The position numbers were made by a program, and so were the translations under genes. Below the pieces are notes generated by a model that made no database searches, was not told the origin of the DNA, and worked only from the letters and a program-made list of their open reading frames with translations. A stretch of 64,000 nt of DNA, taken from NCBI GenBank assembly GCA_002704915.1, contig PAIP01000075.1, positions 1 through 64,000 on the forward strand, read 5' to 3'. Below, one piece after another: positions 1 to 64,000 of the stretch. The stretch is from Parvularcula sp. Lineage in GTDB: Bacteria; Pseudomonadota; Alphaproteobacteria; Caulobacterales; Parvularculaceae. Each line of letters opens with the position of its first letter. Position 1 is the first letter of the stretch.

Positions 1-8
1 CTCTGGGT

Positions 9-605
9 TTGATGGACACGCCGCGACCGGCCGCAAGGCGCGTCATCCAACGCCTGCGCGATATAGGCGTTTCGAAAATGATGATGATTTCTGGCGATAA
101 TCAACAAGTCGCAAATGCGATCGCGCGCGAGGTTTGTCTTGATCACGCCTTCGGCGATCTTATGCCCGACGATAAAGTCGAAAAAATCAAAGAGTTAAAA
201 AAATCCGGTGGCGTCGCCATGGTAGGGGACGGCGTAAACGATGCGCCCGCAATGGCGAACGCCACGGTTGGCATCGCAATGGGCGCCGCAGGTTCGGACG
301 TGGCGCTCGAAACGGCCGATGTCGCCTTGATGGCGGATGAGCTTGAAGCGCTGCCATTCGCCGTTGGCCTCAGCCGCGGGACTGCCCGAATTATTCGTCA
401 GAATCTTTGGGTTAGCCTGGGCATTGTCGCAATTCTTGTTCCTGCGACGCTTTTCGGGCTCGGCATTGGGCCCGCTGTCTTGGTGCATGAAGGATCGACC
501 CTTATTGTCGTCTTGAATGCATTACGGTTATTGGCGTATCGCGAGCCTTCTAACACGATATACGAGCTTGGCGATCTTGGGCCCCTGGATCAGTCAGCCA
601 GCTGA
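9..605 (+). CDS. Heavy-metal P-type ATPase, C-terminal part (5' end at or before window edge)
   Basis: Translation has the P-type ATPase hinge GDGVNDAPAMANATVGIAMG plus C-terminal TM helices; N-terminus missing. Confidence 0.9.
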   Translation: MMDTPRPAARRVIQRLRDIGVSKMMMISGDNQQVANAIAREVCLDHAFGDLMPDDKVEKIKELKKSGGVAMVGDGVNDAPAMANATVGIAMGAAGSDVALETADVALMADELEALPFAVGLSRGTARIIRQNLWVSLGIVAILVPATLFGLGIGPAVLVHEGSTLIVVLNALRLLAYREPSNTIYELGDLGPLDQSAS

Positions 606-886
606 TATCTCGAAAAGTTTCGCTGATAGATTTTCGACTTATGATCTTTTGTGTGTGCGTTTCGTAGGCTGGTGAGCGCCGCTCGCATGACTATCCGGCG
701 CTATTTTCAATTCTGGATGATTGCTTTCAGCGCCTCGCTTCGGGAGCGGCGCTTATCCCGATATTCAGCTGCCAATTGTTTCAGGTTCACAATATTCCGT
801 TTTACCGCAAGTGCGAGCTATGAGCCCGCAACCAGTTATGTGTGCGTTCTAACTGTCGGCGGACGCCACCAATCATTGCGGACCGT

Positions 887-1132
887 TCATTGGCTTTGCA
901 GGTCGGAGACGATATTTGGCAAAAACGTCTCGAGGGTTTGAAGTTCTGCTTCCGTAATAGGGACGCTGTCAAAACCGATCAGCCTAATGGAGCGCGTTGA
1001 CAGAGAGGCAGGCGCTGCGTGCTGTTGAACGAGTGATTCCCGGACGATTTTGGGGCAACGCATGCGTTTGTGCTTTCGTCGGGGGATAATTGTCATAGAT
1101 TCAGTTTTATGGTTGTCCGATCGGTGAGCCAA
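887..1132 (-). CDS. Small hypothetical protein
   Basis: 81-aa ORF with plausible composition; no recognised family. Confidence 0.3.
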   Translation of the reverse strand: MAHRSDNHKTESMTIIPRRKHKRMRCPKIVRESLVQQHAAPASLSTRSIRLIGFDSVPITEAELQTLETFLPNIVSDLQSQ

Positions 1133-1485
1133 GAATCATGAACCGAGCGCACGGTAACGAAATGTGCGCCATCATCGCACCTTAGCAGGTGAAAAGGGAA
1201 TGTTCGCGTAAATCTCGCCACTAGCCTCGCGCTTTTTTTCGCCCGTTGCGCAGATTAACTCAATATTTTCGGACGGAGATGGGTTGGCCTTGTCTGCGGC
1301 GCGTTTGCGTGTGGGTGGGTGACGCCGGTGCGTGGTGCGCCCGGAGGCTCGACGCAGCCTTCCGCATAGAACCTGAGGCTTGTGGAAATGGTGACACCTA
1401 ACGGCGAGCGCCGTGTAATACAAAGTTGACCATGAACGGCATAACCCATTGAAAGCATTGTCGAAAATATTTGATGCGGAGCCCC

Positions 1486-1499
1486 TCACTCGCGCCATT
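1486..1499 (+). repeat. Putative left att core TCACTCGCGCCATT, repeated at 45651-45664
   Basis: 14-bp exact match to the end of the tRNA-Asp 3' fragment at the right end of the element. Confidence 0.5.
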
Positions 1500-1559
1500 A
1501 AATCCAAACAAGATTAGACACTTACGGACTTGGCGGAAGGCTTGGGTTGCGTACTCTTC

Positions 1560-1588
1560 ACGCTGGGTAAGCACAGGGTAAGCAGAAT
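1560..1588 (+). repeat. Left-end copy of integrase-arm-like repeat ACGCTGGGTAAGC-N4-GGTAAGCA
   Basis: Imperfect 29-bp direct repeat of 45464-45492. Confidence 0.6.
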
Positions 1589-1671
1589 GAAACCGCAATT
1601 CGCCTTTTGAGTGCAGTTGCGCACATGACTACCCCCTCGTTGAATGACCAAGAAAATTATGAGGTTGGCAA

Positions 1672-3048
1672 ATGTTCAATGCGGAATACAACCCATTCGG
1701 AAAGAGGCTCGCGGAGCTGGAGGCGACCGATCTCGAAAAGTTGCGTCAGGTTTCCGAGGGCTGGTACATCGAATATAAGTCGGCGCTCCCTACGCCGAAC
1801 AAAGTAGCCAAAGCCGTGGCGGCTTTTGCGAATACATATGGCGGTTGGCTCTTTATAGGAATTGAAGAAGCCCAAAACCGTCAACGCACAGCCGGAGGCT
1901 TTCCTGGATTAGACGCCACCAAAATTGCTGGAGAAGATGAACGCCTACGGAATTCTATAGCCGCCAATATTTTTCCGACGCCTTATTTTGAGACCAAGCA
2001 CATATACGGGTCGACGGACGCGACATTACCCCCTTCCAGAGCGGTGATTGTAATTTTCGTTCCCCGTAGCTCCGAGACGCCTCATATTCACTCCGATGGC
2101 CGCATATATCGTCGGGTTGGCGATCAATCCGATCCCAAACATGAAGTCGATCCGTACCAAGTCCAAAAGTTGTCCGCACGTAAGGCTGACTTAGAGAGCA
2201 AAGTAGAAGAACGACTTGCTCTTGCCCCTCCGTTACCGCAAGGCGAGAGGGGGCTTTCCCTTGTCGATGTTATTATCAGGCCGCGGCCTTGGGGAGAAAG
2301 ACTCCCCGATCATGAGCTAACATATGAAGATTTTTATGATGTGATGGCGAACGATTCCGTAATGCCTATTTCAAATTGCTTTACGTCTCCTTACGGCTTT
2401 ATCGGGCGGCAAAGCGCGGGTGAAGTTCAACTTGAGTACAACGCTGTTTGGCAATATCACCATGACGGGCTTTCGCTCGTTACAATGCCGTTGCTACACT
2501 TCTCAGAGAATTCGCCCCCGGATAAACACCTGCAATACCTTCAGTACTATTCACAGGGGCCTGCTTATCTATCGGAGTATGAAAAAAGAGGGCTGAAGGG
2601 GTATCCCGTCATCGATCTCAACTGGCTGCTTGCCTTTCTCACCGGTGTCATAAAAAAACACGCGGTCATTGAAAACAAGTCAAAATTGCCGCCTCCGTAT
2701 GAAGCCAAGTTGCGCATTCGGAACACAAGCAGGGTAGTCCCGTTCTTGGGTGTTAAATCCTACCTGGATTTCATTGGGAAAAGCGGAATTCCATTTATTA
2801 CGACCGCCGATCTGCAGTTTCCACCCGGACGGGGATTTTCTCAATTGGCCGCCGCTTCTGACACCGAAGCGATAGATCCCGTGGGGATAAACGTCGGCGT
2901 GTTGTTTGCCCTCGCGCTGAACTGTGTCGGCATACCGATACATGTGAGCGGCATCGATGGCGGCGATGGTGCAAAACTAAACGAGGTTGTGAACATTACT
3001 GCTGAGGCAAAGAACGTTCAGAATATCATAAATGGGCAGACCGGCTAA
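1672..3048 (+). CDS. AlbA_2 / Schlafen AAA_4-like putative DNA-binding protein
   Basis: N-terminal 'EYKSALPTPNKVAKAVAAFANTYGGWLFIGIEE' is typical of AlbA_2 domains. Confidence 0.75.
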   Translation: MFNAEYNPFGKRLAELEATDLEKLRQVSEGWYIEYKSALPTPNKVAKAVAAFANTYGGWLFIGIEEAQNRQRTAGGFPGLDATKIAGEDERLRNSIAANIFPTPYFETKHIYGSTDATLPPSRAVIVIFVPRSSETPHIHSDGRIYRRVGDQSDPKHEVDPYQVQKLSARKADLESKVEERLALAPPLPQGERGLSLVDVIIRPRPWGERLPDHELTYEDFYDVMANDSVMPISNCFTSPYGFIGRQSAGEVQLEYNAVWQYHHDGLSLVTMPLLHFSENSPPDKHLQYLQYYSQGPAYLSEYEKRGLKGYPVIDLNWLLAFLTGVIKKHAVIENKSKLPPPYEAKLRIRNTSRVVPFLGVKSYLDFIGKSGIPFITTADLQFPPGRGFSQLAAASDTEAIDPVGINVGVLFALALNCVGIPIHVSGIDGGDGAKLNEVVNITAEAKNVQNIINGQTG

Positions 3049-3192
3049 CCTTGCACCATTAAGCGCGAATAGATAGCGGACAATAGCCACGCCCCTTGAT
3101 AACTGGCTTTAACCAAGAGCAGGCGGTCGGCTCCCCCAAAAATGTTACTTTATGCAACCGTCCACCTGTTCCCTTATAGGGATGATCAGTGG

Positions 3193-3960
3193 CTATGTTT
3201 GATGGTTGCCAGTCTCGGGGGCTTTTGCTTCTGTCGAACGGGAAAACAGTAGTGAGAGTTCACGTTGGTCAATTTTTTCCGGCAAATCGGTAATATACGG
3301 TCGAAGCGATGCAACCGCCTTCAGCGTGTTTGAAGTTATTTTATCGAAAAAATCATCTCGGGCTTGTTTGTCTTGAAATACGCCAGCCGAATCGCTGCGA
3401 TTGAAATTTGTAGCATTGTTCTCGCTATTTTTTGCGGCGTCGGCAGTGTCTAAGGCGTCATTGTGTAGATCAATGTGCGCATTTTGAAGATCCAAATAGA
3501 CTGCCCCGATCTCCGGCCCGAAAATCGAAGCCGAAACAAATGATTTTTGGAGACAGTCTGAGAACAAAGGGTCTTTTTCTTCCAGGCAAGACAAAACGCC
3601 ATGCGCTCCAAAGTAGAATGTTTGGGCCGGAGATAGCTTGTCAATTGTCCCTGAGAAATTCAGCGCCTTCATACCTTTGGCAATTCCTGCCTTGTGAGAA
3701 ACATATACAAGGACTTGAGTGAGCGCATAAGACTTATCAGTAATGTCTTTCATATAATCGATCGCGAGTTCTCGATCATGCTGATATCGTGCTTTCTGCT
3801 TCCAGAGCTGAAATGTCCTGAAAGCGACAAGACCAAGCAGGAGTGTCGCGCCAGCGGTAAGTATATTTGCCATCGCTCCCCAAAATTGAAATGTGAGAGT
3901 CCAATCGAGTCCATTAGGATAGAATCTGGAGCTGAATTCAGTCACAATTTTAAATCCCAT
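3193..3960 (-). CDS. Hypothetical protein with one predicted N-terminal TM helix, retron-linked
   Basis: 255-aa ORF 22 bp downstream of the RT gene on the same strand; hydrophobic segment 'AMANILTAGATLLLGLVAF'. Confidence 0.75.
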   Translation of the reverse strand: MGFKIVTEFSSRFYPNGLDWTLTFQFWGAMANILTAGATLLLGLVAFRTFQLWKQKARYQHDRELAIDYMKDITDKSYALTQVLVYVSHKAGIAKGMKALNFSGTIDKLSPAQTFYFGAHGVLSCLEEKDPLFSDCLQKSFVSASIFGPEIGAVYLDLQNAHIDLHNDALDTADAAKNSENNATNFNRSDSAGVFQDKQARDDFFDKITSNTLKAVASLRPYITDLPEKIDQRELSLLFSRSTEAKAPETGNHQT

Positions 3961-3982
3961 CTTTAGGGCGTAGTTGGCGGGC

Positions 3983-5743
3983 TCAAGTGCCGATTAATGC
4001 CGCGCTTCGCTCTTTGTTCATCATACGTGAACTGTAATCCGAAATCGCACCTTCAATGGCATTCAGCAAAGGTTCGAAGCCCGCGAAATCCGGCGCTTGT
4101 GCAAGTTTGGCTACGACTTCCTCTGCGAACCGGGATTTCCCGTAACTGGTTTCGTCGCCGTGGTCTTTTTTTATATCAAATGGTTTGCCTTTGACTTTTT
4201 GCGATTTTAGCCGATCTGAAAACAGATCTTCTATGCAGGTTTTTGCCTTTTCGCCAACATGCGGAGTCTTCACTAGATAAAGATTATCGACGATATGGAA
4301 CATGCATTGTGGCGTTCCAGCCTTCACCTCTAGCTCGCTTCGCTTGTTGGCGGCTTTGAGGATTCTATCGACGCCGTCATCGTTATCCGCAATGACAATA
4401 ACGGGAGCCGAAAGCGGACGGTGACGGTACAGCTTAAGTCGATTGCTGTAGCTTTCTATCAGCTTGGTCAATTGGCTTGCGGATGAACCGAGTTCCAGCA
4501 CGGTGTTGTTCATATACGAAGCAGGCAGAAACCGGATCTGGCGCTTGGATTTGCCCTTTTCCTCAGATGCCAGTTGGGGGTGGAGCGCTCCTCGCGCTTT
4601 TAGCGCGCTTTTCAGATACATGACATCGGTTTTGCCTTCCGTGACGATTAGAGGCGCTTCTGGCGCTACACAGTATTTATAAAAGAGGAAACGACGATAT
4701 AATTCTTTGACGGCGCGCGGTGTTTTGAAATTTTCACGTTTATTAAGTTGCTCGGAGCGGTCGCGACGGGCTTTTACGAAATAAAGATGGGCGAGACGCC
4801 CTTCGAGGGGCGCCAATTCGGAAATCCATTTCGGGGCGCCGGACGGGTCTAGTTCACCTCCCGGGACAAAATACTTGCCGGTAGAGAATAAAGTATGCGT
4901 CATGCTTCGAATGGTACGGTAGGCCGGTTGGCTGATATTTATCTTTTCGTTGATAACGAGGCCAGTCGCTTCTTGCCGGGAACCGCATATCTGCATGCGA
5001 GTCTTGGCCGTATTAATTTTGAACCCTGCATTTTTAATTTCGTCGCGCAACGATCTCATCAAGCGCCATTTGTGCGGCGAGGTTGCAATCTTCTTTGCTA
5101 GCTTTGGGGGAAATGTGCGCTGCGCTGTTGAGAAAGTGAGATCATCGACGTAACGGGTGTATGTGCATCCGGTGCTTTTCGCGAGACGGGCTAGGCGAAC
5201 ATCGAGGATCCGCGCAATCAGGTTCGATATAACGGGCGAGCAGGGGCTTCCCTGCGGAAGCCTGCCTTCGTGACATGCAATCTGGGCGATCGTTGTGGCC
5301 GCTTCATCCGTAAGTGCAAAATTGCTGTCTTTTATGAAGAATCCGCGGACGCGGCCGAAATTGATTGTCCCAAAAAAATCTGACAGGTCGATGTTAAGGA
5401 CATAGCGATGTCGACGGTGCGGCACTGCATTCGTAACAATACTTCGCCCCCGGTGATAACCGTGGCTAATGCTGCGACGGTTGGGTGTTTCTGATTCTAT
5501 TTCTTCCAGGCAATCATAAAGCACGGCTGCAAGTTGCGTTTGAAGCAATTTCAAACGCGGTTCCGGCGCCTCGATCCGCCGTTCTCCGCCCCCCTTCTTG
5601 GGTATGGTGAAAATTGAGTACTTGTCTGCTGCGGGCGTTTTATAAAGGACATACGCCAGGCCCTTAGGAGTGAAATGGAGTAGTTTCGCTAGGTCGGAAC
5701 GGGTTTTCGCAGCTTTTAATTCATCCAGTCGTCCCATTCCCAC
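3983..5743 (-). CDS. Retron-type reverse transcriptase with C-terminal TOPRIM-like domain
   Basis: RT catalytic motif RYVDDLTFS; retron-type NAVPH (NAxxH) and ATGLVIN (VTG-like) motifs; C-terminus has 'LIVTEGKTDVMYLKSAL' and 'PVIVIADNDDGVDRI' (TOPRIM E and DxD-like). Confidence 0.9.
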   Translation of the reverse strand: MGMGRLDELKAAKTRSDLAKLLHFTPKGLAYVLYKTPAADKYSIFTIPKKGGGERRIEAPEPRLKLLQTQLAAVLYDCLEEIESETPNRRSISHGYHRGRSIVTNAVPHRRHRYVLNIDLSDFFGTINFGRVRGFFIKDSNFALTDEAATTIAQIACHEGRLPQGSPCSPVISNLIARILDVRLARLAKSTGCTYTRYVDDLTFSTAQRTFPPKLAKKIATSPHKWRLMRSLRDEIKNAGFKINTAKTRMQICGSRQEATGLVINEKINISQPAYRTIRSMTHTLFSTGKYFVPGGELDPSGAPKWISELAPLEGRLAHLYFVKARRDRSEQLNKRENFKTPRAVKELYRRFLFYKYCVAPEAPLIVTEGKTDVMYLKSALKARGALHPQLASEEKGKSKRQIRFLPASYMNNTVLELGSSASQLTKLIESYSNRLKLYRHRPLSAPVIVIADNDDGVDRILKAANKRSELEVKAGTPQCMFHIVDNLYLVKTPHVGEKAKTCIEDLFSDRLKSQKVKGKPFDIKKDHGDETSYGKSRFAEEVVAKLAQAPDFAGFEPLLNAIEGAISDYSSRMMNKERSAALIGT

Positions 5744-5781
5744 CCTCAGCTCAAAAGCAACCGTTTCCTACAGTATGAAAA

Positions 5782-5932
5782 AACCCACAGGCACTCCTTT
5801 GCGATACGCATAGATGTGCAGTCCATGATAACGCTGGACAACACTGTACAGCACTGGGATGGCGTTGGGAGCAGCGTCGCCAACATTGTTTTCATACGCC
5901 GCGATTCGCGACGATAAGTCTGCCTGTGGGTT
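5782..5932 (-). ncRNA. Candidate retron msr-msd ncRNA
   Basis: Perfect 12-bp inverted repeat AACCCACAGGCA/TGCCTGTGGGTT (5921-5932 / 5782-5793) enclosing 127 nt; internal hairpins at 5897-5913 and 5821-5839; ends 38 nt upstream of the RT start. Confidence 0.65.
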
Positions 5933-6169
5933 CTCGTATAGACGGCCGCTGATTCCAGCCTGCACACAAGACTTTCAGTCCACGCCTTCCTATCGCTTGA
6001 CCGTGATTTTGTAGCCTTTCTCAATGTCCATCGTGTGTAAGAGACACGCACTCGTGTCGAATCAAAACGTGTCGCCCATTCCAACGGCGAAAGTCGGAAA
6101 AACCTAGATAAGCAGAGATGTAAATCCCATGCAGGCGGGGCCGGGCGGACGGCGCGTCTGCCCGAAAGC

Positions 6170-6250
6170 GCCGGCCGCGCAAGGCGGCGGTTCTTTATCT
6201 GCTTTAAATCAGACTGAAAACCTCCGACCTGGCCGCCTTGCGCGGCCGGC
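6170..6250. repeat. 19-bp perfect inverted repeat with 43-nt AT-richer spacer upstream of ardA
   Basis: GCCGGCCGCGCAAGGCGGC (6170-6188) versus GCCGCCTTGCGCGGCCGGC (6232-6250). Confidence 0.85.
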
Positions 6251-6330
6251 TCGTTCTTCCGGGCGGTCCGGCCTTCTCGCCGCCCGACCCCGCCTTCGCG
6301 GGAATTTGCGGGGCGGGGAGGAGGTTGAGA

Positions 6331-6927
6331 ATGTCTTGTTCCAACGAGAAACTGGCGCCCGCGGGGAGGGCCCGCGAGGTGGCCGCGGACGTAAGCGACA
6401 ACGCTGCTGCGGATAGCGCGGCGCGTCCGCGGATATATGTAGCGTGCCTCGCCGCCTACAATAACGGCCGGTTGCATGGAGCTTGGATTGAATGCAGCGA
6501 CGCGGGCGACGTCCGCGAGGCTGTCGCCGCCATGTTGGCGGCGAGCCCGGAGCCGAACGCCGAAGAATGGGCGATCCATGATTATGACGGCTTCGAGGGC
6601 GCGAGCGTTTCCGAATATACCGGGTTTGATGACGTATGCGCCCTCGCGGAATTCATCGGCGAGCATGGGAGCCTCGGCGCCAAACTCTATGCGCATTTCG
6701 GCGAAGACCTCAACGAGGCGATCGCCGCGTTTGAGGAATATGCGGGCGAATTCAAATCCGCCGCCGATTTCGCCGAGGACCTGATCCGCGAGACCGGCCC
6801 CGAAATCCCCAAAGCCCTCGAATTCTATATCGACTGGGCTTCGCTCGCCCGCGACATGGAGCTGAATGGCGAGATTCTCGCTTTCGAGACGGCGATCGAC
6901 GAAGTCCACATCTTCTGGGCGCGGTGA
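6331..6927 (+). CDS. ardA: Antirestriction protein ArdA
   Basis: 'PRIYVACLAAYNNGRLHGAWIE', 'EEWAIHDYDGFEG' and 'FEEYAGEF..AEDLI' are ArdA hallmarks; start chosen inside ORF 6238-6927. Confidence 0.9.
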   Translation: MSCSNEKLAPAGRAREVAADVSDNAAADSAARPRIYVACLAAYNNGRLHGAWIECSDAGDVREAVAAMLAASPEPNAEEWAIHDYDGFEGASVSEYTGFDDVCALAEFIGEHGSLGAKLYAHFGEDLNEAIAAFEEYAGEFKSAADFAEDLIRETGPEIPKALEFYIDWASLARDMELNGEILAFETAIDEVHIFWAR

Positions 6928-7382
6928 TGGGGATGGGCGACGACCAGAAACCCGGACCCACCGCGGCTGACCGGGAAAGCGGCTGGGCTGGTTCTTCACT
7001 GGCCGACCGGATCAGGCGGTATGACCTCTCGATTGGCGCGCGGCTGCGCGACGCGCGTACCGCCAAAAGGAAATCGCAGGACTGGCTGGCGCAAGCTACG
7101 GGCGTCTCATACCAGTCGATCCAGCGCTACGAACGCGGGGCTGCGATCAGCGCGGGCCGCCTCGTCGAAGCGGCGGACGCCCTCGACGTCTCTGTTGCGT
7201 TCCTGATGCGCGATATCGTGAACCGCGAGACCTACCCGCTGACGAAGACGCGAGACCTCGGCAAAAGCCGCTCCGCGCTCTCCAACGAAGCCTATCACGC
7301 TGCCAGGCTCCTCGATGAGGTGCGCGACCGTGACATCCGCCGAAGCCTGATCACGATCATCGAAAGGCTCGCGGCCGTTTAG
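6924..7382 (+). CDS. XRE-family helix-turn-helix regulator
   Basis: 'IGARLRDARTAKRKSQDWLAQATGVSYQSIQRYERGAAISAGRLVEAADAL'; overlaps ardA stop by 4 bp. Confidence 0.9.
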   Translation: MMGMGDDQKPGPTAADRESGWAGSSLADRIRRYDLSIGARLRDARTAKRKSQDWLAQATGVSYQSIQRYERGAAISAGRLVEAADALDVSVAFLMRDIVNRETYPLTKTRDLGKSRSALSNEAYHAARLLDEVRDRDIRRSLITIIERLAAV

Positions 7383-7582
7383 GCGGGGGTGTTTCTTCAC
7401 GCCATGCTCTGAAACGAATCTGCGCGGCTGAGTTCGTCTGGCGAGAGGCTCAAATTCCCGCCATCTCGCGGACATTCTCCTGGCGCCGCCATTCCGGTCT
7501 TTCAGATTGGCTTTGCTCGGATCAGCCCTTTGTTCCCCGTCTTTGCCTTTAAGGACCTGGACGGCGCCCGCCGCCCCTGAAA

Positions 7583-7665
7583 CCGGCGCGCCGAAGAAAT
7601 TTCCCCTGCGGGCGCAAGCGCGCCCGCATTCCTCTCGGGAAGATCAAATTTCTTCGCTTCGCCGG
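7583..7665. repeat. 20-bp inverted repeat (2 mismatches) with nested 9-bp hairpin, upstream of DUF736 gene
   Basis: CCGGCGCGCCGAAGAAATTT (7583-7602) versus AAATTTCTTCGCTTCGCCGG (7646-7665); nested TGCGGGCGC-AAGC-GCGCCCGCA at 7607-7628. Confidence 0.8.
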
Positions 7666-7801
7666 TGCTCCGCTTCGCTCCGCCCGCTTTTTGGTTTTGG
7701 CTTTTCGACGGTTCAGGGCCGGACGTTCGCTGTCCTTTCGGTCCGGCGTCGACGGGGACAAGGGTCTCCGGAATTAAGAAGCAACTGAAAGGAAATCGGA
7801 A

Positions 7802-8125
7802 ATGGCGAACGCACTTGGATATGTTAGCGAGACCGCAATCGGCTTTGAAGGCCACCTCGCAATGATTAACCTCTCCGTCGCGATCCGCATCGAGAAAGTC
7901 GAGGAGAAAAGTTCGGACCGCGCTGCGGATTATCGCATCTTCGCTGGCGAGACGATGACCGAGATCGGCGGCGGATGGCTGCGCACCTCGAAATCCTCTG
8001 GCCGGGAATACATCTCGCTCTCCTTCGCCGATCCGCAGATCGGCCCGCGGAAGGTTTATGCGAACCTTGCGCCGGTGAAAGGCCGGGAAGACCGCCACGT
8101 CATCCTCTGGAACCCGCAGGGGTAA
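7802..8125 (+). CDS. DUF736 family protein
   Basis: 'GYVSETAIGFEGHLAMINLSVAIRIEKVEEKSSDRAADYRIFAG..EIGGGWLRTSKSSGREYISLSFADPQIG'. Confidence 0.9.
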   Translation: MANALGYVSETAIGFEGHLAMINLSVAIRIEKVEEKSSDRAADYRIFAGETMTEIGGGWLRTSKSSGREYISLSFADPQIGPRKVYANLAPVKGREDRHVILWNPQG

Positions 8126-8426
8126 GGCGCATCTCTCAACAGTTATCGGAAAGCCGCTCCGGGCGATGCCCGGGGCGGCTATTACGCTTGAACAGGCTTA
8201 TGCCGCGATAGGGGAGCGGGCTTAAACAACGTTAGACCGTGTCGGTTTCTACCGGTATCCGTAATCGTCTTGCATGGTCTGCATCGCGCGCCGAAAGTGC
8301 CATAACGAATTCAACAAGTCTTTTTTTGGAGCTGCAGTAAGATGGATTATAGCAAATCCGGCCCTTGAAGATGTCATCTTCTCAATAATCATTGCAAACG
8401 ACAGTAAACTGTATTCAAAAGGTCCA

Positions 8427-9398
8427 ATGGTGCTCCAGCGAGAAACAGACATCAGAATTATAATCGAACGGTGTTCCATTTTGCGGAATGTTATCGAAGA
8501 CTCGTCGGCTCTGAATTTGACAAGCATTAATGTCATTTCAGAGAATTTCTTTCGCGATCTTTTGAACTTACTTCTGGGAACCGGACTCGAAAATTTAAAC
8601 GCCACCTTAGACAACGCGGCGGCGATTGATTTGGGAGACGATAGGACGAAGCTTTGTGTTCAGGTAACCGCCACCTCGGGAAAACCCAAAATAGCAAAAA
8701 CTGTAAACACATTCGCTGAACATGATCTTCAAAATAAGTATGACAGATTGGTCGTCTTCGTAGCCACAAAGAAAAAAAACTATCAGGCTGATTTCATTTC
8801 AGACAAACACAATAAGCACATTCTAGATTTGAAAAGAGATGTATGGGATTGGACTGACGTCTACAGGCTTGCAAAGGATCTAAAGCCAAGCAAGCTAACC
8901 GAACTCAGAAAGTTCATTGAAGAGAACATAGTAGTTGATGCCCCCAAAAATCCAATAAGGGAGGTCGCAACTTTCATAGACCTAATGCAAATCTTGAGTG
9001 ATGAAACTCATTCCGAGGCTGGAAAAGGCGTTCTCACTGAGCCTGACCCAGATAAAAAAATTGAAAAGAGGTTTAGCGCGCATTCAGGTTTCCTATTAGA
9101 TGAGTATGGAAAATACTATGCCGAATACGGCGCTGTGCTCGAAGAGACCTTAATCAAGGGCGAGTTGGGGGCGGCTCGAATGAGGAGGCTTGGGCTTCAT
9201 CTCGGAACGAAAAGTGATGAGTTACTCACGGATAATAAGAACGATCCCCAAAAGGCGTTGGATGCTCTGGTGCATTTTTATCTAAGCGCGCTACAGGAAT
9301 CGGGAAAAAATTCTGACCAAGGTGCAATTCGATTTTTTATGTTATATCAAATGATTAGATGCTATGTTTTTCCGAATGAGGGGAGCGGCATTGGCTAA
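8427..9398 (+). CDS. SMEK-domain protein, ABC-3C system component
   Basis: 'ENFFRDLLNLLLGTGLENLNATLDNAAAIDLGDDRTKLCVQVTATSGKPKIAKTVNTF' resembles the SMEK domain; start chosen inside ORF 8274-9398. Confidence 0.75.
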   Translation: MVLQRETDIRIIIERCSILRNVIEDSSALNLTSINVISENFFRDLLNLLLGTGLENLNATLDNAAAIDLGDDRTKLCVQVTATSGKPKIAKTVNTFAEHDLQNKYDRLVVFVATKKKNYQADFISDKHNKHILDLKRDVWDWTDVYRLAKDLKPSKLTELRKFIEENIVVDAPKNPIREVATFIDLMQILSDETHSEAGKGVLTEPDPDKKIEKRFSAHSGFLLDEYGKYYAEYGAVLEETLIKGELGAARMRRLGLHLGTKSDELLTDNKNDPQKALDALVHFYLSALQESGKNSDQGAIRFFMLYQMIRCYVFPNEGSGIG

Positions 9399-9639
9399 TA
9401 TATTCTCAGGTAACGAGCATCTTCAATCACTGCCTCCCGTGGTGGGCCGTGAGATCATGATGCTTTTGAACAAATCGGAAGAACGCCGAATGAGCCTCTT
9501 TGATTTGTTGGATAAACTGAAAACACGGCCATGGTTCTCGAGCAAAGCATTTTATTTCGCGCTGATATTCCTATTTGTGACAGGTTTGGTGACCTTTGAT
9601 GGCGCTTACGTATCGGTTGAGCAACATGCTTCAAATTAG
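9364..9639 (+). CDS. ABC-3C-type middle component protein
   Basis: 91-aa protein ('REIMMLLNKSEERRMSLFDLLDKLKTRPWFSSKAFYFALIFLFVTGLVTFDGAYV') overlapping both the SMEK and ABC genes. Confidence 0.7.
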   Translation: MFFRMRGAALANIFSGNEHLQSLPPVVGREIMMLLNKSEERRMSLFDLLDKLKTRPWFSSKAFYFALIFLFVTGLVTFDGAYVSVEQHASN

Positions 9640-11335
9640 GAAGCTGTACTCAACCCCGGAATTATTCGCTCCAGTGACGTTCCTGCCGGGCGTAAACTTG
9701 ATTTTGGGTGAAACGAGCGAAAGCAGCAAAAAGACCAACGGCGTAGGAAAATCCATCGCCATCGAGTTTTTAAATTTTGCACTCTTAAATAATTATGCCG
9801 ATTCCAGAGTAAAGAAAGTGCCGGAATCGGTTTTTCCTTTAAAAGCATATGCTTGCGTTGATCTCGTGATCAACGGGAATGAAGTTACTATTCAGCGCAG
9901 TCGAGAGTTTGAAAAACGCCCCACGATAATCATTGAGGGAAAAAGCCTTGCATTTTCGAAACTTGATGATGCACGCCAATACATCGAAAACCTCCTTTTT
10001 CGACATGAAGAAAATGAACGTCCTTCATTCCGTTCGATGCTGTCCATATTGATGCGTGACGAAAGGTCGGAGTTTAAATCGATAGTTAACGGCCTTAATA
10101 CCTCCGTACATGCGCCAGACGACTACACGCCGCATCTTTACCTGCTCGGCATCGATGTTCGAATCTACAAAAGAATTAAGAACATTCAGTCGGAACTCAA
10201 AAGGCTTCAAGATAAAATTCGTGAGTTTAAGAAAAGCGTTGTACTCCTAAGGAACAAGAAACTTGAGGACGCTCGGGCCGATTTGAATGAATTGGATGCG
10301 GAAGTGGCGGTGATTCAGAATGATCTAGAGAGCCTCGAAAATTTTAATTCGAACGAAGAACTGCAGCAGGATGTTCAGCGCCTAGATTCAAGGATCGCCG
10401 AGAAGCGACGCGAGGCTGCGATTCTGCTAGACAGTATCGCGCGTTTGAAGCCGGTTGAACGTGAAAGGCTGGATATCTCCCACGAAGAACTATCGGAATA
10501 CTACAACGACCTTAAGGCTGGCTTAGGAGATCTAGTTTCCAAAGATTTGGATGAGCTCTACGCGTTCAAACAAAAAGTGTACAATTTCCAAAATGATGTT
10601 CTTAAGAGGCGTCGTGCCGCGCTCGAGAGCGACCTTGAGGATATCAGAGAAGAACTCAAGTCGCTTGACAAGGAGTATGAGCAAAAATTACGTACGCTTG
10701 ATCAAAAAGGGGCTCTAAGAACGCTAAAGCAAACTATCGCCAGTTTTCAAGAGAAGTCCGATGAGTTGGCCGACCTGCGAAGCTTTATCGTTGGTCACGA
10801 CAAGGCTCTGTCAGACAAGCGCGAAAAAACCGTGGAGAAAGACACCCAAGTTCTTCACCTGCAATCCGATATTGACCAACTGGAAGGGAATCGAGCGAGC
10901 TTCGAAGAAACTATATTGTCGATCCACAATTTCGTTATGGGCAATCGTCAGGCGTCTTTTACGATCAAGACAGTTGATGCGGCTCAAGTGGTAGAAATAT
11001 TGCTTAGAATCGACAGTGATGGAAGCCACAGTGTTGATCGCGAAAAAACGTTCATTTATGACTTTGCGTTGCTCATTAATGACGTGACCAAACAGCGTCA
11101 TCTAGGATTTTTGGTGCATGACAACATATTTGATGTCGATACCGATACACTTAAACGGAGTCTGAAATTTATTTTAAATCAGTCTACACAACTGGGTGCT
11201 CAATATATACTAACCCTGAATTCAGACCGTGTTTCATCGGATGCACCAGACCTGTTGGAGGCGCTCGATAAATGCGTCAGAGCGCGATATACAAAGTCGA
11301 GCAGATTCCTTGGCTGCAAATACCAAGAAGTATAA
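9596..11335 (+). CDS. DUF2326-type ABC/SMC-like ATPase, ABC-3C system
   Basis: Walker-A-like 'GETSESSKKTNGVGKSIAIEFLNFAL', long coiled coil, C-terminal 'FLVHDNIFDVDTDTLKRSLKFI..QYILTLNSD'. Confidence 0.8.
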   Translation: MMALTYRLSNMLQIRKLYSTPELFAPVTFLPGVNLILGETSESSKKTNGVGKSIAIEFLNFALLNNYADSRVKKVPESVFPLKAYACVDLVINGNEVTIQRSREFEKRPTIIIEGKSLAFSKLDDARQYIENLLFRHEENERPSFRSMLSILMRDERSEFKSIVNGLNTSVHAPDDYTPHLYLLGIDVRIYKRIKNIQSELKRLQDKIREFKKSVVLLRNKKLEDARADLNELDAEVAVIQNDLESLENFNSNEELQQDVQRLDSRIAEKRREAAILLDSIARLKPVERERLDISHEELSEYYNDLKAGLGDLVSKDLDELYAFKQKVYNFQNDVLKRRRAALESDLEDIREELKSLDKEYEQKLRTLDQKGALRTLKQTIASFQEKSDELADLRSFIVGHDKALSDKREKTVEKDTQVLHLQSDIDQLEGNRASFEETILSIHNFVMGNRQASFTIKTVDAAQVVEILLRIDSDGSHSVDREKTFIYDFALLINDVTKQRHLGFLVHDNIFDVDTDTLKRSLKFILNQSTQLGAQYILTLNSDRVSSDAPDLLEALDKCVRARYTKSSRFLGCKYQEV

Positions 11336-11573
11336 ATCACCTTCAAAGCACAAACTATTTGTTGATTCGTTGAAGGAATTTGTCCCGCCTTCTGCGGGAA
11401 TTATTGATGGTTCGTGGCGGGGGATCAGCCCTTAGTTTGAAGGTTAGAGGGGCAGCGCACTTAGACTGCTCACCCTTGTAGGCGGAAATCTCTCGTAGTC
11501 GTGTTTTGATTCGCCCTTACGTCCCGTCTCAGGATCAAACTGCCGAAACCAAAGCCGCTTTCAGCTCTTCCCG

Positions 11574-12485
11574 TCACTCCGTACAAGTTAATTTCACTAG
11601 GCTCGCCAGCAGTTGTGTCCGCTCCCCGAGCCAGGCAAGTTCGTCGTCGGCAATGACGTAGTGCTTCGAATAGCGGGCTTTCACGTAGGCATCTTTCAAA
11701 CGCTCAAAGCTACGGCGCTGGAAGCGGTCTTCTTCCGGCCACACCTCGCGAAAGCGCGCGTTCTTTTCTTCAACGAGGGAACGAAGTTTCTTCAGATTGT
11801 GCGTAGATGGACTGTAGAGCGTCGAAGTTAAAAGATAGCACCCATAGAGCCGTTCAACGGCTTGATGAAGGGTAAAGGCGGCATCTCTTACCCAGCGCTT
11901 GCCTCCTTTATTCGTTTCGACCTCAAAGATTTCCAACCGTCGCATTGCGCTATCGAACCATTCGTCGAAATAATCGTTTGCGATTTCATATGCTTCTTTT
12001 GCGTCTAGCGGTTTCGGATCAACAAAACGATACCCGTCCAGTTCGTAAAGGGCGATGCCGTCGCGGACGATGTCGACGAAGAAATACTGCCCTTGCGCCA
12101 GCTTGTCGTTCACCTCCCCGAGTGAGTGGACAATGAGGCCGACAGGTGTCTTGATAGTTCTGTCCCGGATGATGCGGTCTTCGGCCCGGTACCAGTAAGT
12201 CGCCATCTCCGTGAGTTGCTTGTAGTTCACGACCACAAGGAGATCGAAATCCGACTGATAGCCCTTGGTAGTCTGGCCGGCTTCGTCGACCCAGTCGCCT
12301 CTCGCATATGAACCGAAGAGCACGATTTTGAGAATCCGGCCCTTCTTGTCGTATTCCTTCTGGCTGTTTTGCCCCCGCGCTAGATCGAATTCCTCGAACA
12401 GGATCTCCTGAATTCGCGCGAGCTCACGCTGCTTCTTCTCGGGAAGATGTTCAAGGCTCGTTTTCATGTGCTGCAGTGGGGCCAT
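11574..12485 (-). CDS. Nucleotidyltransferase-HEPN fusion protein
   Basis: MNT motif 'FGSYARGDWVDEAG..YQSDFDLLVVV' and C-terminal HEPN-like 'AFTLHQAVERLYGCYLLTSTLYSPSTHNLKKLRSL'. Confidence 0.85.
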   Translation of the reverse strand: MAPLQHMKTSLEHLPEKKQRELARIQEILFEEFDLARGQNSQKEYDKKGRILKIVLFGSYARGDWVDEAGQTTKGYQSDFDLLVVVNYKQLTEMATYWYRAEDRIIRDRTIKTPVGLIVHSLGEVNDKLAQGQYFFVDIVRDGIALYELDGYRFVDPKPLDAKEAYEIANDYFDEWFDSAMRRLEIFEVETNKGGKRWVRDAAFTLHQAVERLYGCYLLTSTLYSPSTHNLKKLRSLVEEKNARFREVWPEEDRFQRRSFERLKDAYVKARYSKHYVIADDELAWLGERTQLLASLVKLTCTE

Positions 12486-12683
12486 GGGTGGATCGTAAAG
12501 TGTCGTGAGAATGTTGCCAAGCGATATGCGAGTACTGACCGGGTAAATAGCATTTCGCCTCGCCCTTCAACAATGGGGTTGCCAGCGGACTTTTTGAGTG
12601 ATGACGACGAGTGATTTTAAACACGACATTTTGGCTTCAAGTTCTTGCAGGTTCGTGGCCCACTTTGGACTGATTGCAAGAGT

Positions 12684-12738
12684 ACTACCTTAGTAGTCAC
12701 ACCCCGGCGCCTAAAGGCGCATACCGGCCTTTGGCCGG
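12684..12738. other. Three consecutive small hairpins, possible oriT or regulatory site
   Basis: ACTAC-CTTA-GTAGT (12684-12697), GCGCC-TAAA-GGCGC (12707-12720), CCGGCC-TTT-GGCCGG (12724-12738). Confidence 0.4.
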
Positions 12739-12893
12739 GGGGGAATCAAGCCCAACAATCTCAGGGCGTTGGATTTCCTCCGCTCCGTGTACAAACCCGC
12801 GAATTCGCTGTGTACGTTGTGCAGGGCGGCCGATGAAAATGCGCGCATCAACAATGCGTTGCCAGCCGGTTACGCTGTACACGCATCAAAATG

Positions 12894-14027
12894 CTACTCC
12901 CGTTCGAGGTTCTTTTCCTTCTGACGCAGGTTAAATCGTAGTCCCGACATACGAGAAGGGCCATCCAGGGTAGCCGCCAGACGCTGCAAGAGACGGGTGA
13001 TTTTCGGCGACGTGATGGTCTTTTCGGACCGCGTTTCTGCGTGCTTTTCCGGCTGATTCTGGCCCGGATTTGAGGGTGAATCCGAGCGCATTTTCAGCGA
13101 ATTTTCACGCCCGCGCGCCTTCATAACCTCCGGTTTTGGTGTCAAGTTTTGCTGTTTTGCGAGATCGAATCCGAGCGTTTTCGCTTCCTCCCGCCACATG
13201 TTCAGCAGCGCTTCGCGGTTCATTTCCTGCTTGGGTTTTCGGGTGCGAAGCGCCGCCATCTCCATGCCTTTCGCGGTCGAATAGCCGTAGGTTTCGGCCG
13301 CATTTTCGATAGCTTCGCGGCGCTTGGAGAACGCGCGCTCGACATCTCTCGGGATAGCTGTCACGCAGAAACTGTCCGCCTCTCTTGTGATATTTATTCC
13401 TGATCTTTCGAGCCCGTTTGCGAATTCCGCCCGGTAAATCCAGCCCGCTTCCTTCTGCGCCAGGTATAGCTCGCGGCCGACGATTGCGCCCCAGCTCCCG
13501 TCATGGCGGGGCGCCAGATTGAAGATGAATGCATGAGTATGGAGCTGGGGGTCGAGGTCGCGGCTCGTATGATGATCGAAGGCCGCGACCAGTAGCCCGG
13601 CGGTTCTTTCTTTTATGCTTCCACGCCGTCCGCGCCGGGCCCAGGCATGATTGTTTTCGAGGTGGTGGAGCGCTTTGTTCACTGCCTTTTGGTGCGCGGC
13701 TTCGATGGTTTGGCGCTGGTTTTCGTTCGAAAGAGCCCACAACACCGAGGCAGATTTCGGGGCGCTGAAGGTCATGTCCCAGCCCGCCGTATGGGCGATT
13801 CCGTTCGCGAGAATAAGCCGTTCTCCCGTCTTCGGATCGAGGCCTTCAAGCGCCGCTTCGAAGTCGGATTTCGAGACGGAGCCCTCAAGGGAAAGGCGCT
13901 CGGCGGCGCGCCCCTCCCAGCGACCGGGGGCCTCGCCCTCGCGGGCGTAATAGTCGTCCTTGCCCATATGCTGATAGTAGGCCGCCGCCGCCGCGACGCT
14001 TTTCCGGACCGAGATCGAGGCGACCAT
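12894..14027 (-). CDS. MobF/TrwC-type relaxase, short form without helicase region
   Basis: 'GEAPGRWEGRAAERLSLEGSV', 'GWDMTFSAPKSASVLWAL', 'DPQLHTHAFIFN' relaxase motifs; only 377 aa. Confidence 0.85.
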   Translation of the reverse strand: MVASISVRKSVAAAAAYYQHMGKDDYYAREGEAPGRWEGRAAERLSLEGSVSKSDFEAALEGLDPKTGERLILANGIAHTAGWDMTFSAPKSASVLWALSNENQRQTIEAAHQKAVNKALHHLENNHAWARRGRRGSIKERTAGLLVAAFDHHTSRDLDPQLHTHAFIFNLAPRHDGSWGAIVGRELYLAQKEAGWIYRAEFANGLERSGINITREADSFCVTAIPRDVERAFSKRREAIENAAETYGYSTAKGMEMAALRTRKPKQEMNREALLNMWREEAKTLGFDLAKQQNLTPKPEVMKARGRENSLKMRSDSPSNPGQNQPEKHAETRSEKTITSPKITRLLQRLAATLDGPSRMSGLRFNLRQKEKNLERE

Positions 14028-15817
14028 CAGTCGTCCTTGTCGCCCCGGATGAAAGCGGCGTCGGCTTTCGAGATCGCGCTTTCGGGCTCGGAATTTGTGG
14101 TGCGCTTGCCGTATTTAGCGCGTTCCGTCGCCCGATAAGTCCACTGCGCCGGCTGGGAAGCGGGCCGCAATTGCTGCTGGCGAACATAGGGAAGATCGAG
14201 TTCATAGGCGTCCTTTCCGGGGCCGAGCAGCGCGATCCGGATGCTTTTTTTGCGGGGCCCGAGGCGGTTTGAAAGGTCTGCGGCGGTGACGACGCGGCGG
14301 GTTTCGCGATGAATGCTTTCCGTGACCGTCGTGTGGGCGCCGCTGGTTCCGGTGCTGCGCACATTATATTCAACGTCCTGATCGCCGATCATCAGGCTCG
14401 CTTCCTCCGAGCCGCGTCCGAAATTGAGCCGCGTAATGACCTGCGTTCCGATCATCCCGATCCAGGAATCGGCGCGCTCGCGGCCGTAAACGGCGCGGAT
14501 CTGGGCGATGTCCTGCGCCCCCAGAACCACGATCACGCCCTTCGAGCGGCCCATATCAAGGAAGGTCGAGAAGTCGCTCATGCGCGGCAATTGCGGGAAT
14601 TCGTCGAGGAAGAGCCAGACCCGCCGCGTACGGGATTCCGGGAGCGACGGGCTGCCGACGGCGGATGAAAGAAGCCCCAGTAGACCGCTGATCCATGCGT
14701 TCGACAGCTCCGGATATTTGGCGTCGCGCTGCAGGATCACCGGCTTCGCATGGTCCATATGCAGCCACTCATTGATCGAAAATCGCGGCGGATTCTCGTG
14801 GCCGCCCCAGCTTTCAGCGAGCGCGCTCACCACATTCAGATGCGCCTGAAACGTCGTCAGCACGCTTTGCGCGGTCTTGCTGGCGGGGTCTTTCAGCACG
14901 CGCATGGCTTCGGGATGATAGGATTGTGCGGTCTTGAAGAGCGCCGCCGCATCCTGAAGAACGATGTTTCTGAGATCGGCCCAGCTCCATTGTTCGGGCA
15001 TTTCGGCCTGCAATTGCGCGATGCAGGCGACGAAGATTTCCCGCGCGGCGTCCGACCAGATCGGATCATTGCTCGCCGGGATAAACCGCGCCGCCAGCTC
15101 CCGCGCATCCTGTTTGGTACGGCAGTCGGCGGCGACGTCCCAGACGAAAGAGCGCTCGTCCTGGGGCGCGACCAGCGCCGGTTCCGTCGGCATGGTCGCG
15201 GTCATGTCTCCCTTCGTGTCGAGCACCAGCACCTTGTCGCCGCGCTGGATGGCGGCGTGCATCAGATGCAGCATGGTCTGGGTTTTGCCCGCGCCGACGC
15301 TGCCCCAGATCAGCCAGTGACGGGTCTCGCGCTCGGCGCTGATGTAAATGCCCGGCGGAAATTCGAGGCCCTTTCCGAAGCGCCGGCATTCGGCGGCGCA
15401 GGCGCTTCGAAGTTGCGCCCGCGCCTCGCCACCCGTGAGATAGCGCCGCCCACGGACGACCTTTGCCTTTGGCCGCTCCATGCGGGCGGCAAGCGCGAAA
15501 GCAAACAGGGCAAGGACGCCGGTTCCGGACAGCGAAATCAGCGCCCAATAACGAACGTTGAAGCCAGCAAGTGAGCCCGTGTCGAAGAAACTGGCGCGGC
15601 AAACGCGCCAGACATGAGCCGCGTAATCATCCAAAAAGAACGCGCGCGCCCGGTATTGCGCGCATTGAGATACAAAATTCGGGTCGTATCTGGCGAGGCC
15701 GCCTTCCGGCGCCTGGCCAACGGGCGTCCATCGCTTGAAGCCGGTTTCGAAGACGGACATAGCCGCGGCGAAGCTGGCGAGCGAGGCGAGAAACAGGAGT
15801 TTCTTTGTGTTACTCAT
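14027..15817 (-). CDS. Type IV coupling protein (VirD4/TraD-like)
   Basis: Walker A 'GSVGAGKTQTMLHLMHAAIQRGDKVLVLDTKGD' and Walker B 'VWLFLDEFPQLPRM'; overlaps the relaxase start by 1 bp. Confidence 0.9.
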   Translation of the reverse strand: MSNTKKLLFLASLASFAAAMSVFETGFKRWTPVGQAPEGGLARYDPNFVSQCAQYRARAFFLDDYAAHVWRVCRASFFDTGSLAGFNVRYWALISLSGTGVLALFAFALAARMERPKAKVVRGRRYLTGGEARAQLRSACAAECRRFGKGLEFPPGIYISAERETRHWLIWGSVGAGKTQTMLHLMHAAIQRGDKVLVLDTKGDMTATMPTEPALVAPQDERSFVWDVAADCRTKQDARELAARFIPASNDPIWSDAAREIFVACIAQLQAEMPEQWSWADLRNIVLQDAAALFKTAQSYHPEAMRVLKDPASKTAQSVLTTFQAHLNVVSALAESWGGHENPPRFSINEWLHMDHAKPVILQRDAKYPELSNAWISGLLGLLSSAVGSPSLPESRTRRVWLFLDEFPQLPRMSDFSTFLDMGRSKGVIVVLGAQDIAQIRAVYGRERADSWIGMIGTQVITRLNFGRGSEEASLMIGDQDVEYNVRSTGTSGAHTTVTESIHRETRRVVTAADLSNRLGPRKKSIRIALLGPGKDAYELDLPYVRQQQLRPASQPAQWTYRATERAKYGKRTTNSEPESAISKADAAFIRGDKDD

Positions 15818-16190
15818 GATGGGAATTTTCCTTTGAATGCTCGCCGGTCAGCACCTGCAGCAGGGCCTCGAACATGGCGAGAAGCCTCTCCACAGAGACC
15901 GATAGTTCTTCGGTTTTCCGGGAAACCGCCTGCACCTGCTGATCGATGGCGGCGAGACGCCGCTCGATGGTCAGCATGCGTTCGGCCTGTTCGCGAGAAT
16001 GCCCGTTAATGAGACCCGCAAGGATCAGTTCGCGCGCAATGGCGGTTGGACGGCCTTTGACAGTGTTTGCGTGTTCATGAAGTCGCTCGACAGCGCGAGC
16101 GGGCAGGCGGATGGTCAGCGGCCGGGTTTTCGCGCCGGTCACTGCGTCCCCGCATCGCCTGTATGGCGGCGCTCCCTCGCCGCCATCCAT
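15810..16190 (-). CDS. Mobilization accessory / ribbon-helix-helix-like protein
   Basis: 126 aa; 'TRPLTIRLPARAVERLHEHANTVKGRPTAIARELILAGL'; adjacent to the coupling protein gene. Confidence 0.65.
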   Translation of the reverse strand: MDGGEGAPPYRRCGDAVTGAKTRPLTIRLPARAVERLHEHANTVKGRPTAIARELILAGLINGHSREQAERMLTIERRLAAIDQQVQAVSRKTEELSVSVERLLAMFEALLQVLTGEHSKENSHHE

Positions 16191-16411
16191 TCATAGAGCG
16201 CTCGCCGGCGATAGCGCACGACGCGGCCGAGCTTGAGAAACTTGGGCCCGCCGCCGCGCGAGCGCCAGGTCGCAAGCGTCGCCGGTGGTACGCCTGTCAC
16301 TTTCGCCGCGTCGGCGGCGGTCACCGCCTCATCGAACCAGCCGGGATTGGCGCGCGCAATCTCTTCAAGCGGTGGCGGGGAAATAGATCGGGTTTTGGGA
16401 CCTTCGGCCAT
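16139..16411 (-). CDS. AlpA/excisionase-like helix-turn-helix protein
   Basis: 'VTAADAAKVTGVPPATLATWRSRGGGPKFLKLGRVVRYRRRALYEWM'. Confidence 0.8.
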   Translation of the reverse strand: MAEGPKTRSISPPPLEEIARANPGWFDEAVTAADAAKVTGVPPATLATWRSRGGGPKFLKLGRVVRYRRRALYEWMAARERRHTGDAGTQ

Positions 16412-16836
16412 GGTCGGGCCTCCTCGTTAATGAAACGAGGACGAGCCCAGCACAGGCGAAATCGGCGAAATAGTGAGGAAATTTCGTCAAATTCAGTAGG
16501 AATGGCACAAAGCGGTGCGAAGGCGACCCGGCAGTGGTCGCTTTCTTTGAGTGTCTGCTTCGCGCGCATCTGTGGACGGCGTGCCTTTGGCAAGAGGTTT
16601 TTGGTGATCATTGCAGTTTGGTCGTTAGCGGGCATCTGTTCGACCTGTTCGTGCGGCGTAATTAGATTCCGGTGGCCATTTTGCTTTCCACAAGATGAGG
16701 CCCGTACAAAAAAGCTCGCACTAAATGGTGTTCGCGCGCAGATGGGTTCTCCCCACTCGTCAGAAACTACGGTTCTGTATGATCTCCTTTTTGCTCTCAC
16801 CAATCTCGTACTGCGCCAATCGTGGGGCGGTTTCTT

Positions 16837-17871
16837 TTACGCCGGCATTAACTTTCTCGGATTGAAGCGTTCTTTGGTCATCATCAAGGCACAGATCATG
16901 CGGGCGATTGTATTGACCATTGCGACGGCGGCGACTTTCGTTGGTTTGCGTTCCAACAATCTGACCAACCAGGGGTGACTGGTAAATCCGAGCTGCCTGG
17001 CGCGGATAATCATCGACATAGCGCCGGCGACAAGCAGCCGCCTAAGCGCTGGATTGCCGGTCTTGGTGATACGCCCAAGCCGGTCTCGGCCGCCGCTCGA
17101 ATGTTGCTTCGGCACAAGGCCGACCCAGGCGGAGAATGCTCTGCCAGATTTAAAGCTCGCAGGGTCGGCGACTTCTGCGATCACGCGCGTCGCAGTGATC
17201 GGACCGACACCAGGGATGGTCTCCAGGCGTTTGCTGAGCGCATTGGTTTTGTGAACCTCCGCTATGCGCCGGTCTGTTTCGAGGATCTCGCGTTTTACCC
17301 GTTTGAGCTCATCGACAAGCGGAATCAGGCATTGTCGCGCCAGGTCAGGAATGCGACGGTCCCGATTATCTCTCAACATAACGATGACCGCATCAACGCC
17401 CAGACGCCCCTTGGCTCCGACAATGCCAAACTCAGCGAGATGTCCTCGAATGCTGTTGATGATTCGGGTCGACATTCGCACCCATTGCTCACGAACTCCG
17501 TGCAAAACAAGCAAAGCTTGCTGATTAGTAGATTTGATCGAGACGAACCGCATGGTCGGCCGGGTGACGGCTTCGCAGATCGCTTCGGCGTCAGCCATGT
17601 CGTTCTTCTGTGTCTTCACGTAAGGTTTTACATATTGAGGCGGCATCAGCTTCACCTCATGGCCCAGCGCGCTGATCTCTCGCGCCCAGTGATGGGCGGT
17701 GGCGCAGGCTTCCATGCCGACCAGACACGGCTCCAATTTGGTGAAATATGCCAGGACCCGTGACCGTGACAGCTTGCGGCGACAGACAATCTCGCCTTCT
17801 GCGTTTATGCCGTGAACCTGGAAAACAGACTTCGCTAAATCTAGCCCAATTACTGTGATAGGGTTCTTCAT
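16837..17871 (-). CDS. IS110/IS1111-family transposase
   Basis: 'GLDLAKSVFQVHG', 'KNDMADAEAICEAV', 'IPGVGPITATRVIAEV', 'GRAFSAWVGLVPKQHSSGGRDRLGRITKTGN'. Confidence 0.95.
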   Translation of the reverse strand: MKNPITVIGLDLAKSVFQVHGINAEGEIVCRRKLSRSRVLAYFTKLEPCLVGMEACATAHHWAREISALGHEVKLMPPQYVKPYVKTQKNDMADAEAICEAVTRPTMRFVSIKSTNQQALLVLHGVREQWVRMSTRIINSIRGHLAEFGIVGAKGRLGVDAVIVMLRDNRDRRIPDLARQCLIPLVDELKRVKREILETDRRIAEVHKTNALSKRLETIPGVGPITATRVIAEVADPASFKSGRAFSAWVGLVPKQHSSGGRDRLGRITKTGNPALRRLLVAGAMSMIIRARQLGFTSHPWLVRLLERKPTKVAAVAMVNTIARMICALMMTKERFNPRKLMPA

Positions 17872-17913
17872 GTGCGTGCTCCCAATGTTGCGGTGTCGCT
17901 ACCCGTTACACTA

Positions 17914-17931
17914 CCAGCTCGCGAGAGCTGG
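17914..17931. repeat. 7-bp stem / GCGA-loop hairpin just upstream of the IS110 transposase
   Basis: CCAGCTC-GCGA-GAGCTGG. Confidence 0.6.
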
Positions 17932-18271
17932 GGGGGGCACGCCGTCCACCACATCAAGAGCGGACGAAAGAAAATGCTTCGCGAAAGCTGCCTAAATGGA
18001 TCTAGCAGCCCTGTCCGGATTGCCCGTTCTTCAGCCATTCAGTGCTTGCTGTCATTTGTCTGGGATTTGTACGTAATTTTGACATTCCGCCTGGCGGTTC
18101 CCTTGAGGAAGCCAGCTGTTTTCGTCCCGGGAGGCCTCGCCATTACCAACGGACGCGCGAATTACAGCCAGCTTTCGGTCAGCTTGATTGCACCGGTCTC
18201 GCCCTCGATGGTCTTACCGATCAGCGCTTTGACAACGGACGGGGCGCTGGGCCCCCTCTAAGTTCATTTAG

Positions 18272-19207
18272 TTAGCTGCGGCTATCGAGGAAAGCTTTCA
18301 TTGATCGCATTGCATATTCTGATTCCGGCAGGTCCGGCGCGAGAATTGGAAAAGAATGAAACATTCCTTTGTAGACCTCCAGGGCCGATTCTGCGTTGGC
18401 CGTCTTTAGCTTTTCATGAAGACGCCGGCTATCGGACAACAGGATTTCGCATGACCCGCATAAAATAAGACACGGCGGGTAAGCATGATCATAGTCGGCA
18501 AAGAGGGGCGAGGCGTCGGGGCTGTCGAGCCGGTTGCCCGCATAAGCTTGTGCACAGACACGCAAGCCGGGTTCGTATTGCAGAATGGGATCGTGCTCAG
18601 CCATCGCCGTTCGGCTTTCGCCGCGATTAGCGAGATCAGTCCAGGGTGAAATCAGGATCAGCGAGCGCGGCTGGAAGTCTTGTCCGCCCAAGTCATTAAC
18701 GGCGCTCAGGGCGAGACCGCCGCCGGCCGATTCCCCGATCAGGCTGGCGCCGGAAAATCGTTGCAACACGTCTTTCATCGCCGCCGCGGTTAAGCGGACC
18801 GTTAAGTGACACGCCGAAAAAGGCGCGAGCGGGTAGTCCAGAGAGACCAGCGGCCGTCCAATCGCAGCGGCAAGAGGAATGGAGGCGAACAGGCTGGAGC
18901 GGGCCGAATAGCAGGTATAGCCGCCGCCATGCAGATATATCGCGGGTGTGGCGGTCTGATTTACTGTTTCGGGCGCAATGACCAAAGCGCGCAAAGGGCC
19001 GGCGCCTATTTCGGTGATCCGGGCGTTATGATATTGCCGTGCTTTTTCGCACGCCGGGCGCATTCGTTCCTCGACCATGTCCTGCACGGCGCGCCATTCG
19101 TCTGCAGAACCGTTCAGCGGAAGCTGCGATCTGTCTTCGAAGGGCGGCAGGGCGTCAAGGAAAGCCTGCGCTTGTTTCGAGATCGAATTATCTTGTGGCC
19201 GGTCCAT
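18272..19207 (-). CDS. Alpha/beta hydrolase, HSL-like esterase family
   Basis: 'IYLHGGGYTCYSARSS', 'GESAGGGLALSAV'. Confidence 0.85.
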   Translation of the reverse strand: MDRPQDNSISKQAQAFLDALPPFEDRSQLPLNGSADEWRAVQDMVEERMRPACEKARQYHNARITEIGAGPLRALVIAPETVNQTATPAIYLHGGGYTCYSARSSLFASIPLAAAIGRPLVSLDYPLAPFSACHLTVRLTAAAMKDVLQRFSGASLIGESAGGGLALSAVNDLGGQDFQPRSLILISPWTDLANRGESRTAMAEHDPILQYEPGLRVCAQAYAGNRLDSPDASPLFADYDHAYPPCLILCGSCEILLSDSRRLHEKLKTANAESALEVYKGMFHSFPILAPDLPESEYAMRSMKAFLDSRS

Positions 19208-19224
19208 TTAAAAACACGCCAACT

Positions 19225-20724
19225 TCATAACGATCCGATCGTTCTCAGCGCGCCATAAGCCGATTTGTAACGCTCGAAATAAGGGTGGTAGGCTTCATGA
19301 GCGGATGGGTTTGGTTCGATGGTGGATTTAAAACGCACCATGTTTTCAGCAGCCTCATCCAGTCCGTCATAGTGGCCGGCGCCGATGGCCCCGAACATGG
19401 CGCTGCCGAGCGCAGGGGCGCACGCCGCCGCGGCGAGCTTGACCGGGCTTCCGATGATGTCGGCGTGAATTTGCGTCCATACCGGCGAGCGCGTGACCCC
19501 GCCGCAGGCTACGACGTTTTCAATGGGCACGCCGTTATCCGACATTGTTTCGATGATAAGGCGAGCGCCATAGGCGATGCTTTCGAGCAACGCCCTGAAG
19601 AGGTGTCCGCGCGTGTGCGTTAAGGAAAGACCTGTGAAAGCGCCCCGGGACGCGGCGTCTGTGTAGGGAGTGCGGTTTCCCTGAAAATGATCCTGCGCTG
19701 TCACGCCGTCACAGCCGGGCGGCGCAGAGAGCGCCTCTTCGTCCAGCTCGTGATAGGACGCGTCAGGCGCGAGGGTGCGGCGGAACCAGTTGATGACCGA
19801 GCCGGTGGAGGTCTGACCGCCTTCGACAACGCTCGAACCGCGGCGCAGGACGTCTGAATAAGCGCCCCACATGCCCTTTGCATATAGGGGCTTGTCGGTG
19901 ACGCCGAGATGCAAGTGCGATGAGCCCGTCACCAGCGCCAGATCGCCCGGCCGGATGACGCCCATGCCGGCCATGGCGATGAAAGCGTCGGCGCCGCCCT
20001 GCACAACGGGAATGCTGGTGTTGAGGTGCAGGGCCTGTGCCGCAGTCTGCGTCAGGGGACCGACAATCTCGCCCGGCGCCAGCACGGTCTGAGGCCATTT
20101 TTGCGCCAGTTCGCTCGCGCCAAGTTTTTCGAGAAGCGAGACCGGCGCTCCCTCGGCGTGATGATGAAAATGCCAGCGCACGCCCGTATTGTTTGCGCTC
20201 GCGGTCATGATTCCGGTCAGGCGGTAATTCAGATAGTCCTGATATTCACAGACTGTCTCGGCGGCGTCATAGAGCGCCGGCTGGTTTTCTTTTACCCAGA
20301 GGCTCTTGGGAATCATCCACTCAGCGGAAACGGGCCCGTGACCGCCATTGTTGATCTTCAGCGCATCGTCTCCGGTATCGAGAACCTGCGTCGCCTGCTG
20401 GCCGGCGCGCACATCCATCCACAACAAGGACGGACGCAATGGCCGCTTCTTGGCGTCAAGAAAGCAGACAGTGCAGCATGTCGTGTCGAGCGTGATGGCG
20501 GCGATATCGCCGGCGGCTGCATCGGCTTTCTTCATTGCTTCGGGAAGGGCGGTGCACAAAGCGCGCCACCAATCCTCCGGGTTTTGTTCCGCCTGGCCGG
20601 AAGCGGGAAAGACCGTTTCATAGGCCGCGCTGGCGGAAGCGAGCTCTTCGCCTGAAAGCGTGTAGACGCCGACGCGCAGACTTTCCGTTCCGCCATCGAC
20701 CCCGATCAGCAGCGGCTGGCTCAT
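19225..20724 (-). CDS. FGGY-family carbohydrate kinase
   Basis: 'IGVDGGTESLRVGVYT', 'ITLDTTCCTVCFLD', 'VACGGVTRSPVWTQIHADI'. Confidence 0.9.
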   Translation of the reverse strand: MSQPLLIGVDGGTESLRVGVYTLSGEELASASAAYETVFPASGQAEQNPEDWWRALCTALPEAMKKADAAAGDIAAITLDTTCCTVCFLDAKKRPLRPSLLWMDVRAGQQATQVLDTGDDALKINNGGHGPVSAEWMIPKSLWVKENQPALYDAAETVCEYQDYLNYRLTGIMTASANNTGVRWHFHHHAEGAPVSLLEKLGASELAQKWPQTVLAPGEIVGPLTQTAAQALHLNTSIPVVQGGADAFIAMAGMGVIRPGDLALVTGSSHLHLGVTDKPLYAKGMWGAYSDVLRRGSSVVEGGQTSTGSVINWFRRTLAPDASYHELDEEALSAPPGCDGVTAQDHFQGNRTPYTDAASRGAFTGLSLTHTRGHLFRALLESIAYGARLIIETMSDNGVPIENVVACGGVTRSPVWTQIHADIIGSPVKLAAAACAPALGSAMFGAIGAGHYDGLDEAAENMVRFKSTIEPNPSAHEAYHPYFERYKSAYGALRTIGSL

Positions 20725-22250
20725 GATGCGGCTCTTTGCTCGCAGATATGGCGGACGCGAAAGCCCATGGCTTTCGAAAGCGCCGCCATTTCATGAAATA
20801 TGTCGCCATAGGCGACGGCGACGTGATTGCTCATATAGTGCGCCATGAGCGTGTCGCGGGACATCTGCAGGTCGGCGGCCATAAACGGCCATTGCGGCGT
20901 CGTGCTGTTCCACCACAGATCGCGCAACGCCGGTTCGAGCTGGACGATCTCGCCGCGACCGATATCCATCCACAATTCGCCGTTGGAAAAATGTGCGCGC
21001 GCCCAGGTGATTTCGCCGGACAGGCTCTCGCCGGCGAATGTGCCGCCGGCTACTGGAAAGTAAGCCGAGGGCTGACGGTAGGAATGCACGCCCGTTAGCG
21101 AGTCCGGGTTGTGGTTGAAGGCGTAGGCGCCGCTGGAGCCGGAATTCAGAAGAAGCCAGATAAACCGCCCGTCGACCTCATCGCCCCAGCGTATGTCGTG
21201 AAAGAATACCGCCTGATGGAGGCCTTTCGCCTTTAAAAGGCGTTTCATCATCTCCATCGGAACCAGGTTTCCTTGGTCGGCCTCTGTTGCGTCGGCGATC
21301 GTGTCTCCATTCGATTCCGGACGGCAGACCGAGTTGAGCAGCCCTTCGGCGAAGTCAGAAGGCGGGCGTGAATTGATCAGGCCCAATTGATATTGCCAGC
21401 CCACGCAATCGGCCTTGAATTCGTCGACAAGATCCAGAACGACGAGGTAATCGCGCAATTGTTCGCGCGTCGCGTCGACGGTGAAATCTTCCGCGCCTTC
21501 CTGTTCATAATAAAACATGACGCCTTTTTCCGTGACAAAGGCGAGGGCGTCATTAATCCGGCTTTCCGAAATGAACTTTCCGCGCTCGATGATCCAGGCC
21601 TGGTCTACTTTATGTTCTGAAAAGCCGATCTTGCTGAGCAGGCGGGGCCCGAAATAGCCGTTGGTCATTCCCATCGACGTATCGCCGAGCATCAGCGCCA
21701 GCGGGCGGCGATCGGCCATGGAGGCGGCCACGGCGTCGGCAATCGCCTGCGCTGGGGCGGGGGCGGCGGGCGTTTCTGAAATCGCGGTTTCGTCATAAGC
21801 GATGGCGCCATTCTCGACCCATTCTTCAAGGCGCGCCATGTAATCGTCGTCTTTGCGCCAGTCTTCTGCATCGGTCCAGATGCGGCTTGCTTTGCGGTCC
21901 ACCATTTCAAGACATGCGCCGGTGTTTAACAGGCCTACAAGACCCGGCCATGTGCCGGAGAAATTGCTTGCAAGCAGCAAAGGGGAGTCTTTTCCGACAA
22001 CCCCGTCGACCGTGTGCGGGCCGTAGACCCAATGAGCGTAAACGCCGATCATGGGCTCATCGATTGGGCTGAGTTTGGCGATCGACTCGTTCGGCTTGGT
22101 AATCATGCCGTCAACGCGCTTGTGGCGTTTGCCAAGACGGTCCAGGCTTTGTTCAAGCTGGCGCGTCGCCTGTTCGACTTGTCTCGTGGCGAGCGCGTTT
22201 GGCGTCGGGCGATAATCGCCCGGCCAGAAAATGTGAATTGTTTCCGCCAT
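20721..22250 (-). CDS. L-fucose/arabinose isomerase-like protein
   Basis: 509 aa; overall composition and 'VDGVVGKDSPLLLASNFSGTWPGLVGLLN'; 4-bp overlap with kinase gene. Confidence 0.7.
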   Translation of the reverse strand: MAETIHIFWPGDYRPTPNALATRQVEQATRQLEQSLDRLGKRHKRVDGMITKPNESIAKLSPIDEPMIGVYAHWVYGPHTVDGVVGKDSPLLLASNFSGTWPGLVGLLNTGACLEMVDRKASRIWTDAEDWRKDDDYMARLEEWVENGAIAYDETAISETPAAPAPAQAIADAVAASMADRRPLALMLGDTSMGMTNGYFGPRLLSKIGFSEHKVDQAWIIERGKFISESRINDALAFVTEKGVMFYYEQEGAEDFTVDATREQLRDYLVVLDLVDEFKADCVGWQYQLGLINSRPPSDFAEGLLNSVCRPESNGDTIADATEADQGNLVPMEMMKRLLKAKGLHQAVFFHDIRWGDEVDGRFIWLLLNSGSSGAYAFNHNPDSLTGVHSYRQPSAYFPVAGGTFAGESLSGEITWARAHFSNGELWMDIGRGEIVQLEPALRDLWWNSTTPQWPFMAADLQMSRDTLMAHYMSNHVAVAYGDIFHEMAALSKAMGFRVRHICEQRAAS

Positions 22251-22276
22251 GGGGTTCCCTCAAATTTTGCTTGTTG

Positions 22277-23347
22277 TCATTTCTCCAAACGCTCGATGTC
22301 GGCCAGCCGGATTTCAGCGGACGGACAGGGCGGCAAGGGTTGCGACGGCGCGGCTTCATACCAGAACGCCGCAGCCGACCAGTCGTCGGATCTCTCGAAT
22401 AATTCGGCCTTGTATTCATCGATTGTGCGCGCCGCGCCGGTCGGCCGGTGGCCGATCTGTTGAATCGTCACGCGCATCGATTCCTCACAGGTGATCGGAT
22501 CGGCCAGATGCCAGCGATAGGCGGAAACGACGCCTGTATCCGCATCGTCGTATTTTTCTTTGTAGTTGCAGCCATGGTGGAGAAAGGCGTCATCTTGAAC
22601 GCCCCAGGCCTGGCCGATATAATCTTCAGCGCCTGTTCCGGCGATCGTCGGGAAGCGCTTGTCTCCGTCGATATAAGCTTTCATTTCGCCTTCGCCCCAC
22701 CAGAGCGGGTCTTTTGGCCTGACGCCAAGCACCGCGCCGAGAAAGCGGATGCGCCCCTGGCGCTCGCTCATGATCTCGAAATCCTCCCGAAGCGTCGTCT
22801 CACATTCGCGCCGGAAGGATGCGTGAAGACGCCCCACATCGTCCTGATGCTGATCGTCAAGCGTGTAATTGATCTGGTAGAAAAGCGGCAGGCGCGAGCC
22901 CGATTGATTGACGAATTCGATTCTGGCGCGCTTGGTGAAGGGCATGGGCGCCCAGAAATTCATCGCCTTGGTGGAGCCGACCGAGTGAAAGACGCTCTGG
23001 AACGCCCGCGTCTTTCCATGCGCAAAGCCGAAAAATTCGCAGAGCGGCACCTCAACGCTCGGGTGCTCTTGTTCTTCCCAATAAATTCGGATTAGCGAGC
23101 CGCGAAGATAATGGGGCTTGTCATGCGTCGTCAGCCAAATATGGCGGATCGTCCCGTTTCCGGCGATATCGGCGAGCGGCATTGTTTCCCCGTCATGGAC
23201 ATGACGTACGGCGGAGCCTTTTCTGCCTTCCCCTAACGGGCTGGACGCCGTGGCGCCGGCGCCAGGCGCGCCATCGGGATTTTCAAACGAGATGCAACGC
23301 GTGACGCGCCCTTTGGGCCATGTGAACGGCGATGAATCAAAAATCAT
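22277..23347 (-). CDS. DUF2961 (GH172-type) protein
   Basis: 'GNGTIRHIWLTTHDKPHYLRGSLIRIYWEEQEHPSVEVPLCEFFGFAHG', 'LFYQINYTLDDQ', 'GTGAEDYIGQAWG'. Confidence 0.85.
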   Translation of the reverse strand: MIFDSSPFTWPKGRVTRCISFENPDGAPGAGATASSPLGEGRKGSAVRHVHDGETMPLADIAGNGTIRHIWLTTHDKPHYLRGSLIRIYWEEQEHPSVEVPLCEFFGFAHGKTRAFQSVFHSVGSTKAMNFWAPMPFTKRARIEFVNQSGSRLPLFYQINYTLDDQHQDDVGRLHASFRRECETTLREDFEIMSERQGRIRFLGAVLGVRPKDPLWWGEGEMKAYIDGDKRFPTIAGTGAEDYIGQAWGVQDDAFLHHGCNYKEKYDDADTGVVSAYRWHLADPITCEESMRVTIQQIGHRPTGAARTIDEYKAELFERSDDWSAAAFWYEAAPSQPLPPCPSAEIRLADIERLEK

Positions 23348-23361
23348 GATATGCTGTTTTC

Positions 23362-25647
23362 CTAAAGCCTGTAGTTGCGTTGGACTTCGGCGTGATCACC
23401 GAATTGAAGCGGAGCTGCGTTGTTCGGGCGCTTGTCGATAATGGCCTGTCCCGTCTCATCGTCCGGGAGCGCCGACACCTCGAACAGGGTTAGATCGGCA
23501 GGCTCGCCGGGAACGAGATGAAGCTCGAAAGACAAAGAGCGTGCGCCGAAGCCATTGAAGAAGGACTGGTTAAGCTTGCCGGAGAGGAACTTTTCCTCAT
23601 CGATGAGCACTTTGCCGTTGACCAGAAATTGCTTCGCCTTCGTTTCGGGAGAGAAGGTTACCCCGAAAAAGGGACCGGCGCGACCAGCCGCCAGCCGCCC
23701 TTTAACAATACGAACGCCATTGGAAACGTCATCAGAAGCGATGGTCAGACTTGGTGCGGCAAGGTCATGGTTGTGCGCGGGCAGGAAGCGCGCTTTCGAG
23801 TCTCGGCCGCCAAATCTCTTGAAGGCTGCGGGGGCTTCCGGAAAGCCCGCCGCGGCGATGAAATCCTCGTCTGACGGTCCAAACGTGAAAAGCCGCCAGC
23901 GTGCCTGGGTCGCCCCGTCACTATCCGTTCCTTGCATATAGGCGAGGTTCGTCGAACGCGGGCGGTTTTCAGTGTAAGCTTGGCTGAACATCGCGACCGT
24001 GGCGGCGATCGCCATGACAATAGCAATGAACGCGCCCGTAATGAGGGTGGCGCTCTTTGGCGCGGCGTCCCGAGGCTCGCTGCGCCGTGTCGCGAGCAGA
24101 GGGGCGGAGGCGAGGGCGGTAAGCGCCAGCATGGGCGTTTTCAGGTAACTGACCTGAAAGTTGAATACGACGTCGAAGAACAAGAAGTGATAGACCGCCA
24201 TGTAAGCGGCAACGAGCAGGCCGAGCATGGCTGCGAGAATGGGCGGTTTTCCGCGTCTCAGGAATGTTTCGGCAAAGCCGGCAATGGCGAAAACCAAGGC
24301 AGGCGCCAGGGCGAGATAGGCGCCTCCCGGTAGAAGGATGGAGAGCGCAAGCGCAAAAAGCGCCATGAGCAACCAGTTTGCAAACAGGGATGCGGCGATG
24401 CCGGCGCGAACGCTGAGCGTTGTGCCGGAAATAAAAGCAACGAGGACGGCGCCGGCGAGAAGCGCAATGCGCCCCGGCCATGGGTGGGGATGGTCAAGAG
24501 GATGGATGCCGGGCCAAACGCCGAGGGGAAAGGATAACGCCCAGCCAATAAAAACCAGCCCTGCGATCAGGGAGAGCGCGCCTGTAAAACCGAAAGCGAG
24601 AGGGCCGGCGCCAAAGGCGTTGGTTCTGGCGCCGATGCCGAAAAGCAAGAGAATGGCGGCGAGGGCGGCGGGCAGGTTGAGCGCAGCCGGCCAATGCAGC
24701 AGCGTGAGGCCGAAAAGGTCGACGAACGTGCTGTCGCCTTTAGCCTCCAAGGATGACAAATCCAGCGAGCCCGTCTGGCGCAGAACGCTCAACATATTGT
24801 CGCCATGATGGGCAAGGCTGTTCAGGCTCAGATTTTCAGCGCTGTCGCGGGAAGAATGATAGAGGGCGACGCCTCTGGAAAAAGCGAAGTTCAGTCCCGC
24901 CGCGCCCGCTTGCTTGTAGATCGTCAGATCGGTGTTGTTCGGCATCTTTCGATAAATGTCATACATCAGCGAATTGGCGACCGGCCGACTGGAGGCTTTG
25001 GCGTAGATATTGATAAGCTGACGGTTGTTCCGGCTTGTTTCGAACATTGCGCTCGGACCGGCGACGCCGCGCCCTTCAAAATTCAGGACTAGTTTGACGC
25101 GCGCCATCTCGGGGCTGTGTTCGGCGAACGCCATCGCACCGCGCAGTCCCGTCTCCTCGCCGTCAGCTAAGAGGAAGATGACATCGTTTTCAAAGCTTTC
25201 ATTCGCGACGAGCCGGGCGGTTTCGAGCATGGCGGCCACGGCGGCGAGATCGTCGCCGGCGCCCGGCGCGACCGGGGCGCTGTCATAGTGAGCCGTGATG
25301 AGAATCGCGTCGTCGCCGGCGCCGGTTCCCTTTTTGACGGCGAAGACATTCTCTAATGCGGTGCAACCGGCGTGCATTGAAGTGCAAAAATCTTCTTTTT
25401 GCAGAACCGGTTCATAATCGTTTTTTTCGAGCGCCTGTTCGATTCGCTTGCGTATGCGCCTGTTTTCTTCCGAGCCAGCCGGATGAGGACGGCCTTCGGG
25501 ATTGAGCGTTTCAAGCATGGAAAAAGCGCGTTCCACGTTGAAGCCGTTGTCCGGCGGTGTCGGGCCATCGTCCAGAACACGCAGTCCTGCGAACATGAAG
25601 GCGAAAATCGCGATATTTGCGACAAACCAGAGCCAATTGGATTTCAT
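23362..25647 (-). CDS. M28-family metallopeptidase with multi-pass membrane region
   Basis: 'ILITAHYDSAPVAPGAGDDLAAVAAMLE', 'IFLLADGEETGLRGA'; start set inside ORF 23362-26085 because the 5' extension is antisense-like over dctQ. Confidence 0.85.
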   Translation of the reverse strand: MKSNWLWFVANIAIFAFMFAGLRVLDDGPTPPDNGFNVERAFSMLETLNPEGRPHPAGSEENRRIRKRIEQALEKNDYEPVLQKEDFCTSMHAGCTALENVFAVKKGTGAGDDAILITAHYDSAPVAPGAGDDLAAVAAMLETARLVANESFENDVIFLLADGEETGLRGAMAFAEHSPEMARVKLVLNFEGRGVAGPSAMFETSRNNRQLINIYAKASSRPVANSLMYDIYRKMPNNTDLTIYKQAGAAGLNFAFSRGVALYHSSRDSAENLSLNSLAHHGDNMLSVLRQTGSLDLSSLEAKGDSTFVDLFGLTLLHWPAALNLPAALAAILLLFGIGARTNAFGAGPLAFGFTGALSLIAGLVFIGWALSFPLGVWPGIHPLDHPHPWPGRIALLAGAVLVAFISGTTLSVRAGIAASLFANWLLMALFALALSILLPGGAYLALAPALVFAIAGFAETFLRRGKPPILAAMLGLLVAAYMAVYHFLFFDVVFNFQVSYLKTPMLALTALASAPLLATRRSEPRDAAPKSATLITGAFIAIVMAIAATVAMFSQAYTENRPRSTNLAYMQGTDSDGATQARWRLFTFGPSDEDFIAAAGFPEAPAAFKRFGGRDSKARFLPAHNHDLAAPSLTIASDDVSNGVRIVKGRLAAGRAGPFFGVTFSPETKAKQFLVNGKVLIDEEKFLSGKLNQSFFNGFGARSLSFELHLVPGEPADLTLFEVSALPDDETGQAIIDKRPNNAAPLQFGDHAEVQRNYRL

Positions 25648-25658
25648 GATGTCCTCTT

Positions 25659-26153
25659 TCAATCGGCGGCTTTGGCAAACAGTAAGGTCATTAGCCGCAC
25701 GAACGCGTGATAGAGTATGACGCCCATGGACAAGGGGATGATTGCGACGACAATTTGCGTCGGCGCCTGAAGAGTTTCGGTAAACATGGTCCGGTGCAAC
25801 GCCATGAAGGCGGGCGACGCTGCGAGAACAGCGGTGCAAAACGTGATAACGGCCCCGACCTCGATGAATTGCGCGCTGCGGCGCATCCATGCGCGTTTGA
25901 TCGATGCGGCGTTGAACAGAACTGGGTCGGCTCGCCGGTAATAGGCGACCGTTGCTCCGGAAAATCCCGACCAGATCATGGCATGACGCGCGAGCTCTTC
26001 GGTCCAGGCCAGCGGCTCGGAAAAGATGTAGCGCGCCAGGATCTGGATAAGAATGCTGATTGTCATCAGCACGAGCCCCGAGCACGCGATGATAAGCGCA
26101 ATGCGCTCAAGACTTTTGGAAACTAAGGCGAGAATGGCGACAAACCGCGTCAC
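25659..26153 (-). CDS. TRAP transporter small permease (DctQ-like)
   Basis: 4-TM small protein, 'FSEPLAWTEELARHAMIWSGFSGA'. Confidence 0.85.
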   Translation of the reverse strand: MTRFVAILALVSKSLERIALIIACSGLVLMTISILIQILARYIFSEPLAWTEELARHAMIWSGFSGATVAYYRRADPVLFNAASIKRAWMRRSAQFIEVGAVITFCTAVLAASPAFMALHRTMFTETLQAPTQIVVAIIPLSMGVILYHAFVRLMTLLFAKAAD

Positions 26154-27148
26154 TTCGGCGCCTCCTGCGTGTCTTCAATCCATTGTCTGAACTGCGCGCT
26201 GGCTTCCTTTGTCTCCCAGCGCCCCTGTGGAATAGCCTCGCTGGCCTCAAGCCATTCCCGCCTTTGTGAATCGGTGAGGGTTATCCATTCGATGCCGGCC
26301 TGTTTCAGCTTTTTCCGGTCGCGCGCCTGAACATTCCTCGTCCATTGGCGATTTGCGGTGCGACCGGCTTCAACAGCTTTTTCGAAGGCTTGCCGGTGAG
26401 ACGCGGACAAGGTCTCCAGCCAGCGCTCGGAGGCGATGATCATGCGGCTGGCGGGGCCCATGCGCAGGTCTGTGAAATAGTCCAGAACGGCGCCGTGGCC
26501 GAATAACGGCGCGATGTTAGGCGGGTTGAGATAGGCGTCCACCATGCCCGTTTGCAGCGCCTGAGCCACTTCTTCCCACGCCACCTGGACGCCGCGAACT
26601 TTCCATGCATTCAACAGATCCAGGTCTGCTGAGCTGAGCACCCGCAAACGAAGCTTTCGAAGATCGTCCATGGTGCGCACAGGCAGGCCGCGCGTAAAGA
26701 GACCGACCATTGAGCCTGTGTAAGCGAAATCGACTAGGCGAAAGCCGTAAGCCGAAAAATCTTCAGATATCTGCTCGATATAAGGCGTATTCGTGAGCAG
26801 GCGATCCATGTGGCTGTAGGTGTCGATGAGAAAAGGGTGCGCGCCGGCTGCTGAAAGGGGTGACCATCGGTTAATTTCGTCGCCGCCTGTGGCGTTGACT
26901 TCCAGAAGCCCCATGCGCAACTGCATGACACGTTCACGTTCGCCCCCGATGGAGCTGTTGGCGAACGCTTCAGTCCGGAGGCCGACGCCATTCAGCACTT
27001 TCATGAAGGCTTCCGCCCAGACATAGACGCCGTTATGGGCCGGATCGGCGGGCGTGCTCATGCCGAATTTCACGGTGTTGCGGGGATCGGCGCAGCCTGC
27101 CGTCAACAGGCTTGCCCCAACGCCTGAAAGAAATGCGCGCCGTCTCAT
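26150..27148 (-). CDS. TRAP transporter substrate-binding protein (DctP-like)
   Basis: Signal/lipobox 'MRRRAFLSGVGASLLTAGCADP'; 'LPVRTMDDLRKLRLRVLSS', 'QTGMVDAYLNPP'. Confidence 0.85.
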   Translation of the reverse strand: MRRRAFLSGVGASLLTAGCADPRNTVKFGMSTPADPAHNGVYVWAEAFMKVLNGVGLRTEAFANSSIGGERERVMQLRMGLLEVNATGGDEINRWSPLSAAGAHPFLIDTYSHMDRLLTNTPYIEQISEDFSAYGFRLVDFAYTGSMVGLFTRGLPVRTMDDLRKLRLRVLSSADLDLLNAWKVRGVQVAWEEVAQALQTGMVDAYLNPPNIAPLFGHGAVLDYFTDLRMGPASRMIIASERWLETLSASHRQAFEKAVEAGRTANRQWTRNVQARDRKKLKQAGIEWITLTDSQRREWLEASEAIPQGRWETKEASAQFRQWIEDTQEAPK

Positions 27149-28428
27149 ATCAATCCCAGCGCTCTTGGCAGTGCTAAGGACAGTTCCGGAAAAACGGCGA
27201 TCAGCAAAAGCACGAGAAATTCTGCGATGACAAAGGGAAGAATGCGGCGGCACAGTCCCCAATAGCCTTCGCCGGTGATGGTCGAGACCATCATGATGGC
27301 GCCGCCCAGCGGCGGCGTGATCAAACCGATTGCAAGGTTAAGGCAGATCAGAACGCCAAGAGCGACGGGATGCGAGCCTTGGGCTACGGCGATTGGCACC
27401 AGCAAAGGAGCGATCACGGTCAAACCGAGCAGAAAGTCGAATCCCATCCCCAGAATGAGAAAAGTCAGCATGATCAGAAGAACGAAAGCAAAGCCGGTCA
27501 GGTTAACCGCCTGGACGAACGCGGCGATTGCGTCCGGAATTTGATGCAGGACGATTAAATAGCTGAGCAAAGACGCCGCAGCGATGATCACGAAGATCGA
27601 CCCGGTCAGAAGGGCCGTTCTTTCTATTCCTTCATAGACCGACCGCCAGTTCAGTTCCCCCAATCCGAAGCCAATCACGCTCGCCGCGACACAGGCGAGC
27701 GCGCCAGCCTCAATCGGGGTCGTCACGCCGAACACGATGCCGCCCAAGATAATCACCGGCAAAAGCAGCGCCGGCAGCGCGCGTTTCAAGGTTGGAAAAA
27801 GAGGCGGCGTGTCCTCCGCCGCGCCCCCCGGATGCTTTTCGCGGGCGGCGATGATCGCATTGGCGATGAAAAGGGACGCCGCCAGCAACAGGCCGGGCAC
27901 CACGCCGGCGGCGAAGAGGGCCGCGACGTCCGTAGACAGGATCGCGCCGTAGAGGATCATGATGATGGAGGGCGGAATGATGGGCCCGATGACCGAGGAG
28001 GCCGCCGTTATGGCGCCGGCGTATTGCCGGTCATATCCCCGCCGCTCCATCTGCGGCACGAAAGTATTGGACAGTGCGGCCGCGTCTGCGGCCGCCGAGC
28101 CGCTGATGCCGGCGAAAAAAACGGATGTCAGAATATTGACGTGGCCCAGTCCGCCGCGAACGCGCCCCAGCAACAGCAGAGAAAAATCAATCAGCGCTCG
28201 CGTCACGCCGGACCGGTTCATGAGTTCGCCGGCGAGAATGAAAAGCGGCATGGCCATGATCGCGAATACATCGATCTGGGAAAAAATCCGCTGCGGCGCG
28301 ATCGCCAGAAATTCTCCGGAGCCTGAAATGAGATAGGCGGCGACTGCGCTGGCGCCAAGCGCATAGGAAAGGCCGACGCCCGCAGCGGCGAAAGCGAAGA
28401 TCAAGCCGATTATGACGATCGCTTTCAT
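27145..28428 (-). CDS. TRAP transporter large permease (DctM-like)
   Basis: 'AIMAMPLFILAGELMNRSGVTRALI', 'GISGSAAADAAAL', 'IPPSIIMILYG'. Confidence 0.95.
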   Translation of the reverse strand: MKAIVIIGLIFAFAAAGVGLSYALGASAVAAYLISGSGEFLAIAPQRIFSQIDVFAIMAMPLFILAGELMNRSGVTRALIDFSLLLLGRVRGGLGHVNILTSVFFAGISGSAAADAAALSNTFVPQMERRGYDRQYAGAITAASSVIGPIIPPSIIMILYGAILSTDVAALFAAGVVPGLLLAASLFIANAIIAAREKHPGGAAEDTPPLFPTLKRALPALLLPVIILGGIVFGVTTPIEAGALACVAASVIGFGLGELNWRSVYEGIERTALLTGSIFVIIAAASLLSYLIVLHQIPDAIAAFVQAVNLTGFAFVLLIMLTFLILGMGFDFLLGLTVIAPLLVPIAVAQGSHPVALGVLICLNLAIGLITPPLGGAIMMVSTITGEGYWGLCRRILPFVIAEFLVLLLIAVFPELSLALPRALGLI

Positions 28429-28434
28429 ATGCGC

Positions 28435-29925
28435 TTAACTGGCCTCAGCGCGTTCGGTCACATTTGGCTGTGTGATGTCGTCCAGGGGCCAGATCGGGCG
28501 CGTGATCTTTTTATAGGGTCTTTTCTTTGCATCGCCATTGAGCAAGCCCGGCGCATCGCAATAGATGATTTTCGCGGCTTTCTCGTGGAAGTTGGCGTAG
28601 AAATGATGCGACGACTTCAGAACGAGAATCTTTTTCGACCATGGGTCGAGGCCGGCGGCGACAAGGCCTTCGGCGCTGAAAGGCTGCTGACGCACGTCAT
28701 TGAGAATGATTTCAACGCCATTCGACGACACAAGCGCGGTGCGGCCAAGGGCGGTCGGCTCGCCGTCGGCAATGTGCGGCTGCATCGCGTCCGTTCTCAA
28801 CGCCACCACTTCAACGTCTAAATCGACGGGCTGACCGGAAAACTGACTGATCTTGCCTCCGATCCGGAGCGGCAGGCGCGCGCCTTCGCCGGCGGCGAAG
28901 GCGATTTCGACCGCCGCCGGGTCCCAGACATAGGCGACGGCGGCGTTGTCTGCGCCGCGTTTCAACAGCTCCTTCAACAAGAAGGTCGAGTCAGAGGCCG
29001 CCCCGCCGCCGGGGTTATCGGACATATCGGCGATGACGACGGCGCCCTCCTCATTGGCGAGGGCGGCCGATACCGCTTCTTCCACAGAATAGAGACGGGC
29101 CTGGCCGCGTTCTCGAAGCGCAAAGAACTCCTCACAGATCTCAGCTGCGCGGGTATCGGCGAGAGACTGGTCGTTGTCGGTGATAACGATGACGCCGGCG
29201 CCGGCATCCTTGAAATCCGACCATGGAAAGCCATGCGCCAGGGTAATCGAAAGGATGCCCGGGTCCTTCTCACGCGCCATGATGTGGTCAACGAAATCCC
29301 GCATAGGCGGCTGGGCGGTCTGGAACAGCCCCAGCATCGGCGCGCGGGCGAAACCGACCTTGGGCTGGATCTTTTTTTCCCGCAAGCGCACGCATAGGTC
29401 GTACAGCTCAACAGCGCGCTCCTCGAAATCGGTGTGCGGATACTCTTTACACGCTGTTACAAAGCTCGCTTTTTCCAGCATTTGCGATGTTACATTGCAA
29501 TGGAGGTCGAGGAGGAGGCCGACAGGGACCTCATCACCGACAATATCCCGCACGCACCCCAATATGTCGCTCTCACAATCGTCATATCCCTCAGCCATCA
29601 TCGAGCCGTGCATGAACAAGAGCACAATGTCGACATCCTTGGCGAGCCTCAAATCTTCCAGAAGCCAGCTGCGCAGCGTTTCATAGTCGGCGCGCTTCGT
29701 CGGTCGGCTCGGCTGGGCATGGGCGGAAAGGCCGACAACAGCTTCATCCCCACGCCGCATGGCTTCCTTGTAAAAAAGAGCCGAGCCCTTGAGCAACGCG
29801 ATGTCCTCATCGGGCGGGCCCATGCCCGTGCGATAAACGCCCAGTTCTTCGAAACTTCTCAGATTTGTAGGGATTGGCGAGAAGGAATTCGTTTCATGGG
29901 CGAGATAGGCAGTGAAGATTTTCAT
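28435..29925 (-). CDS. M81-family (MlrC-like) metallopeptidase
   Basis: 'HETNSFSPIPTNLRSFE', 'LFMHGSMMAEGYDDCESDIL', 'VGLLLDLHCNVTSQM', 'DNPGGGAASDSTFLL'. Confidence 0.9.
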   Translation of the reverse strand: MKIFTAYLAHETNSFSPIPTNLRSFEELGVYRTGMGPPDEDIALLKGSALFYKEAMRRGDEAVVGLSAHAQPSRPTKRADYETLRSWLLEDLRLAKDVDIVLLFMHGSMMAEGYDDCESDILGCVRDIVGDEVPVGLLLDLHCNVTSQMLEKASFVTACKEYPHTDFEERAVELYDLCVRLREKKIQPKVGFARAPMLGLFQTAQPPMRDFVDHIMAREKDPGILSITLAHGFPWSDFKDAGAGVIVITDNDQSLADTRAAEICEEFFALRERGQARLYSVEEAVSAALANEEGAVVIADMSDNPGGGAASDSTFLLKELLKRGADNAAVAYVWDPAAVEIAFAAGEGARLPLRIGGKISQFSGQPVDLDVEVVALRTDAMQPHIADGEPTALGRTALVSSNGVEIILNDVRQQPFSAEGLVAAGLDPWSKKILVLKSSHHFYANFHEKAAKIIYCDAPGLLNGDAKKRPYKKITRPIWPLDDITQPNVTERAEAS

Positions 29926-30063
29926 GCGGAAGGCTACCCCAACGACATTTGTGATCTGGCCGCCTGCCATTCTGACTGACGCGCCAAGATATCTGCGCCG
30001 AGGCGATAAAAGCTTGCAGCTCACGGCTTATGAATTAATCAAAAATATCACTATTGAAAAATA

Positions 30064-30079
30064 TTTCAATATAGAAAAT
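30064..30079. promoter_or_regulatory. Operator-like site TTTCAA-TATA-GAAAAT (site 1)
   Basis: Matches the sites at 33652-33667 and 33853-33868; lies between divergent M81 and oxidoreductase genes. Confidence 0.65.
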
Positions 30080-30109
30080 ATTTGAAAGATCAATTTGTGA
30101 AGGTCGGGG

Positions 30110-31372
30110 ATGTCTGGGACGGTAATCATAGGAGCGGGGCTGATCGGGGCCTCTACGGCATATGCGCTCGCGCGTCGCGCAGAAAAAGTGACGATCCTCG
30201 ATATGCAGGATGCGCCGGGCAAGGGCGCGAGCGAGGCTAATGGGGGGATGCTGACGCCCAGCATGGCCGATCCGTGGAATTCCCCGGGGGTATGGCGAGA
30301 TCTCATTCGCTATTACGGTCGGGCCGACGCGCCCATGGTGCTCAAGACAAAGGCTTTGCCGTCATTGGCGGTGTGGGGGCTGAAATTTCTGGCTGCCGCG
30401 AATGACAGCCAATATTGGCGTGCGACGGCGCTGAATGTTCGGCTTGGCTTGTTCAGCTTGGAAGTGATGGAGCAGTGGCGGCGCGATGCGGATCTTTCCT
30501 ATGACGGCGCCACTCGCGGCACTGCCAAGATTTATCGTGACAAACAGGCTTTTCGCATAGGGCGGGAGAAAGCTGAGAGAATGCAGGCGCTCGGCGTCGT
30601 GTTCGAGCCATTGTCGCCGGAAGCGCTTTGTGAGCGCCAACCTGCATTGGCGGCTATTCGCGACGATCTTGCCGGCGCCGTCTATTTTCCTAAGGATGAA
30701 TCCGGGGACGCCTACAAGTTCACGAATGAACTGTTGCGCTCCTCTTATGAACTGGGCGCATGCGCGAAATGGGGCGCTTCTGTAAAACGGCTTGTGAAAA
30801 AAAACGGGCGCGTTTCTGGCGTTCTTCTTGACAGCGGTGAGTTTATCGAAGCGAAGAGGGTCGTCATCGCTGCGGGCGCTCACGCGCCGCGGCTGGCGTT
30901 TCAGGCTGGCGTCTCTCTCGCCATCAAGCCGGTCAAAGGCTATTCCATGACATTCTCAGCGAAAGGCCTCGATGCGGCGCAAAGGCTGCGTTTTCCTATT
31001 ATAGACGACGATTTGCACGCGGCCGTGACGCCTCTCGGCGAGCGGATCAGAGTCGCAGGAACGGCTGAATTTGCGGGGTTCGATGAAAGCCTCGATGATG
31101 GCAGAATTGAAACATTGCGGCGGATGTTGCGCGCGATCCTGCCCGAACAAGCAGACTTTCTCGAAGCCGGAGAGCTGTTTCGGTGGAGCGGTCTCAGGCC
31201 GATGCATGCCTATGGCGCGCCGTGGATCGGCGCTGCGCCGGTTGAGGGCGTTTATCTGAATGTGGGCCACGGCCATCTTGGTTGGACGCTGGCCGCCGGG
31301 TCAGGGGAGGCGCTCGCCGGGGAAATGCAGGGTGAGCAAGCCGCGTTCGATCTGTCTGACTACAAAGCCTGA
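30110..31372 (+). CDS. FAD-dependent oxidoreductase, D-amino-acid dehydrogenase (DadA)-like
   Basis: 'VIIGAGLIGASTAYALARRAEKVTILDM', 'YLNVGHGHLGWTLAAGSGEALA'. Confidence 0.85.
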   Translation: MSGTVIIGAGLIGASTAYALARRAEKVTILDMQDAPGKGASEANGGMLTPSMADPWNSPGVWRDLIRYYGRADAPMVLKTKALPSLAVWGLKFLAAANDSQYWRATALNVRLGLFSLEVMEQWRRDADLSYDGATRGTAKIYRDKQAFRIGREKAERMQALGVVFEPLSPEALCERQPALAAIRDDLAGAVYFPKDESGDAYKFTNELLRSSYELGACAKWGASVKRLVKKNGRVSGVLLDSGEFIEAKRVVIAAGAHAPRLAFQAGVSLAIKPVKGYSMTFSAKGLDAAQRLRFPIIDDDLHAAVTPLGERIRVAGTAEFAGFDESLDDGRIETLRRMLRAILPEQADFLEAGELFRWSGLRPMHAYGAPWIGAAPVEGVYLNVGHGHLGWTLAAGSGEALAGEMQGEQAAFDLSDYKA

Positions 31373-31387
31373 TGAAAAGCTTTTTGA

Positions 31388-32965
31388 TCAGTTTGGCGCC
31401 GGTTCCGCTGGCGAAAAGATAAACGCCGGTCCTTTAAGATCGTCAGCGCAGGAAAAAGCCTCCGTTGCTTTGAGCTCATCAAGAAACGATTTCGCCAGGA
31501 CGGTTTGACAGGCGGTGTACCCGCTTAATGTGGAGTGCCCGAAATTGGGAATGCTCACAAACACTGATTGCGGCAAGTTTTTTTCAGCCTGCTTTGCGTA
31601 TATGTCCGGCGTCATCGGATCAAAATAGCCTGCCAGCAAAAGGGTCGGCGTCTCGAGAGGCGTTGGCGCGAGAGGGCCGCGATTGGCGAATTCGAATTCG
31701 GGCTGTTCACACACCCTTTCCATGAAGCTTGTAATGGCAAAGCCATCGAACCTTGTTTTCTGAGCGGAAAATGCGCTTCGGTCTCGATACTGGTCGTTGC
31801 AGACGATTGGAAAAAACGAAGCCGAGGCGCCGCCCGATCCGTTTTTCGGCGCAGGAAACACATTATCCATCAGGTTTGTCAGGAGCGACGTGTCTCCGGC
31901 CTCGGTCTGGCTGATCAGAAGCGGGGCGAGGCGCAGGGTTTCTGAATTATAGAGCATCCAGTGGAGGAGGTTCAAAAAGTCATGCCAATTCACGATGATT
32001 TCCTGCACGCCGCCGTCAGCCCTATTGAGGGATACGGCGACCGGCGCTGCCTTCAGCTTCACCAGCAGTGAAGAAAGTTTTTCGTCAAGCTCGGGAAATG
32101 TTTGCGCGCATGCGGCGTCCGCGGCGCAGGCGCCGAGCAGACGATCAATGCTTCGGGCGAAATTGCGATTGGCTTCGGACATGAAGAGATCGCTCTCATG
32201 GGACACGACCGAATCCAGGATCAGGCTTCGCACACCCCGTTCGTCAATTCTCGCTGCTTCGAGCGCCATAAGAACGCCATAGGACACCGCCATCAGATTC
32301 CATTGGTCGATGCCAAGGCTTGTCCTCAAGTCATGGAGGTCCGCTGCATTTTCCTGCGCGGTATATCCATGAAGGTCGCGTCCCTTTGCAACTAAGGTCC
32401 GCAGGCATGATGTCGCCATATCGCTTATGGCTTCATCTCTTTGCGCAAGAGTGAGGTCCTGCGCATAGGCGTCATTTCTTGCGGCGAGGGCTTCGCCGCA
32501 GTCCAGCGACGGCTGCACCATCTGCGAGCCGCGCTGATTGTAAATAATGATGTCGCGATCCGCCCCGAACATGTGACCGGCGAACAGCTTGTAGACGCGT
32601 TCCGACCCCAGCGGCGCCGCTCCCGGTCCGCCATGAAGAAACACAACAGGATCGGGCTTTGGCTCAGCGCTAGCCGATTTGACGATAGCGACCGGGATTT
32701 TTAGCTGGTCTGAGGCAGGATCGCTGCGATTTTCCGGCACAGTCAAATACCCGCAGCGCAAGCGTGATGGATCGACATCGTCCGCACCGGGAAAGGGACA
32801 GGGCGAAATTTCCTGAAATGCGTTTTGTTCCGGCGTCTCAGACGCTTTGTCGGCGCAGGAGGACGTGAAGAACAGAAGGGCGGCGGAACATGCTGACAAT
32901 AGTGCGAGGTTTTTGCTGCGAGCTCTTTTTTGCAGCGTCAAAACCGAGTCGACTCTCATTCTCAT
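31388..32965 (-). CDS. Alpha/beta hydrolase, tripeptidyl aminopeptidase-like, secreted
   Basis: 'VFLHGGPGAAPLGSERVYKL', 'IIYNQRGSQMVQPSLDCGE', 'LAGYFDPMTPDIYA'. Confidence 0.85.
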   Translation of the reverse strand: MRMRVDSVLTLQKRARSKNLALLSACSAALLFFTSSCADKASETPEQNAFQEISPCPFPGADDVDPSRLRCGYLTVPENRSDPASDQLKIPVAIVKSASAEPKPDPVVFLHGGPGAAPLGSERVYKLFAGHMFGADRDIIIYNQRGSQMVQPSLDCGEALAARNDAYAQDLTLAQRDEAISDMATSCLRTLVAKGRDLHGYTAQENAADLHDLRTSLGIDQWNLMAVSYGVLMALEAARIDERGVRSLILDSVVSHESDLFMSEANRNFARSIDRLLGACAADAACAQTFPELDEKLSSLLVKLKAAPVAVSLNRADGGVQEIIVNWHDFLNLLHWMLYNSETLRLAPLLISQTEAGDTSLLTNLMDNVFPAPKNGSGGASASFFPIVCNDQYRDRSAFSAQKTRFDGFAITSFMERVCEQPEFEFANRGPLAPTPLETPTLLLAGYFDPMTPDIYAKQAEKNLPQSVFVSIPNFGHSTLSGYTACQTVLAKSFLDELKATEAFSCADDLKGPAFIFSPAEPAPN

Positions 32966-33600
32966 CCCTGTTGCTTGCCCGGCAGGTTTCGGTCGATCGA
33001 GGAAACGTTCAGGATGCGGGCGCGCTTTCCATCAAGGGCGCGCACGTTATGGGCCATGGTTGAGTCGATATACATGCTGTCGCCGGCTTCCAGGATTGTC
33101 GGTTCGTAAAATTCCGTTAAAGCTTCGACCCGGCCCTCAAGCACATAGATGAATTCTTCGCCCTGGTGCCGGATGAGTTCCGGATTCACGCCGGGTTGCA
33201 CCTCGATCACTGCCGGCGAGAAAAGACGGCGGGAAAAATCATTGGCATGATGCTCATAGACCGAGTTTTCGGTTTTCGTGCGCTGGGCTGTGCCGGCGCG
33301 GGTGATGCTTCTGCGCCCGGTAATGAGGGCGACCGGGCTGTCGGTTTCCTCCGGCGTAACGAGTTGCATGACATCAACATCCAGAGCGTTGCTCACCGCC
33401 AGGAGCTTTTCGATCTTGAGAGACATCAGTCCGTTTTCAACCTTGGAAAGGGTTGAAACCGGAATGCCTGACTTTTCGCTGAGGGTTTTGAGCGACCATT
33501 TCTTGGCGCGACGCCGGCGTTTCAGGCTGGCCCCGATGGAGTGGTCGTGCGGCTGGTCCCCCATATTCGCCAAGGCCGGATTATTAGAAGTGATGCTCAT
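32962..33600 (-). CDS. XRE-cupin transcriptional regulator
   Basis: HTH 'IGASLKRRRRAKKWSLKTLSEKSGIPVSTLSKVENGLMSL' and cupin 'VNPELIRHQGEEFIYVLEGRVEAL'. Confidence 0.9.
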   Translation of the reverse strand: MSITSNNPALANMGDQPHDHSIGASLKRRRRAKKWSLKTLSEKSGIPVSTLSKVENGLMSLKIEKLLAVSNALDVDVMQLVTPEETDSPVALITGRRSITRAGTAQRTKTENSVYEHHANDFSRRLFSPAVIEVQPGVNPELIRHQGEEFIYVLEGRVEALTEFYEPTILEAGDSMYIDSTMAHNVRALDGKRARILNVSSIDRNLPGKQQG

Positions 33601-33651
33601 TTTTCGCGCCCGCTGATCAAAGTGCTGCAAATATGGCGCATATCAGAAAAA

Positions 33652-33667
33652 TTTCAATTTTGAAAAT
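33652..33667. promoter_or_regulatory. Operator-like site TTTCAA-TTTT-GAAAAT (site 2)
   Basis: Upstream of the XRE-cupin regulator gene. Confidence 0.65.
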
Positions 33668-33852
33668 ATGAAAAGCGACATCCATGAACAGCTATATTTC
33701 TTGTGACCGCCAAATAATCCAGTGAAATTGGGCGGCTAGTTATTCTTGCGGCGCGACGAAAGCGCATTTTTACGGTAGGGCTGGCGTCTGTGACGTCGAA
33801 AAGGCGTTTTTCAACGCTTTGACAGCCAGAAAAATATCATTTAAGAAAAATA

Positions 33853-33868
33853 TTTCAACATAGAAAAT
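33853..33868. promoter_or_regulatory. Operator-like site TTTCAA-CATA-GAAAAT (site 3)
   Basis: Upstream of the TonB-dependent receptor; extended similarity to site 1. Confidence 0.65.
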
Positions 33869-33894
33869 TTTTTCTATCTGCAGGAGGTAAAACG

Positions 33895-36120
33895 ATGCGG
33901 GGCATGAGGATAAGGCATCTTTTGGCGGGGGCCTCCGTGGTCTCCCTATGTATTACGGGGACGAGCTCCGCAATGGCGCAGGAAACCGATGACGTCATCA
34001 CCGTGACGGCGTCGCGCCGGGCTGTTTCTCTACAGGATACGCCGCTCGCGGTTACCGCGATCAATCCTGACGAGCTTGAGACAAGCGGCTTAACCAAACT
34101 GCGCGAAGTGATCGAGTACGCGCCGGGCGTGAATTTTTCCGGGGGCGCGTCGCCGATCGCAAACACCATTACGATGCGCGGCGTCGCTCAGAGCGGCCGC
34201 GCCACAACGGTCGGCGTTTATATCGACGACGTGCCGATCGGCTCCTCCAACTCTTTTGCGGCCGGTCCGTCACTCATGTTCGACGCCGTTCAGGGCGACG
34301 TGGAACGCATCGAATTGATTAAAGGCCCGCAGGGCACGCTCTATGGCAGCTCGTCCATGGGCGGCGTTGTCCGTTACATTACCAAGGACCCGAGCACGGA
34401 AGGGTTCGAAGGCTCCCTGAAGACCGATCTGTCTACGACAAAAAAAGGCGGCTTCAATCAGATCTATTCCGGCCGCGTCGCGGCGCCGGTCGTGGAAGAT
34501 AAGTTCGGCGTGAGCGTCAGCGGCTATTATGATGATTTCGGCGGTTTCATCGACAGAACGGCGGGGTCGCCGACTGGCGCGGCGGAAGACGTCGACGCCT
34601 ATGAGGCGTGGGGCATTTATGCGAAGGCCGTCGCCAATCCGACTGACAGCATTACGTCGTCCTTCCTGTTTGCGCGCACGGATCTGACCGCGACGGGCGC
34701 TAACAGCGTTGCCTTGCAGGGGCCGCCCTTCGTCCTCGCGGACGGTCCTTATCTGACCGATGAAGGCATGAACGATCTCAATGACGAGTTCACGCTCTAT
34801 GCTGGCACGCTGAATTTCGATCTGGGTTTCGCCAGTCTTATTTCGTCGACCAGCTGGCAGGATCGCGTAAACTCCAATGCGTCAGACCTTGTCGCGACCT
34901 TTGGATCCCTGATCGACCTGCTCTCCGGATCCACGCCCGGGACAGTCACATCGGCTCCTTTTACCGGCCTGACCCAGACGGAGCGTTTCGTTCAGGAGGT
35001 CCGCCTGACCTCCGCCGAGAACGGCGTCCTGGAATGGACCATTGGCGGGATCTTTTCCGACGAGGACAGCAGCAATATTCAGACGCTTGTGGGCCGGCCC
35101 ATCGACTTTCTCGCGCTTGACGTGGATCTGGGCAGCGAGCTCAAGGAATATGCGGGTTTTGGCAATCTCACATATTATGTGACGCCAAACTTCGATGTGA
35201 CGGCCGGCGTGCGCGTCGCGAAGGTTGAGTCTTCCGTCGCCCTGACAGACGGGCCGGGGCTGATCGTTGCGAATATTCCCGAAACGACGAGCGACGATGT
35301 GGTCGACACATACAGTTTCACGGCGCGGTATCGTCCGTCCGAAGACCTGTCCTTATATGCCCGGGTCGCCAGCGGGTATCGTCCGGAAAACGCCAACCTC
35401 CCGTTGCTTGACGCAATGGGCAATAACGCCGCGCCGGAGATCATCGCGACGGACACGCTCTGGAGTTATGAATTGGGCGCAAAAGGCGATCTCTCGGATG
35501 GTCTCCTGTCCTATGATTTCGCCGGCTGGTATATCAAATGGAAAGACCTGCAGGCGGTTACGTTCGTGAATGCGGCGACAACAGGTGGCAATGCGAACAG
35601 CGACGTCACCGCCTATGGTCTTGAAGGGTCGTTGACCGCGCGCCCCGCGACTGGTCTCTCAATCATTTCGAACTTCGCCTATACGCATTCAACGCTCGAC
35701 GATGACGAAACGGCGGCGTTCGGCGCCCTTGCGGGTGAAAACCTGCAATTGCTCCCGAACTGGACGGCCTCTATTCGCGGGTCTTACGATTTTCCGATTA
35801 CGCCGGAGCTTGGCGGTTTCGTGAACGCCGGGCTGCGCTATGTGGGAGATCGCGACACCGGGTTTGAGGGCGGCGTGGGCGCTGACGGCTCAACCATCAC
35901 GCCGCTGATTGCGAACTTTACGCTCGATAGCTATGTCGTCGCGAATTTGAGCGCCGGCGTGCGAAAGGGGCCCGTGACCGTCTCGGTATACGCCAATAAC
36001 CTTTTTGACGAATATGCCTTTACAGGCGGTACGGCGCGGCCGATCGTCGGCGGCATTCGCGCTGGCGCTAATGTGCTCCAGCCGCGCACCATTGGCGGCG
36101 TCATCAAAATCGATTTTTGA
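33895..36120 (+). CDS. TonB-dependent outer-membrane receptor
   Basis: 'DDVITVTASRRAVSLQDTPLAVTAI', plug 'RIELIKGPQGTLYGSSSMGGVVRYITK', C-terminal 'VIKIDF'. Confidence 0.95.
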   Translation: MRGMRIRHLLAGASVVSLCITGTSSAMAQETDDVITVTASRRAVSLQDTPLAVTAINPDELETSGLTKLREVIEYAPGVNFSGGASPIANTITMRGVAQSGRATTVGVYIDDVPIGSSNSFAAGPSLMFDAVQGDVERIELIKGPQGTLYGSSSMGGVVRYITKDPSTEGFEGSLKTDLSTTKKGGFNQIYSGRVAAPVVEDKFGVSVSGYYDDFGGFIDRTAGSPTGAAEDVDAYEAWGIYAKAVANPTDSITSSFLFARTDLTATGANSVALQGPPFVLADGPYLTDEGMNDLNDEFTLYAGTLNFDLGFASLISSTSWQDRVNSNASDLVATFGSLIDLLSGSTPGTVTSAPFTGLTQTERFVQEVRLTSAENGVLEWTIGGIFSDEDSSNIQTLVGRPIDFLALDVDLGSELKEYAGFGNLTYYVTPNFDVTAGVRVAKVESSVALTDGPGLIVANIPETTSDDVVDTYSFTARYRPSEDLSLYARVASGYRPENANLPLLDAMGNNAAPEIIATDTLWSYELGAKGDLSDGLLSYDFAGWYIKWKDLQAVTFVNAATTGGNANSDVTAYGLEGSLTARPATGLSIISNFAYTHSTLDDDETAAFGALAGENLQLLPNWTASIRGSYDFPITPELGGFVNAGLRYVGDRDTGFEGGVGADGSTITPLIANFTLDSYVVANLSAGVRKGPVTVSVYANNLFDEYAFTGGTARPIVGGIRAGANVLQPRTIGGVIKIDF

Positions 36121-36161
36121 TCGGCGTGTCGCTTGTGCGGCAAGCCGGCCTCAATAGTCTT

Positions 36162-36195
36162 GCGCCGTCCGCCGCCGAAAGGCGCCGGACGGCGC
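36162..36195. terminator. Strong hairpin (10-bp outer stem, inner stem with GAAA loop) after TonB receptor
   Basis: GCGCCGTCCG-C-CGCC-GAAA-GGCG-C-CGGACGGCGC; no clear U-tract. Confidence 0.4.
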
Positions 36196-36248
36196 TGCGT
36201 CAGGCGCCGGCTGTTGGCGGACGCTAGCAAAAAAACGGAAGAGCATTC

Positions 36249-38156
36249 GTGTTCAGATATCTTCTTGCGGGCGGATTAGCGTTATTGCCGTTCGTCTTTT
36301 CGGCCGCCGCAGCCCAGATGCCCGCTGCGCGTGAAGTGACCGCCGCTTCTGTAGAGGCATGGGCCGATGAAAATATCGGCGGCGCTTTCGAAAACGGACA
36401 AATAACCGGCGCTGTCGTCAGCGTCGTCAAGGACGGCGAGCTCATTTTCGAAAAGGGCTACGGATATGACGATGTGACTTCGCGAGCGCCGGCTTCGCCA
36501 GAGACGACGCGGGTGCGCATCGGGTCGACGACAAAGACATTCACGGCGACCATTATCGCCCAGTTGATGGAGGAGGGCCTCATCGCCTCTATCGACGACC
36601 CGGTGAATCAATATCTGAAACGCTACAAGCTTCCGGACAATGACGGCGTGCAGATAACGCTGCGTCATTTGCTGACCCATACCGCCGGCTTCGAGGACAA
36701 GTTTTTCTTCATCGGATCGGACAAGCCGGTGGACATTCCCGTGTCCGCCGAGCTTTTCGACAGGCTTCGCCCCCGCTTCGTCCGTCCGGCAGGGGAGAAA
36801 GTCGTCTATTCCAATTTCGGCGTTGCGACGCTCGGTCTCGTTATTGAAGACCTTACGGGCAAGGCGATTGACGAGGTGTTTGAAGAACGCCTTTTCGGGC
36901 CGCTTGGCATGACGGATACGGATCTTGTTGTTTCGATTGAAGAGCCGGCCGGCCTGGCGCAACCGGGCGACATCGACTCCCGCGGGGACATCGTCAGCCC
37001 GACAGAATTCACGGCGATCAATCCCGCTGTCGCGCAGACCGGTTCCATTGTCTCTACAGCCCGCGACATGGCGCATTACATGAACGCTCAGCTTGGTTAC
37101 GGGGAGGTGATAGACTCAAACGTCCGGAACAATCTTCATACCCGGATCGAAGACAATGCGCCTGACCTGAACGGGCTTGGAATGGTGTTCTTCATTGACC
37201 AGTGGGCGGGGCGAAAGACCGTTGGACATGGGGGCAACTGGGCGGGCTTTCATACATGGATGAGAATTTTGCCCGACGAGCGCGTTGGCTTTTTTGTCAC
37301 GCTGCTCGGCAACAACACACCCCAGAGCCGGGCCGACATGTTCATTTCCGCAATCGCGCCTGACCGGGCGCCGGCGCCGTCCCGGGCGATGCTGTCGGCG
37401 AGTTCGACGGCAAATGGATTTCTGTCCGAGTTCTATGGTCCGAAACGGGAAGCGCCCGTCATCGACAAAACGCTGATGCGTGACCTGGACCGTTACGCGG
37501 GCCTTTATAGGGGCGACAGGCGCCCTTTTACGTTTGCCGAGGAAATTTCATCGCTCGCCTTTTTCGGCGCCGGCGTTCTGAAAATAGAAGCGCGGGATGA
37601 CGGCCTCTATCTTGGCGGCGCCGGCCCCTGGGTTCCTGTAAGAGAAGGACGCTTTGTGCTGGACGCCGGCTCGCACCCCCTAATGGTCATTGAACCAAAT
37701 GCGCGCACCGGCGCGCTCACCATGAGCCCGGAGATCGGAATCTACACCTTTACGCGCATTCCTGGATGGGCGAGTCCGAAGCTTCATGGGATCTTGATCC
37801 ACATTCTGCTTCCCTTGACGCTGATAGGTCTTTTCGCGCCTGTCATCATCGGCTGGAAGAGCGCCAGCATCGCGCCATTCGCCGCCGGCGCCGCCGGTTG
37901 CGTTCTGCTTGGCGCCGCGCTCGCCGGCCTGCCGGAGGGCGCAGGCATGATGACCGGCTATTACGCCGGACATTTGCAGCGGCTTGGCGTATTCGTTCTG
38001 GCCGCAAACATGCTTGCGATCGCGAGCATAGCGGCATGCGCGCATGCTGTGCTGCGCAGTCAGGCGAGGATACGCATATTGTTGCTGGCCGCGCCGGCTT
38101 TGGCGGCGACAATCATCCTTGCGCAATATAATGCGCTTGGTTTCCGGCTCATTTAA
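36249..38156 (+). CDS. Serine hydrolase, beta-lactamase/D-aminopeptidase-like, with C-terminal TM helices
   Basis: 'RIGSTTKTFTATI' (SxxK), 'VYSNFGVATLGLVIE' (YxN), 'VGHGGNWAGFHT' (HxG-like). Confidence 0.9.
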   Translation: MFRYLLAGGLALLPFVFSAAAAQMPAAREVTAASVEAWADENIGGAFENGQITGAVVSVVKDGELIFEKGYGYDDVTSRAPASPETTRVRIGSTTKTFTATIIAQLMEEGLIASIDDPVNQYLKRYKLPDNDGVQITLRHLLTHTAGFEDKFFFIGSDKPVDIPVSAELFDRLRPRFVRPAGEKVVYSNFGVATLGLVIEDLTGKAIDEVFEERLFGPLGMTDTDLVVSIEEPAGLAQPGDIDSRGDIVSPTEFTAINPAVAQTGSIVSTARDMAHYMNAQLGYGEVIDSNVRNNLHTRIEDNAPDLNGLGMVFFIDQWAGRKTVGHGGNWAGFHTWMRILPDERVGFFVTLLGNNTPQSRADMFISAIAPDRAPAPSRAMLSASSTANGFLSEFYGPKREAPVIDKTLMRDLDRYAGLYRGDRRPFTFAEEISSLAFFGAGVLKIEARDDGLYLGGAGPWVPVREGRFVLDAGSHPLMVIEPNARTGALTMSPEIGIYTFTRIPGWASPKLHGILIHILLPLTLIGLFAPVIIGWKSASIAPFAAGAAGCVLLGAALAGLPEGAGMMTGYYAGHLQRLGVFVLAANMLAIASIAACAHAVLRSQARIRILLLAAPALAATIILAQYNALGFRLI

Positions 38157-38192
38157 CAGATTTGTTGAGACGATAAGTAAGAGAAAGCTGTT

Positions 38193-38579
38193 ATGAAAGA
38201 AGTCATCGGGGAGCCGCTTGTGCTTGCTGACGGCGCCAGAATGCCCTTGTCGCGCGGCGTCGCTGCAGGCGGTTTCATTTTTGTCTCCGGCCAACTCGGC
38301 TTCGGACCGGACGGGGAACTGGTTGAAGGCGGGGTCAGCGTACAGACACAGAAAACCCTCCTCAATATCGAAGCCATTTTGCAGCAAGCGGGCGCGACGC
38401 TTGATGATGTCGTCAAAGTGACGGGATGGCTCGCCAGTGAGACGGACTTTCCACTTTTTAACGAGGTCTATGGGGCGTTTTTTAAGTTCTCGCCCCCGGC
38501 GCGCAGTATGGTGGTGAGCAAATTGCTCATTCCGGGCGCTTTAGTGGAGCTGGAGGCGGTTGCGGTCTGCAAGACGTAA
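38193..38579 (+). CDS. RidA/YjgF-family protein
   Basis: 'GFIFVSGQLGFGPDGELVEGGVSVQTQKTLLNIEAILQQAGATLDDVVKVTGWL'. Confidence 0.9.
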   Translation: MKEVIGEPLVLADGARMPLSRGVAAGGFIFVSGQLGFGPDGELVEGGVSVQTQKTLLNIEAILQQAGATLDDVVKVTGWLASETDFPLFNEVYGAFFKFSPPARSMVVSKLLIPGALVELEAVAVCKT

Positions 38580-38611
38580 ACGAGACGGCGGCGCAAAGAG
38601 GTGAGCAAACA

Positions 38612-40219
38612 ATGAGCCATGTTGGCAGTTCGCATGTCTTGGCGGCGTCTTCGAAACACGCGGCGCGTTTGGCGCTGAAGACGCTGGCCACCCTGTTAAC
38701 GGGTATCGCCCTGGCCGCTTGCGACAGTCTCAATCTCGCGCAAGTTGAAGCGGGCGCGCCACGCGCAAACCCAAGGCCGAATATCGTGATCATCAATGTG
38801 GATGACCTCGGTTATGGCGATATCTCTTCCTATGGCGCTGAAAATGTGCGCACGCCTAATATAGACCGGCTTGCGGAAGAGGGCGCCATGTTCACTGACG
38901 CTCATGCAGCGTCCGCTGTCTGTTCGCCGTCCCGCTATGCGTTGATTACAGGCGAATATCCGTTCCGAAACGACTTCTGGCTTCCGGTTTTCGCAACGAG
39001 CCCGCTCGTCATTGACACGTCGAAGACGACAATTGCGAGCCTTTTGAAGGAAGAGGGATATTCGACGGCGGCGATCGGCAAATGGCATCTCGGTTTTGGC
39101 GACGTCGATCCGGTCGACTGGAATGGCGAGCTTGCCCCGGGCCCGCTTGAGTTGGGCTTTGACTATTATTTTGGGGTGCCCGTGCTCAACAGTCACCCGC
39201 CTTTTGTCTATGTCGAAAACCGGCATGTTCTCGGGCTTACGGAAGATGACCCGCTGGTTTACGGGAAGACTGCGCAGACCCGCGAATTTGATGAGAAATT
39301 CGATTATAATGTGATTGGCGGCGGCGAGGCGGCCCATGCGCTTTATGAAGACCGCAAGGTGGGCACGCTCCTGACGGAGAAAGCGATCGAGTGGGTGCGC
39401 GCACGCAAATCAGAACCGTTCTTTTTGTATTTCGCTACGACCAACATACACCATCCATTTACGCCCGCGCCGCAATTTATCGGCACAAGCGGGGCCGGTC
39501 GTTATGGCGACTTCATTCACGAACTGGACTGGATGATCGGGGAATTGCTCGCCGCATTAGACGAGGAGGGGCTGGCGGACAACACCCTTGTTCTGTTCAT
39601 CAGCGATAATGGGGCGATGTTCAATCGCGGCGGTCAAACGGCGTGGGAGGCTGGACACCGGCCGAACGGCGACCTTCTGGGTGTGAAATTCGGCGCCTGG
39701 GAGGGAGGTCACAGAGTTCCCTTCATTGCGCGCTGGCCCGGTCATATTTCCGGAGGTGTGAAATCATCTGCGCTGGTTTCCAATGTGGATTTCATGGCGA
39801 CGCTCGCGGACCTTGTCGGCCATCCGCTTAACCCGACCGAGGCTTCAGACAGCGTCAGTTTTCTGCCGGTTTTACTGGGACGCGAGTCGGGCGGACGGGA
39901 TCAACTGGTGATGAGCGCGGCGCGACGAGACTTCCTGGCGATTCGCAAGGGCAAGTGGGTTTATTTAGACGGCCAGGGCGAAGGCGGTTTCGGGGGAACG
40001 CGGGTCGGGCAACACACTTTCGCCGGGCCGGCGGCGGCGGCCTTTATGGGGCGGCAGAACAGCGACATTGTCGACGGACGTATACGTAACGACGCGCCTC
40101 CTGGTCAGCTCTATGATCTGGAAGCCGACCCGCGGCAGACAGAAAACCTGTACAACGAACGCCCGGAAATCGTTAAAATGATGCAGGAGCAGCTCCGAGC
40201 CGAGAAGGCGGTTGATTGA
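38612..40219 (+). CDS. Sulfatase (arylsulfatase-like)
   Basis: 'NIVIINVDDLGYGDISSYG', sulfatase signature 'CSPSRYALITGEYP', 'GKWHLGFG'. Confidence 0.95.
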   Translation: MSHVGSSHVLAASSKHAARLALKTLATLLTGIALAACDSLNLAQVEAGAPRANPRPNIVIINVDDLGYGDISSYGAENVRTPNIDRLAEEGAMFTDAHAASAVCSPSRYALITGEYPFRNDFWLPVFATSPLVIDTSKTTIASLLKEEGYSTAAIGKWHLGFGDVDPVDWNGELAPGPLELGFDYYFGVPVLNSHPPFVYVENRHVLGLTEDDPLVYGKTAQTREFDEKFDYNVIGGGEAAHALYEDRKVGTLLTEKAIEWVRARKSEPFFLYFATTNIHHPFTPAPQFIGTSGAGRYGDFIHELDWMIGELLAALDEEGLADNTLVLFISDNGAMFNRGGQTAWEAGHRPNGDLLGVKFGAWEGGHRVPFIARWPGHISGGVKSSALVSNVDFMATLADLVGHPLNPTEASDSVSFLPVLLGRESGGRDQLVMSAARRDFLAIRKGKWVYLDGQGEGGFGGTRVGQHTFAGPAAAAFMGRQNSDIVDGRIRNDAPPGQLYDLEADPRQTENLYNERPEIVKMMQEQLRAEKAVD

Positions 40220-40366
40220 GTGTTTCTCGTCAGCGACCATGAGACAGTTCGGTCAAATTGTTTAAGGAGGATTTCTGGCACATCGTTGCCCGCCATGGGA
40301 GAGAACTTGAGACAGAAATCCGGGCCGGAAGGATTGGTCGATAGACTTTTATGTCCGGTTTGAGGA

Positions 40367-41922
40367 GAGGCTGTGTAAAAACGTTTGCGGCCAGAACAGC
40401 GTAATTTTTGAATTGAATGCAGCGGGGCGGCTTCACGTTGCTTTGATCGCAGCAATGAGTGACCTTGCACCCATGATCGCAAACATGCGCTTAATATTAT
40501 AGGCGAGAACGTTGAGGCTCATTTCGGTTTGGACGTTTTTGAGGCCTTTCATGAGGAAGTGAGTTGCGCCCATCCAGGCCTTTATTGTGCCGAAGGGGTG
40601 CTCGACGGGCCGCCTCCGAACGGTCATGGCGTCGCGTTTGTCCAATTGATCGAGCATGTCATCAATCACGCTCTCATGCTCCCAGCGCTTAATGCGGCGC
40701 ATGTTGCCGGTGGTGCACCGCGGCTTTAGATGGCAGGTCTCGCACGTTGTCGTCCAATAAGAGTGAAGCGTCCGGCCATCCTCCACATTCTCAAAGCGAT
40801 AGGTGAGCTTTTCTCCGGCAGGACATCGATAGACGTTTTCGGACGCAATGTAAGTAAACTCGTCCTTGCCATAACGACCCGCCGCCCGCGAGTTGGATGT
40901 AAGGGGCTTGGGTGCAAACGCCGTGATGTCATTGGTTTTGCAGGCCACAATTTCCACGCCGCTGAAGTATCCGCGGTCCGCATAGACCTCGAGCGTGTCC
41001 CTGCCCATGGCGGTCTTCGCCTTTGCCGCCTGTCGTGACAGATGCACTTTGTCGGAGACGATGTTCGACACCTCGTGGCTGACGATCAAACGGTATTCAG
41101 TGTCGACGGCGGACTGCACATTATATCCCACCATTCCGATGTCATGGCTTGTCGCCATGGATCTGGAGTCCGGGTCAGTCAGCGACACTTGATGATGTGG
41201 CGAGGCGAGAACTTCAGCCTCCCGCTGCTTCAACTCTGCAAGTTTTGCCTTCATCGCCGCCAGCTTTTCCTGCATTGAAGCGACTTTGTCTTCTGCGACG
41301 ACTTCCTCGCGATCAGCATTATCAAGGGCGTTCAGATAATGCTCGATACTGGCCTCGACCTGGCCGACGCGACGTTTCAATTTTCCCTTGGTGAAGTTTT
41401 TTACTCGGGCATTGACCGCTATACACCTTGCACCGTCGATTGCGGCGATCGCACGGACAAAAATACCAAGCTCCCGACACAAATCGACGAATTTACCGCA
41501 AACCGCCTGGATGGCGGGGCCATTGTCTTTTCTGAAGTCGGCGATCGTCTTGAAGTCAGGTGCCAGTCGCCCCGTCAGCCACATTAGCTCAACATTGCGG
41601 CCTGCTTCGCGCTCCAGTCGCCGGCTTGATTGAATGCTGTTGAGGTAGCCGTAGAGATAAATCTTCAGAAGCGTTGAGGGATGATAGGCAGGTCGGCCAG
41701 TCGCTTTCGGCTGTACGCGTTCAAAACCCAACTCAGCCAGATTCAGCTCATCAATGAAGGCGTCGATAACTCGAACGGGATTTTCCCCGTCGATGTAGTC
41801 TTCAAGGCTGGCGGGCAATAACGCTTGCTGACTTCGATCTTCTCCTTCAACAAATCGGCGCATTTCAACCTTCTAAGAGACCAAAAAACGCTAATCTGAT
41901 TTGCCCGTTTTCACACAGCCTC
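40367..41922 (-). mobile_element. IS1182-family insertion sequence with 17-bp IRs and 4-bp target duplication AGGA
   Basis: GAGGCTGTGTAAAAACG (40367-40383) versus CGTTTTCACACAGCCTC (41906-41922), 1 mismatch; AGGA at 40363-40366 and 41923-41926. Confidence 0.92.
40433..41863 (-). CDS. IS1182-family transposase
   Basis: 'GRPAYHPSTLLKIYLYGYLNSIQSSRRLEREAGRNVELMWLTGRLAPDFKTIADFR', 'VEHPFGTIKAWMG'. Confidence 0.95.
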   Translation of the reverse strand: MRRFVEGEDRSQQALLPASLEDYIDGENPVRVIDAFIDELNLAELGFERVQPKATGRPAYHPSTLLKIYLYGYLNSIQSSRRLEREAGRNVELMWLTGRLAPDFKTIADFRKDNGPAIQAVCGKFVDLCRELGIFVRAIAAIDGARCIAVNARVKNFTKGKLKRRVGQVEASIEHYLNALDNADREEVVAEDKVASMQEKLAAMKAKLAELKQREAEVLASPHHQVSLTDPDSRSMATSHDIGMVGYNVQSAVDTEYRLIVSHEVSNIVSDKVHLSRQAAKAKTAMGRDTLEVYADRGYFSGVEIVACKTNDITAFAPKPLTSNSRAAGRYGKDEFTYIASENVYRCPAGEKLTYRFENVEDGRTLHSYWTTTCETCHLKPRCTTGNMRRIKRWEHESVIDDMLDQLDKRDAMTVRRRPVEHPFGTIKAWMGATHFLMKGLKNVQTEMSLNVLAYNIKRMFAIMGARSLIAAIKAT

Positions 41923-41961
41923 AGGATTTTGGAGGGATCTTCGCGAGCGTCTTGCTGGATT

Positions 41962-42219
41962 TTAGTGGCTCGGCTTTTGTTCCGCCAGACGCACTCCAGG
42001 CCCACCGCCATTGGCGTCGATAAATGCAACGCCGGCATCTTCCAGCGCGGCCTGGATCGCAGCGAGATTATTTCGGTTTGGTGTGCGGCGGCCGTTTTCA
42101 AAATCGACGATAACACTTCTCGAAACCGAAGCGGCCTCCGCCAAAGTTGCTTGATCCATGTCCACGAGGCCGCGGGCTGCTCTGCATTGATCTGCGGAAA
42201 TAGTCATTTTGACTGACAT
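41962..42219 (-). CDS. XRE-family HTH regulator
   Basis: 'CRAARGLVDMDQATLAEAASVSRSVIVDFENGRRTPNRNNLAAIQAALEDAGVAFI'. Confidence 0.85.
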   Translation of the reverse strand: MSVKMTISADQCRAARGLVDMDQATLAEAASVSRSVIVDFENGRRTPNRNNLAAIQAALEDAGVAFIDANGGGPGVRLAEQKPSH

Positions 42220-42340
42220 TAGCCTTTTTGATTGACTTTAAGTCGGAACTCAGTCATATTGTCTAACACAGATTACTCGTGCGCGGGGCACCTCCGCACG
42301 AAGGGCGACGATTCGCGCAAAAAAGCGAGGAAGCCTTAAG

Positions 42341-42625
42341 ATGACCAATCGCCGAAAATCCACGTTGTCGCGAAACCGCCGCGTGTTTGCGCGCAAGGGT
42401 AAGGGGGAGGGCAATGCGCTAAATACCGTTGATATCTCCGACCGGCTTTACACCGTCATGGCGGAACTTTTCGTCGTCTCCGACGCTGTCGCCGGAAGCG
42501 AGCTTGATGGCCCTAAAGTGAGCGGCTTGCGGATGATCCTTTATCGTCAGATCGACGAGATCAGAAGCCTCAAAGACATCATCCACCCGCGGACGCCACG
42601 GAAAACCGAGGAGGCCGCATCATGA
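42341..42625 (+). CDS. Hypothetical protein
   Basis: 94-aa ORF, 4-bp overlap with next gene. Confidence 0.55.
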   Translation: MTNRRKSTLSRNRRVFARKGKGEGNALNTVDISDRLYTVMAELFVVSDAVAGSELDGPKVSGLRMILYRQIDEIRSLKDIIHPRTPRKTEEAAS

Positions 42626-43194
42626 CGACTCGCCGCACAATTTTGCAGGGCGTCGCCTCACTGGTCGCCCCCGCTGAAATAGAAATTGGAGGAGGGCCTG
42701 ACGCTTCGCTAAGCGACTCGCCCTTCGGCATCCTGATCGACGAATATCGCCAAATGGTCGATCAGCTCGACGGCTTGTTCGCCATCCGCAATCGGGTCGA
42801 AGAAATGGTCAGCGCCAGGAATGGTAATTTTAGCGACTGCCCGGAACTTGACGTTATCGACCAGAAAGCAAACGCTTGGTATCAGACTGAGAAAGAGATG
42901 ATCCGGCTTGCCTCGCGCACTCGCGCAGCATCTGTCGATGAGGTCGTCCAGAAGTTGATCTTGTGGCGGCTCATGGACTTTGACCGGGGAGGCTTCGACG
43001 AACCACGCGACATGATTCCCTTTTCAGCCTATCGGGATCTACTGCTGATAGCCGGAAGAGAGTCGCTGACGCCGGACGCAGACGAAAAAGCCCTGGCAAT
43101 TGTGTGGGACGATGAAGCGTTTAACTACTGCGCCAACAATGATGATGATTTTGACGATGATGGAGCGTTTTACGGCGAAGACGAAAAAGAGTGA
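42622..43194 (+). CDS. Hypothetical protein with acidic C-terminus
   Basis: 190-aa ORF; tail 'NNDDDFDDDGAFYGEDEKE'. Confidence 0.65.
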   Translation: MTTRRTILQGVASLVAPAEIEIGGGPDASLSDSPFGILIDEYRQMVDQLDGLFAIRNRVEEMVSARNGNFSDCPELDVIDQKANAWYQTEKEMIRLASRTRAASVDEVVQKLILWRLMDFDRGGFDEPRDMIPFSAYRDLLLIAGRESLTPDADEKALAIVWDDEAFNYCANNDDDFDDDGAFYGEDEKE

Positions 43195-43265
43195 GCAACG
43201 GGGTTTGCCGGAGCCGTTTGCGCTAATGAACAAAGCGAATGTCTGCCGGTGATGTTAAGGTTTCT

Positions 43266-44090
43266 CTAGTGACCTTTGGACCGAAGAATTTCGCCGATTT
43301 TGCGCTGGATCGTCGCAACACTTGGAAGATCGGATTCATCAAACTCCCCAGCGGCGCGCTTCCATGCCTCATAGGCAAGCAGTTTTTTCGGAAGATTGGG
43401 GTTTTCTGTTCGAAGTTCCAGCAGAGCTTTAGTGATGTTGCGCCATGCGGCCTTCTGCGGCCGGCCGCGGGTGCTTTGTAACGAGTCCAACTGTCTTACT
43501 TTTTCGAGGTTCGCTACGAGTTTTGCACAGCCATCCTCTTCAAGAAAGGGCGGTAGGGGGATTTGGCGCAGCGTAAACCAGCGGCGCAATTTATCACGCG
43601 GCACATAGATTTCTTCGAGATAGCGCCGTCCGGCCTTCGGGTAGTGATCGAAAGGAATCTTGGTGAGCGCCGCGAACGCCTCTTCCTGACCTTCGGGTCT
43701 GGCTATGTCGTGCAGCAGGTCATGCCATTGCGAAGCTTCGCCGGGCAGCGCGTCGAGCGATTCCATGACGCTGGCGATGGTCATCCGGTTTGCCCCGAAA
43801 TATTGCTGCGGTTTCGGCGAGAGTTTCCGTTGGGCGGGTGTCAGTTGCGCTGGCGGCATCTCTATGGGCGCGTGGAGCCAGTTTTGGGGGGCTACACGCG
43901 CAACTTTATCGCACATGTCGATGGGCGAGGGATCGAATGCGCCGGAGAAGACGGCGCGCGCCAGCATGTCCGTGATGTCGGCGCTGTCGAGGCCGGGATG
44001 GTTTTCAGCGGCAAGCCTTGCGGCCCGGCCGAGTTTCAGGAAACATTCATCGAACGGCGAAATGTAAGACGGCATGGCGTTTATCCTCAT
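43266..44090 (-). CDS. Hypothetical integrase-linked protein
   Basis: 274-aa ORF overlapping the integrase 3' end; no recognised family. Confidence 0.65.
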   Translation of the reverse strand: MRINAMPSYISPFDECFLKLGRAARLAAENHPGLDSADITDMLARAVFSGAFDPSPIDMCDKVARVAPQNWLHAPIEMPPAQLTPAQRKLSPKPQQYFGANRMTIASVMESLDALPGEASQWHDLLHDIARPEGQEEAFAALTKIPFDHYPKAGRRYLEEIYVPRDKLRRWFTLRQIPLPPFLEEDGCAKLVANLEKVRQLDSLQSTRGRPQKAAWRNITKALLELRTENPNLPKKLLAYEAWKRAAGEFDESDLPSVATIQRKIGEILRSKGH

Positions 44091-45423
44091 ACTCTACAGG
44101 TTCATCATCGGGTCTTTCTTTCACTTCAGTTTTGTGCTGACGGCCCTCGGTTGGCATCGCGTCGCGGATAAAAGCGACGGCTCGTTCCGCTAGCGCTGCG
44201 CGAGCGTCCTCTGCATAGTGGATGTAACGTTGCGACGTTGAGAGCTTGCGGTGACCGAGCGCCGCCATGATCTCGGCGGCCTGAGCGCCCTGCATCGCCA
44301 TGTGAGTTGCGAGGGAATGGCGCAAACCATGAAGGCCGATTCCTTCAGGGAGTTTCGCTTCGGTCCGCACGGCTCGCCAGTCTTTGGTGACATTGATGCA
44401 TCCGGGCTCGCCTTTTCGGGAGACTGGATAAACGCGGCCCGCTGCGTCTTTGCGCATAGGCGGAAAGACCGGCCCGTCAGGTGGGCCGCTTGGCTGGCGC
44501 GATAGAATTGCGCGCGCCAGTTCAGGCAGCCCGATGATGCGTGATTTCGCCGTCTTCTTCCCGGTCTTGTGCCGCTTGGAGGATTTAATGATGACGCCGC
44601 GCTGCAGGTCGATCTCACTCCAGAGAAGTCCAGTGATTTCGCTGCGCCGTGCGCCAGTAAGGGCGATTAGCCGGAATATGTCAGCCACAGCGGGCCGGAT
44701 GCGGCTTTCACGTTCCATCGTGTCGAGGGTTTCGAACAGGCGCCGGTAATCCTCAGCATCACGCATGACGATATCGCGCTCGCCGTCGCCGCCTTTGTCT
44801 ACGTCTCGGGCGGGGTTCTTATCGACCAGCCCTTCCTTTCCAGCCCAAGAATAAATCGCCGCCAGAATACGCATGGATTGTCGCGCGGTCCCTTCGCCGC
44901 CGCGAACGATGGAGCGTGCTCGCCAACCGGTTTTTACGTTTCTTGCCGTCTTTCCGGTAGTGATTTCCCGGCGGGTTTTTTTTACCTGCTCGGTAGTCAG
45001 CTTGCGGGCGAATTTCTTGCCGAGCAGGGGGCGCAGGTGGTTCTCGATTCTGCCTTTGTCCGTTTCGCGCGTGCTCTTTGCCTTTTCTTTGAAAGTCTCG
45101 CTTGCGAGATAGGCGTCGAAGAGTTCCCCGACCGACATTTCCGCTTGTGCGACTTTTTTCTCCTCCAGCGGATCGCCGCCCTTGCGGACGCATTCGGACA
45201 TTTCCTGCGCGCGCTGGCGCGCCTGATCCAGCGTTAGAGACTCAACCTTTCCGATGGTGGCGCGCCGGCTGCGGCCTTCCGCCGTCCGGTATTGGAAGAC
45301 GAAACTTTTCCTGCCGCTAGGGAAAACCGAAAGCCCGAAGCCCCATGGTTTTTCGTCCCAGACATAGTAGCGCTCGGTTTTTGTTTGGGAGGAGGCGATC
45401 AGGCTCTTGGTGATCCGGGGCAT
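44047..45423 (-). CDS. P4-type tyrosine recombinase (integrase)
   Basis: N-terminal DUF4102-like arm-binding region; 'ALTGARRSEITGLLWSEIDL', 'GLHGLRHSLATHMAMQGAQAAEIMAALGHRKLSTSQRYIHY'. Confidence 0.95.
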   Translation of the reverse strand: MPRITKSLIASSQTKTERYYVWDEKPWGFGLSVFPSGRKSFVFQYRTAEGRSRRATIGKVESLTLDQARQRAQEMSECVRKGGDPLEEKKVAQAEMSVGELFDAYLASETFKEKAKSTRETDKGRIENHLRPLLGKKFARKLTTEQVKKTRREITTGKTARNVKTGWRARSIVRGGEGTARQSMRILAAIYSWAGKEGLVDKNPARDVDKGGDGERDIVMRDAEDYRRLFETLDTMERESRIRPAVADIFRLIALTGARRSEITGLLWSEIDLQRGVIIKSSKRHKTGKKTAKSRIIGLPELARAILSRQPSGPPDGPVFPPMRKDAAGRVYPVSRKGEPGCINVTKDWRAVRTEAKLPEGIGLHGLRHSLATHMAMQGAQAAEIMAALGHRKLSTSQRYIHYAEDARAALAERAVAFIRDAMPTEGRQHKTEVKERPDDEPVEYEDKRHAVLHFAVR

Positions 45424-45453
45424 TCACCGCTCGCTTTCGTCCGTTCCGGTCTT

Positions 45454-45492
45454 GCTTACCCAGACGCTGGGTAAGCGTATGGTAAGCAAGAT
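45454..45492. promoter_or_regulatory. Right-end integrase-arm-like repeat with GCTTACCCAG-ACG-CTGGGTAAGC palindrome
   Basis: 10-bp perfect palindromic arms 45454-45476; direct repeat of left-end site at 45464-45492. Confidence 0.6.
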
Positions 45493-45617
45493 CGCTCAAA
45501 TCGGGGCGAATTGTAGCATTACCTCCGGACTGCGTCATCAATATAATACTTTTATTTTCAGATATTTATCCAACTTCAGCAAATTCAGGCAAACACGCGC
45601 AAATTACTTACCGCTGC

Positions 45618-45662
45618 ACTGTCACGCCGGAGGTCGCGGGTTCAAGTCCCGTCACTCGCGCC
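45618..45662 (+). pseudogene. tRNA-Asp(GUC) 3' fragment, right att region
   Basis: CTGTCACGCCGGAGGTCGCGGGTTCAAGTCCCGTCACTCGCGCCA: GUC anticodon loop, anticodon-stem 3' strand, T-arm, acceptor 3' strand and CCA; 5' half absent. Confidence 0.8.
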
Positions 45663-46118
45663 ATTTTCTTCAAGAAAATGAACACCTTATTAGTTTTCAA
45701 TTTTTTCGGAATTTTGGTTGAGCCTTGCGGGGTACCACCGGGGTACCAAATTTTCATGCAACATTCTGGGGACAATTTTTTCGTTTTGTTCGCCTAAGCT
45801 CCCTTGGACAGGGGTGATTCTACGTTAATCAGAACTAGCTGTTGATTGATCGAGGAGCCGAACCGTCGTCATTGATTGAGACGTGTGCAATAAACGAAAA
45901 GCACGTCTGCCAACATAGTGATTTTGCTTCTTTGACAGGAAGAAAACAGGCGACTTCTAACGCTCTCGAGCGGGTGACACTGCAAACTGTTGAGTGCGCT
46001 CCCCGGGACCGTCGTCGAAGTCTTTTCTGCTGCGCATAGGAAGCTTTACTGCCCCTATGGCTGCGTTCTCGATACCCGGAACATTTTGATATTGTCGCAG
46101 TATTTTTGCACGCTTGCT

Positions 46119-46445
46119 TTATGCGGCAGGTTTTCCGTCTGTAATATCTTTGATCCAGCTAAGCCCGGCGACACCCTGCGGAAAACCGAGCGTTGTCATC
46201 GCGAGCAAGGCGACATGTTTGATTTCTTCTTTGGTGAGTCCCTCAGACAATGCTTGGCGCGCGTGGGAGTGGACAGCACCTTCCGAGCGACCGCCTATCG
46301 CCAGCGCTAGGTTAACGAGGCGGCGTGTTTTAGCGTCGAGCGGACCCGCGTCAGAAATCGCCTTGCCGAAAGCGGCGTAAGCCTTCCAAATCTCGGGATA
46401 GGCTTCGGCGATGTTGCCGGCGGCGGCTGGAAGCTTTTCTGACAT
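46119..46445 (-). CDS. Carboxymuconolactone decarboxylase / AhpD-like protein
   Basis: 'LDAKTRRLVNLALAIGGRSEGAVHSHARQALSEGLTKEEIKHVALLAMTTLGFP'. Confidence 0.9.
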   Translation of the reverse strand: MSEKLPAAAGNIAEAYPEIWKAYAAFGKAISDAGPLDAKTRRLVNLALAIGGRSEGAVHSHARQALSEGLTKEEIKHVALLAMTTLGFPQGVAGLSWIKDITDGKPAA

Positions 46446-46447
46446 GA

Positions 46448-47317
46448 CTAGTCCTTTCCTGCTGGGTCATCGCAGCGTGGCGGAAAATTATCGATGAGCG
46501 GCGCGTTCCGGGCGATCTCGATCAACTCCTCCGCATCCTCGACGATGATATCAGGCCCGGACACGGTGACGCCAATCTTCCGCAAGGTCGAAAATGACCG
46601 CGACAGATTTTCAGGCGTCATGCCGAGCATAGAAGCGAGCGTCTTCTTGTCGATGGGCAACGTGAAGCGCCCCGAATTCCCCTGCCGGACATGCTGGTGC
46701 GCCAGATAGCTCGCAAGACGTTCAACGCCGGTGCGTAGTTTGAGATTTTTCTGATTTCGTACGACGCCGCGATAACAATTGGCAAGCTCGCTTACAATAG
46801 ATCGCGCAAAGGCGTCGTCTTCGGCCATGGCGTCGCGGACACTCTTGGCTGGTATCATCAGAATACGCGACGCGGTGCGCGTTCGTGCGGACATCAGATA
46901 AACGGCGTCCTTCAATACCGCTGCGAGGATGAAGGTGGAAACGGGGCTCAGCACAGTCATCGTGCTCTCGCGCCCGTCCTGCGTCGCGAAGAGCTCGACA
47001 ACCCCGTCGATTACGACATGAAGAAAGTCGGACGGCTCTCCTTCCTTGATAAGGATAACGCGTTCGGGAAACCGCTGAAGAAATGCTGCATTGACGAGAC
47101 TGTCGAAGAGGGCCGCATCCATGTCGTGGAAGAGGCTTAAATCCCGGACGACCTGTTTGTCTTCATCTCGCAATCTCAGGCTCCTTGACCGCAGGCGGGG
47201 CAAGAACGGCAACAAATTTGACGAAGTTTTCGATGCGTCTTGATAAATGTCAAGGCCGAATTTGGCGCTGTTCGGTGAGGGCGCGACCCCGATCAAGTGC
47301 GCGGCTGCATATGTCAA
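46448..47317 (-). CDS. Crp/Fnr-family regulator (start uncertain)
   Basis: cNMP-like 'FPERVILIKEGEPSDFLHVVIDGVVELFA' and HTH 'DKKTLASMLGMTPENLSRSFSTLRKIGVTV'. Confidence 0.88.
   Translation of the reverse strand: MTYAAAHLIGVAPSPNSAKFGLDIYQDASKTSSNLLPFLPRLRSRSLRLRDEDKQVVRDLSLFHDMDAALFDSLVNAAFLQRFPERVILIKEGEPSDFLHVVIDGVVELFATQDGRESTMTVLSPVSTFILAAVLKDAVYLMSARTRTASRILMIPAKSVRDAMAEDDAFARSIVSELANCYRGVVRNQKNLKLRTGVERLASYLAHQHVRQGNSGRFTLPIDKKTLASMLGMTPENLSRSFSTLRKIGVTVSGPDIIVEDAEELIEIARNAPLIDNFPPRCDDPAGKD
47241..47254. promoter_or_regulatory. FNR-box-like site TTGATAAATGTCAA
   Basis: One mismatch to TTGAT-N4-ATCAA; between the Crp/Fnr gene and narK. Confidence 0.5.
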
Positions 47318-47431
47318 ATTGCAAAACTCAAGACCGCAAACGAACGATCCGTGACGAGACGTCGAATTTTGAAAGGGAAAATTTCAGCGCAGAAAAGCCG
47401 TCAACATTCTGATCAGCCCGGAGATGGAGCG

Positions 47432-50191
47432 ATGGAATATTTGGCAGGCGTGACCCGCGGTCAACAAAACAGAGCGCTTGGTGCAAGCACAGTCGCATTT
47501 ACGGCGTGTTTCGCCGTCTGGACGATTTTCTCGATTATCGGCGTCCAGATCAAACGGGATCTTGGTCTAAGCGAAACTGAGTTCGGTTTGCTTGTGGCGA
47601 CCCCGATCCTGACAGGCTCCATCAGCCGGATATTCCTCGGCATCTGGACCGATCAGTTTGGCGGACGAAAAGTATTCGCGGCAGTCATGTTCTTCGCCGC
47701 CATCGCCGCCTGGCTACTTTCGACAGTCAGCACTTATCCGATGTTCCTGCTCGCCGCGCTAGGCGTCGGTCTTGCGGGCGGCTCTTTCGCGGTGGGCATC
47801 GCCTATACGTCCAAATGGTTCCCCAATGACCGGCAGGGAACGGCGCTTGGCGTTTTCGGTATGGGCAATGTGGGCGCCGCCATTACGAACTTTGCTGCGC
47901 CTTTCATTCTCGTTGCGGTCGGCTGGGAGCGCACCGCACAAATTTATGCGCTTGTTTTGATGGCGCTTGCGGTTTTGTTCTTTCTGGTCACGAAGGAAGA
48001 CCCGGCGACGCTTGCGCGCAAGGCGCGCGGTGAAAAGCCACGCTCTGCGCTGATGGAACTGGAGCCGTTGCGAAACATCCAGGTCTGGCGTTTTGCGCTT
48101 TATTATTTCTTTGTTTTCGGCGCCTTTGTGGCGCTCGCCCTGTGGCTGCCGCGGTACCTGATCGGCGTTTACGGGCTCGACATCAAGACGGCGGGGATGC
48201 TGGCGGCGTTCTATGCAGTGCCGGCGAGCCTTTTCCGCGCTTATGGCGGTTATCTTTCCGACAAGATCGGCGCCCGCAGGGTGATGTACTGGACATTTAT
48301 TGTGTCCATCATCTGCGTCTTCATGCTCTCCTATCCGCATACGGATTACGTAATCCACGGCATTGATGGGCCGATCGCTTTTTCGACCCAGATGGGGCTT
48401 GTGCCCTTCGTGATCCTTATTTTCGTCCTCGGCTTCTTCATGTCGCTGGGAAAAGCGGCCGTCTACAAGCATATCCCCGTCTATTATCCGGGCCATGTCG
48501 GCGCCGTCGGCGGTCTCGTGGGCATGATCGGCGGCCTTGGCGGTTTCATCCTGCCGATCGCTTTTGGCGTCATGAACGACCTTACCGGCATCTGGACAAG
48601 CTGCTTCATGCTCCTATTCGCAATCGTTGCGGTCTCGCTTGCATGGATGCATTTCGCCATCCGGCGCATGGAGGAAAAGGCGCTGGCGCCGGAGCTTGGG
48701 GCTTTGCCGCAATTTCCGGAGTTGCAGGAGATCCATACGGCGGAGCATGGCGAAAAGACCAGCCCGGTTCTGGAGGACTGGCGCCCCGACGATGACGCTT
48801 TCTGGAAGGAGAAGGGCAAACGCATCGCGAACCGAAATTTGTGGATTTCGATTCCGGCGTTGTTGCTTGCTTTCGCCGTCTGGATGGTTTGGTCAGTCGT
48901 CGTCGCGAAGCTGCCAACAATTGGTTTTGACTACACGACGGATCAGTTGTTCTGGCTGGCGGCGCTACCGGGCCTTTCCGGCGCGACGCTCAGGATTTTC
49001 TATTCGTTCATGGTTCCGATTTTCGGCGGGCGTTTGTGGACGACGCTTACGACGGCGTCGCTCCTCATCCCCGCCTTCGGCATCGGCTATGCGGTGCAGG
49101 ACCCGGAGACTCCGTATTTCCTGTTCCTGGTGCTCGCGCTTCTGTGCGGTTTCGGTGGCGGCAATTTCGCCTCGTCCATGGCCAATATCAGCTTCTTCTT
49201 TCCTAAGAAGGAAAAAGGTAACGCGCTGGCGTTGAACGCCGGGCTCGGCAATCTCGGCGTCAGCGTTATGCAGTTCGCCGTGCCGCTGGTCATCACCGCC
49301 GGCGTCTTCGGCGCCATGGGCGGCGAGGCGCAGGTGACGGGGGAGGGGCAGCGCTTGTGGGTTCAGAACGCCGGCTTCATCTGGGTGCCGTTTCTACTCA
49401 TTTCCACGGCGGCGGCGTGGTTCGGCATGAACGACATTGCGTCAGCGCGGGCGTCCTTCGCCGAACAAGCCGTGATTTTCTCGCGCAAACACAACTGGAT
49501 CATGTGCCTTCTCTACACCGGCACCTTCGGTTCGTTCATCGGGTATTCCGCTGGTTTTCCATTGCTCATGAAGACCCAGTTTCCTGAAATCAACGCGCTT
49601 CAGTTCGCCTTTTTGGGGCCGCTTGTCGGCGCCTTGTCGCGCTCGATGACAGGTTGGGTCTCGGACAAATGGGGCGGCGCGCGCGTCACCTTCTGGGTGT
49701 TTCTCCTCATGATCGTCGCTGTCGCCGGCGTGCTCTATTTCCTCGGGATGAAAGACCAGCCGGGCGCCTTCTGGGGTTTCTTCGCGATGTTCATGGTGCT
49801 CTTTTTCGCAACCGGCGTCGGCAACGCGTCCACCTTCCAGATGATTCCCATCATGATGCGCGAAGAGATGCCGCGCCTGATGCCTCAGCTCGATGTGAAT
49901 GCGCGTCTGCGTCAGTCGGAAAAGGAATCAGCCGCCATTATCGGGTTTACATCGGCGATCGCCGCCTATGGCGCCTTCTTCATCCCGAAATCCTACGGCA
50001 CGTCGATCTCCATGACCGGCGGACCCGAAGCGGCGCTGGTCGGCTTCCTGGCGTTCTATGTTCTCTGTGCGGCCGTCACCTGGCTCGTCTACTCGCGTAA
50101 AGGCGGGCTACTTCATGAGATCGAACGCGGCGGCCGCCGTGGGACGCCGCCTGCTCAACCCTCAACACTCGCCAAGGGAGGCGTTGCATGA
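47432..50191 (+). CDS. narK: Fused NarK1-NarK2 nitrate/nitrite MFS transporter
   Basis: Two tandem MFS repeats (about 919 aa) upstream of narG; start set inside ORF 47297-50191. Confidence 0.92.
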   Translation: MEYLAGVTRGQQNRALGASTVAFTACFAVWTIFSIIGVQIKRDLGLSETEFGLLVATPILTGSISRIFLGIWTDQFGGRKVFAAVMFFAAIAAWLLSTVSTYPMFLLAALGVGLAGGSFAVGIAYTSKWFPNDRQGTALGVFGMGNVGAAITNFAAPFILVAVGWERTAQIYALVLMALAVLFFLVTKEDPATLARKARGEKPRSALMELEPLRNIQVWRFALYYFFVFGAFVALALWLPRYLIGVYGLDIKTAGMLAAFYAVPASLFRAYGGYLSDKIGARRVMYWTFIVSIICVFMLSYPHTDYVIHGIDGPIAFSTQMGLVPFVILIFVLGFFMSLGKAAVYKHIPVYYPGHVGAVGGLVGMIGGLGGFILPIAFGVMNDLTGIWTSCFMLLFAIVAVSLAWMHFAIRRMEEKALAPELGALPQFPELQEIHTAEHGEKTSPVLEDWRPDDDAFWKEKGKRIANRNLWISIPALLLAFAVWMVWSVVVAKLPTIGFDYTTDQLFWLAALPGLSGATLRIFYSFMVPIFGGRLWTTLTTASLLIPAFGIGYAVQDPETPYFLFLVLALLCGFGGGNFASSMANISFFFPKKEKGNALALNAGLGNLGVSVMQFAVPLVITAGVFGAMGGEAQVTGEGQRLWVQNAGFIWVPFLLISTAAAWFGMNDIASARASFAEQAVIFSRKHNWIMCLLYTGTFGSFIGYSAGFPLLMKTQFPEINALQFAFLGPLVGALSRSMTGWVSDKWGGARVTFWVFLLMIVAVAGVLYFLGMKDQPGAFWGFFAMFMVLFFATGVGNASTFQMIPIMMREEMPRLMPQLDVNARLRQSEKESAAIIGFTSAIAAYGAFFIPKSYGTSISMTGGPEAALVGFLAFYVLCAAVTWLVYSRKGGLLHEIERGGRRGTPPAQPSTLAKGGVA

Positions 50192-53100
50192 GTCACGTTC
50201 TGAACAGGTTCACCTATTTCAAGAACCGGGTCAGCGAATATTCGAACGGCCATGGGGTGCTGACGAAAGAAGATCGCACCTGGGAAGACGCCTACCGAAA
50301 GCGCTGGCAGCATGACAAAATCGTCCGCTCTACGCACGGGGTCAACTGCACCGGATCATGCAGCTGGAAGATTTACGTCAAGGGCGGCATCGTCACCTGG
50401 GAGACCCAGCAGACGGATTATCCGCGCACACGGCCGGACTTGCCAAATCACGAACCGCGCGGCTGTTCGCGCGGCGCCAGCTACAGCTGGTATCTCTACA
50501 GTGGAAATCGCCTGAAGCACCCGCTCATTCGCAGTGCGCTGATGAAGGCGTGGCGCAAGGCTCGCGTTTCTCTCTCCCCCATCGCAGCCTGGGCGTCGAT
50601 CGTCGAGGACCCCGCAACGCGCGCATCTTACGTGCGTCAGCGAGGCCTCGGCGGTTTCATTCGCGCCGACTGGTCGGAAGTGAACGAGATCATCGCGGCG
50701 TCAAACGCTTATACCGCAAAAAAATACGGTCCCGACCGGGTGATCGGGTTCTCGCCGATCCCCGCCATGTCGATGGTCTCTTACGCGGCTGGGTCGCGCT
50801 ATCTGTCGCTTCTCGGCGGAACCTGCATGAGCTTTTACGACTGGTATTGCGACTTGCCGCCGGCGAGCCCGATGACCTGGGGTGAGCAAACCGACGTTCC
50901 CGAAAGCGCGGACTGGTATAATTCCGGTTTCTTGATGCTGTGGGGATCGAATGTTCCGCAAACGCGGACCCCGGACGCGCATTTCTACACCGAAGTTCGC
51001 TACAAAGGCGCAAAGAGCGTCGTGATTTCGCCGGACTTTTCCGAGGCTTCCAAATTCGGCGACATGTGGCTTTCCCCGAAACAGGGCACCGATGCAGCGC
51101 TCGCCATGGCGTTCGGTCATGTCATTCTCAAAGAATATTACATCGACCGGCCGGTTCCGTATTTCCAGGAATACGCCCGGCAATATACCGACATGCCGAT
51201 GTTGGTCCGGCTCGTGAAGAAAGACGACCGGCTTGTTCCCGACCGGTTGCTGCGCGCGTCGGATTTCGATGGCTCGCTTGACGAGGCCAACAATCCCGAT
51301 TGGAAAACCGTCGCGTATGACAAGCGTGCGAACGGCATCGTATGTCCGCGGGGATCGATCGGCTTCCGCTGGGGTGAGCAGGGCAAATGGAACCTTGAAG
51401 AAAAGTCTGGCAAGGGCGATGAAACAGATCTTGCGATCTCAATGATCGAGACGCGCGATGACGTTGCAAACGTCGCTTTTCCGTATTTCGGCAATCGCGA
51501 GCATGACCATTTTCACGGAACGGATCATCCGGATATTCTCGAACGCCGCGTGCCCGTCAAACGCCTGATGCTGAAAGACGGCGAAACGCTGGTCGCGACG
51601 GTTTTCGACCTCCTCGCCGCGAATTACGGCGTCGATCGCGGGCTTGGCGGCGACTGGGCCGCCAGCTCCTACGACGATGATACGCCCTACACGCCGGCCT
51701 GGCAGGAAAAGGTCACGGGCGTCGCCCGCGACAAGGTGATCGCCGTTGCGCGCGGTTTCGCCGACAACGCCGAAAAGACGCGCGGCAAATCCATGGTGAT
51801 CCTCGGGGCGGGGCTCAACCACTGGTATCACATGGACATGAATTACCGCGGCATCATCAACATGCTGGTGATGTGCGGATGCGTCGGGCAGTCGGGCGGC
51901 GGCTGGTCGCATTATGTGGGGCAGGAGAAGCTGCGCCCGCAGACGGGGTGGCAGCCGCTGGCGTTCGCCCTCGACTGGGCGCGCCCGCCGCGTCACATGA
52001 ATTCCACCTCATTCTTCTATGCGCATACGGATCAATGGCGATACGAGACGCTAGGCGTCGATGAAATTCTGTCGCCGCTGGCGCCGGAAGGGCATTGGAA
52101 CGGCTCCTTCATCGATTTCAATGCGCGCGCCGAACGCATGGGCTGGATGCCGTCCGCGCCGCAATTGGAGCGTAACCCGCTGGAGCTGTCCAAAGAGGCT
52201 GAGGCGGTGGGGCTTGATGTAAAAGACTATGTGGCGAAGTCCCTGAAGTCCGGCGCCTTGAAAATGTCGTGCGAGGACCCGGACAAGCCGGAGAACTGGC
52301 CGCGCAATCTATTTGTATGGCGTTCGAACCTTTTGGGATCTTCCGGGAAGGGACATGAGTATTTCCTCAAGCACCTGCTCGGGACAAATCATGGCGTTCA
52401 AGGCAAGGATCTTGGCGAAACCGGCGGTCAAAAACCGGAAGAGGTGGTCTGGCGCGACGAAGCGCCGGAAGGAAAGCTTGATCTCCTTGTGACGATCGAT
52501 TTCCGCATGTCGACCACATGCGTTTATTCCGACATCGCGTTGCCGACGGCGACCTGGTACGAAAAGAACGATCTTAATACGTCGGACATGCATCCCTTTA
52601 TCCACCCGCTGTCGAGCGCGGTCGATCCGCTTTGGGAAAGCAGAAGCGACTGGGATATTTTCAAAGGCATCGCCAAGTCGTTTTCTGAAATCGCCCCTGA
52701 AGCACTGGGCGTTGAAAAAGACGTCGTGCTGACGCCGACGCTGCATGATACCGCCGGAGAACTTGCGCAGCCATTTGATGTCAAGGACTGGAAGCGGGGA
52801 GAAGCTGAGCCCATTCCCGGCAAGACCATGCCGGCGGTGACGGTGGTCGAGCGCGATTATCCAAATCTCTACAAACGCTACACGGCGGTCGGGCCGCTGA
52901 TGACCAGCATTGGAAATGGCGGGAAGGGCATCGCCTGGAACACCGAACATGAGATTGAGCACCTGAAAGCGCTAAATGGCGCCGTGTCTGAAGAAGGGCC
53001 GACCAAAGGCCTGCCGCGGATTGAAAGCGCCATTGATGCGGCAGAAGTCATTCTCACCCTGGCGCCGGAAACCAATGGCGAGGTCGCCGTCAAAGCCTGG

Positions 53101-53925
53101 GATGCGCTCTCAAAGGCGACCGGACGCGAACACGCCCATCTCGCTGAAGCGAAGGAAGATGAGAAAATCCGGTTCCGGGACATCGTCGCCCAGCCGCGAA
53201 AGATTATTTCATCGCCGACCTGGTCCGGCATTGAATCGGAAAAGGTCTGTTACAACGCCGGCTACACCAATGTGCATGAACTGATCCCGTGGCGGACGCT
53301 CACCGGGCGTCAACAGCTCTATCAGGATCATCTGTGGATGCGCGCCTTCGGCGAAACGCTCTGCGTCTATCGCCCGCCGGTCGACACCAAGACCATCGCC
53401 CCTGTCATTAGCGCCAAGGATAACGGTAATAAGCAGGTGGTGCTGAATTTCATCACGCCACATCAAAAATGGGGCATTCACTCAACCTATACGGACAACC
53501 TGTTGATGCTGACCTTGTCGCGCGGCGGGCCAATCGTCTGGCTTTCGGAAGATGACGCCCGTCAAGCTGGCATCGAGGACAATGATTGGATCGAAGCCTA
53601 CAACACCAATGGCGCGCTGACCGCGCGGGCTGTGGTATCGCAACGCGTGAAGCCGGGAATGGTGATGATGTATCACGCCCAGGAAAAAATCGTGAACGTG
53701 CCGGGATCGGAAATCACCGGCCAGCGCGGCGGCATTCACAACTCGGTCACACGCACCGTCCTGAAACCGACGCATATGATCGGCGGCTACGCCCAGCAGT
53801 CTTACGGTTTCAACTATTACGGAACCGTCGGCTCCAATCGGGACGAATTCGTCATCGTTCGGAAAATGAACAGGATCGACTGGATGGATGAGCCGGTCGA
53901 GAGGAAGCTGGAGGCCGCAGAATGA
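50188..53925 (+). CDS. narG: Respiratory nitrate reductase alpha subunit
   Basis: 1245 aa; 'THGVNCTGSCSWKIYVKGGIVTWETQQTDYP', NarG-type molybdopterin enzyme. Confidence 0.98.
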   Translation: MSHVLNRFTYFKNRVSEYSNGHGVLTKEDRTWEDAYRKRWQHDKIVRSTHGVNCTGSCSWKIYVKGGIVTWETQQTDYPRTRPDLPNHEPRGCSRGASYSWYLYSGNRLKHPLIRSALMKAWRKARVSLSPIAAWASIVEDPATRASYVRQRGLGGFIRADWSEVNEIIAASNAYTAKKYGPDRVIGFSPIPAMSMVSYAAGSRYLSLLGGTCMSFYDWYCDLPPASPMTWGEQTDVPESADWYNSGFLMLWGSNVPQTRTPDAHFYTEVRYKGAKSVVISPDFSEASKFGDMWLSPKQGTDAALAMAFGHVILKEYYIDRPVPYFQEYARQYTDMPMLVRLVKKDDRLVPDRLLRASDFDGSLDEANNPDWKTVAYDKRANGIVCPRGSIGFRWGEQGKWNLEEKSGKGDETDLAISMIETRDDVANVAFPYFGNREHDHFHGTDHPDILERRVPVKRLMLKDGETLVATVFDLLAANYGVDRGLGGDWAASSYDDDTPYTPAWQEKVTGVARDKVIAVARGFADNAEKTRGKSMVILGAGLNHWYHMDMNYRGIINMLVMCGCVGQSGGGWSHYVGQEKLRPQTGWQPLAFALDWARPPRHMNSTSFFYAHTDQWRYETLGVDEILSPLAPEGHWNGSFIDFNARAERMGWMPSAPQLERNPLELSKEAEAVGLDVKDYVAKSLKSGALKMSCEDPDKPENWPRNLFVWRSNLLGSSGKGHEYFLKHLLGTNHGVQGKDLGETGGQKPEEVVWRDEAPEGKLDLLVTIDFRMSTTCVYSDIALPTATWYEKNDLNTSDMHPFIHPLSSAVDPLWESRSDWDIFKGIAKSFSEIAPEALGVEKDVVLTPTLHDTAGELAQPFDVKDWKRGEAEPIPGKTMPAVTVVERDYPNLYKRYTAVGPLMTSIGNGGKGIAWNTEHEIEHLKALNGAVSEEGPTKGLPRIESAIDAAEVILTLAPETNGEVAVKAWDALSKATGREHAHLAEAKEDEKIRFRDIVAQPRKIISSPTWSGIESEKVCYNAGYTNVHELIPWRTLTGRQQLYQDHLWMRAFGETLCVYRPPVDTKTIAPVISAKDNGNKQVVLNFITPHQKWGIHSTYTDNLLMLTLSRGGPIVWLSEDDARQAGIEDNDWIEAYNTNGALTARAVVSQRVKPGMVMMYHAQEKIVNVPGSEITGQRGGIHNSVTRTVLKPTHMIGGYAQQSYGFNYYGTVGSNRDEFVIVRKMNRIDWMDEPVERKLEAAE

Positions 53926-55439
53926 AAGTCCGCGCCCAAATTTCCATGGTGCTCAATCTCGATAAATGCATCGGATGCCATACATGTTCAGTCACCTGCA
54001 AGAACGTTTGGACGAGCCGTGAAGGCGTTGAATACGCCTGGTTCAACAATGTCGAAACGAAGCCGGGGATCGGCTATCCCGACGACTGGGAAAACCAGGC
54101 GCGCTGGAACGGCGGCTGGGAGCGTAAAAAGAACGGTAAGATTCGGCCCAAAATGGGCGGCAAGCTCAGCGTTTTGTCGAAAATTTTCGCAAATCCCGAT
54201 CTGCCGGAAATCGACGACTACTACGAGCCGTTCACTTTCGATTATGAGCATCTTCAAAAGGCGCCGAAGATGAAAACGGCGCCGACCGCGCGGCCACGTT
54301 CGCTTATTTCAGGCGAGCGAATAGAGAAGATTCGAAAAGGCCCGAACTGGGAAGAGATTCTCGGCGGCGAGTTTTCCAAGCGGTCGGCCGACTACAATTT
54401 CGACAAGGTCGAAAAGCAAATTTACGGCCAGTTCGAAAACACCTTCATGATGTATCTTCCGCGCCTGTGCGAGCACTGCCTTAACCCGGCCTGCGTCGCG
54501 GTGTGCCCTTCCGGCGCCATCTATAAACGCGAAGAAGACGGCGTCGTTCTGATCGACCAGAACAAGTGCCGCGGCTGGCGCATGTGCGTTTCCGGCTGCC
54601 CCTATAAGAAGATCTATTACAACTGGAACACCGGGAAATCGGAAAAATGCACGCTCTGCTATCCGCGGCTCGAAGCCGGGCAGCCGACCGTTTGTTCTGA
54701 AACATGCGTTGGCCGCATCCGCTATCTCGGCGTCGTCCTTTACGACGCCGACCGGATTGAAGAAGCGGCGAGCGTCGAGAAGGAAACAGACCTTTATCAA
54801 AGCCATCTCGATATCTTCCTCGACCCGCATGACCCGCAAGTGCAGGCCCAGGCCCGTAAAGACGGGGTCCCGGAAGCCTGGCTCGATGCGGCGAAAAAAT
54901 CGCCGATCTGGAAAATGGCGATGGAGTGGAAAATCGCATTTCCGCTGCATCCGGAATATCGCACGCTTCCCATGGTCTGGTATGTGCCGCCCTTGTCGCC
55001 CATCCAGTCGATGGCCGAGGCCGGCGCCTTCGGTGAGAAAGGCGCGATGCCGAATGTCCGCGACCTTCGCATCCCCATGCAGTATCTCGCCAATCTGTTG
55101 ACTGCCGGTGATGAGGAGCCCGTCGCCAGGGCGCTCGAAAAGCTGATCGCCATGCGCGCCTACATGCGATCGAAACACTATGAAGGCGAAGCAGACGAAA
55201 CGCTCCCCGGCAAAGTCGGCATGACGGGCGGCCAGATTGACGACATGTACCGCCTGATGGCGATCGCCAATTACGAAGACCGTTTCGTCATCCCCACAAC
55301 GCACCGTGAATATGCCGAAGACGCTTACGGGCTGCGCGGCGAATGCGGCTTCAGCTTCGGCGACGGATGCGGCGAACCAAAACGCGCCATTGAGTGGACC
55401 GGCTTATTCGCCAAAAGCGCCGCAAAAGAAAAAGCGTAG
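53922..55439 (+). CDS. narH: Respiratory nitrate reductase beta subunit
   Basis: 'NLDKCIGCHTCSVTCKNVWTSREGVEYAWFNNVETKPG', 'CEHCLNPACVAVCPSGAIYKREEDGVVLIDQNKCRGWRMC'. Confidence 0.98.
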   Translation: MKVRAQISMVLNLDKCIGCHTCSVTCKNVWTSREGVEYAWFNNVETKPGIGYPDDWENQARWNGGWERKKNGKIRPKMGGKLSVLSKIFANPDLPEIDDYYEPFTFDYEHLQKAPKMKTAPTARPRSLISGERIEKIRKGPNWEEILGGEFSKRSADYNFDKVEKQIYGQFENTFMMYLPRLCEHCLNPACVAVCPSGAIYKREEDGVVLIDQNKCRGWRMCVSGCPYKKIYYNWNTGKSEKCTLCYPRLEAGQPTVCSETCVGRIRYLGVVLYDADRIEEAASVEKETDLYQSHLDIFLDPHDPQVQAQARKDGVPEAWLDAAKKSPIWKMAMEWKIAFPLHPEYRTLPMVWYVPPLSPIQSMAEAGAFGEKGAMPNVRDLRIPMQYLANLLTAGDEEPVARALEKLIAMRAYMRSKHYEGEADETLPGKVGMTGGQIDDMYRLMAIANYEDRFVIPTTHREYAEDAYGLRGECGFSFGDGCGEPKRAIEWTGLFAKSAAKEKA

Positions 55440-55448
55440 GAGGACTGC

Positions 55449-56156
55449 ATGTCAAACACTTACAAAGCATTGAGCGCGCTTCTGTCTTACCCGACGCAAG
55501 AGATTAAAGACGCTGCAGCGGAAATCCGCAGAGCGATCCATGATGAAAAACTGACGCCTGCCTGGGCGCTGCGGCAGGTCGACCGGCTGATTGACGATTT
55601 TGAGGCGCTCGACCTTTATGAACTGCAGGAGCGTTATGTCTTCCTGTTCGATCGCACGCGCTCGCTTTCGCTCCATTTATTCGAGCATGTCCACGGCGAG
55701 TCCCGCGACCGCGGACAGGCCATGGTCGATCTGAAAACGCTTTATGCCCAAAGCGGGCTTGAGATCGGCTCTAACGAGCTGCCGGATTACTTGCCGCTCT
55801 TTCTTGAATATCTTTCTACGCGGCCGGCGGAGGAGGCGCGGGCTTTGCTGAATGAGCCCTTGAGCGTCATCGCGGCGCTGAAAGAGCGGATCGAAAAACG
55901 CAATACGCCTTATACATCGGTCTTTCGCGCGCTTGAAGCGATTGCGGGCGAAGCGCCTTCCGAGCGCGAACTCGAAGATTTGCGCAAGGCGCCGGATGAC
56001 GACCCGCATGATCTCGAATCACTGGACGCCGCCTGGGAAGACCAGCCGGTCACCTTCGGACCGGGAGACGCCGGCTGTCCGAAAGTCAGTCAGATGCTCG
56101 ACCGGATGAACGCCGGCGAGGCGCCGGGCGACGTCGCCAGAAACGCAAGGAGCTGA
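55449..56156 (+). CDS. narJ: Nitrate reductase molybdenum cofactor assembly chaperone
   Basis: Position between narH and narI; 'LYELQERYVFLFDRTRSLSLHLFEHVHGESRDRGQAM'. Confidence 0.97.
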   Translation: MSNTYKALSALLSYPTQEIKDAAAEIRRAIHDEKLTPAWALRQVDRLIDDFEALDLYELQERYVFLFDRTRSLSLHLFEHVHGESRDRGQAMVDLKTLYAQSGLEIGSNELPDYLPLFLEYLSTRPAEEARALLNEPLSVIAALKERIEKRNTPYTSVFRALEAIAGEAPSERELEDLRKAPDDDPHDLESLDAAWEDQPVTFGPGDAGCPKVSQMLDRMNAGEAPGDVARNARS

Positions 56157-56158
56157 CC

Positions 56159-56866
56159 ATGGCGGATTATCTCAATCAGTTCCTCTTCGGCGTCTATCCT
56201 TATATCTGTCTCGCCGTGTTCGTCGTCGGGAACATTTTGCGTTTCGACCACGGACAATATTCCTGGCGCTCGGGGTCGAGCCAGTTGCTTCGGAGAAAAC
56301 AACTGGTTCTCGGCAGCATTCTCTTCCATGTCGGCATCCTGGTTATTTTTGCCGGACACTTCGTCGGGCTCCTGACGCCAATCTGGGTGTTTGAAGCCAT
56401 CGGGATTTCCCATGGCGCGAAACAATTGCTGGCGATTGTCGCGGGCGGGCTCGCCGGGCTCATGTGCCTTGTCGGCATCTTGCTGCTCATTCACCGCAGG
56501 CTGTTCGATGCGCGCATAAGGGCAACGTCGAGTTTCGGCGATACGTCGATCCTCTTGATTTTGTTCGCGCAGCTTCTCTTGGGCCTGTCGACGATCTTTA
56601 TCTCACTTCAGCATCTGGATGGCCACGAGATGATCAAGTTCATGGAATGGGCGCAACGGATTTTAACGTTCCGCGGCGGCGCTGCTGAATTAGTCGCCGA
56701 TGTGCACCCGATCTTCAAGGCGCACCTCTTTCTGGGGCTGACGATCTTTCTCGTTTTTCCATTCACCCGTCTCGTTCACATGCTGTCGGCGCCGGTCTGG
56801 TATCTAGGCCGGCGCGGATACCAGCTGGTGAGGACGCGAAACACGCGCGCAACAGCGGCTGAATAA
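56159..56866 (+). CDS. narI: Respiratory nitrate reductase gamma subunit
   Basis: 'FLFGVYPYICLAVFVVGNILRFDHGQYSWRSGSSQLL', C-terminal 'FPFTRLVHMLSAPVWYLGRRGYQLVR'. Confidence 0.97.
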   Translation: MADYLNQFLFGVYPYICLAVFVVGNILRFDHGQYSWRSGSSQLLRRKQLVLGSILFHVGILVIFAGHFVGLLTPIWVFEAIGISHGAKQLLAIVAGGLAGLMCLVGILLLIHRRLFDARIRATSSFGDTSILLILFAQLLLGLSTIFISLQHLDGHEMIKFMEWAQRILTFRGGAAELVADVHPIFKAHLFLGLTIFLVFPFTRLVHMLSAPVWYLGRRGYQLVRTRNTRATAAE

Positions 56867-56880
56867 AGGGAGCAAATGAA

Positions 56881-58128
56881 ATGTCGGTTCGTGAAGCGGT
56901 TTTAGCCTTGATGCTGTCGGCGTCAGTCGCTTCTCCGGTTCTTGCCGAAGACGAGGTGCCTGAGCCCGGTCAAAGCCCGATCATTGCGGCGATCAAAGAC
57001 GGCAAGCTCCTGCTCGATGTTCGTTATCGCTTCGAATACAAAAGCCAGGACGGCTTTTCCGAGGACGCCTACGCCAATACGATAAGAACCCGGCTCGGTT
57101 TCGAAACGGCGGAAATCTATAATCTCAAATTTCTGGTCGAGTTCGAAAATGTCGCCTCCATCGGGAGTGATCATTTTAATTCCACGACCAGCGGGCGCGC
57201 GCAGTTTCCGGTGATCGCCGATCCCGATGCGACGGAGCTGAACCGGGCGCAGATAACTTTCACTGGCATCGGCAAGACGCCAATCACCGTCGGCCGGCAG
57301 CGGTTCAATCTCAACAATCAGCGGTTTGTCGGCGCGGTGGATTTCCGCCAGAACCAGCAGACATTCGACGCCGCCCGGATTTCATCGACTCTCGTTGATA
57401 ATGTGACCGTCGATTATCTTTACATCTCCCGCGTGCACAGGGTTTTCGGCGATGATCACCCGGCGGGCGAATTCGACAGCGACAGCCATGTCATCTCGGT
57501 TGCTTATGACGCCGGCGCGCTGGGAGCCTTCAAAGGTTATGGCGTCTTGCTCGATCTTGAAGAGGCGCCGGGGCTTTCCTCAGCGACCTGGGGGCTGCGT
57601 TATGAGAATTCGGTCGCGCTCGATGAAGAGGCCAGGATCAAGATTGGCGTTGTCGGCGAATATGCGTCGCAAAAAGATTACGCCGGAAATACGGTCAATT
57701 ACAGGGAAGATTACATTCATGGGGAGGCGTCTCTGTCCGTCGCGCGATTCATGGCGCAACTGGCTTATGAATCCCTTGGCGGCGACGGTGTCACCGGCTT
57801 CTCTACGCCGTTGGCGACGCTTCACAAGTTCCAAGGCTTCGCCGATGTTTTCTTAACGACGCCGGCGGCAGGTCTTGAGGATCTTTACGGCACGATCAGC
57901 TACAGCTGGGACGGTCTTTTGAAAACCGATAGCGTGCGTTTGTTCGCTACCTATCATGAGTTCGAAAGCGACCTTGGCGACATGGATTTCGGCGCCGAGT
58001 TCGATGCAGGCCTTGCGGTTGCGTTCAGGAAGCATTGGTCCGCTGAGGTGAAGGGCGCGATTTATGACGGCGCCGGCGCCTTCGCTGATCGCAGTCTCAT
58101 CTGGGCTTCCCTGCGGTTTCAGTATTAG
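56881..58128 (+). CDS. Alginate-export-like outer-membrane porin
   Basis: Signal peptide plus beta-barrel pattern; 'LLLDVRYRFEYKSQDGFSEDAYANTIRTRLGFET'. Confidence 0.75.
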   Translation: MSVREAVLALMLSASVASPVLAEDEVPEPGQSPIIAAIKDGKLLLDVRYRFEYKSQDGFSEDAYANTIRTRLGFETAEIYNLKFLVEFENVASIGSDHFNSTTSGRAQFPVIADPDATELNRAQITFTGIGKTPITVGRQRFNLNNQRFVGAVDFRQNQQTFDAARISSTLVDNVTVDYLYISRVHRVFGDDHPAGEFDSDSHVISVAYDAGALGAFKGYGVLLDLEEAPGLSSATWGLRYENSVALDEEARIKIGVVGEYASQKDYAGNTVNYREDYIHGEASLSVARFMAQLAYESLGGDGVTGFSTPLATLHKFQGFADVFLTTPAAGLEDLYGTISYSWDGLLKTDSVRLFATYHEFESDLGDMDFGAEFDAGLAVAFRKHWSAEVKGAIYDGAGAFADRSLIWASLRFQY

Positions 58129-58144
58129 CGACAGGAGTTAGGTT

Positions 58145-58720
58145 ATGACGGCTCCAAACACCACTGACGTTCATTCTTTCTCTGGAAAGGGCGATAATAA
58201 ACGCACCGGCGATAATCCCTGGGCCATTGAGCCGATGCCGGCGGGCCTGATCGACAGTCCGCTGGACTTTATTTTCGCCGAACATCACCGGCAGCGGGAA
58301 GCCGCGTCGATATTGACATTGTTGGCAGACGGCGAGTTCGATCTCAAAGGGGTTAAGTCTCTGCTCGCGTTTCTTGAAACAGACTTTGCGCTTCATATCG
58401 GCGATGAAGAGCTGGCGCTATTCCCGATGTTGCGGGAGCACTGCCTGCCGGAAGATAATGTCGAACGCATTCTCGCCCGGTTGGTAGACGAGCATCGCGA
58501 AGATGAGGCCAGTTTGGAAACGGCGACGGCTATCCTTGTAAAAGGCGTTTCCGACAAGCAACTTGGCGTAAACGACAAACGCCGGTTGCGGATGTTCGCG
58601 GAGCATATCCGTCAGCATCTGGCGCTCGAAAACGGCGTCTTGTTGCCGATCGCACGCGTTCGGCTGAGAGAAAATGAACTCGGCATTCTCGCAGACTTGC
58701 TAAAGGCGCGCCGGCTGTAG
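58145..58720 (+). CDS. Hemerythrin-domain protein
   Basis: 'PLDFIFAEHHRQREAASIL', 'HIGDEELALFPML', 'LVDEHREDEAS', 'HIRQHLALENGVLLPIA'. Confidence 0.88.
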   Translation: MTAPNTTDVHSFSGKGDNKRTGDNPWAIEPMPAGLIDSPLDFIFAEHHRQREAASILTLLADGEFDLKGVKSLLAFLETDFALHIGDEELALFPMLREHCLPEDNVERILARLVDEHREDEASLETATAILVKGVSDKQLGVNDKRRLRMFAEHIRQHLALENGVLLPIARVRLRENELGILADLLKARRL

Positions 58721-58793
58721 GTGGAATGGATGGCGTTTCTCCAGCAAACTCGAGAAGTGACAATTTGAACAGGACAGAAAGCGCCTTTATCGG

Positions 58794-59267
58794 ATGTTAG
58801 ACGTCACTATAGCCCGCGCATTACACATTCTCGCCATTGTTCATTGGATCGGGGGCGTGTTTATGGTCACGGCGGTGATACTGCCTGCCGTGGCGCGGCT
58901 GGAAGAGCCGAAGAAACGCATAACGCTCTTCGAAAAAGTTGAAGCACGGTTTGCCACGCAGGCGATGATTTCTGTTACACTAGCCGGGGTCACAGGGTTT
59001 TATATGACGCATCGCCTTGACGCCTGGGATCGCTTTTTAGATCTCGGTTACTGGTGGATGCATGCAATGGTGCTGGTCTGGGCCGTTTTCACGGTTGTCC
59101 TGTTTGTGGCCGAGCCGCTCTTTCTCCATGCATGGTTTCTTCGCAAGGCACAGAGTTCGCCTGACGGCGCCATCGCGCTGGTTCAACGCTTTCACTGGGT
59201 GTTATTGAGCGTCAGCCTTGTTACAATCGGCGCTGCGGTGCTAGGCGCACATGGGATTTTGTTCTGA
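58794..59267 (+). CDS. Conserved four-TM membrane protein
   Basis: 157 aa; 'ARALHILAIVHWIGGVFMVTAVILPAV' with several membrane histidines. Confidence 0.75.
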   Translation: MLDVTIARALHILAIVHWIGGVFMVTAVILPAVARLEEPKKRITLFEKVEARFATQAMISVTLAGVTGFYMTHRLDAWDRFLDLGYWWMHAMVLVWAVFTVVLFVAEPLFLHAWFLRKAQSSPDGAIALVQRFHWVLLSVSLVTIGAAVLGAHGILF

Positions 59268-59311
59268 TCTGTCCTTCCGGGGAATTGTGATTCGAATTAC
59301 GGCTTGATTTT

Positions 59312-59665
59312 ATGAGAACCGCCTTCCTAATTCTCGGGCTCGCGCTTGTCCCATTGGGCGTTGCAGGGCTGGTCCTGCCTTTGCTCCCGGGAACGCCATT
59401 GTTAATCGCGGCCGCCGCATGCTTTGCGCGTTCATCGCCAAGATTCGAAAGCTATCTTGTCAACCATCCCCGCCTGGGAGCGCCCGTAAGAGCATGGAGA
59501 GAAACAGGCGCAATTCCATTACGCGCCAAGATGGTTGCGCTTGGAGCTATGGCGATCTCCATATGGATTATTGCCGCCGGAGATGCTCCAGGCATGGCAA
59601 AAGCGGCGGCTATATCGATTGTGGTTGGCGCGGCCGTTTTTGTAGCCTCGCGCCCTAACAGTTAA
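59312..59665 (+). CDS. DUF454 (YbaN-like) inner-membrane protein
   Basis: 'LGLALVPLGVAGLVLPLLPGTPLLIAAAACFARSSPRFESYLVNHPRLGAPVRAW'. Confidence 0.9.
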   Translation: MRTAFLILGLALVPLGVAGLVLPLLPGTPLLIAAAACFARSSPRFESYLVNHPRLGAPVRAWRETGAIPLRAKMVALGAMAISIWIIAAGDAPGMAKAAAISIVVGAAVFVASRPNS

Positions 59666-59668
59666 CGC

Positions 59669-60112
59669 CTATGCTGCGGGGTCAAGGTCGAGGAGCCGGG
59701 ATAATGCTTTCCGGTTTCGCGTGACATCGGCAAGCGTGAATTGATCCAGCGCGTCGAGATAGGCCTCCAGCGCCGTAGAAAGGGCGTGCTTGAGACCGCA
59801 TGCAGAGGTAATCACGCAGGAATTTTGCTCCGGCCGGAAACATTCAGCCTGGGCGAGATCGTCCTCCATTTTCCGAACGACATCCCCGACGCAGATTTTG
59901 CTCGCCGGCATGGCGAGCTTCAATCCGCCGCCGCGGCCGCGAACGGTTTCGAGAAACCCGTAATCGCCCAAACGCTGCACAACTTTCATCAGGTGGTTTC
60001 GAGAAATGCCATACGCCTCGGAAATACGTTCGATCGTACACAGGGAGGCGGGCTCGACTGCGGCGTAAATCAGCACACGCAAGGCGTAGTCAGTGTGGGC
60101 GGTTAGCCGCAT
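59669..60112 (-). CDS. nsrR: Rrf2-family regulator, NsrR-like
   Basis: 'MRLTAHTDYALRVLIYAAVEP', 'LMKVVQRLGDYGFLETVRGRGGGLKLA', cysteine cluster; NsrR-type operator adjacent. Confidence 0.85.
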   Translation of the reverse strand: MRLTAHTDYALRVLIYAAVEPASLCTIERISEAYGISRNHLMKVVQRLGDYGFLETVRGRGGGLKLAMPASKICVGDVVRKMEDDLAQAECFRPEQNSCVITSACGLKHALSTALEAYLDALDQFTLADVTRNRKALSRLLDLDPAA

Positions 60113-60201
60113 GATTCGTTCCGTTGCTTGTTTTCTCATCGGACGATGATTTCGTTAGCGCAAAAGCCTTTGAATCGCCAAGCCCGGAGAGGGCGTCTTG
60201 C

Positions 60202-60226
60202 AAAGATGCATATATTGTGCATCTTT
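60202..60226. promoter_or_regulatory. NsrR-type operator AAAGATGCA-TATATTG-TGCATCTTT
   Basis: Perfect 9-bp inverted repeat resembling NsrR consensus, between nsrR-like gene and nrdD. Confidence 0.8.
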
Positions 60227-60266
60227 TATGTCAAGGCACAGCATGTTGATTCGAGGAGGTCTCCGA

Positions 60267-62141
60267 ATGTTCGACGCGCCCACAACCCAGCGTGACTCCC
60301 GCGACAATCCTGACGGTGCCCGGAAGCGGGGAACGGCGGTTATCGTCGCCGACGCCGTTGAAGAATATGTCGACAGGGCGGATTGGCGGATTAAGGCGAA
60401 CGCCAATCAGGGCTATTCGCTTGGCGGGCTGATCCTCAACGTTTCCGGCAAGGTGATCGCCAATTACTGGCTCGATCATATTTATCCGCCGGAGATCGGC
60501 CGCGCCCATCGGGAAGCAGACATTCATATCCATGATCTCGACATGCTTTCCGGATATTGCGCCGGCTGGTCGCTGCGCACGCTGCTCAATGAGGGTCTCA
60601 ACGGCATTCCGGAAAAGGCCGAAGCCGGCCCGCCAAGGCACTTTTCGGCAGCGCTGGGGCAGGCGGTCAATTTTCTCGGCGCCCTGCAGAACGAATGGGC
60701 GGGGGCGCAGGCGTTCAGTTCGTTCGACACCTATATGGCACCTTTCGTGCGGGTCGATAGGCTCGGCTATGAAGACGTGCGGCAAGGGCTTCAGGAATTC
60801 GTTCACAGCCTCAATGTGCCGTCGCGTTGGGGAACGCAGACCCCATTTACGAATCTCACCTTCGATTGGACGTGCCCAGAGGATTTGCGCGAGCAGGTTC
60901 CGCTCATCGGAGGAAAAGAAGCAGCATTCTGTTATGGCGACCTGCAGGCGGAAATGGATCTTATCAATCGCGCTTTTATTGAAGTGATGTGCGCGGGAGA
61001 CGCCAGAGGCCGGGTTTTCACCTTTCCGATACCGACCTACAACATCACAAAGGATTTTCCCTGGGAGAGCGAAAACGCCAAAGCGCTCTTCGCCATGACT
61101 GCGAAATACGGGCTGCCATATTTTCAGAATTTCATTAATTCCGACATGGAGCCCGGACAGGTTCGCTCCATGTGCTGCAGATTGCAGCTCGATTTGCGCG
61201 AGCTCCTGAAGCGCGGCAACGGCCTGTTCGGGTCGGCAGAGCAGACCGGCTCCATCGGCGTCGTGACCGTGAACTGCGCGCGTCTCGGCCATCTCTATCG
61301 TGGCGACTGGGCAGAACTTCTTGCCCGGCTTGACGAATTGCTCGCGATGGGACGCGACAGTCTCGAAATCAAGCGCCGGGAGATACAAACGCTGATGGAT
61401 GGCGGGCTTTTTCCTTATACCAGGCGTTATCTCGGCACATTGCGCAATCATTTTTCGACCTTGGGCGTTAACGGCCTCAACGAAATGGTCCGCAATTTCA
61501 CTGGCGGCGCGCATGACATCACGACGCGGGAAGGCGAAGCGATGGCGCTCGAGCTTCTCGATCATGTCCGCGGCCGTATGCTCCAGTTTCAGGAGCAAAC
61601 GGGGCATATGTACAATCTTGAAGCGACGCCTGCGGAAGGGACGACCTATCGTTTCGCAAAGGAAGATCTGAAACGCTTTCCGGATATTTTACAAGCGGGA
61701 TCGTCGGCGGCGCCTTATTATACGAATTCGTCTCAACTTCCCGTGGGCTTTACGGACGACCCGTTTGAGGCTCTATCGCGTCAGGATCCTCTGCAAACGA
61801 AATATACAGGCGGCACGGTGCTGCACTTATATATGAGCGAGAGGATTTCGAACGCTGAGGCGTGCGCGGCGCTGGTTCGCCGGGCGTTGTCGGGATTTCG
61901 TCTTCCTTACATCACGGTGACGCCGACATTCTCTATCTGCCCGGTTCACGGTTATCTTTCCGGTGAGCACGCGTTGTGCCCGAAATGCGAAACGGCAGGC
62001 AGCGAAGTGCAGATTTGTGAGGTGTGGACCCGCGTCATGGGCTATCACCGGCCGGTTTCCGCCTTCAATCCTGGCAAGAGAAGCGAACATGAAGAGCGCA
62101 AACATTTCGAAGAGCGCCGCACGGAACTTGCTGCAGCGTGA
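60267..62141 (+). CDS. nrdD: Anaerobic ribonucleoside-triphosphate reductase
   Basis: C-terminal Zn cysteines 'CPVHGYLSGEHALCPKCE' and glycyl-radical motif 'RVMGYHRPV'; start chosen downstream of the operator. Confidence 0.93.
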   Translation: MFDAPTTQRDSRDNPDGARKRGTAVIVADAVEEYVDRADWRIKANANQGYSLGGLILNVSGKVIANYWLDHIYPPEIGRAHREADIHIHDLDMLSGYCAGWSLRTLLNEGLNGIPEKAEAGPPRHFSAALGQAVNFLGALQNEWAGAQAFSSFDTYMAPFVRVDRLGYEDVRQGLQEFVHSLNVPSRWGTQTPFTNLTFDWTCPEDLREQVPLIGGKEAAFCYGDLQAEMDLINRAFIEVMCAGDARGRVFTFPIPTYNITKDFPWESENAKALFAMTAKYGLPYFQNFINSDMEPGQVRSMCCRLQLDLRELLKRGNGLFGSAEQTGSIGVVTVNCARLGHLYRGDWAELLARLDELLAMGRDSLEIKRREIQTLMDGGLFPYTRRYLGTLRNHFSTLGVNGLNEMVRNFTGGAHDITTREGEAMALELLDHVRGRMLQFQEQTGHMYNLEATPAEGTTYRFAKEDLKRFPDILQAGSSAAPYYTNSSQLPVGFTDDPFEALSRQDPLQTKYTGGTVLHLYMSERISNAEACAALVRRALSGFRLPYITVTPTFSICPVHGYLSGEHALCPKCETAGSEVQICEVWTRVMGYHRPVSAFNPGKRSEHEERKHFEERRTELAAA

Positions 62142-62835
62142 CAAGGGTGCGTCGTCGTTACGGATCGGCGGCTTCGAGCCGTTCAGCACAGTCGATTATC
62201 CGGGCAGACTCGCAGCCGTCATTTTCTGCCAGGGCTGCCCTTTACGTTGCGGCTATTGTCATAATCCGGATCTGATACCAGCGAGAGCGGCAGGACCGCT
62301 GTCCTTTGAAGACATTCTTTCCGTAATCGACCGTCGCAAGGACTTTCTGGACGCCGTGGTTTTCAGCGGCGGCGAGCCGCTGGCGCAAGCCGCAGTCATT
62401 CAAGCGATGACGGCGATGCGGCGGCGCGGTTTTGAAATCGGTCTGCATACCGCTGGAACAAATCCCGCTTTACTTGAAGCGGCGCTCCCTCTCGTCGATT
62501 GGGTCGGGTTTGACGTCAAGGCGCCTTTCGACGGCTATCGAGGGGTGACTGGCGCAGATGCCGGCGCCAAGGCGCGCGTCTCTCTTGAAACCCTCGTGAA
62601 GTCGGGCGTGCCTTACGAGGTGCGCACGACGATCTGGCCGGCGTGGATCGGCAAGGCCGAAATTTGCATGATGGCGTCGATGTTGCGAGAAATGGGCGTG
62701 CGCCGATATGTGCTTCAGGAAGCGCGCATGCCGGATCGGAATCCTTACCCAGGCGGAGAGGCGCTTAACGATGCGGCTTTCGTTTCAGAGACAGCCGCCA
62801 TGTTCGACGCGTTTGAGGTGCGCTATGCTTCATAG
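62089..62835 (+). CDS. nrdG: Anaerobic RNR activating radical-SAM protein
   Basis: 'GFEPFSTVDYPGRLAAVIFCQGCPLRCGYCHNPDL' (CxxxCxxC). Confidence 0.93.
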   Translation: MKSANISKSAARNLLQRDKGASSLRIGGFEPFSTVDYPGRLAAVIFCQGCPLRCGYCHNPDLIPARAAGPLSFEDILSVIDRRKDFLDAVVFSGGEPLAQAAVIQAMTAMRRRGFEIGLHTAGTNPALLEAALPLVDWVGFDVKAPFDGYRGVTGADAGAKARVSLETLVKSGVPYEVRTTIWPAWIGKAEICMMASMLREMGVRRYVLQEARMPDRNPYPGGEALNDAAFVSETAAMFDAFEVRYAS

Positions 62836-64000
62836 TTTCAGATCAATGTTTTCCAAAAGCGCGCCAAGGGATCTGCTCGATGCGCGCCGGGGCTATGGCG
62901 GGCCGGCGCTCTTCAGCTACGGATTTCGGCCGTTTTTCCTGTTCGGCGCAATCTGGGCGGCGCTTTCCGTGCCGCTCTGGATATATGCCTATGCCAATGG
63001 CGTTGGGCTTATCGGCGGCATGCCGGCGCAGGAATGGCATGTTCATGAGATGCTCTATGGTTATCTCGCGGCGGTGATCGCCGGTTTTCTGCTGACAGCA
63101 GTGCCGAACTGGACGGGCCGTCTGCCGGTTCTGGGCGGCCGGCTTATGTTTCTGTTTGCGTTGTGGGGTTTCGGACGTCTGGCGATGCTGGCGCGCGGAC
63201 AGATTGGCCCGGTTGCGGCAGCGGTCATCGATTGTCTGTTTTTGGTCGTGCTCGCCGCGATGATGTGGCGGGAGATAATTGTAGGCAAAAACATCAAAAA
63301 CGTGCCGGTCTGCGTGCTGGCAACCTTGCTTGCGCTGTCGAATATCGGGTTTCATTCGGGCGCGCTGAACTATGAAGTTCACGAATTCTCGGAACATTTC
63401 GCGATCGGCGTCATCGCCCTGATGATCGCGCTGATCGGCGGACGCATCGTGCCGAGCTTTACGCGCAACTGGCTAAGTCAACGAAAAATATCCCCGCTTC
63501 CGACCCAGTTCGGCGTGATCGACAAGGCGGCCCTTGGCGTTGCTGTGCTTGCGCTGCTCTGCTGGACGATTGACGCGGGAAATCACATAACGGGCGTTCT
63601 TTTGCTTATTGCTGGCGGCGCACATGCAATTCGGTTGGCGCGCTGGCAGGGATGGAAAACCGGCGCCGAACCACTCGTTCTTATTCTTCATATTGGATAT
63701 GCGTGGCTGACTGTGTCATTTCTGTTGATGAGCGCGTCCGCATTTGCGCCTGCTATTGTTCCTCCCCACGCCGCGCTTCACGCTCTTACCGCCGGTGCGA
63801 TGGGGACAATGACACTCGCCGTGATGACGCGCGCAACGCTCGGCCATACGGGACGAAAACTGACAGCGGACGCGTGGACAATTGCGATCTATGCCCTTGT
63901 GGTTTCAGGCGCGCTTGTTCGCGTGATGTCGTCAATTTTCTTTGTACAGTTCTATGTGCCTGCGCTTGTCTTGTCGGCAGCATTATGGAGCGGTGCCTTC
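62825..64000 (+). CDS. nnrS: NnrS-family heme-copper membrane protein, truncated by window end
   Basis: Own translation from ATG 62825: 'ALFSYGFRPFFLFGAIWAALSVPLW', 'WHVHEMLYGYLAAVIAGFLLTAVPNWTGR'; no stop before 64000. Confidence 0.92.
   Translation, partial: MLHSFRSMFSKSAPRDLLDARRGYGGPALFSYGFRPFFLFGAIWAALSVPLWIYAYANGVGLIGGMPAQEWHVHEMLYGYLAAVIAGFLLTAVPNWTGRLPVLGGRLMFLFALWGFGRLAMLARGQIGPVAAAVIDCLFLVVLAAMMWREIIVGKNIKNVPVCVLATLLALSNIGFHSGALNYEVHEFSEHFAIGVIALMIALIGGRIVPSFTRNWLSQRKISPLPTQFGVIDKAALGVAVLALLCWTIDAGNHITGVLLLIAGGAHAIRLARWQGWKTGAEPLVLILHIGYAWLTVSFLLMSASAFAPAIVPPHAALHALTAGAMGTMTLAVMTRATLGHTGRKLTADAWTIAIYALVVSGALVRVMSSIFFVQFYVPALVLSAALWSGAF

Follow-up and report, generated by a model that had tools for sequence, protein, structure and literature searches.

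A retron of the Ec67/Eco2 RT-Toprim family and its msr-msd RNA in a member of the Parvularculaceae

Introduction

Retrons of the described Ec67/Eco2 family, which are bacterial anti-phage elements, are defined by a reverse transcriptase (RT) fused to a C-terminal Toprim domain. PADLOC lists this family as RT-Toprim_I-C and describes it as a 'single gene' system. We use the type I-C label as it stands in the PADLOC and NCBIfam model names. The mechanism of Eco2 has been studied experimentally, revealing a trimeric autoinhibited complex with msDNA and an RNase activity of the Toprim domain, for which DenB is the likely phage nuclease trigger (PMC12405507). In retrons of the RT-TIR (type XII) and RT-protease (type XI) kinds, the RT domain is related and likewise joined to an effector, but the C-terminal effector is a different one.

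A sequence-only reading of a 64,000-nucleotide stretch of Parvularcula sp. DNA (contig PAIP01000075.1, hereafter the window) had proposed a retron in which both the fusion of RT and nuclease and a co-directional membrane protein were offered as unusual. Our analysis upheld the retron, the non-coding RNA (ncRNA) and the Toprim domain, whereas neither of the two unusual points stood. The locus is very probably a single-gene type I-C (Ec67/Eco2-type) retron with a putative Eco2-like mode of action, and the 255-aa gene beside it is most likely unrelated. The window locus adds a member from Parvularculaceae-type Alphaproteobacteria, with a verified ncRNA, to the Ec67/Eco2 family and opens no new question.

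Results and Discussion

The RT-Toprim fusion protein

The RT gene and the Toprim part of its product were located as follows.

3983..5743 (-): RT-Toprim fusion protein, 586 aa, matched by NF038237, PADLOC RT-Toprim_I-C and the Eco2 structures 9i2f/9lm3
3983..4669 (-): Toprim part of the fusion, approximately residues 358-586, with E369, D373, D453, D455 and E505 aligned to the Eco2 catalytic residues

The open reading frame, 5743..3983(-), reaches 586 aa from a GTG start, and an ATG lies two codons downstream of the GTG. The NCBIfam Ec67 model for retron Ec67 RT/endonuclease fusions (NF038237) matched the protein over its whole length with 670 bits, the cut-off being 450, and the top PADLOC model was RT-Toprim_I-C with 711.6 bits. 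The RT-TIR and RT-protease models reached 326 and 317 bits, respectively, under half of the 712 bits of the best model. Among solved structures, the nearest is the Ec67 (Eco2) retron protein of E. coli (9i2f/9lm3; E ~3e-115, query residues 4-576). The RT motifs noted earlier were found as NAVPH at residue 105, YVDD at residue 198 and ATGL as the VTG-like motif, and the Toprim motifs EGKTD and IADNDDG at residues 369 and 451. In the RT tree, the window RT nests among RT-Toprim loci, beside L002 and L015. A contig scan of genomes with the window RT returned solely the relative from Parvularculaceae UBA4496 and one weak fragment. Because the score is well above the curated cut-off, RT-Toprim_I-C is the best model, and the YxDD, F46, H281 and Toprim E/D/DxD/E positions of Eco2 are conserved in the aligned sequence, we assign the protein by homology to the known Ec67/Eco2 family rather than to a new system. 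The fusion, taken at first for an unusual composition, is thus the family's own layout.

Residue comparison with Eco2

The window protein and Eco2 share 39% identity over 568 aligned residues, with the fused layout alike from end to end. We used this alignment to locate, in the window protein, the residues examined by the Eco2 study (PMC12405507). The RT positions F46, K66, Y199, D201, D202 and H281 of Eco2 are identical. In the Toprim domain, E374, D378, D460, D462 and E515 of Eco2 correspond to E369, D373, D453, D455 and E505, which bears out the Toprim reading of the C-terminus together with the whole-length family matches. The metal B residue S513 of Eco2 is replaced by C503. The same Cys occurs at the equivalent position in L002 and L016, and C503 is therefore probably a natural variant. 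Elsewhere, R70 of Eco2 is replaced by T69 and Y333 by Ser. K562 of the Eco2 study could not be matched to the alignment numbering, which has D at that place; the conserved YGK motif keeps its Lys (K546) in the window protein.

The msr-msd RNA

The anatomy of a retron is present at the window locus. An ncRNA lies directly upstream of the RT gene, its 3' end 39 nt from the RT start.

5783..5931 (-): retron ncRNA (msr-msd), 149 nt, resting on covariance-model matches, identity with L002 and the fold z
5921..5931 (-): inverted repeat a1, ACCCACAGGCA, perfect complement of a2 over 11 bp
5920 (-): predicted branching guanosine in CAGA context; the AGA after a1 is invariant in 13/13 homologues
5897..5913 (-): msr stem-loop CGUCGCG-AAU-CGCGGCG, a 7-bp hairpin whose helix is conserved in homologues
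5794..5896 (-): region with the msd template, placed between the msr hairpin and a2; the coordinates are those of the enclosing region, not of the msd ends
5783..5793 (-): inverted repeat a2, TGCCTGTGGGT, complement of a1

We compared this region with the upstream regions of 13 other RT-Toprim genes of alpha-, beta- and gammaproteobacterial origin. They have in common the a1/a2 repeat, with AGA invariably following a1, together with a short msr hairpin and, ahead of a2, a GCGTAAGAGTG-like box; the window has the corresponding GC..AAAGGAGT box just 5' of a2. In the alignment of the homologues, from which the window was left out, the a1/a2 helix was 100% paired, with two-sided (compensatory) changes at 11 of its 13 pairs, and the msr helix showed two-sided changes at six of seven pairs. 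Neither any of 500 shuffles nor any slid version attained the covariation score and the paired fraction of this alignment.

From the 13 other loci we built a covariance model, which gave a single match in the 64-kb window, at 5933..5781(-) with 74.9 bits and an E-value of 1.9e-15, and one match, among the candidates scored, in the whole 4.5-Mb genome. With the closest relative removed from the model, the window ncRNA was still matched (66.1 bits, E 6.6e-14). The model recognises type I-C ncRNAs, where the Rfam search of the window gave no match at all, at gathering or relaxed thresholds. Furthermore, the RNA fold of the region was better than 200/200 shuffles (z = -3.6). The DNA fold of the guessed msd stretch was no better than shuffles, and the msd ends were therefore not assigned. 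Judged by conservation, covariation and fold, the candidate msr-msd proposed upstream of the RT is real.

The likeness to Eco2 extends to the RNA, where both systems have the a1/a2 repeat, a branch G, one short msr hairpin and the msd directly upstream of the RT. The predicted branch G at 5920 matches rG15 of Eco2 in its position immediately past the inverted repeat, and the AAU loop of the msr hairpin is identical to that reported for Eco2 (PMC12405507). The closest relative, the RT-Toprim retron of UBA4496 (L002/L011; L002 is of the same genus as the window), has an RT 63% identical to that of the window and an ncRNA with 86% mean column identity.

These features also bear on whether the locus could be a decayed or inactive remnant. 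The Cys in place of Ser at a metal-binding position of the Toprim domain would fit such decay, but the full-length open frame, the complete set of RT motifs, the perfect a1/a2 repeat and the conserved msr hairpin all speak against it, and we consider a remnant extremely improbable.

Putative mode of action

Homology to Eco2 suggests how the retron might work. The ncRNA (5931..5783(-)) would fold through the a1/a2 repeat, and the RT would use the branch G at 5920 as its priming site to copy the msd into msDNA. The msDNA would remain bound to the RT-Toprim protein and hold the Toprim nuclease off. Damage to the msDNA by a phage nuclease or a similar activity could then release the Toprim domain to cut RNA, by which phage production would halt.

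The 255-aa single-TM neighbour

The window locus also differs from Eco2 in a gene for a protein with one transmembrane (TM) segment immediately downstream of the RT.

3193..3960 (-): 255-aa single-TM protein, co-directional with the RT, starting 22 nt past the RT stop; judged a neighbour and not part of the retron

The gene is present as described in the sequence-only reading, at 3960..3193(-), and the protein has one clearly hydrophobic stretch near the N terminus, at residues ~26-52. It had no match in Pfam, NCBIfam or PADLOC and no significant match in PHROG. An AlphaFold2 model from single-sequence input was all helical with a pLDDT of 46.8, too low for a fold search.

The same reading had suggested that this protein may be a membrane effector. 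The locus could then represent a new two-gene type I-C variant, in which the single-TM protein would be co-expressed with RT-Toprim and act as its dedicated membrane effector or regulator. The arrangement agrees with this idea in that the gene is co-directional, starts 22 nt past the RT stop without a terminator-like site found in between, and encodes one TM segment. However, RT-Toprim already has its own effector, and homologous loci without the partner, which the reading had itself named as counter-evidence, are what we found: the gene is missing beside the RT in L002/L011 and in all other RT-Toprim loci examined. In these loci, the next co-directional ORF of at least 80 aa lies from 81 to more than 2000 nt away and is dissimilar to the 255-aa protein; in L002/L011, a type I restriction methyltransferase-like gene, recognised by sequence inspection, follows ~200 nt downstream of the RT. 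Moreover, no relative was found beyond its own genome in 385 genomes of the class and 399 of the phylum, nor in plasmid records, phage records or viral contigs. We thus regard the two-gene variant as very unlikely.

A family-wide search returned one match, restricted to the N-terminal part, in another genome (G015).

L014:1489-2163 (+): 224-aa single-TM protein, N terminus similar to that of the 255-aa window protein

The two proteins are 29% identical over ~60 N-terminal residues. Ahead of the 224-aa gene is an ORF that we took to be relaxase-like, and the 3.2 kb retrieved showed no RT gene. Since the 255-aa gene is absent from the other RT-Toprim loci examined and the lone relative found occurs in a mobile-element context, it is best read as a neighbour. 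By these sequence comparisons, the protein is not conserved as a part of the retron, and its gene is most likely an unrelated one from the same defence/mobile region. The operon-like 22-nt gap makes a partner role for it possible; a lineage-specific recruitment as a second membrane effector or regulator, on the same transcript as RT-Toprim, has in our view little likelihood. As a side observation, the 224-aa and 255-aa proteins may point to a loosely related family of small TM proteins from mobile elements.

Genomic surroundings

On the best reading, the type I-C retron is part of a defence cluster with conjugation-type genes close by, and its neighbourhood looks like such a cluster.

1672-3048 (+): Schlafen AlbA_2 domain protein of 458 aa, adjoining the retron and convergent with the 255-aa gene
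5746-6999 (-): 417-aa ORF that overlaps the retron ncRNA and runs antisense to ArdA
8274-11335 (+): possible further defence pair, a SMEK-domain protein (374 aa) with an AAA/DUF2326 protein after it
6238-7382 (+) and 11574-15817 (-): genes for ArdA antirestriction protein, HTH regulator, HEPN/nucleotidyltransferase, TrwC relaxase and TrwB-type coupling protein

The 417-aa ORF is probably not a gene. The SMEK-domain protein is matched over part of a PADLOC Argonaute-associated model, and the genes at 6238-7382 (+) and 11574-15817 (-) are of conjugation type with defence and anti-defence cargo.
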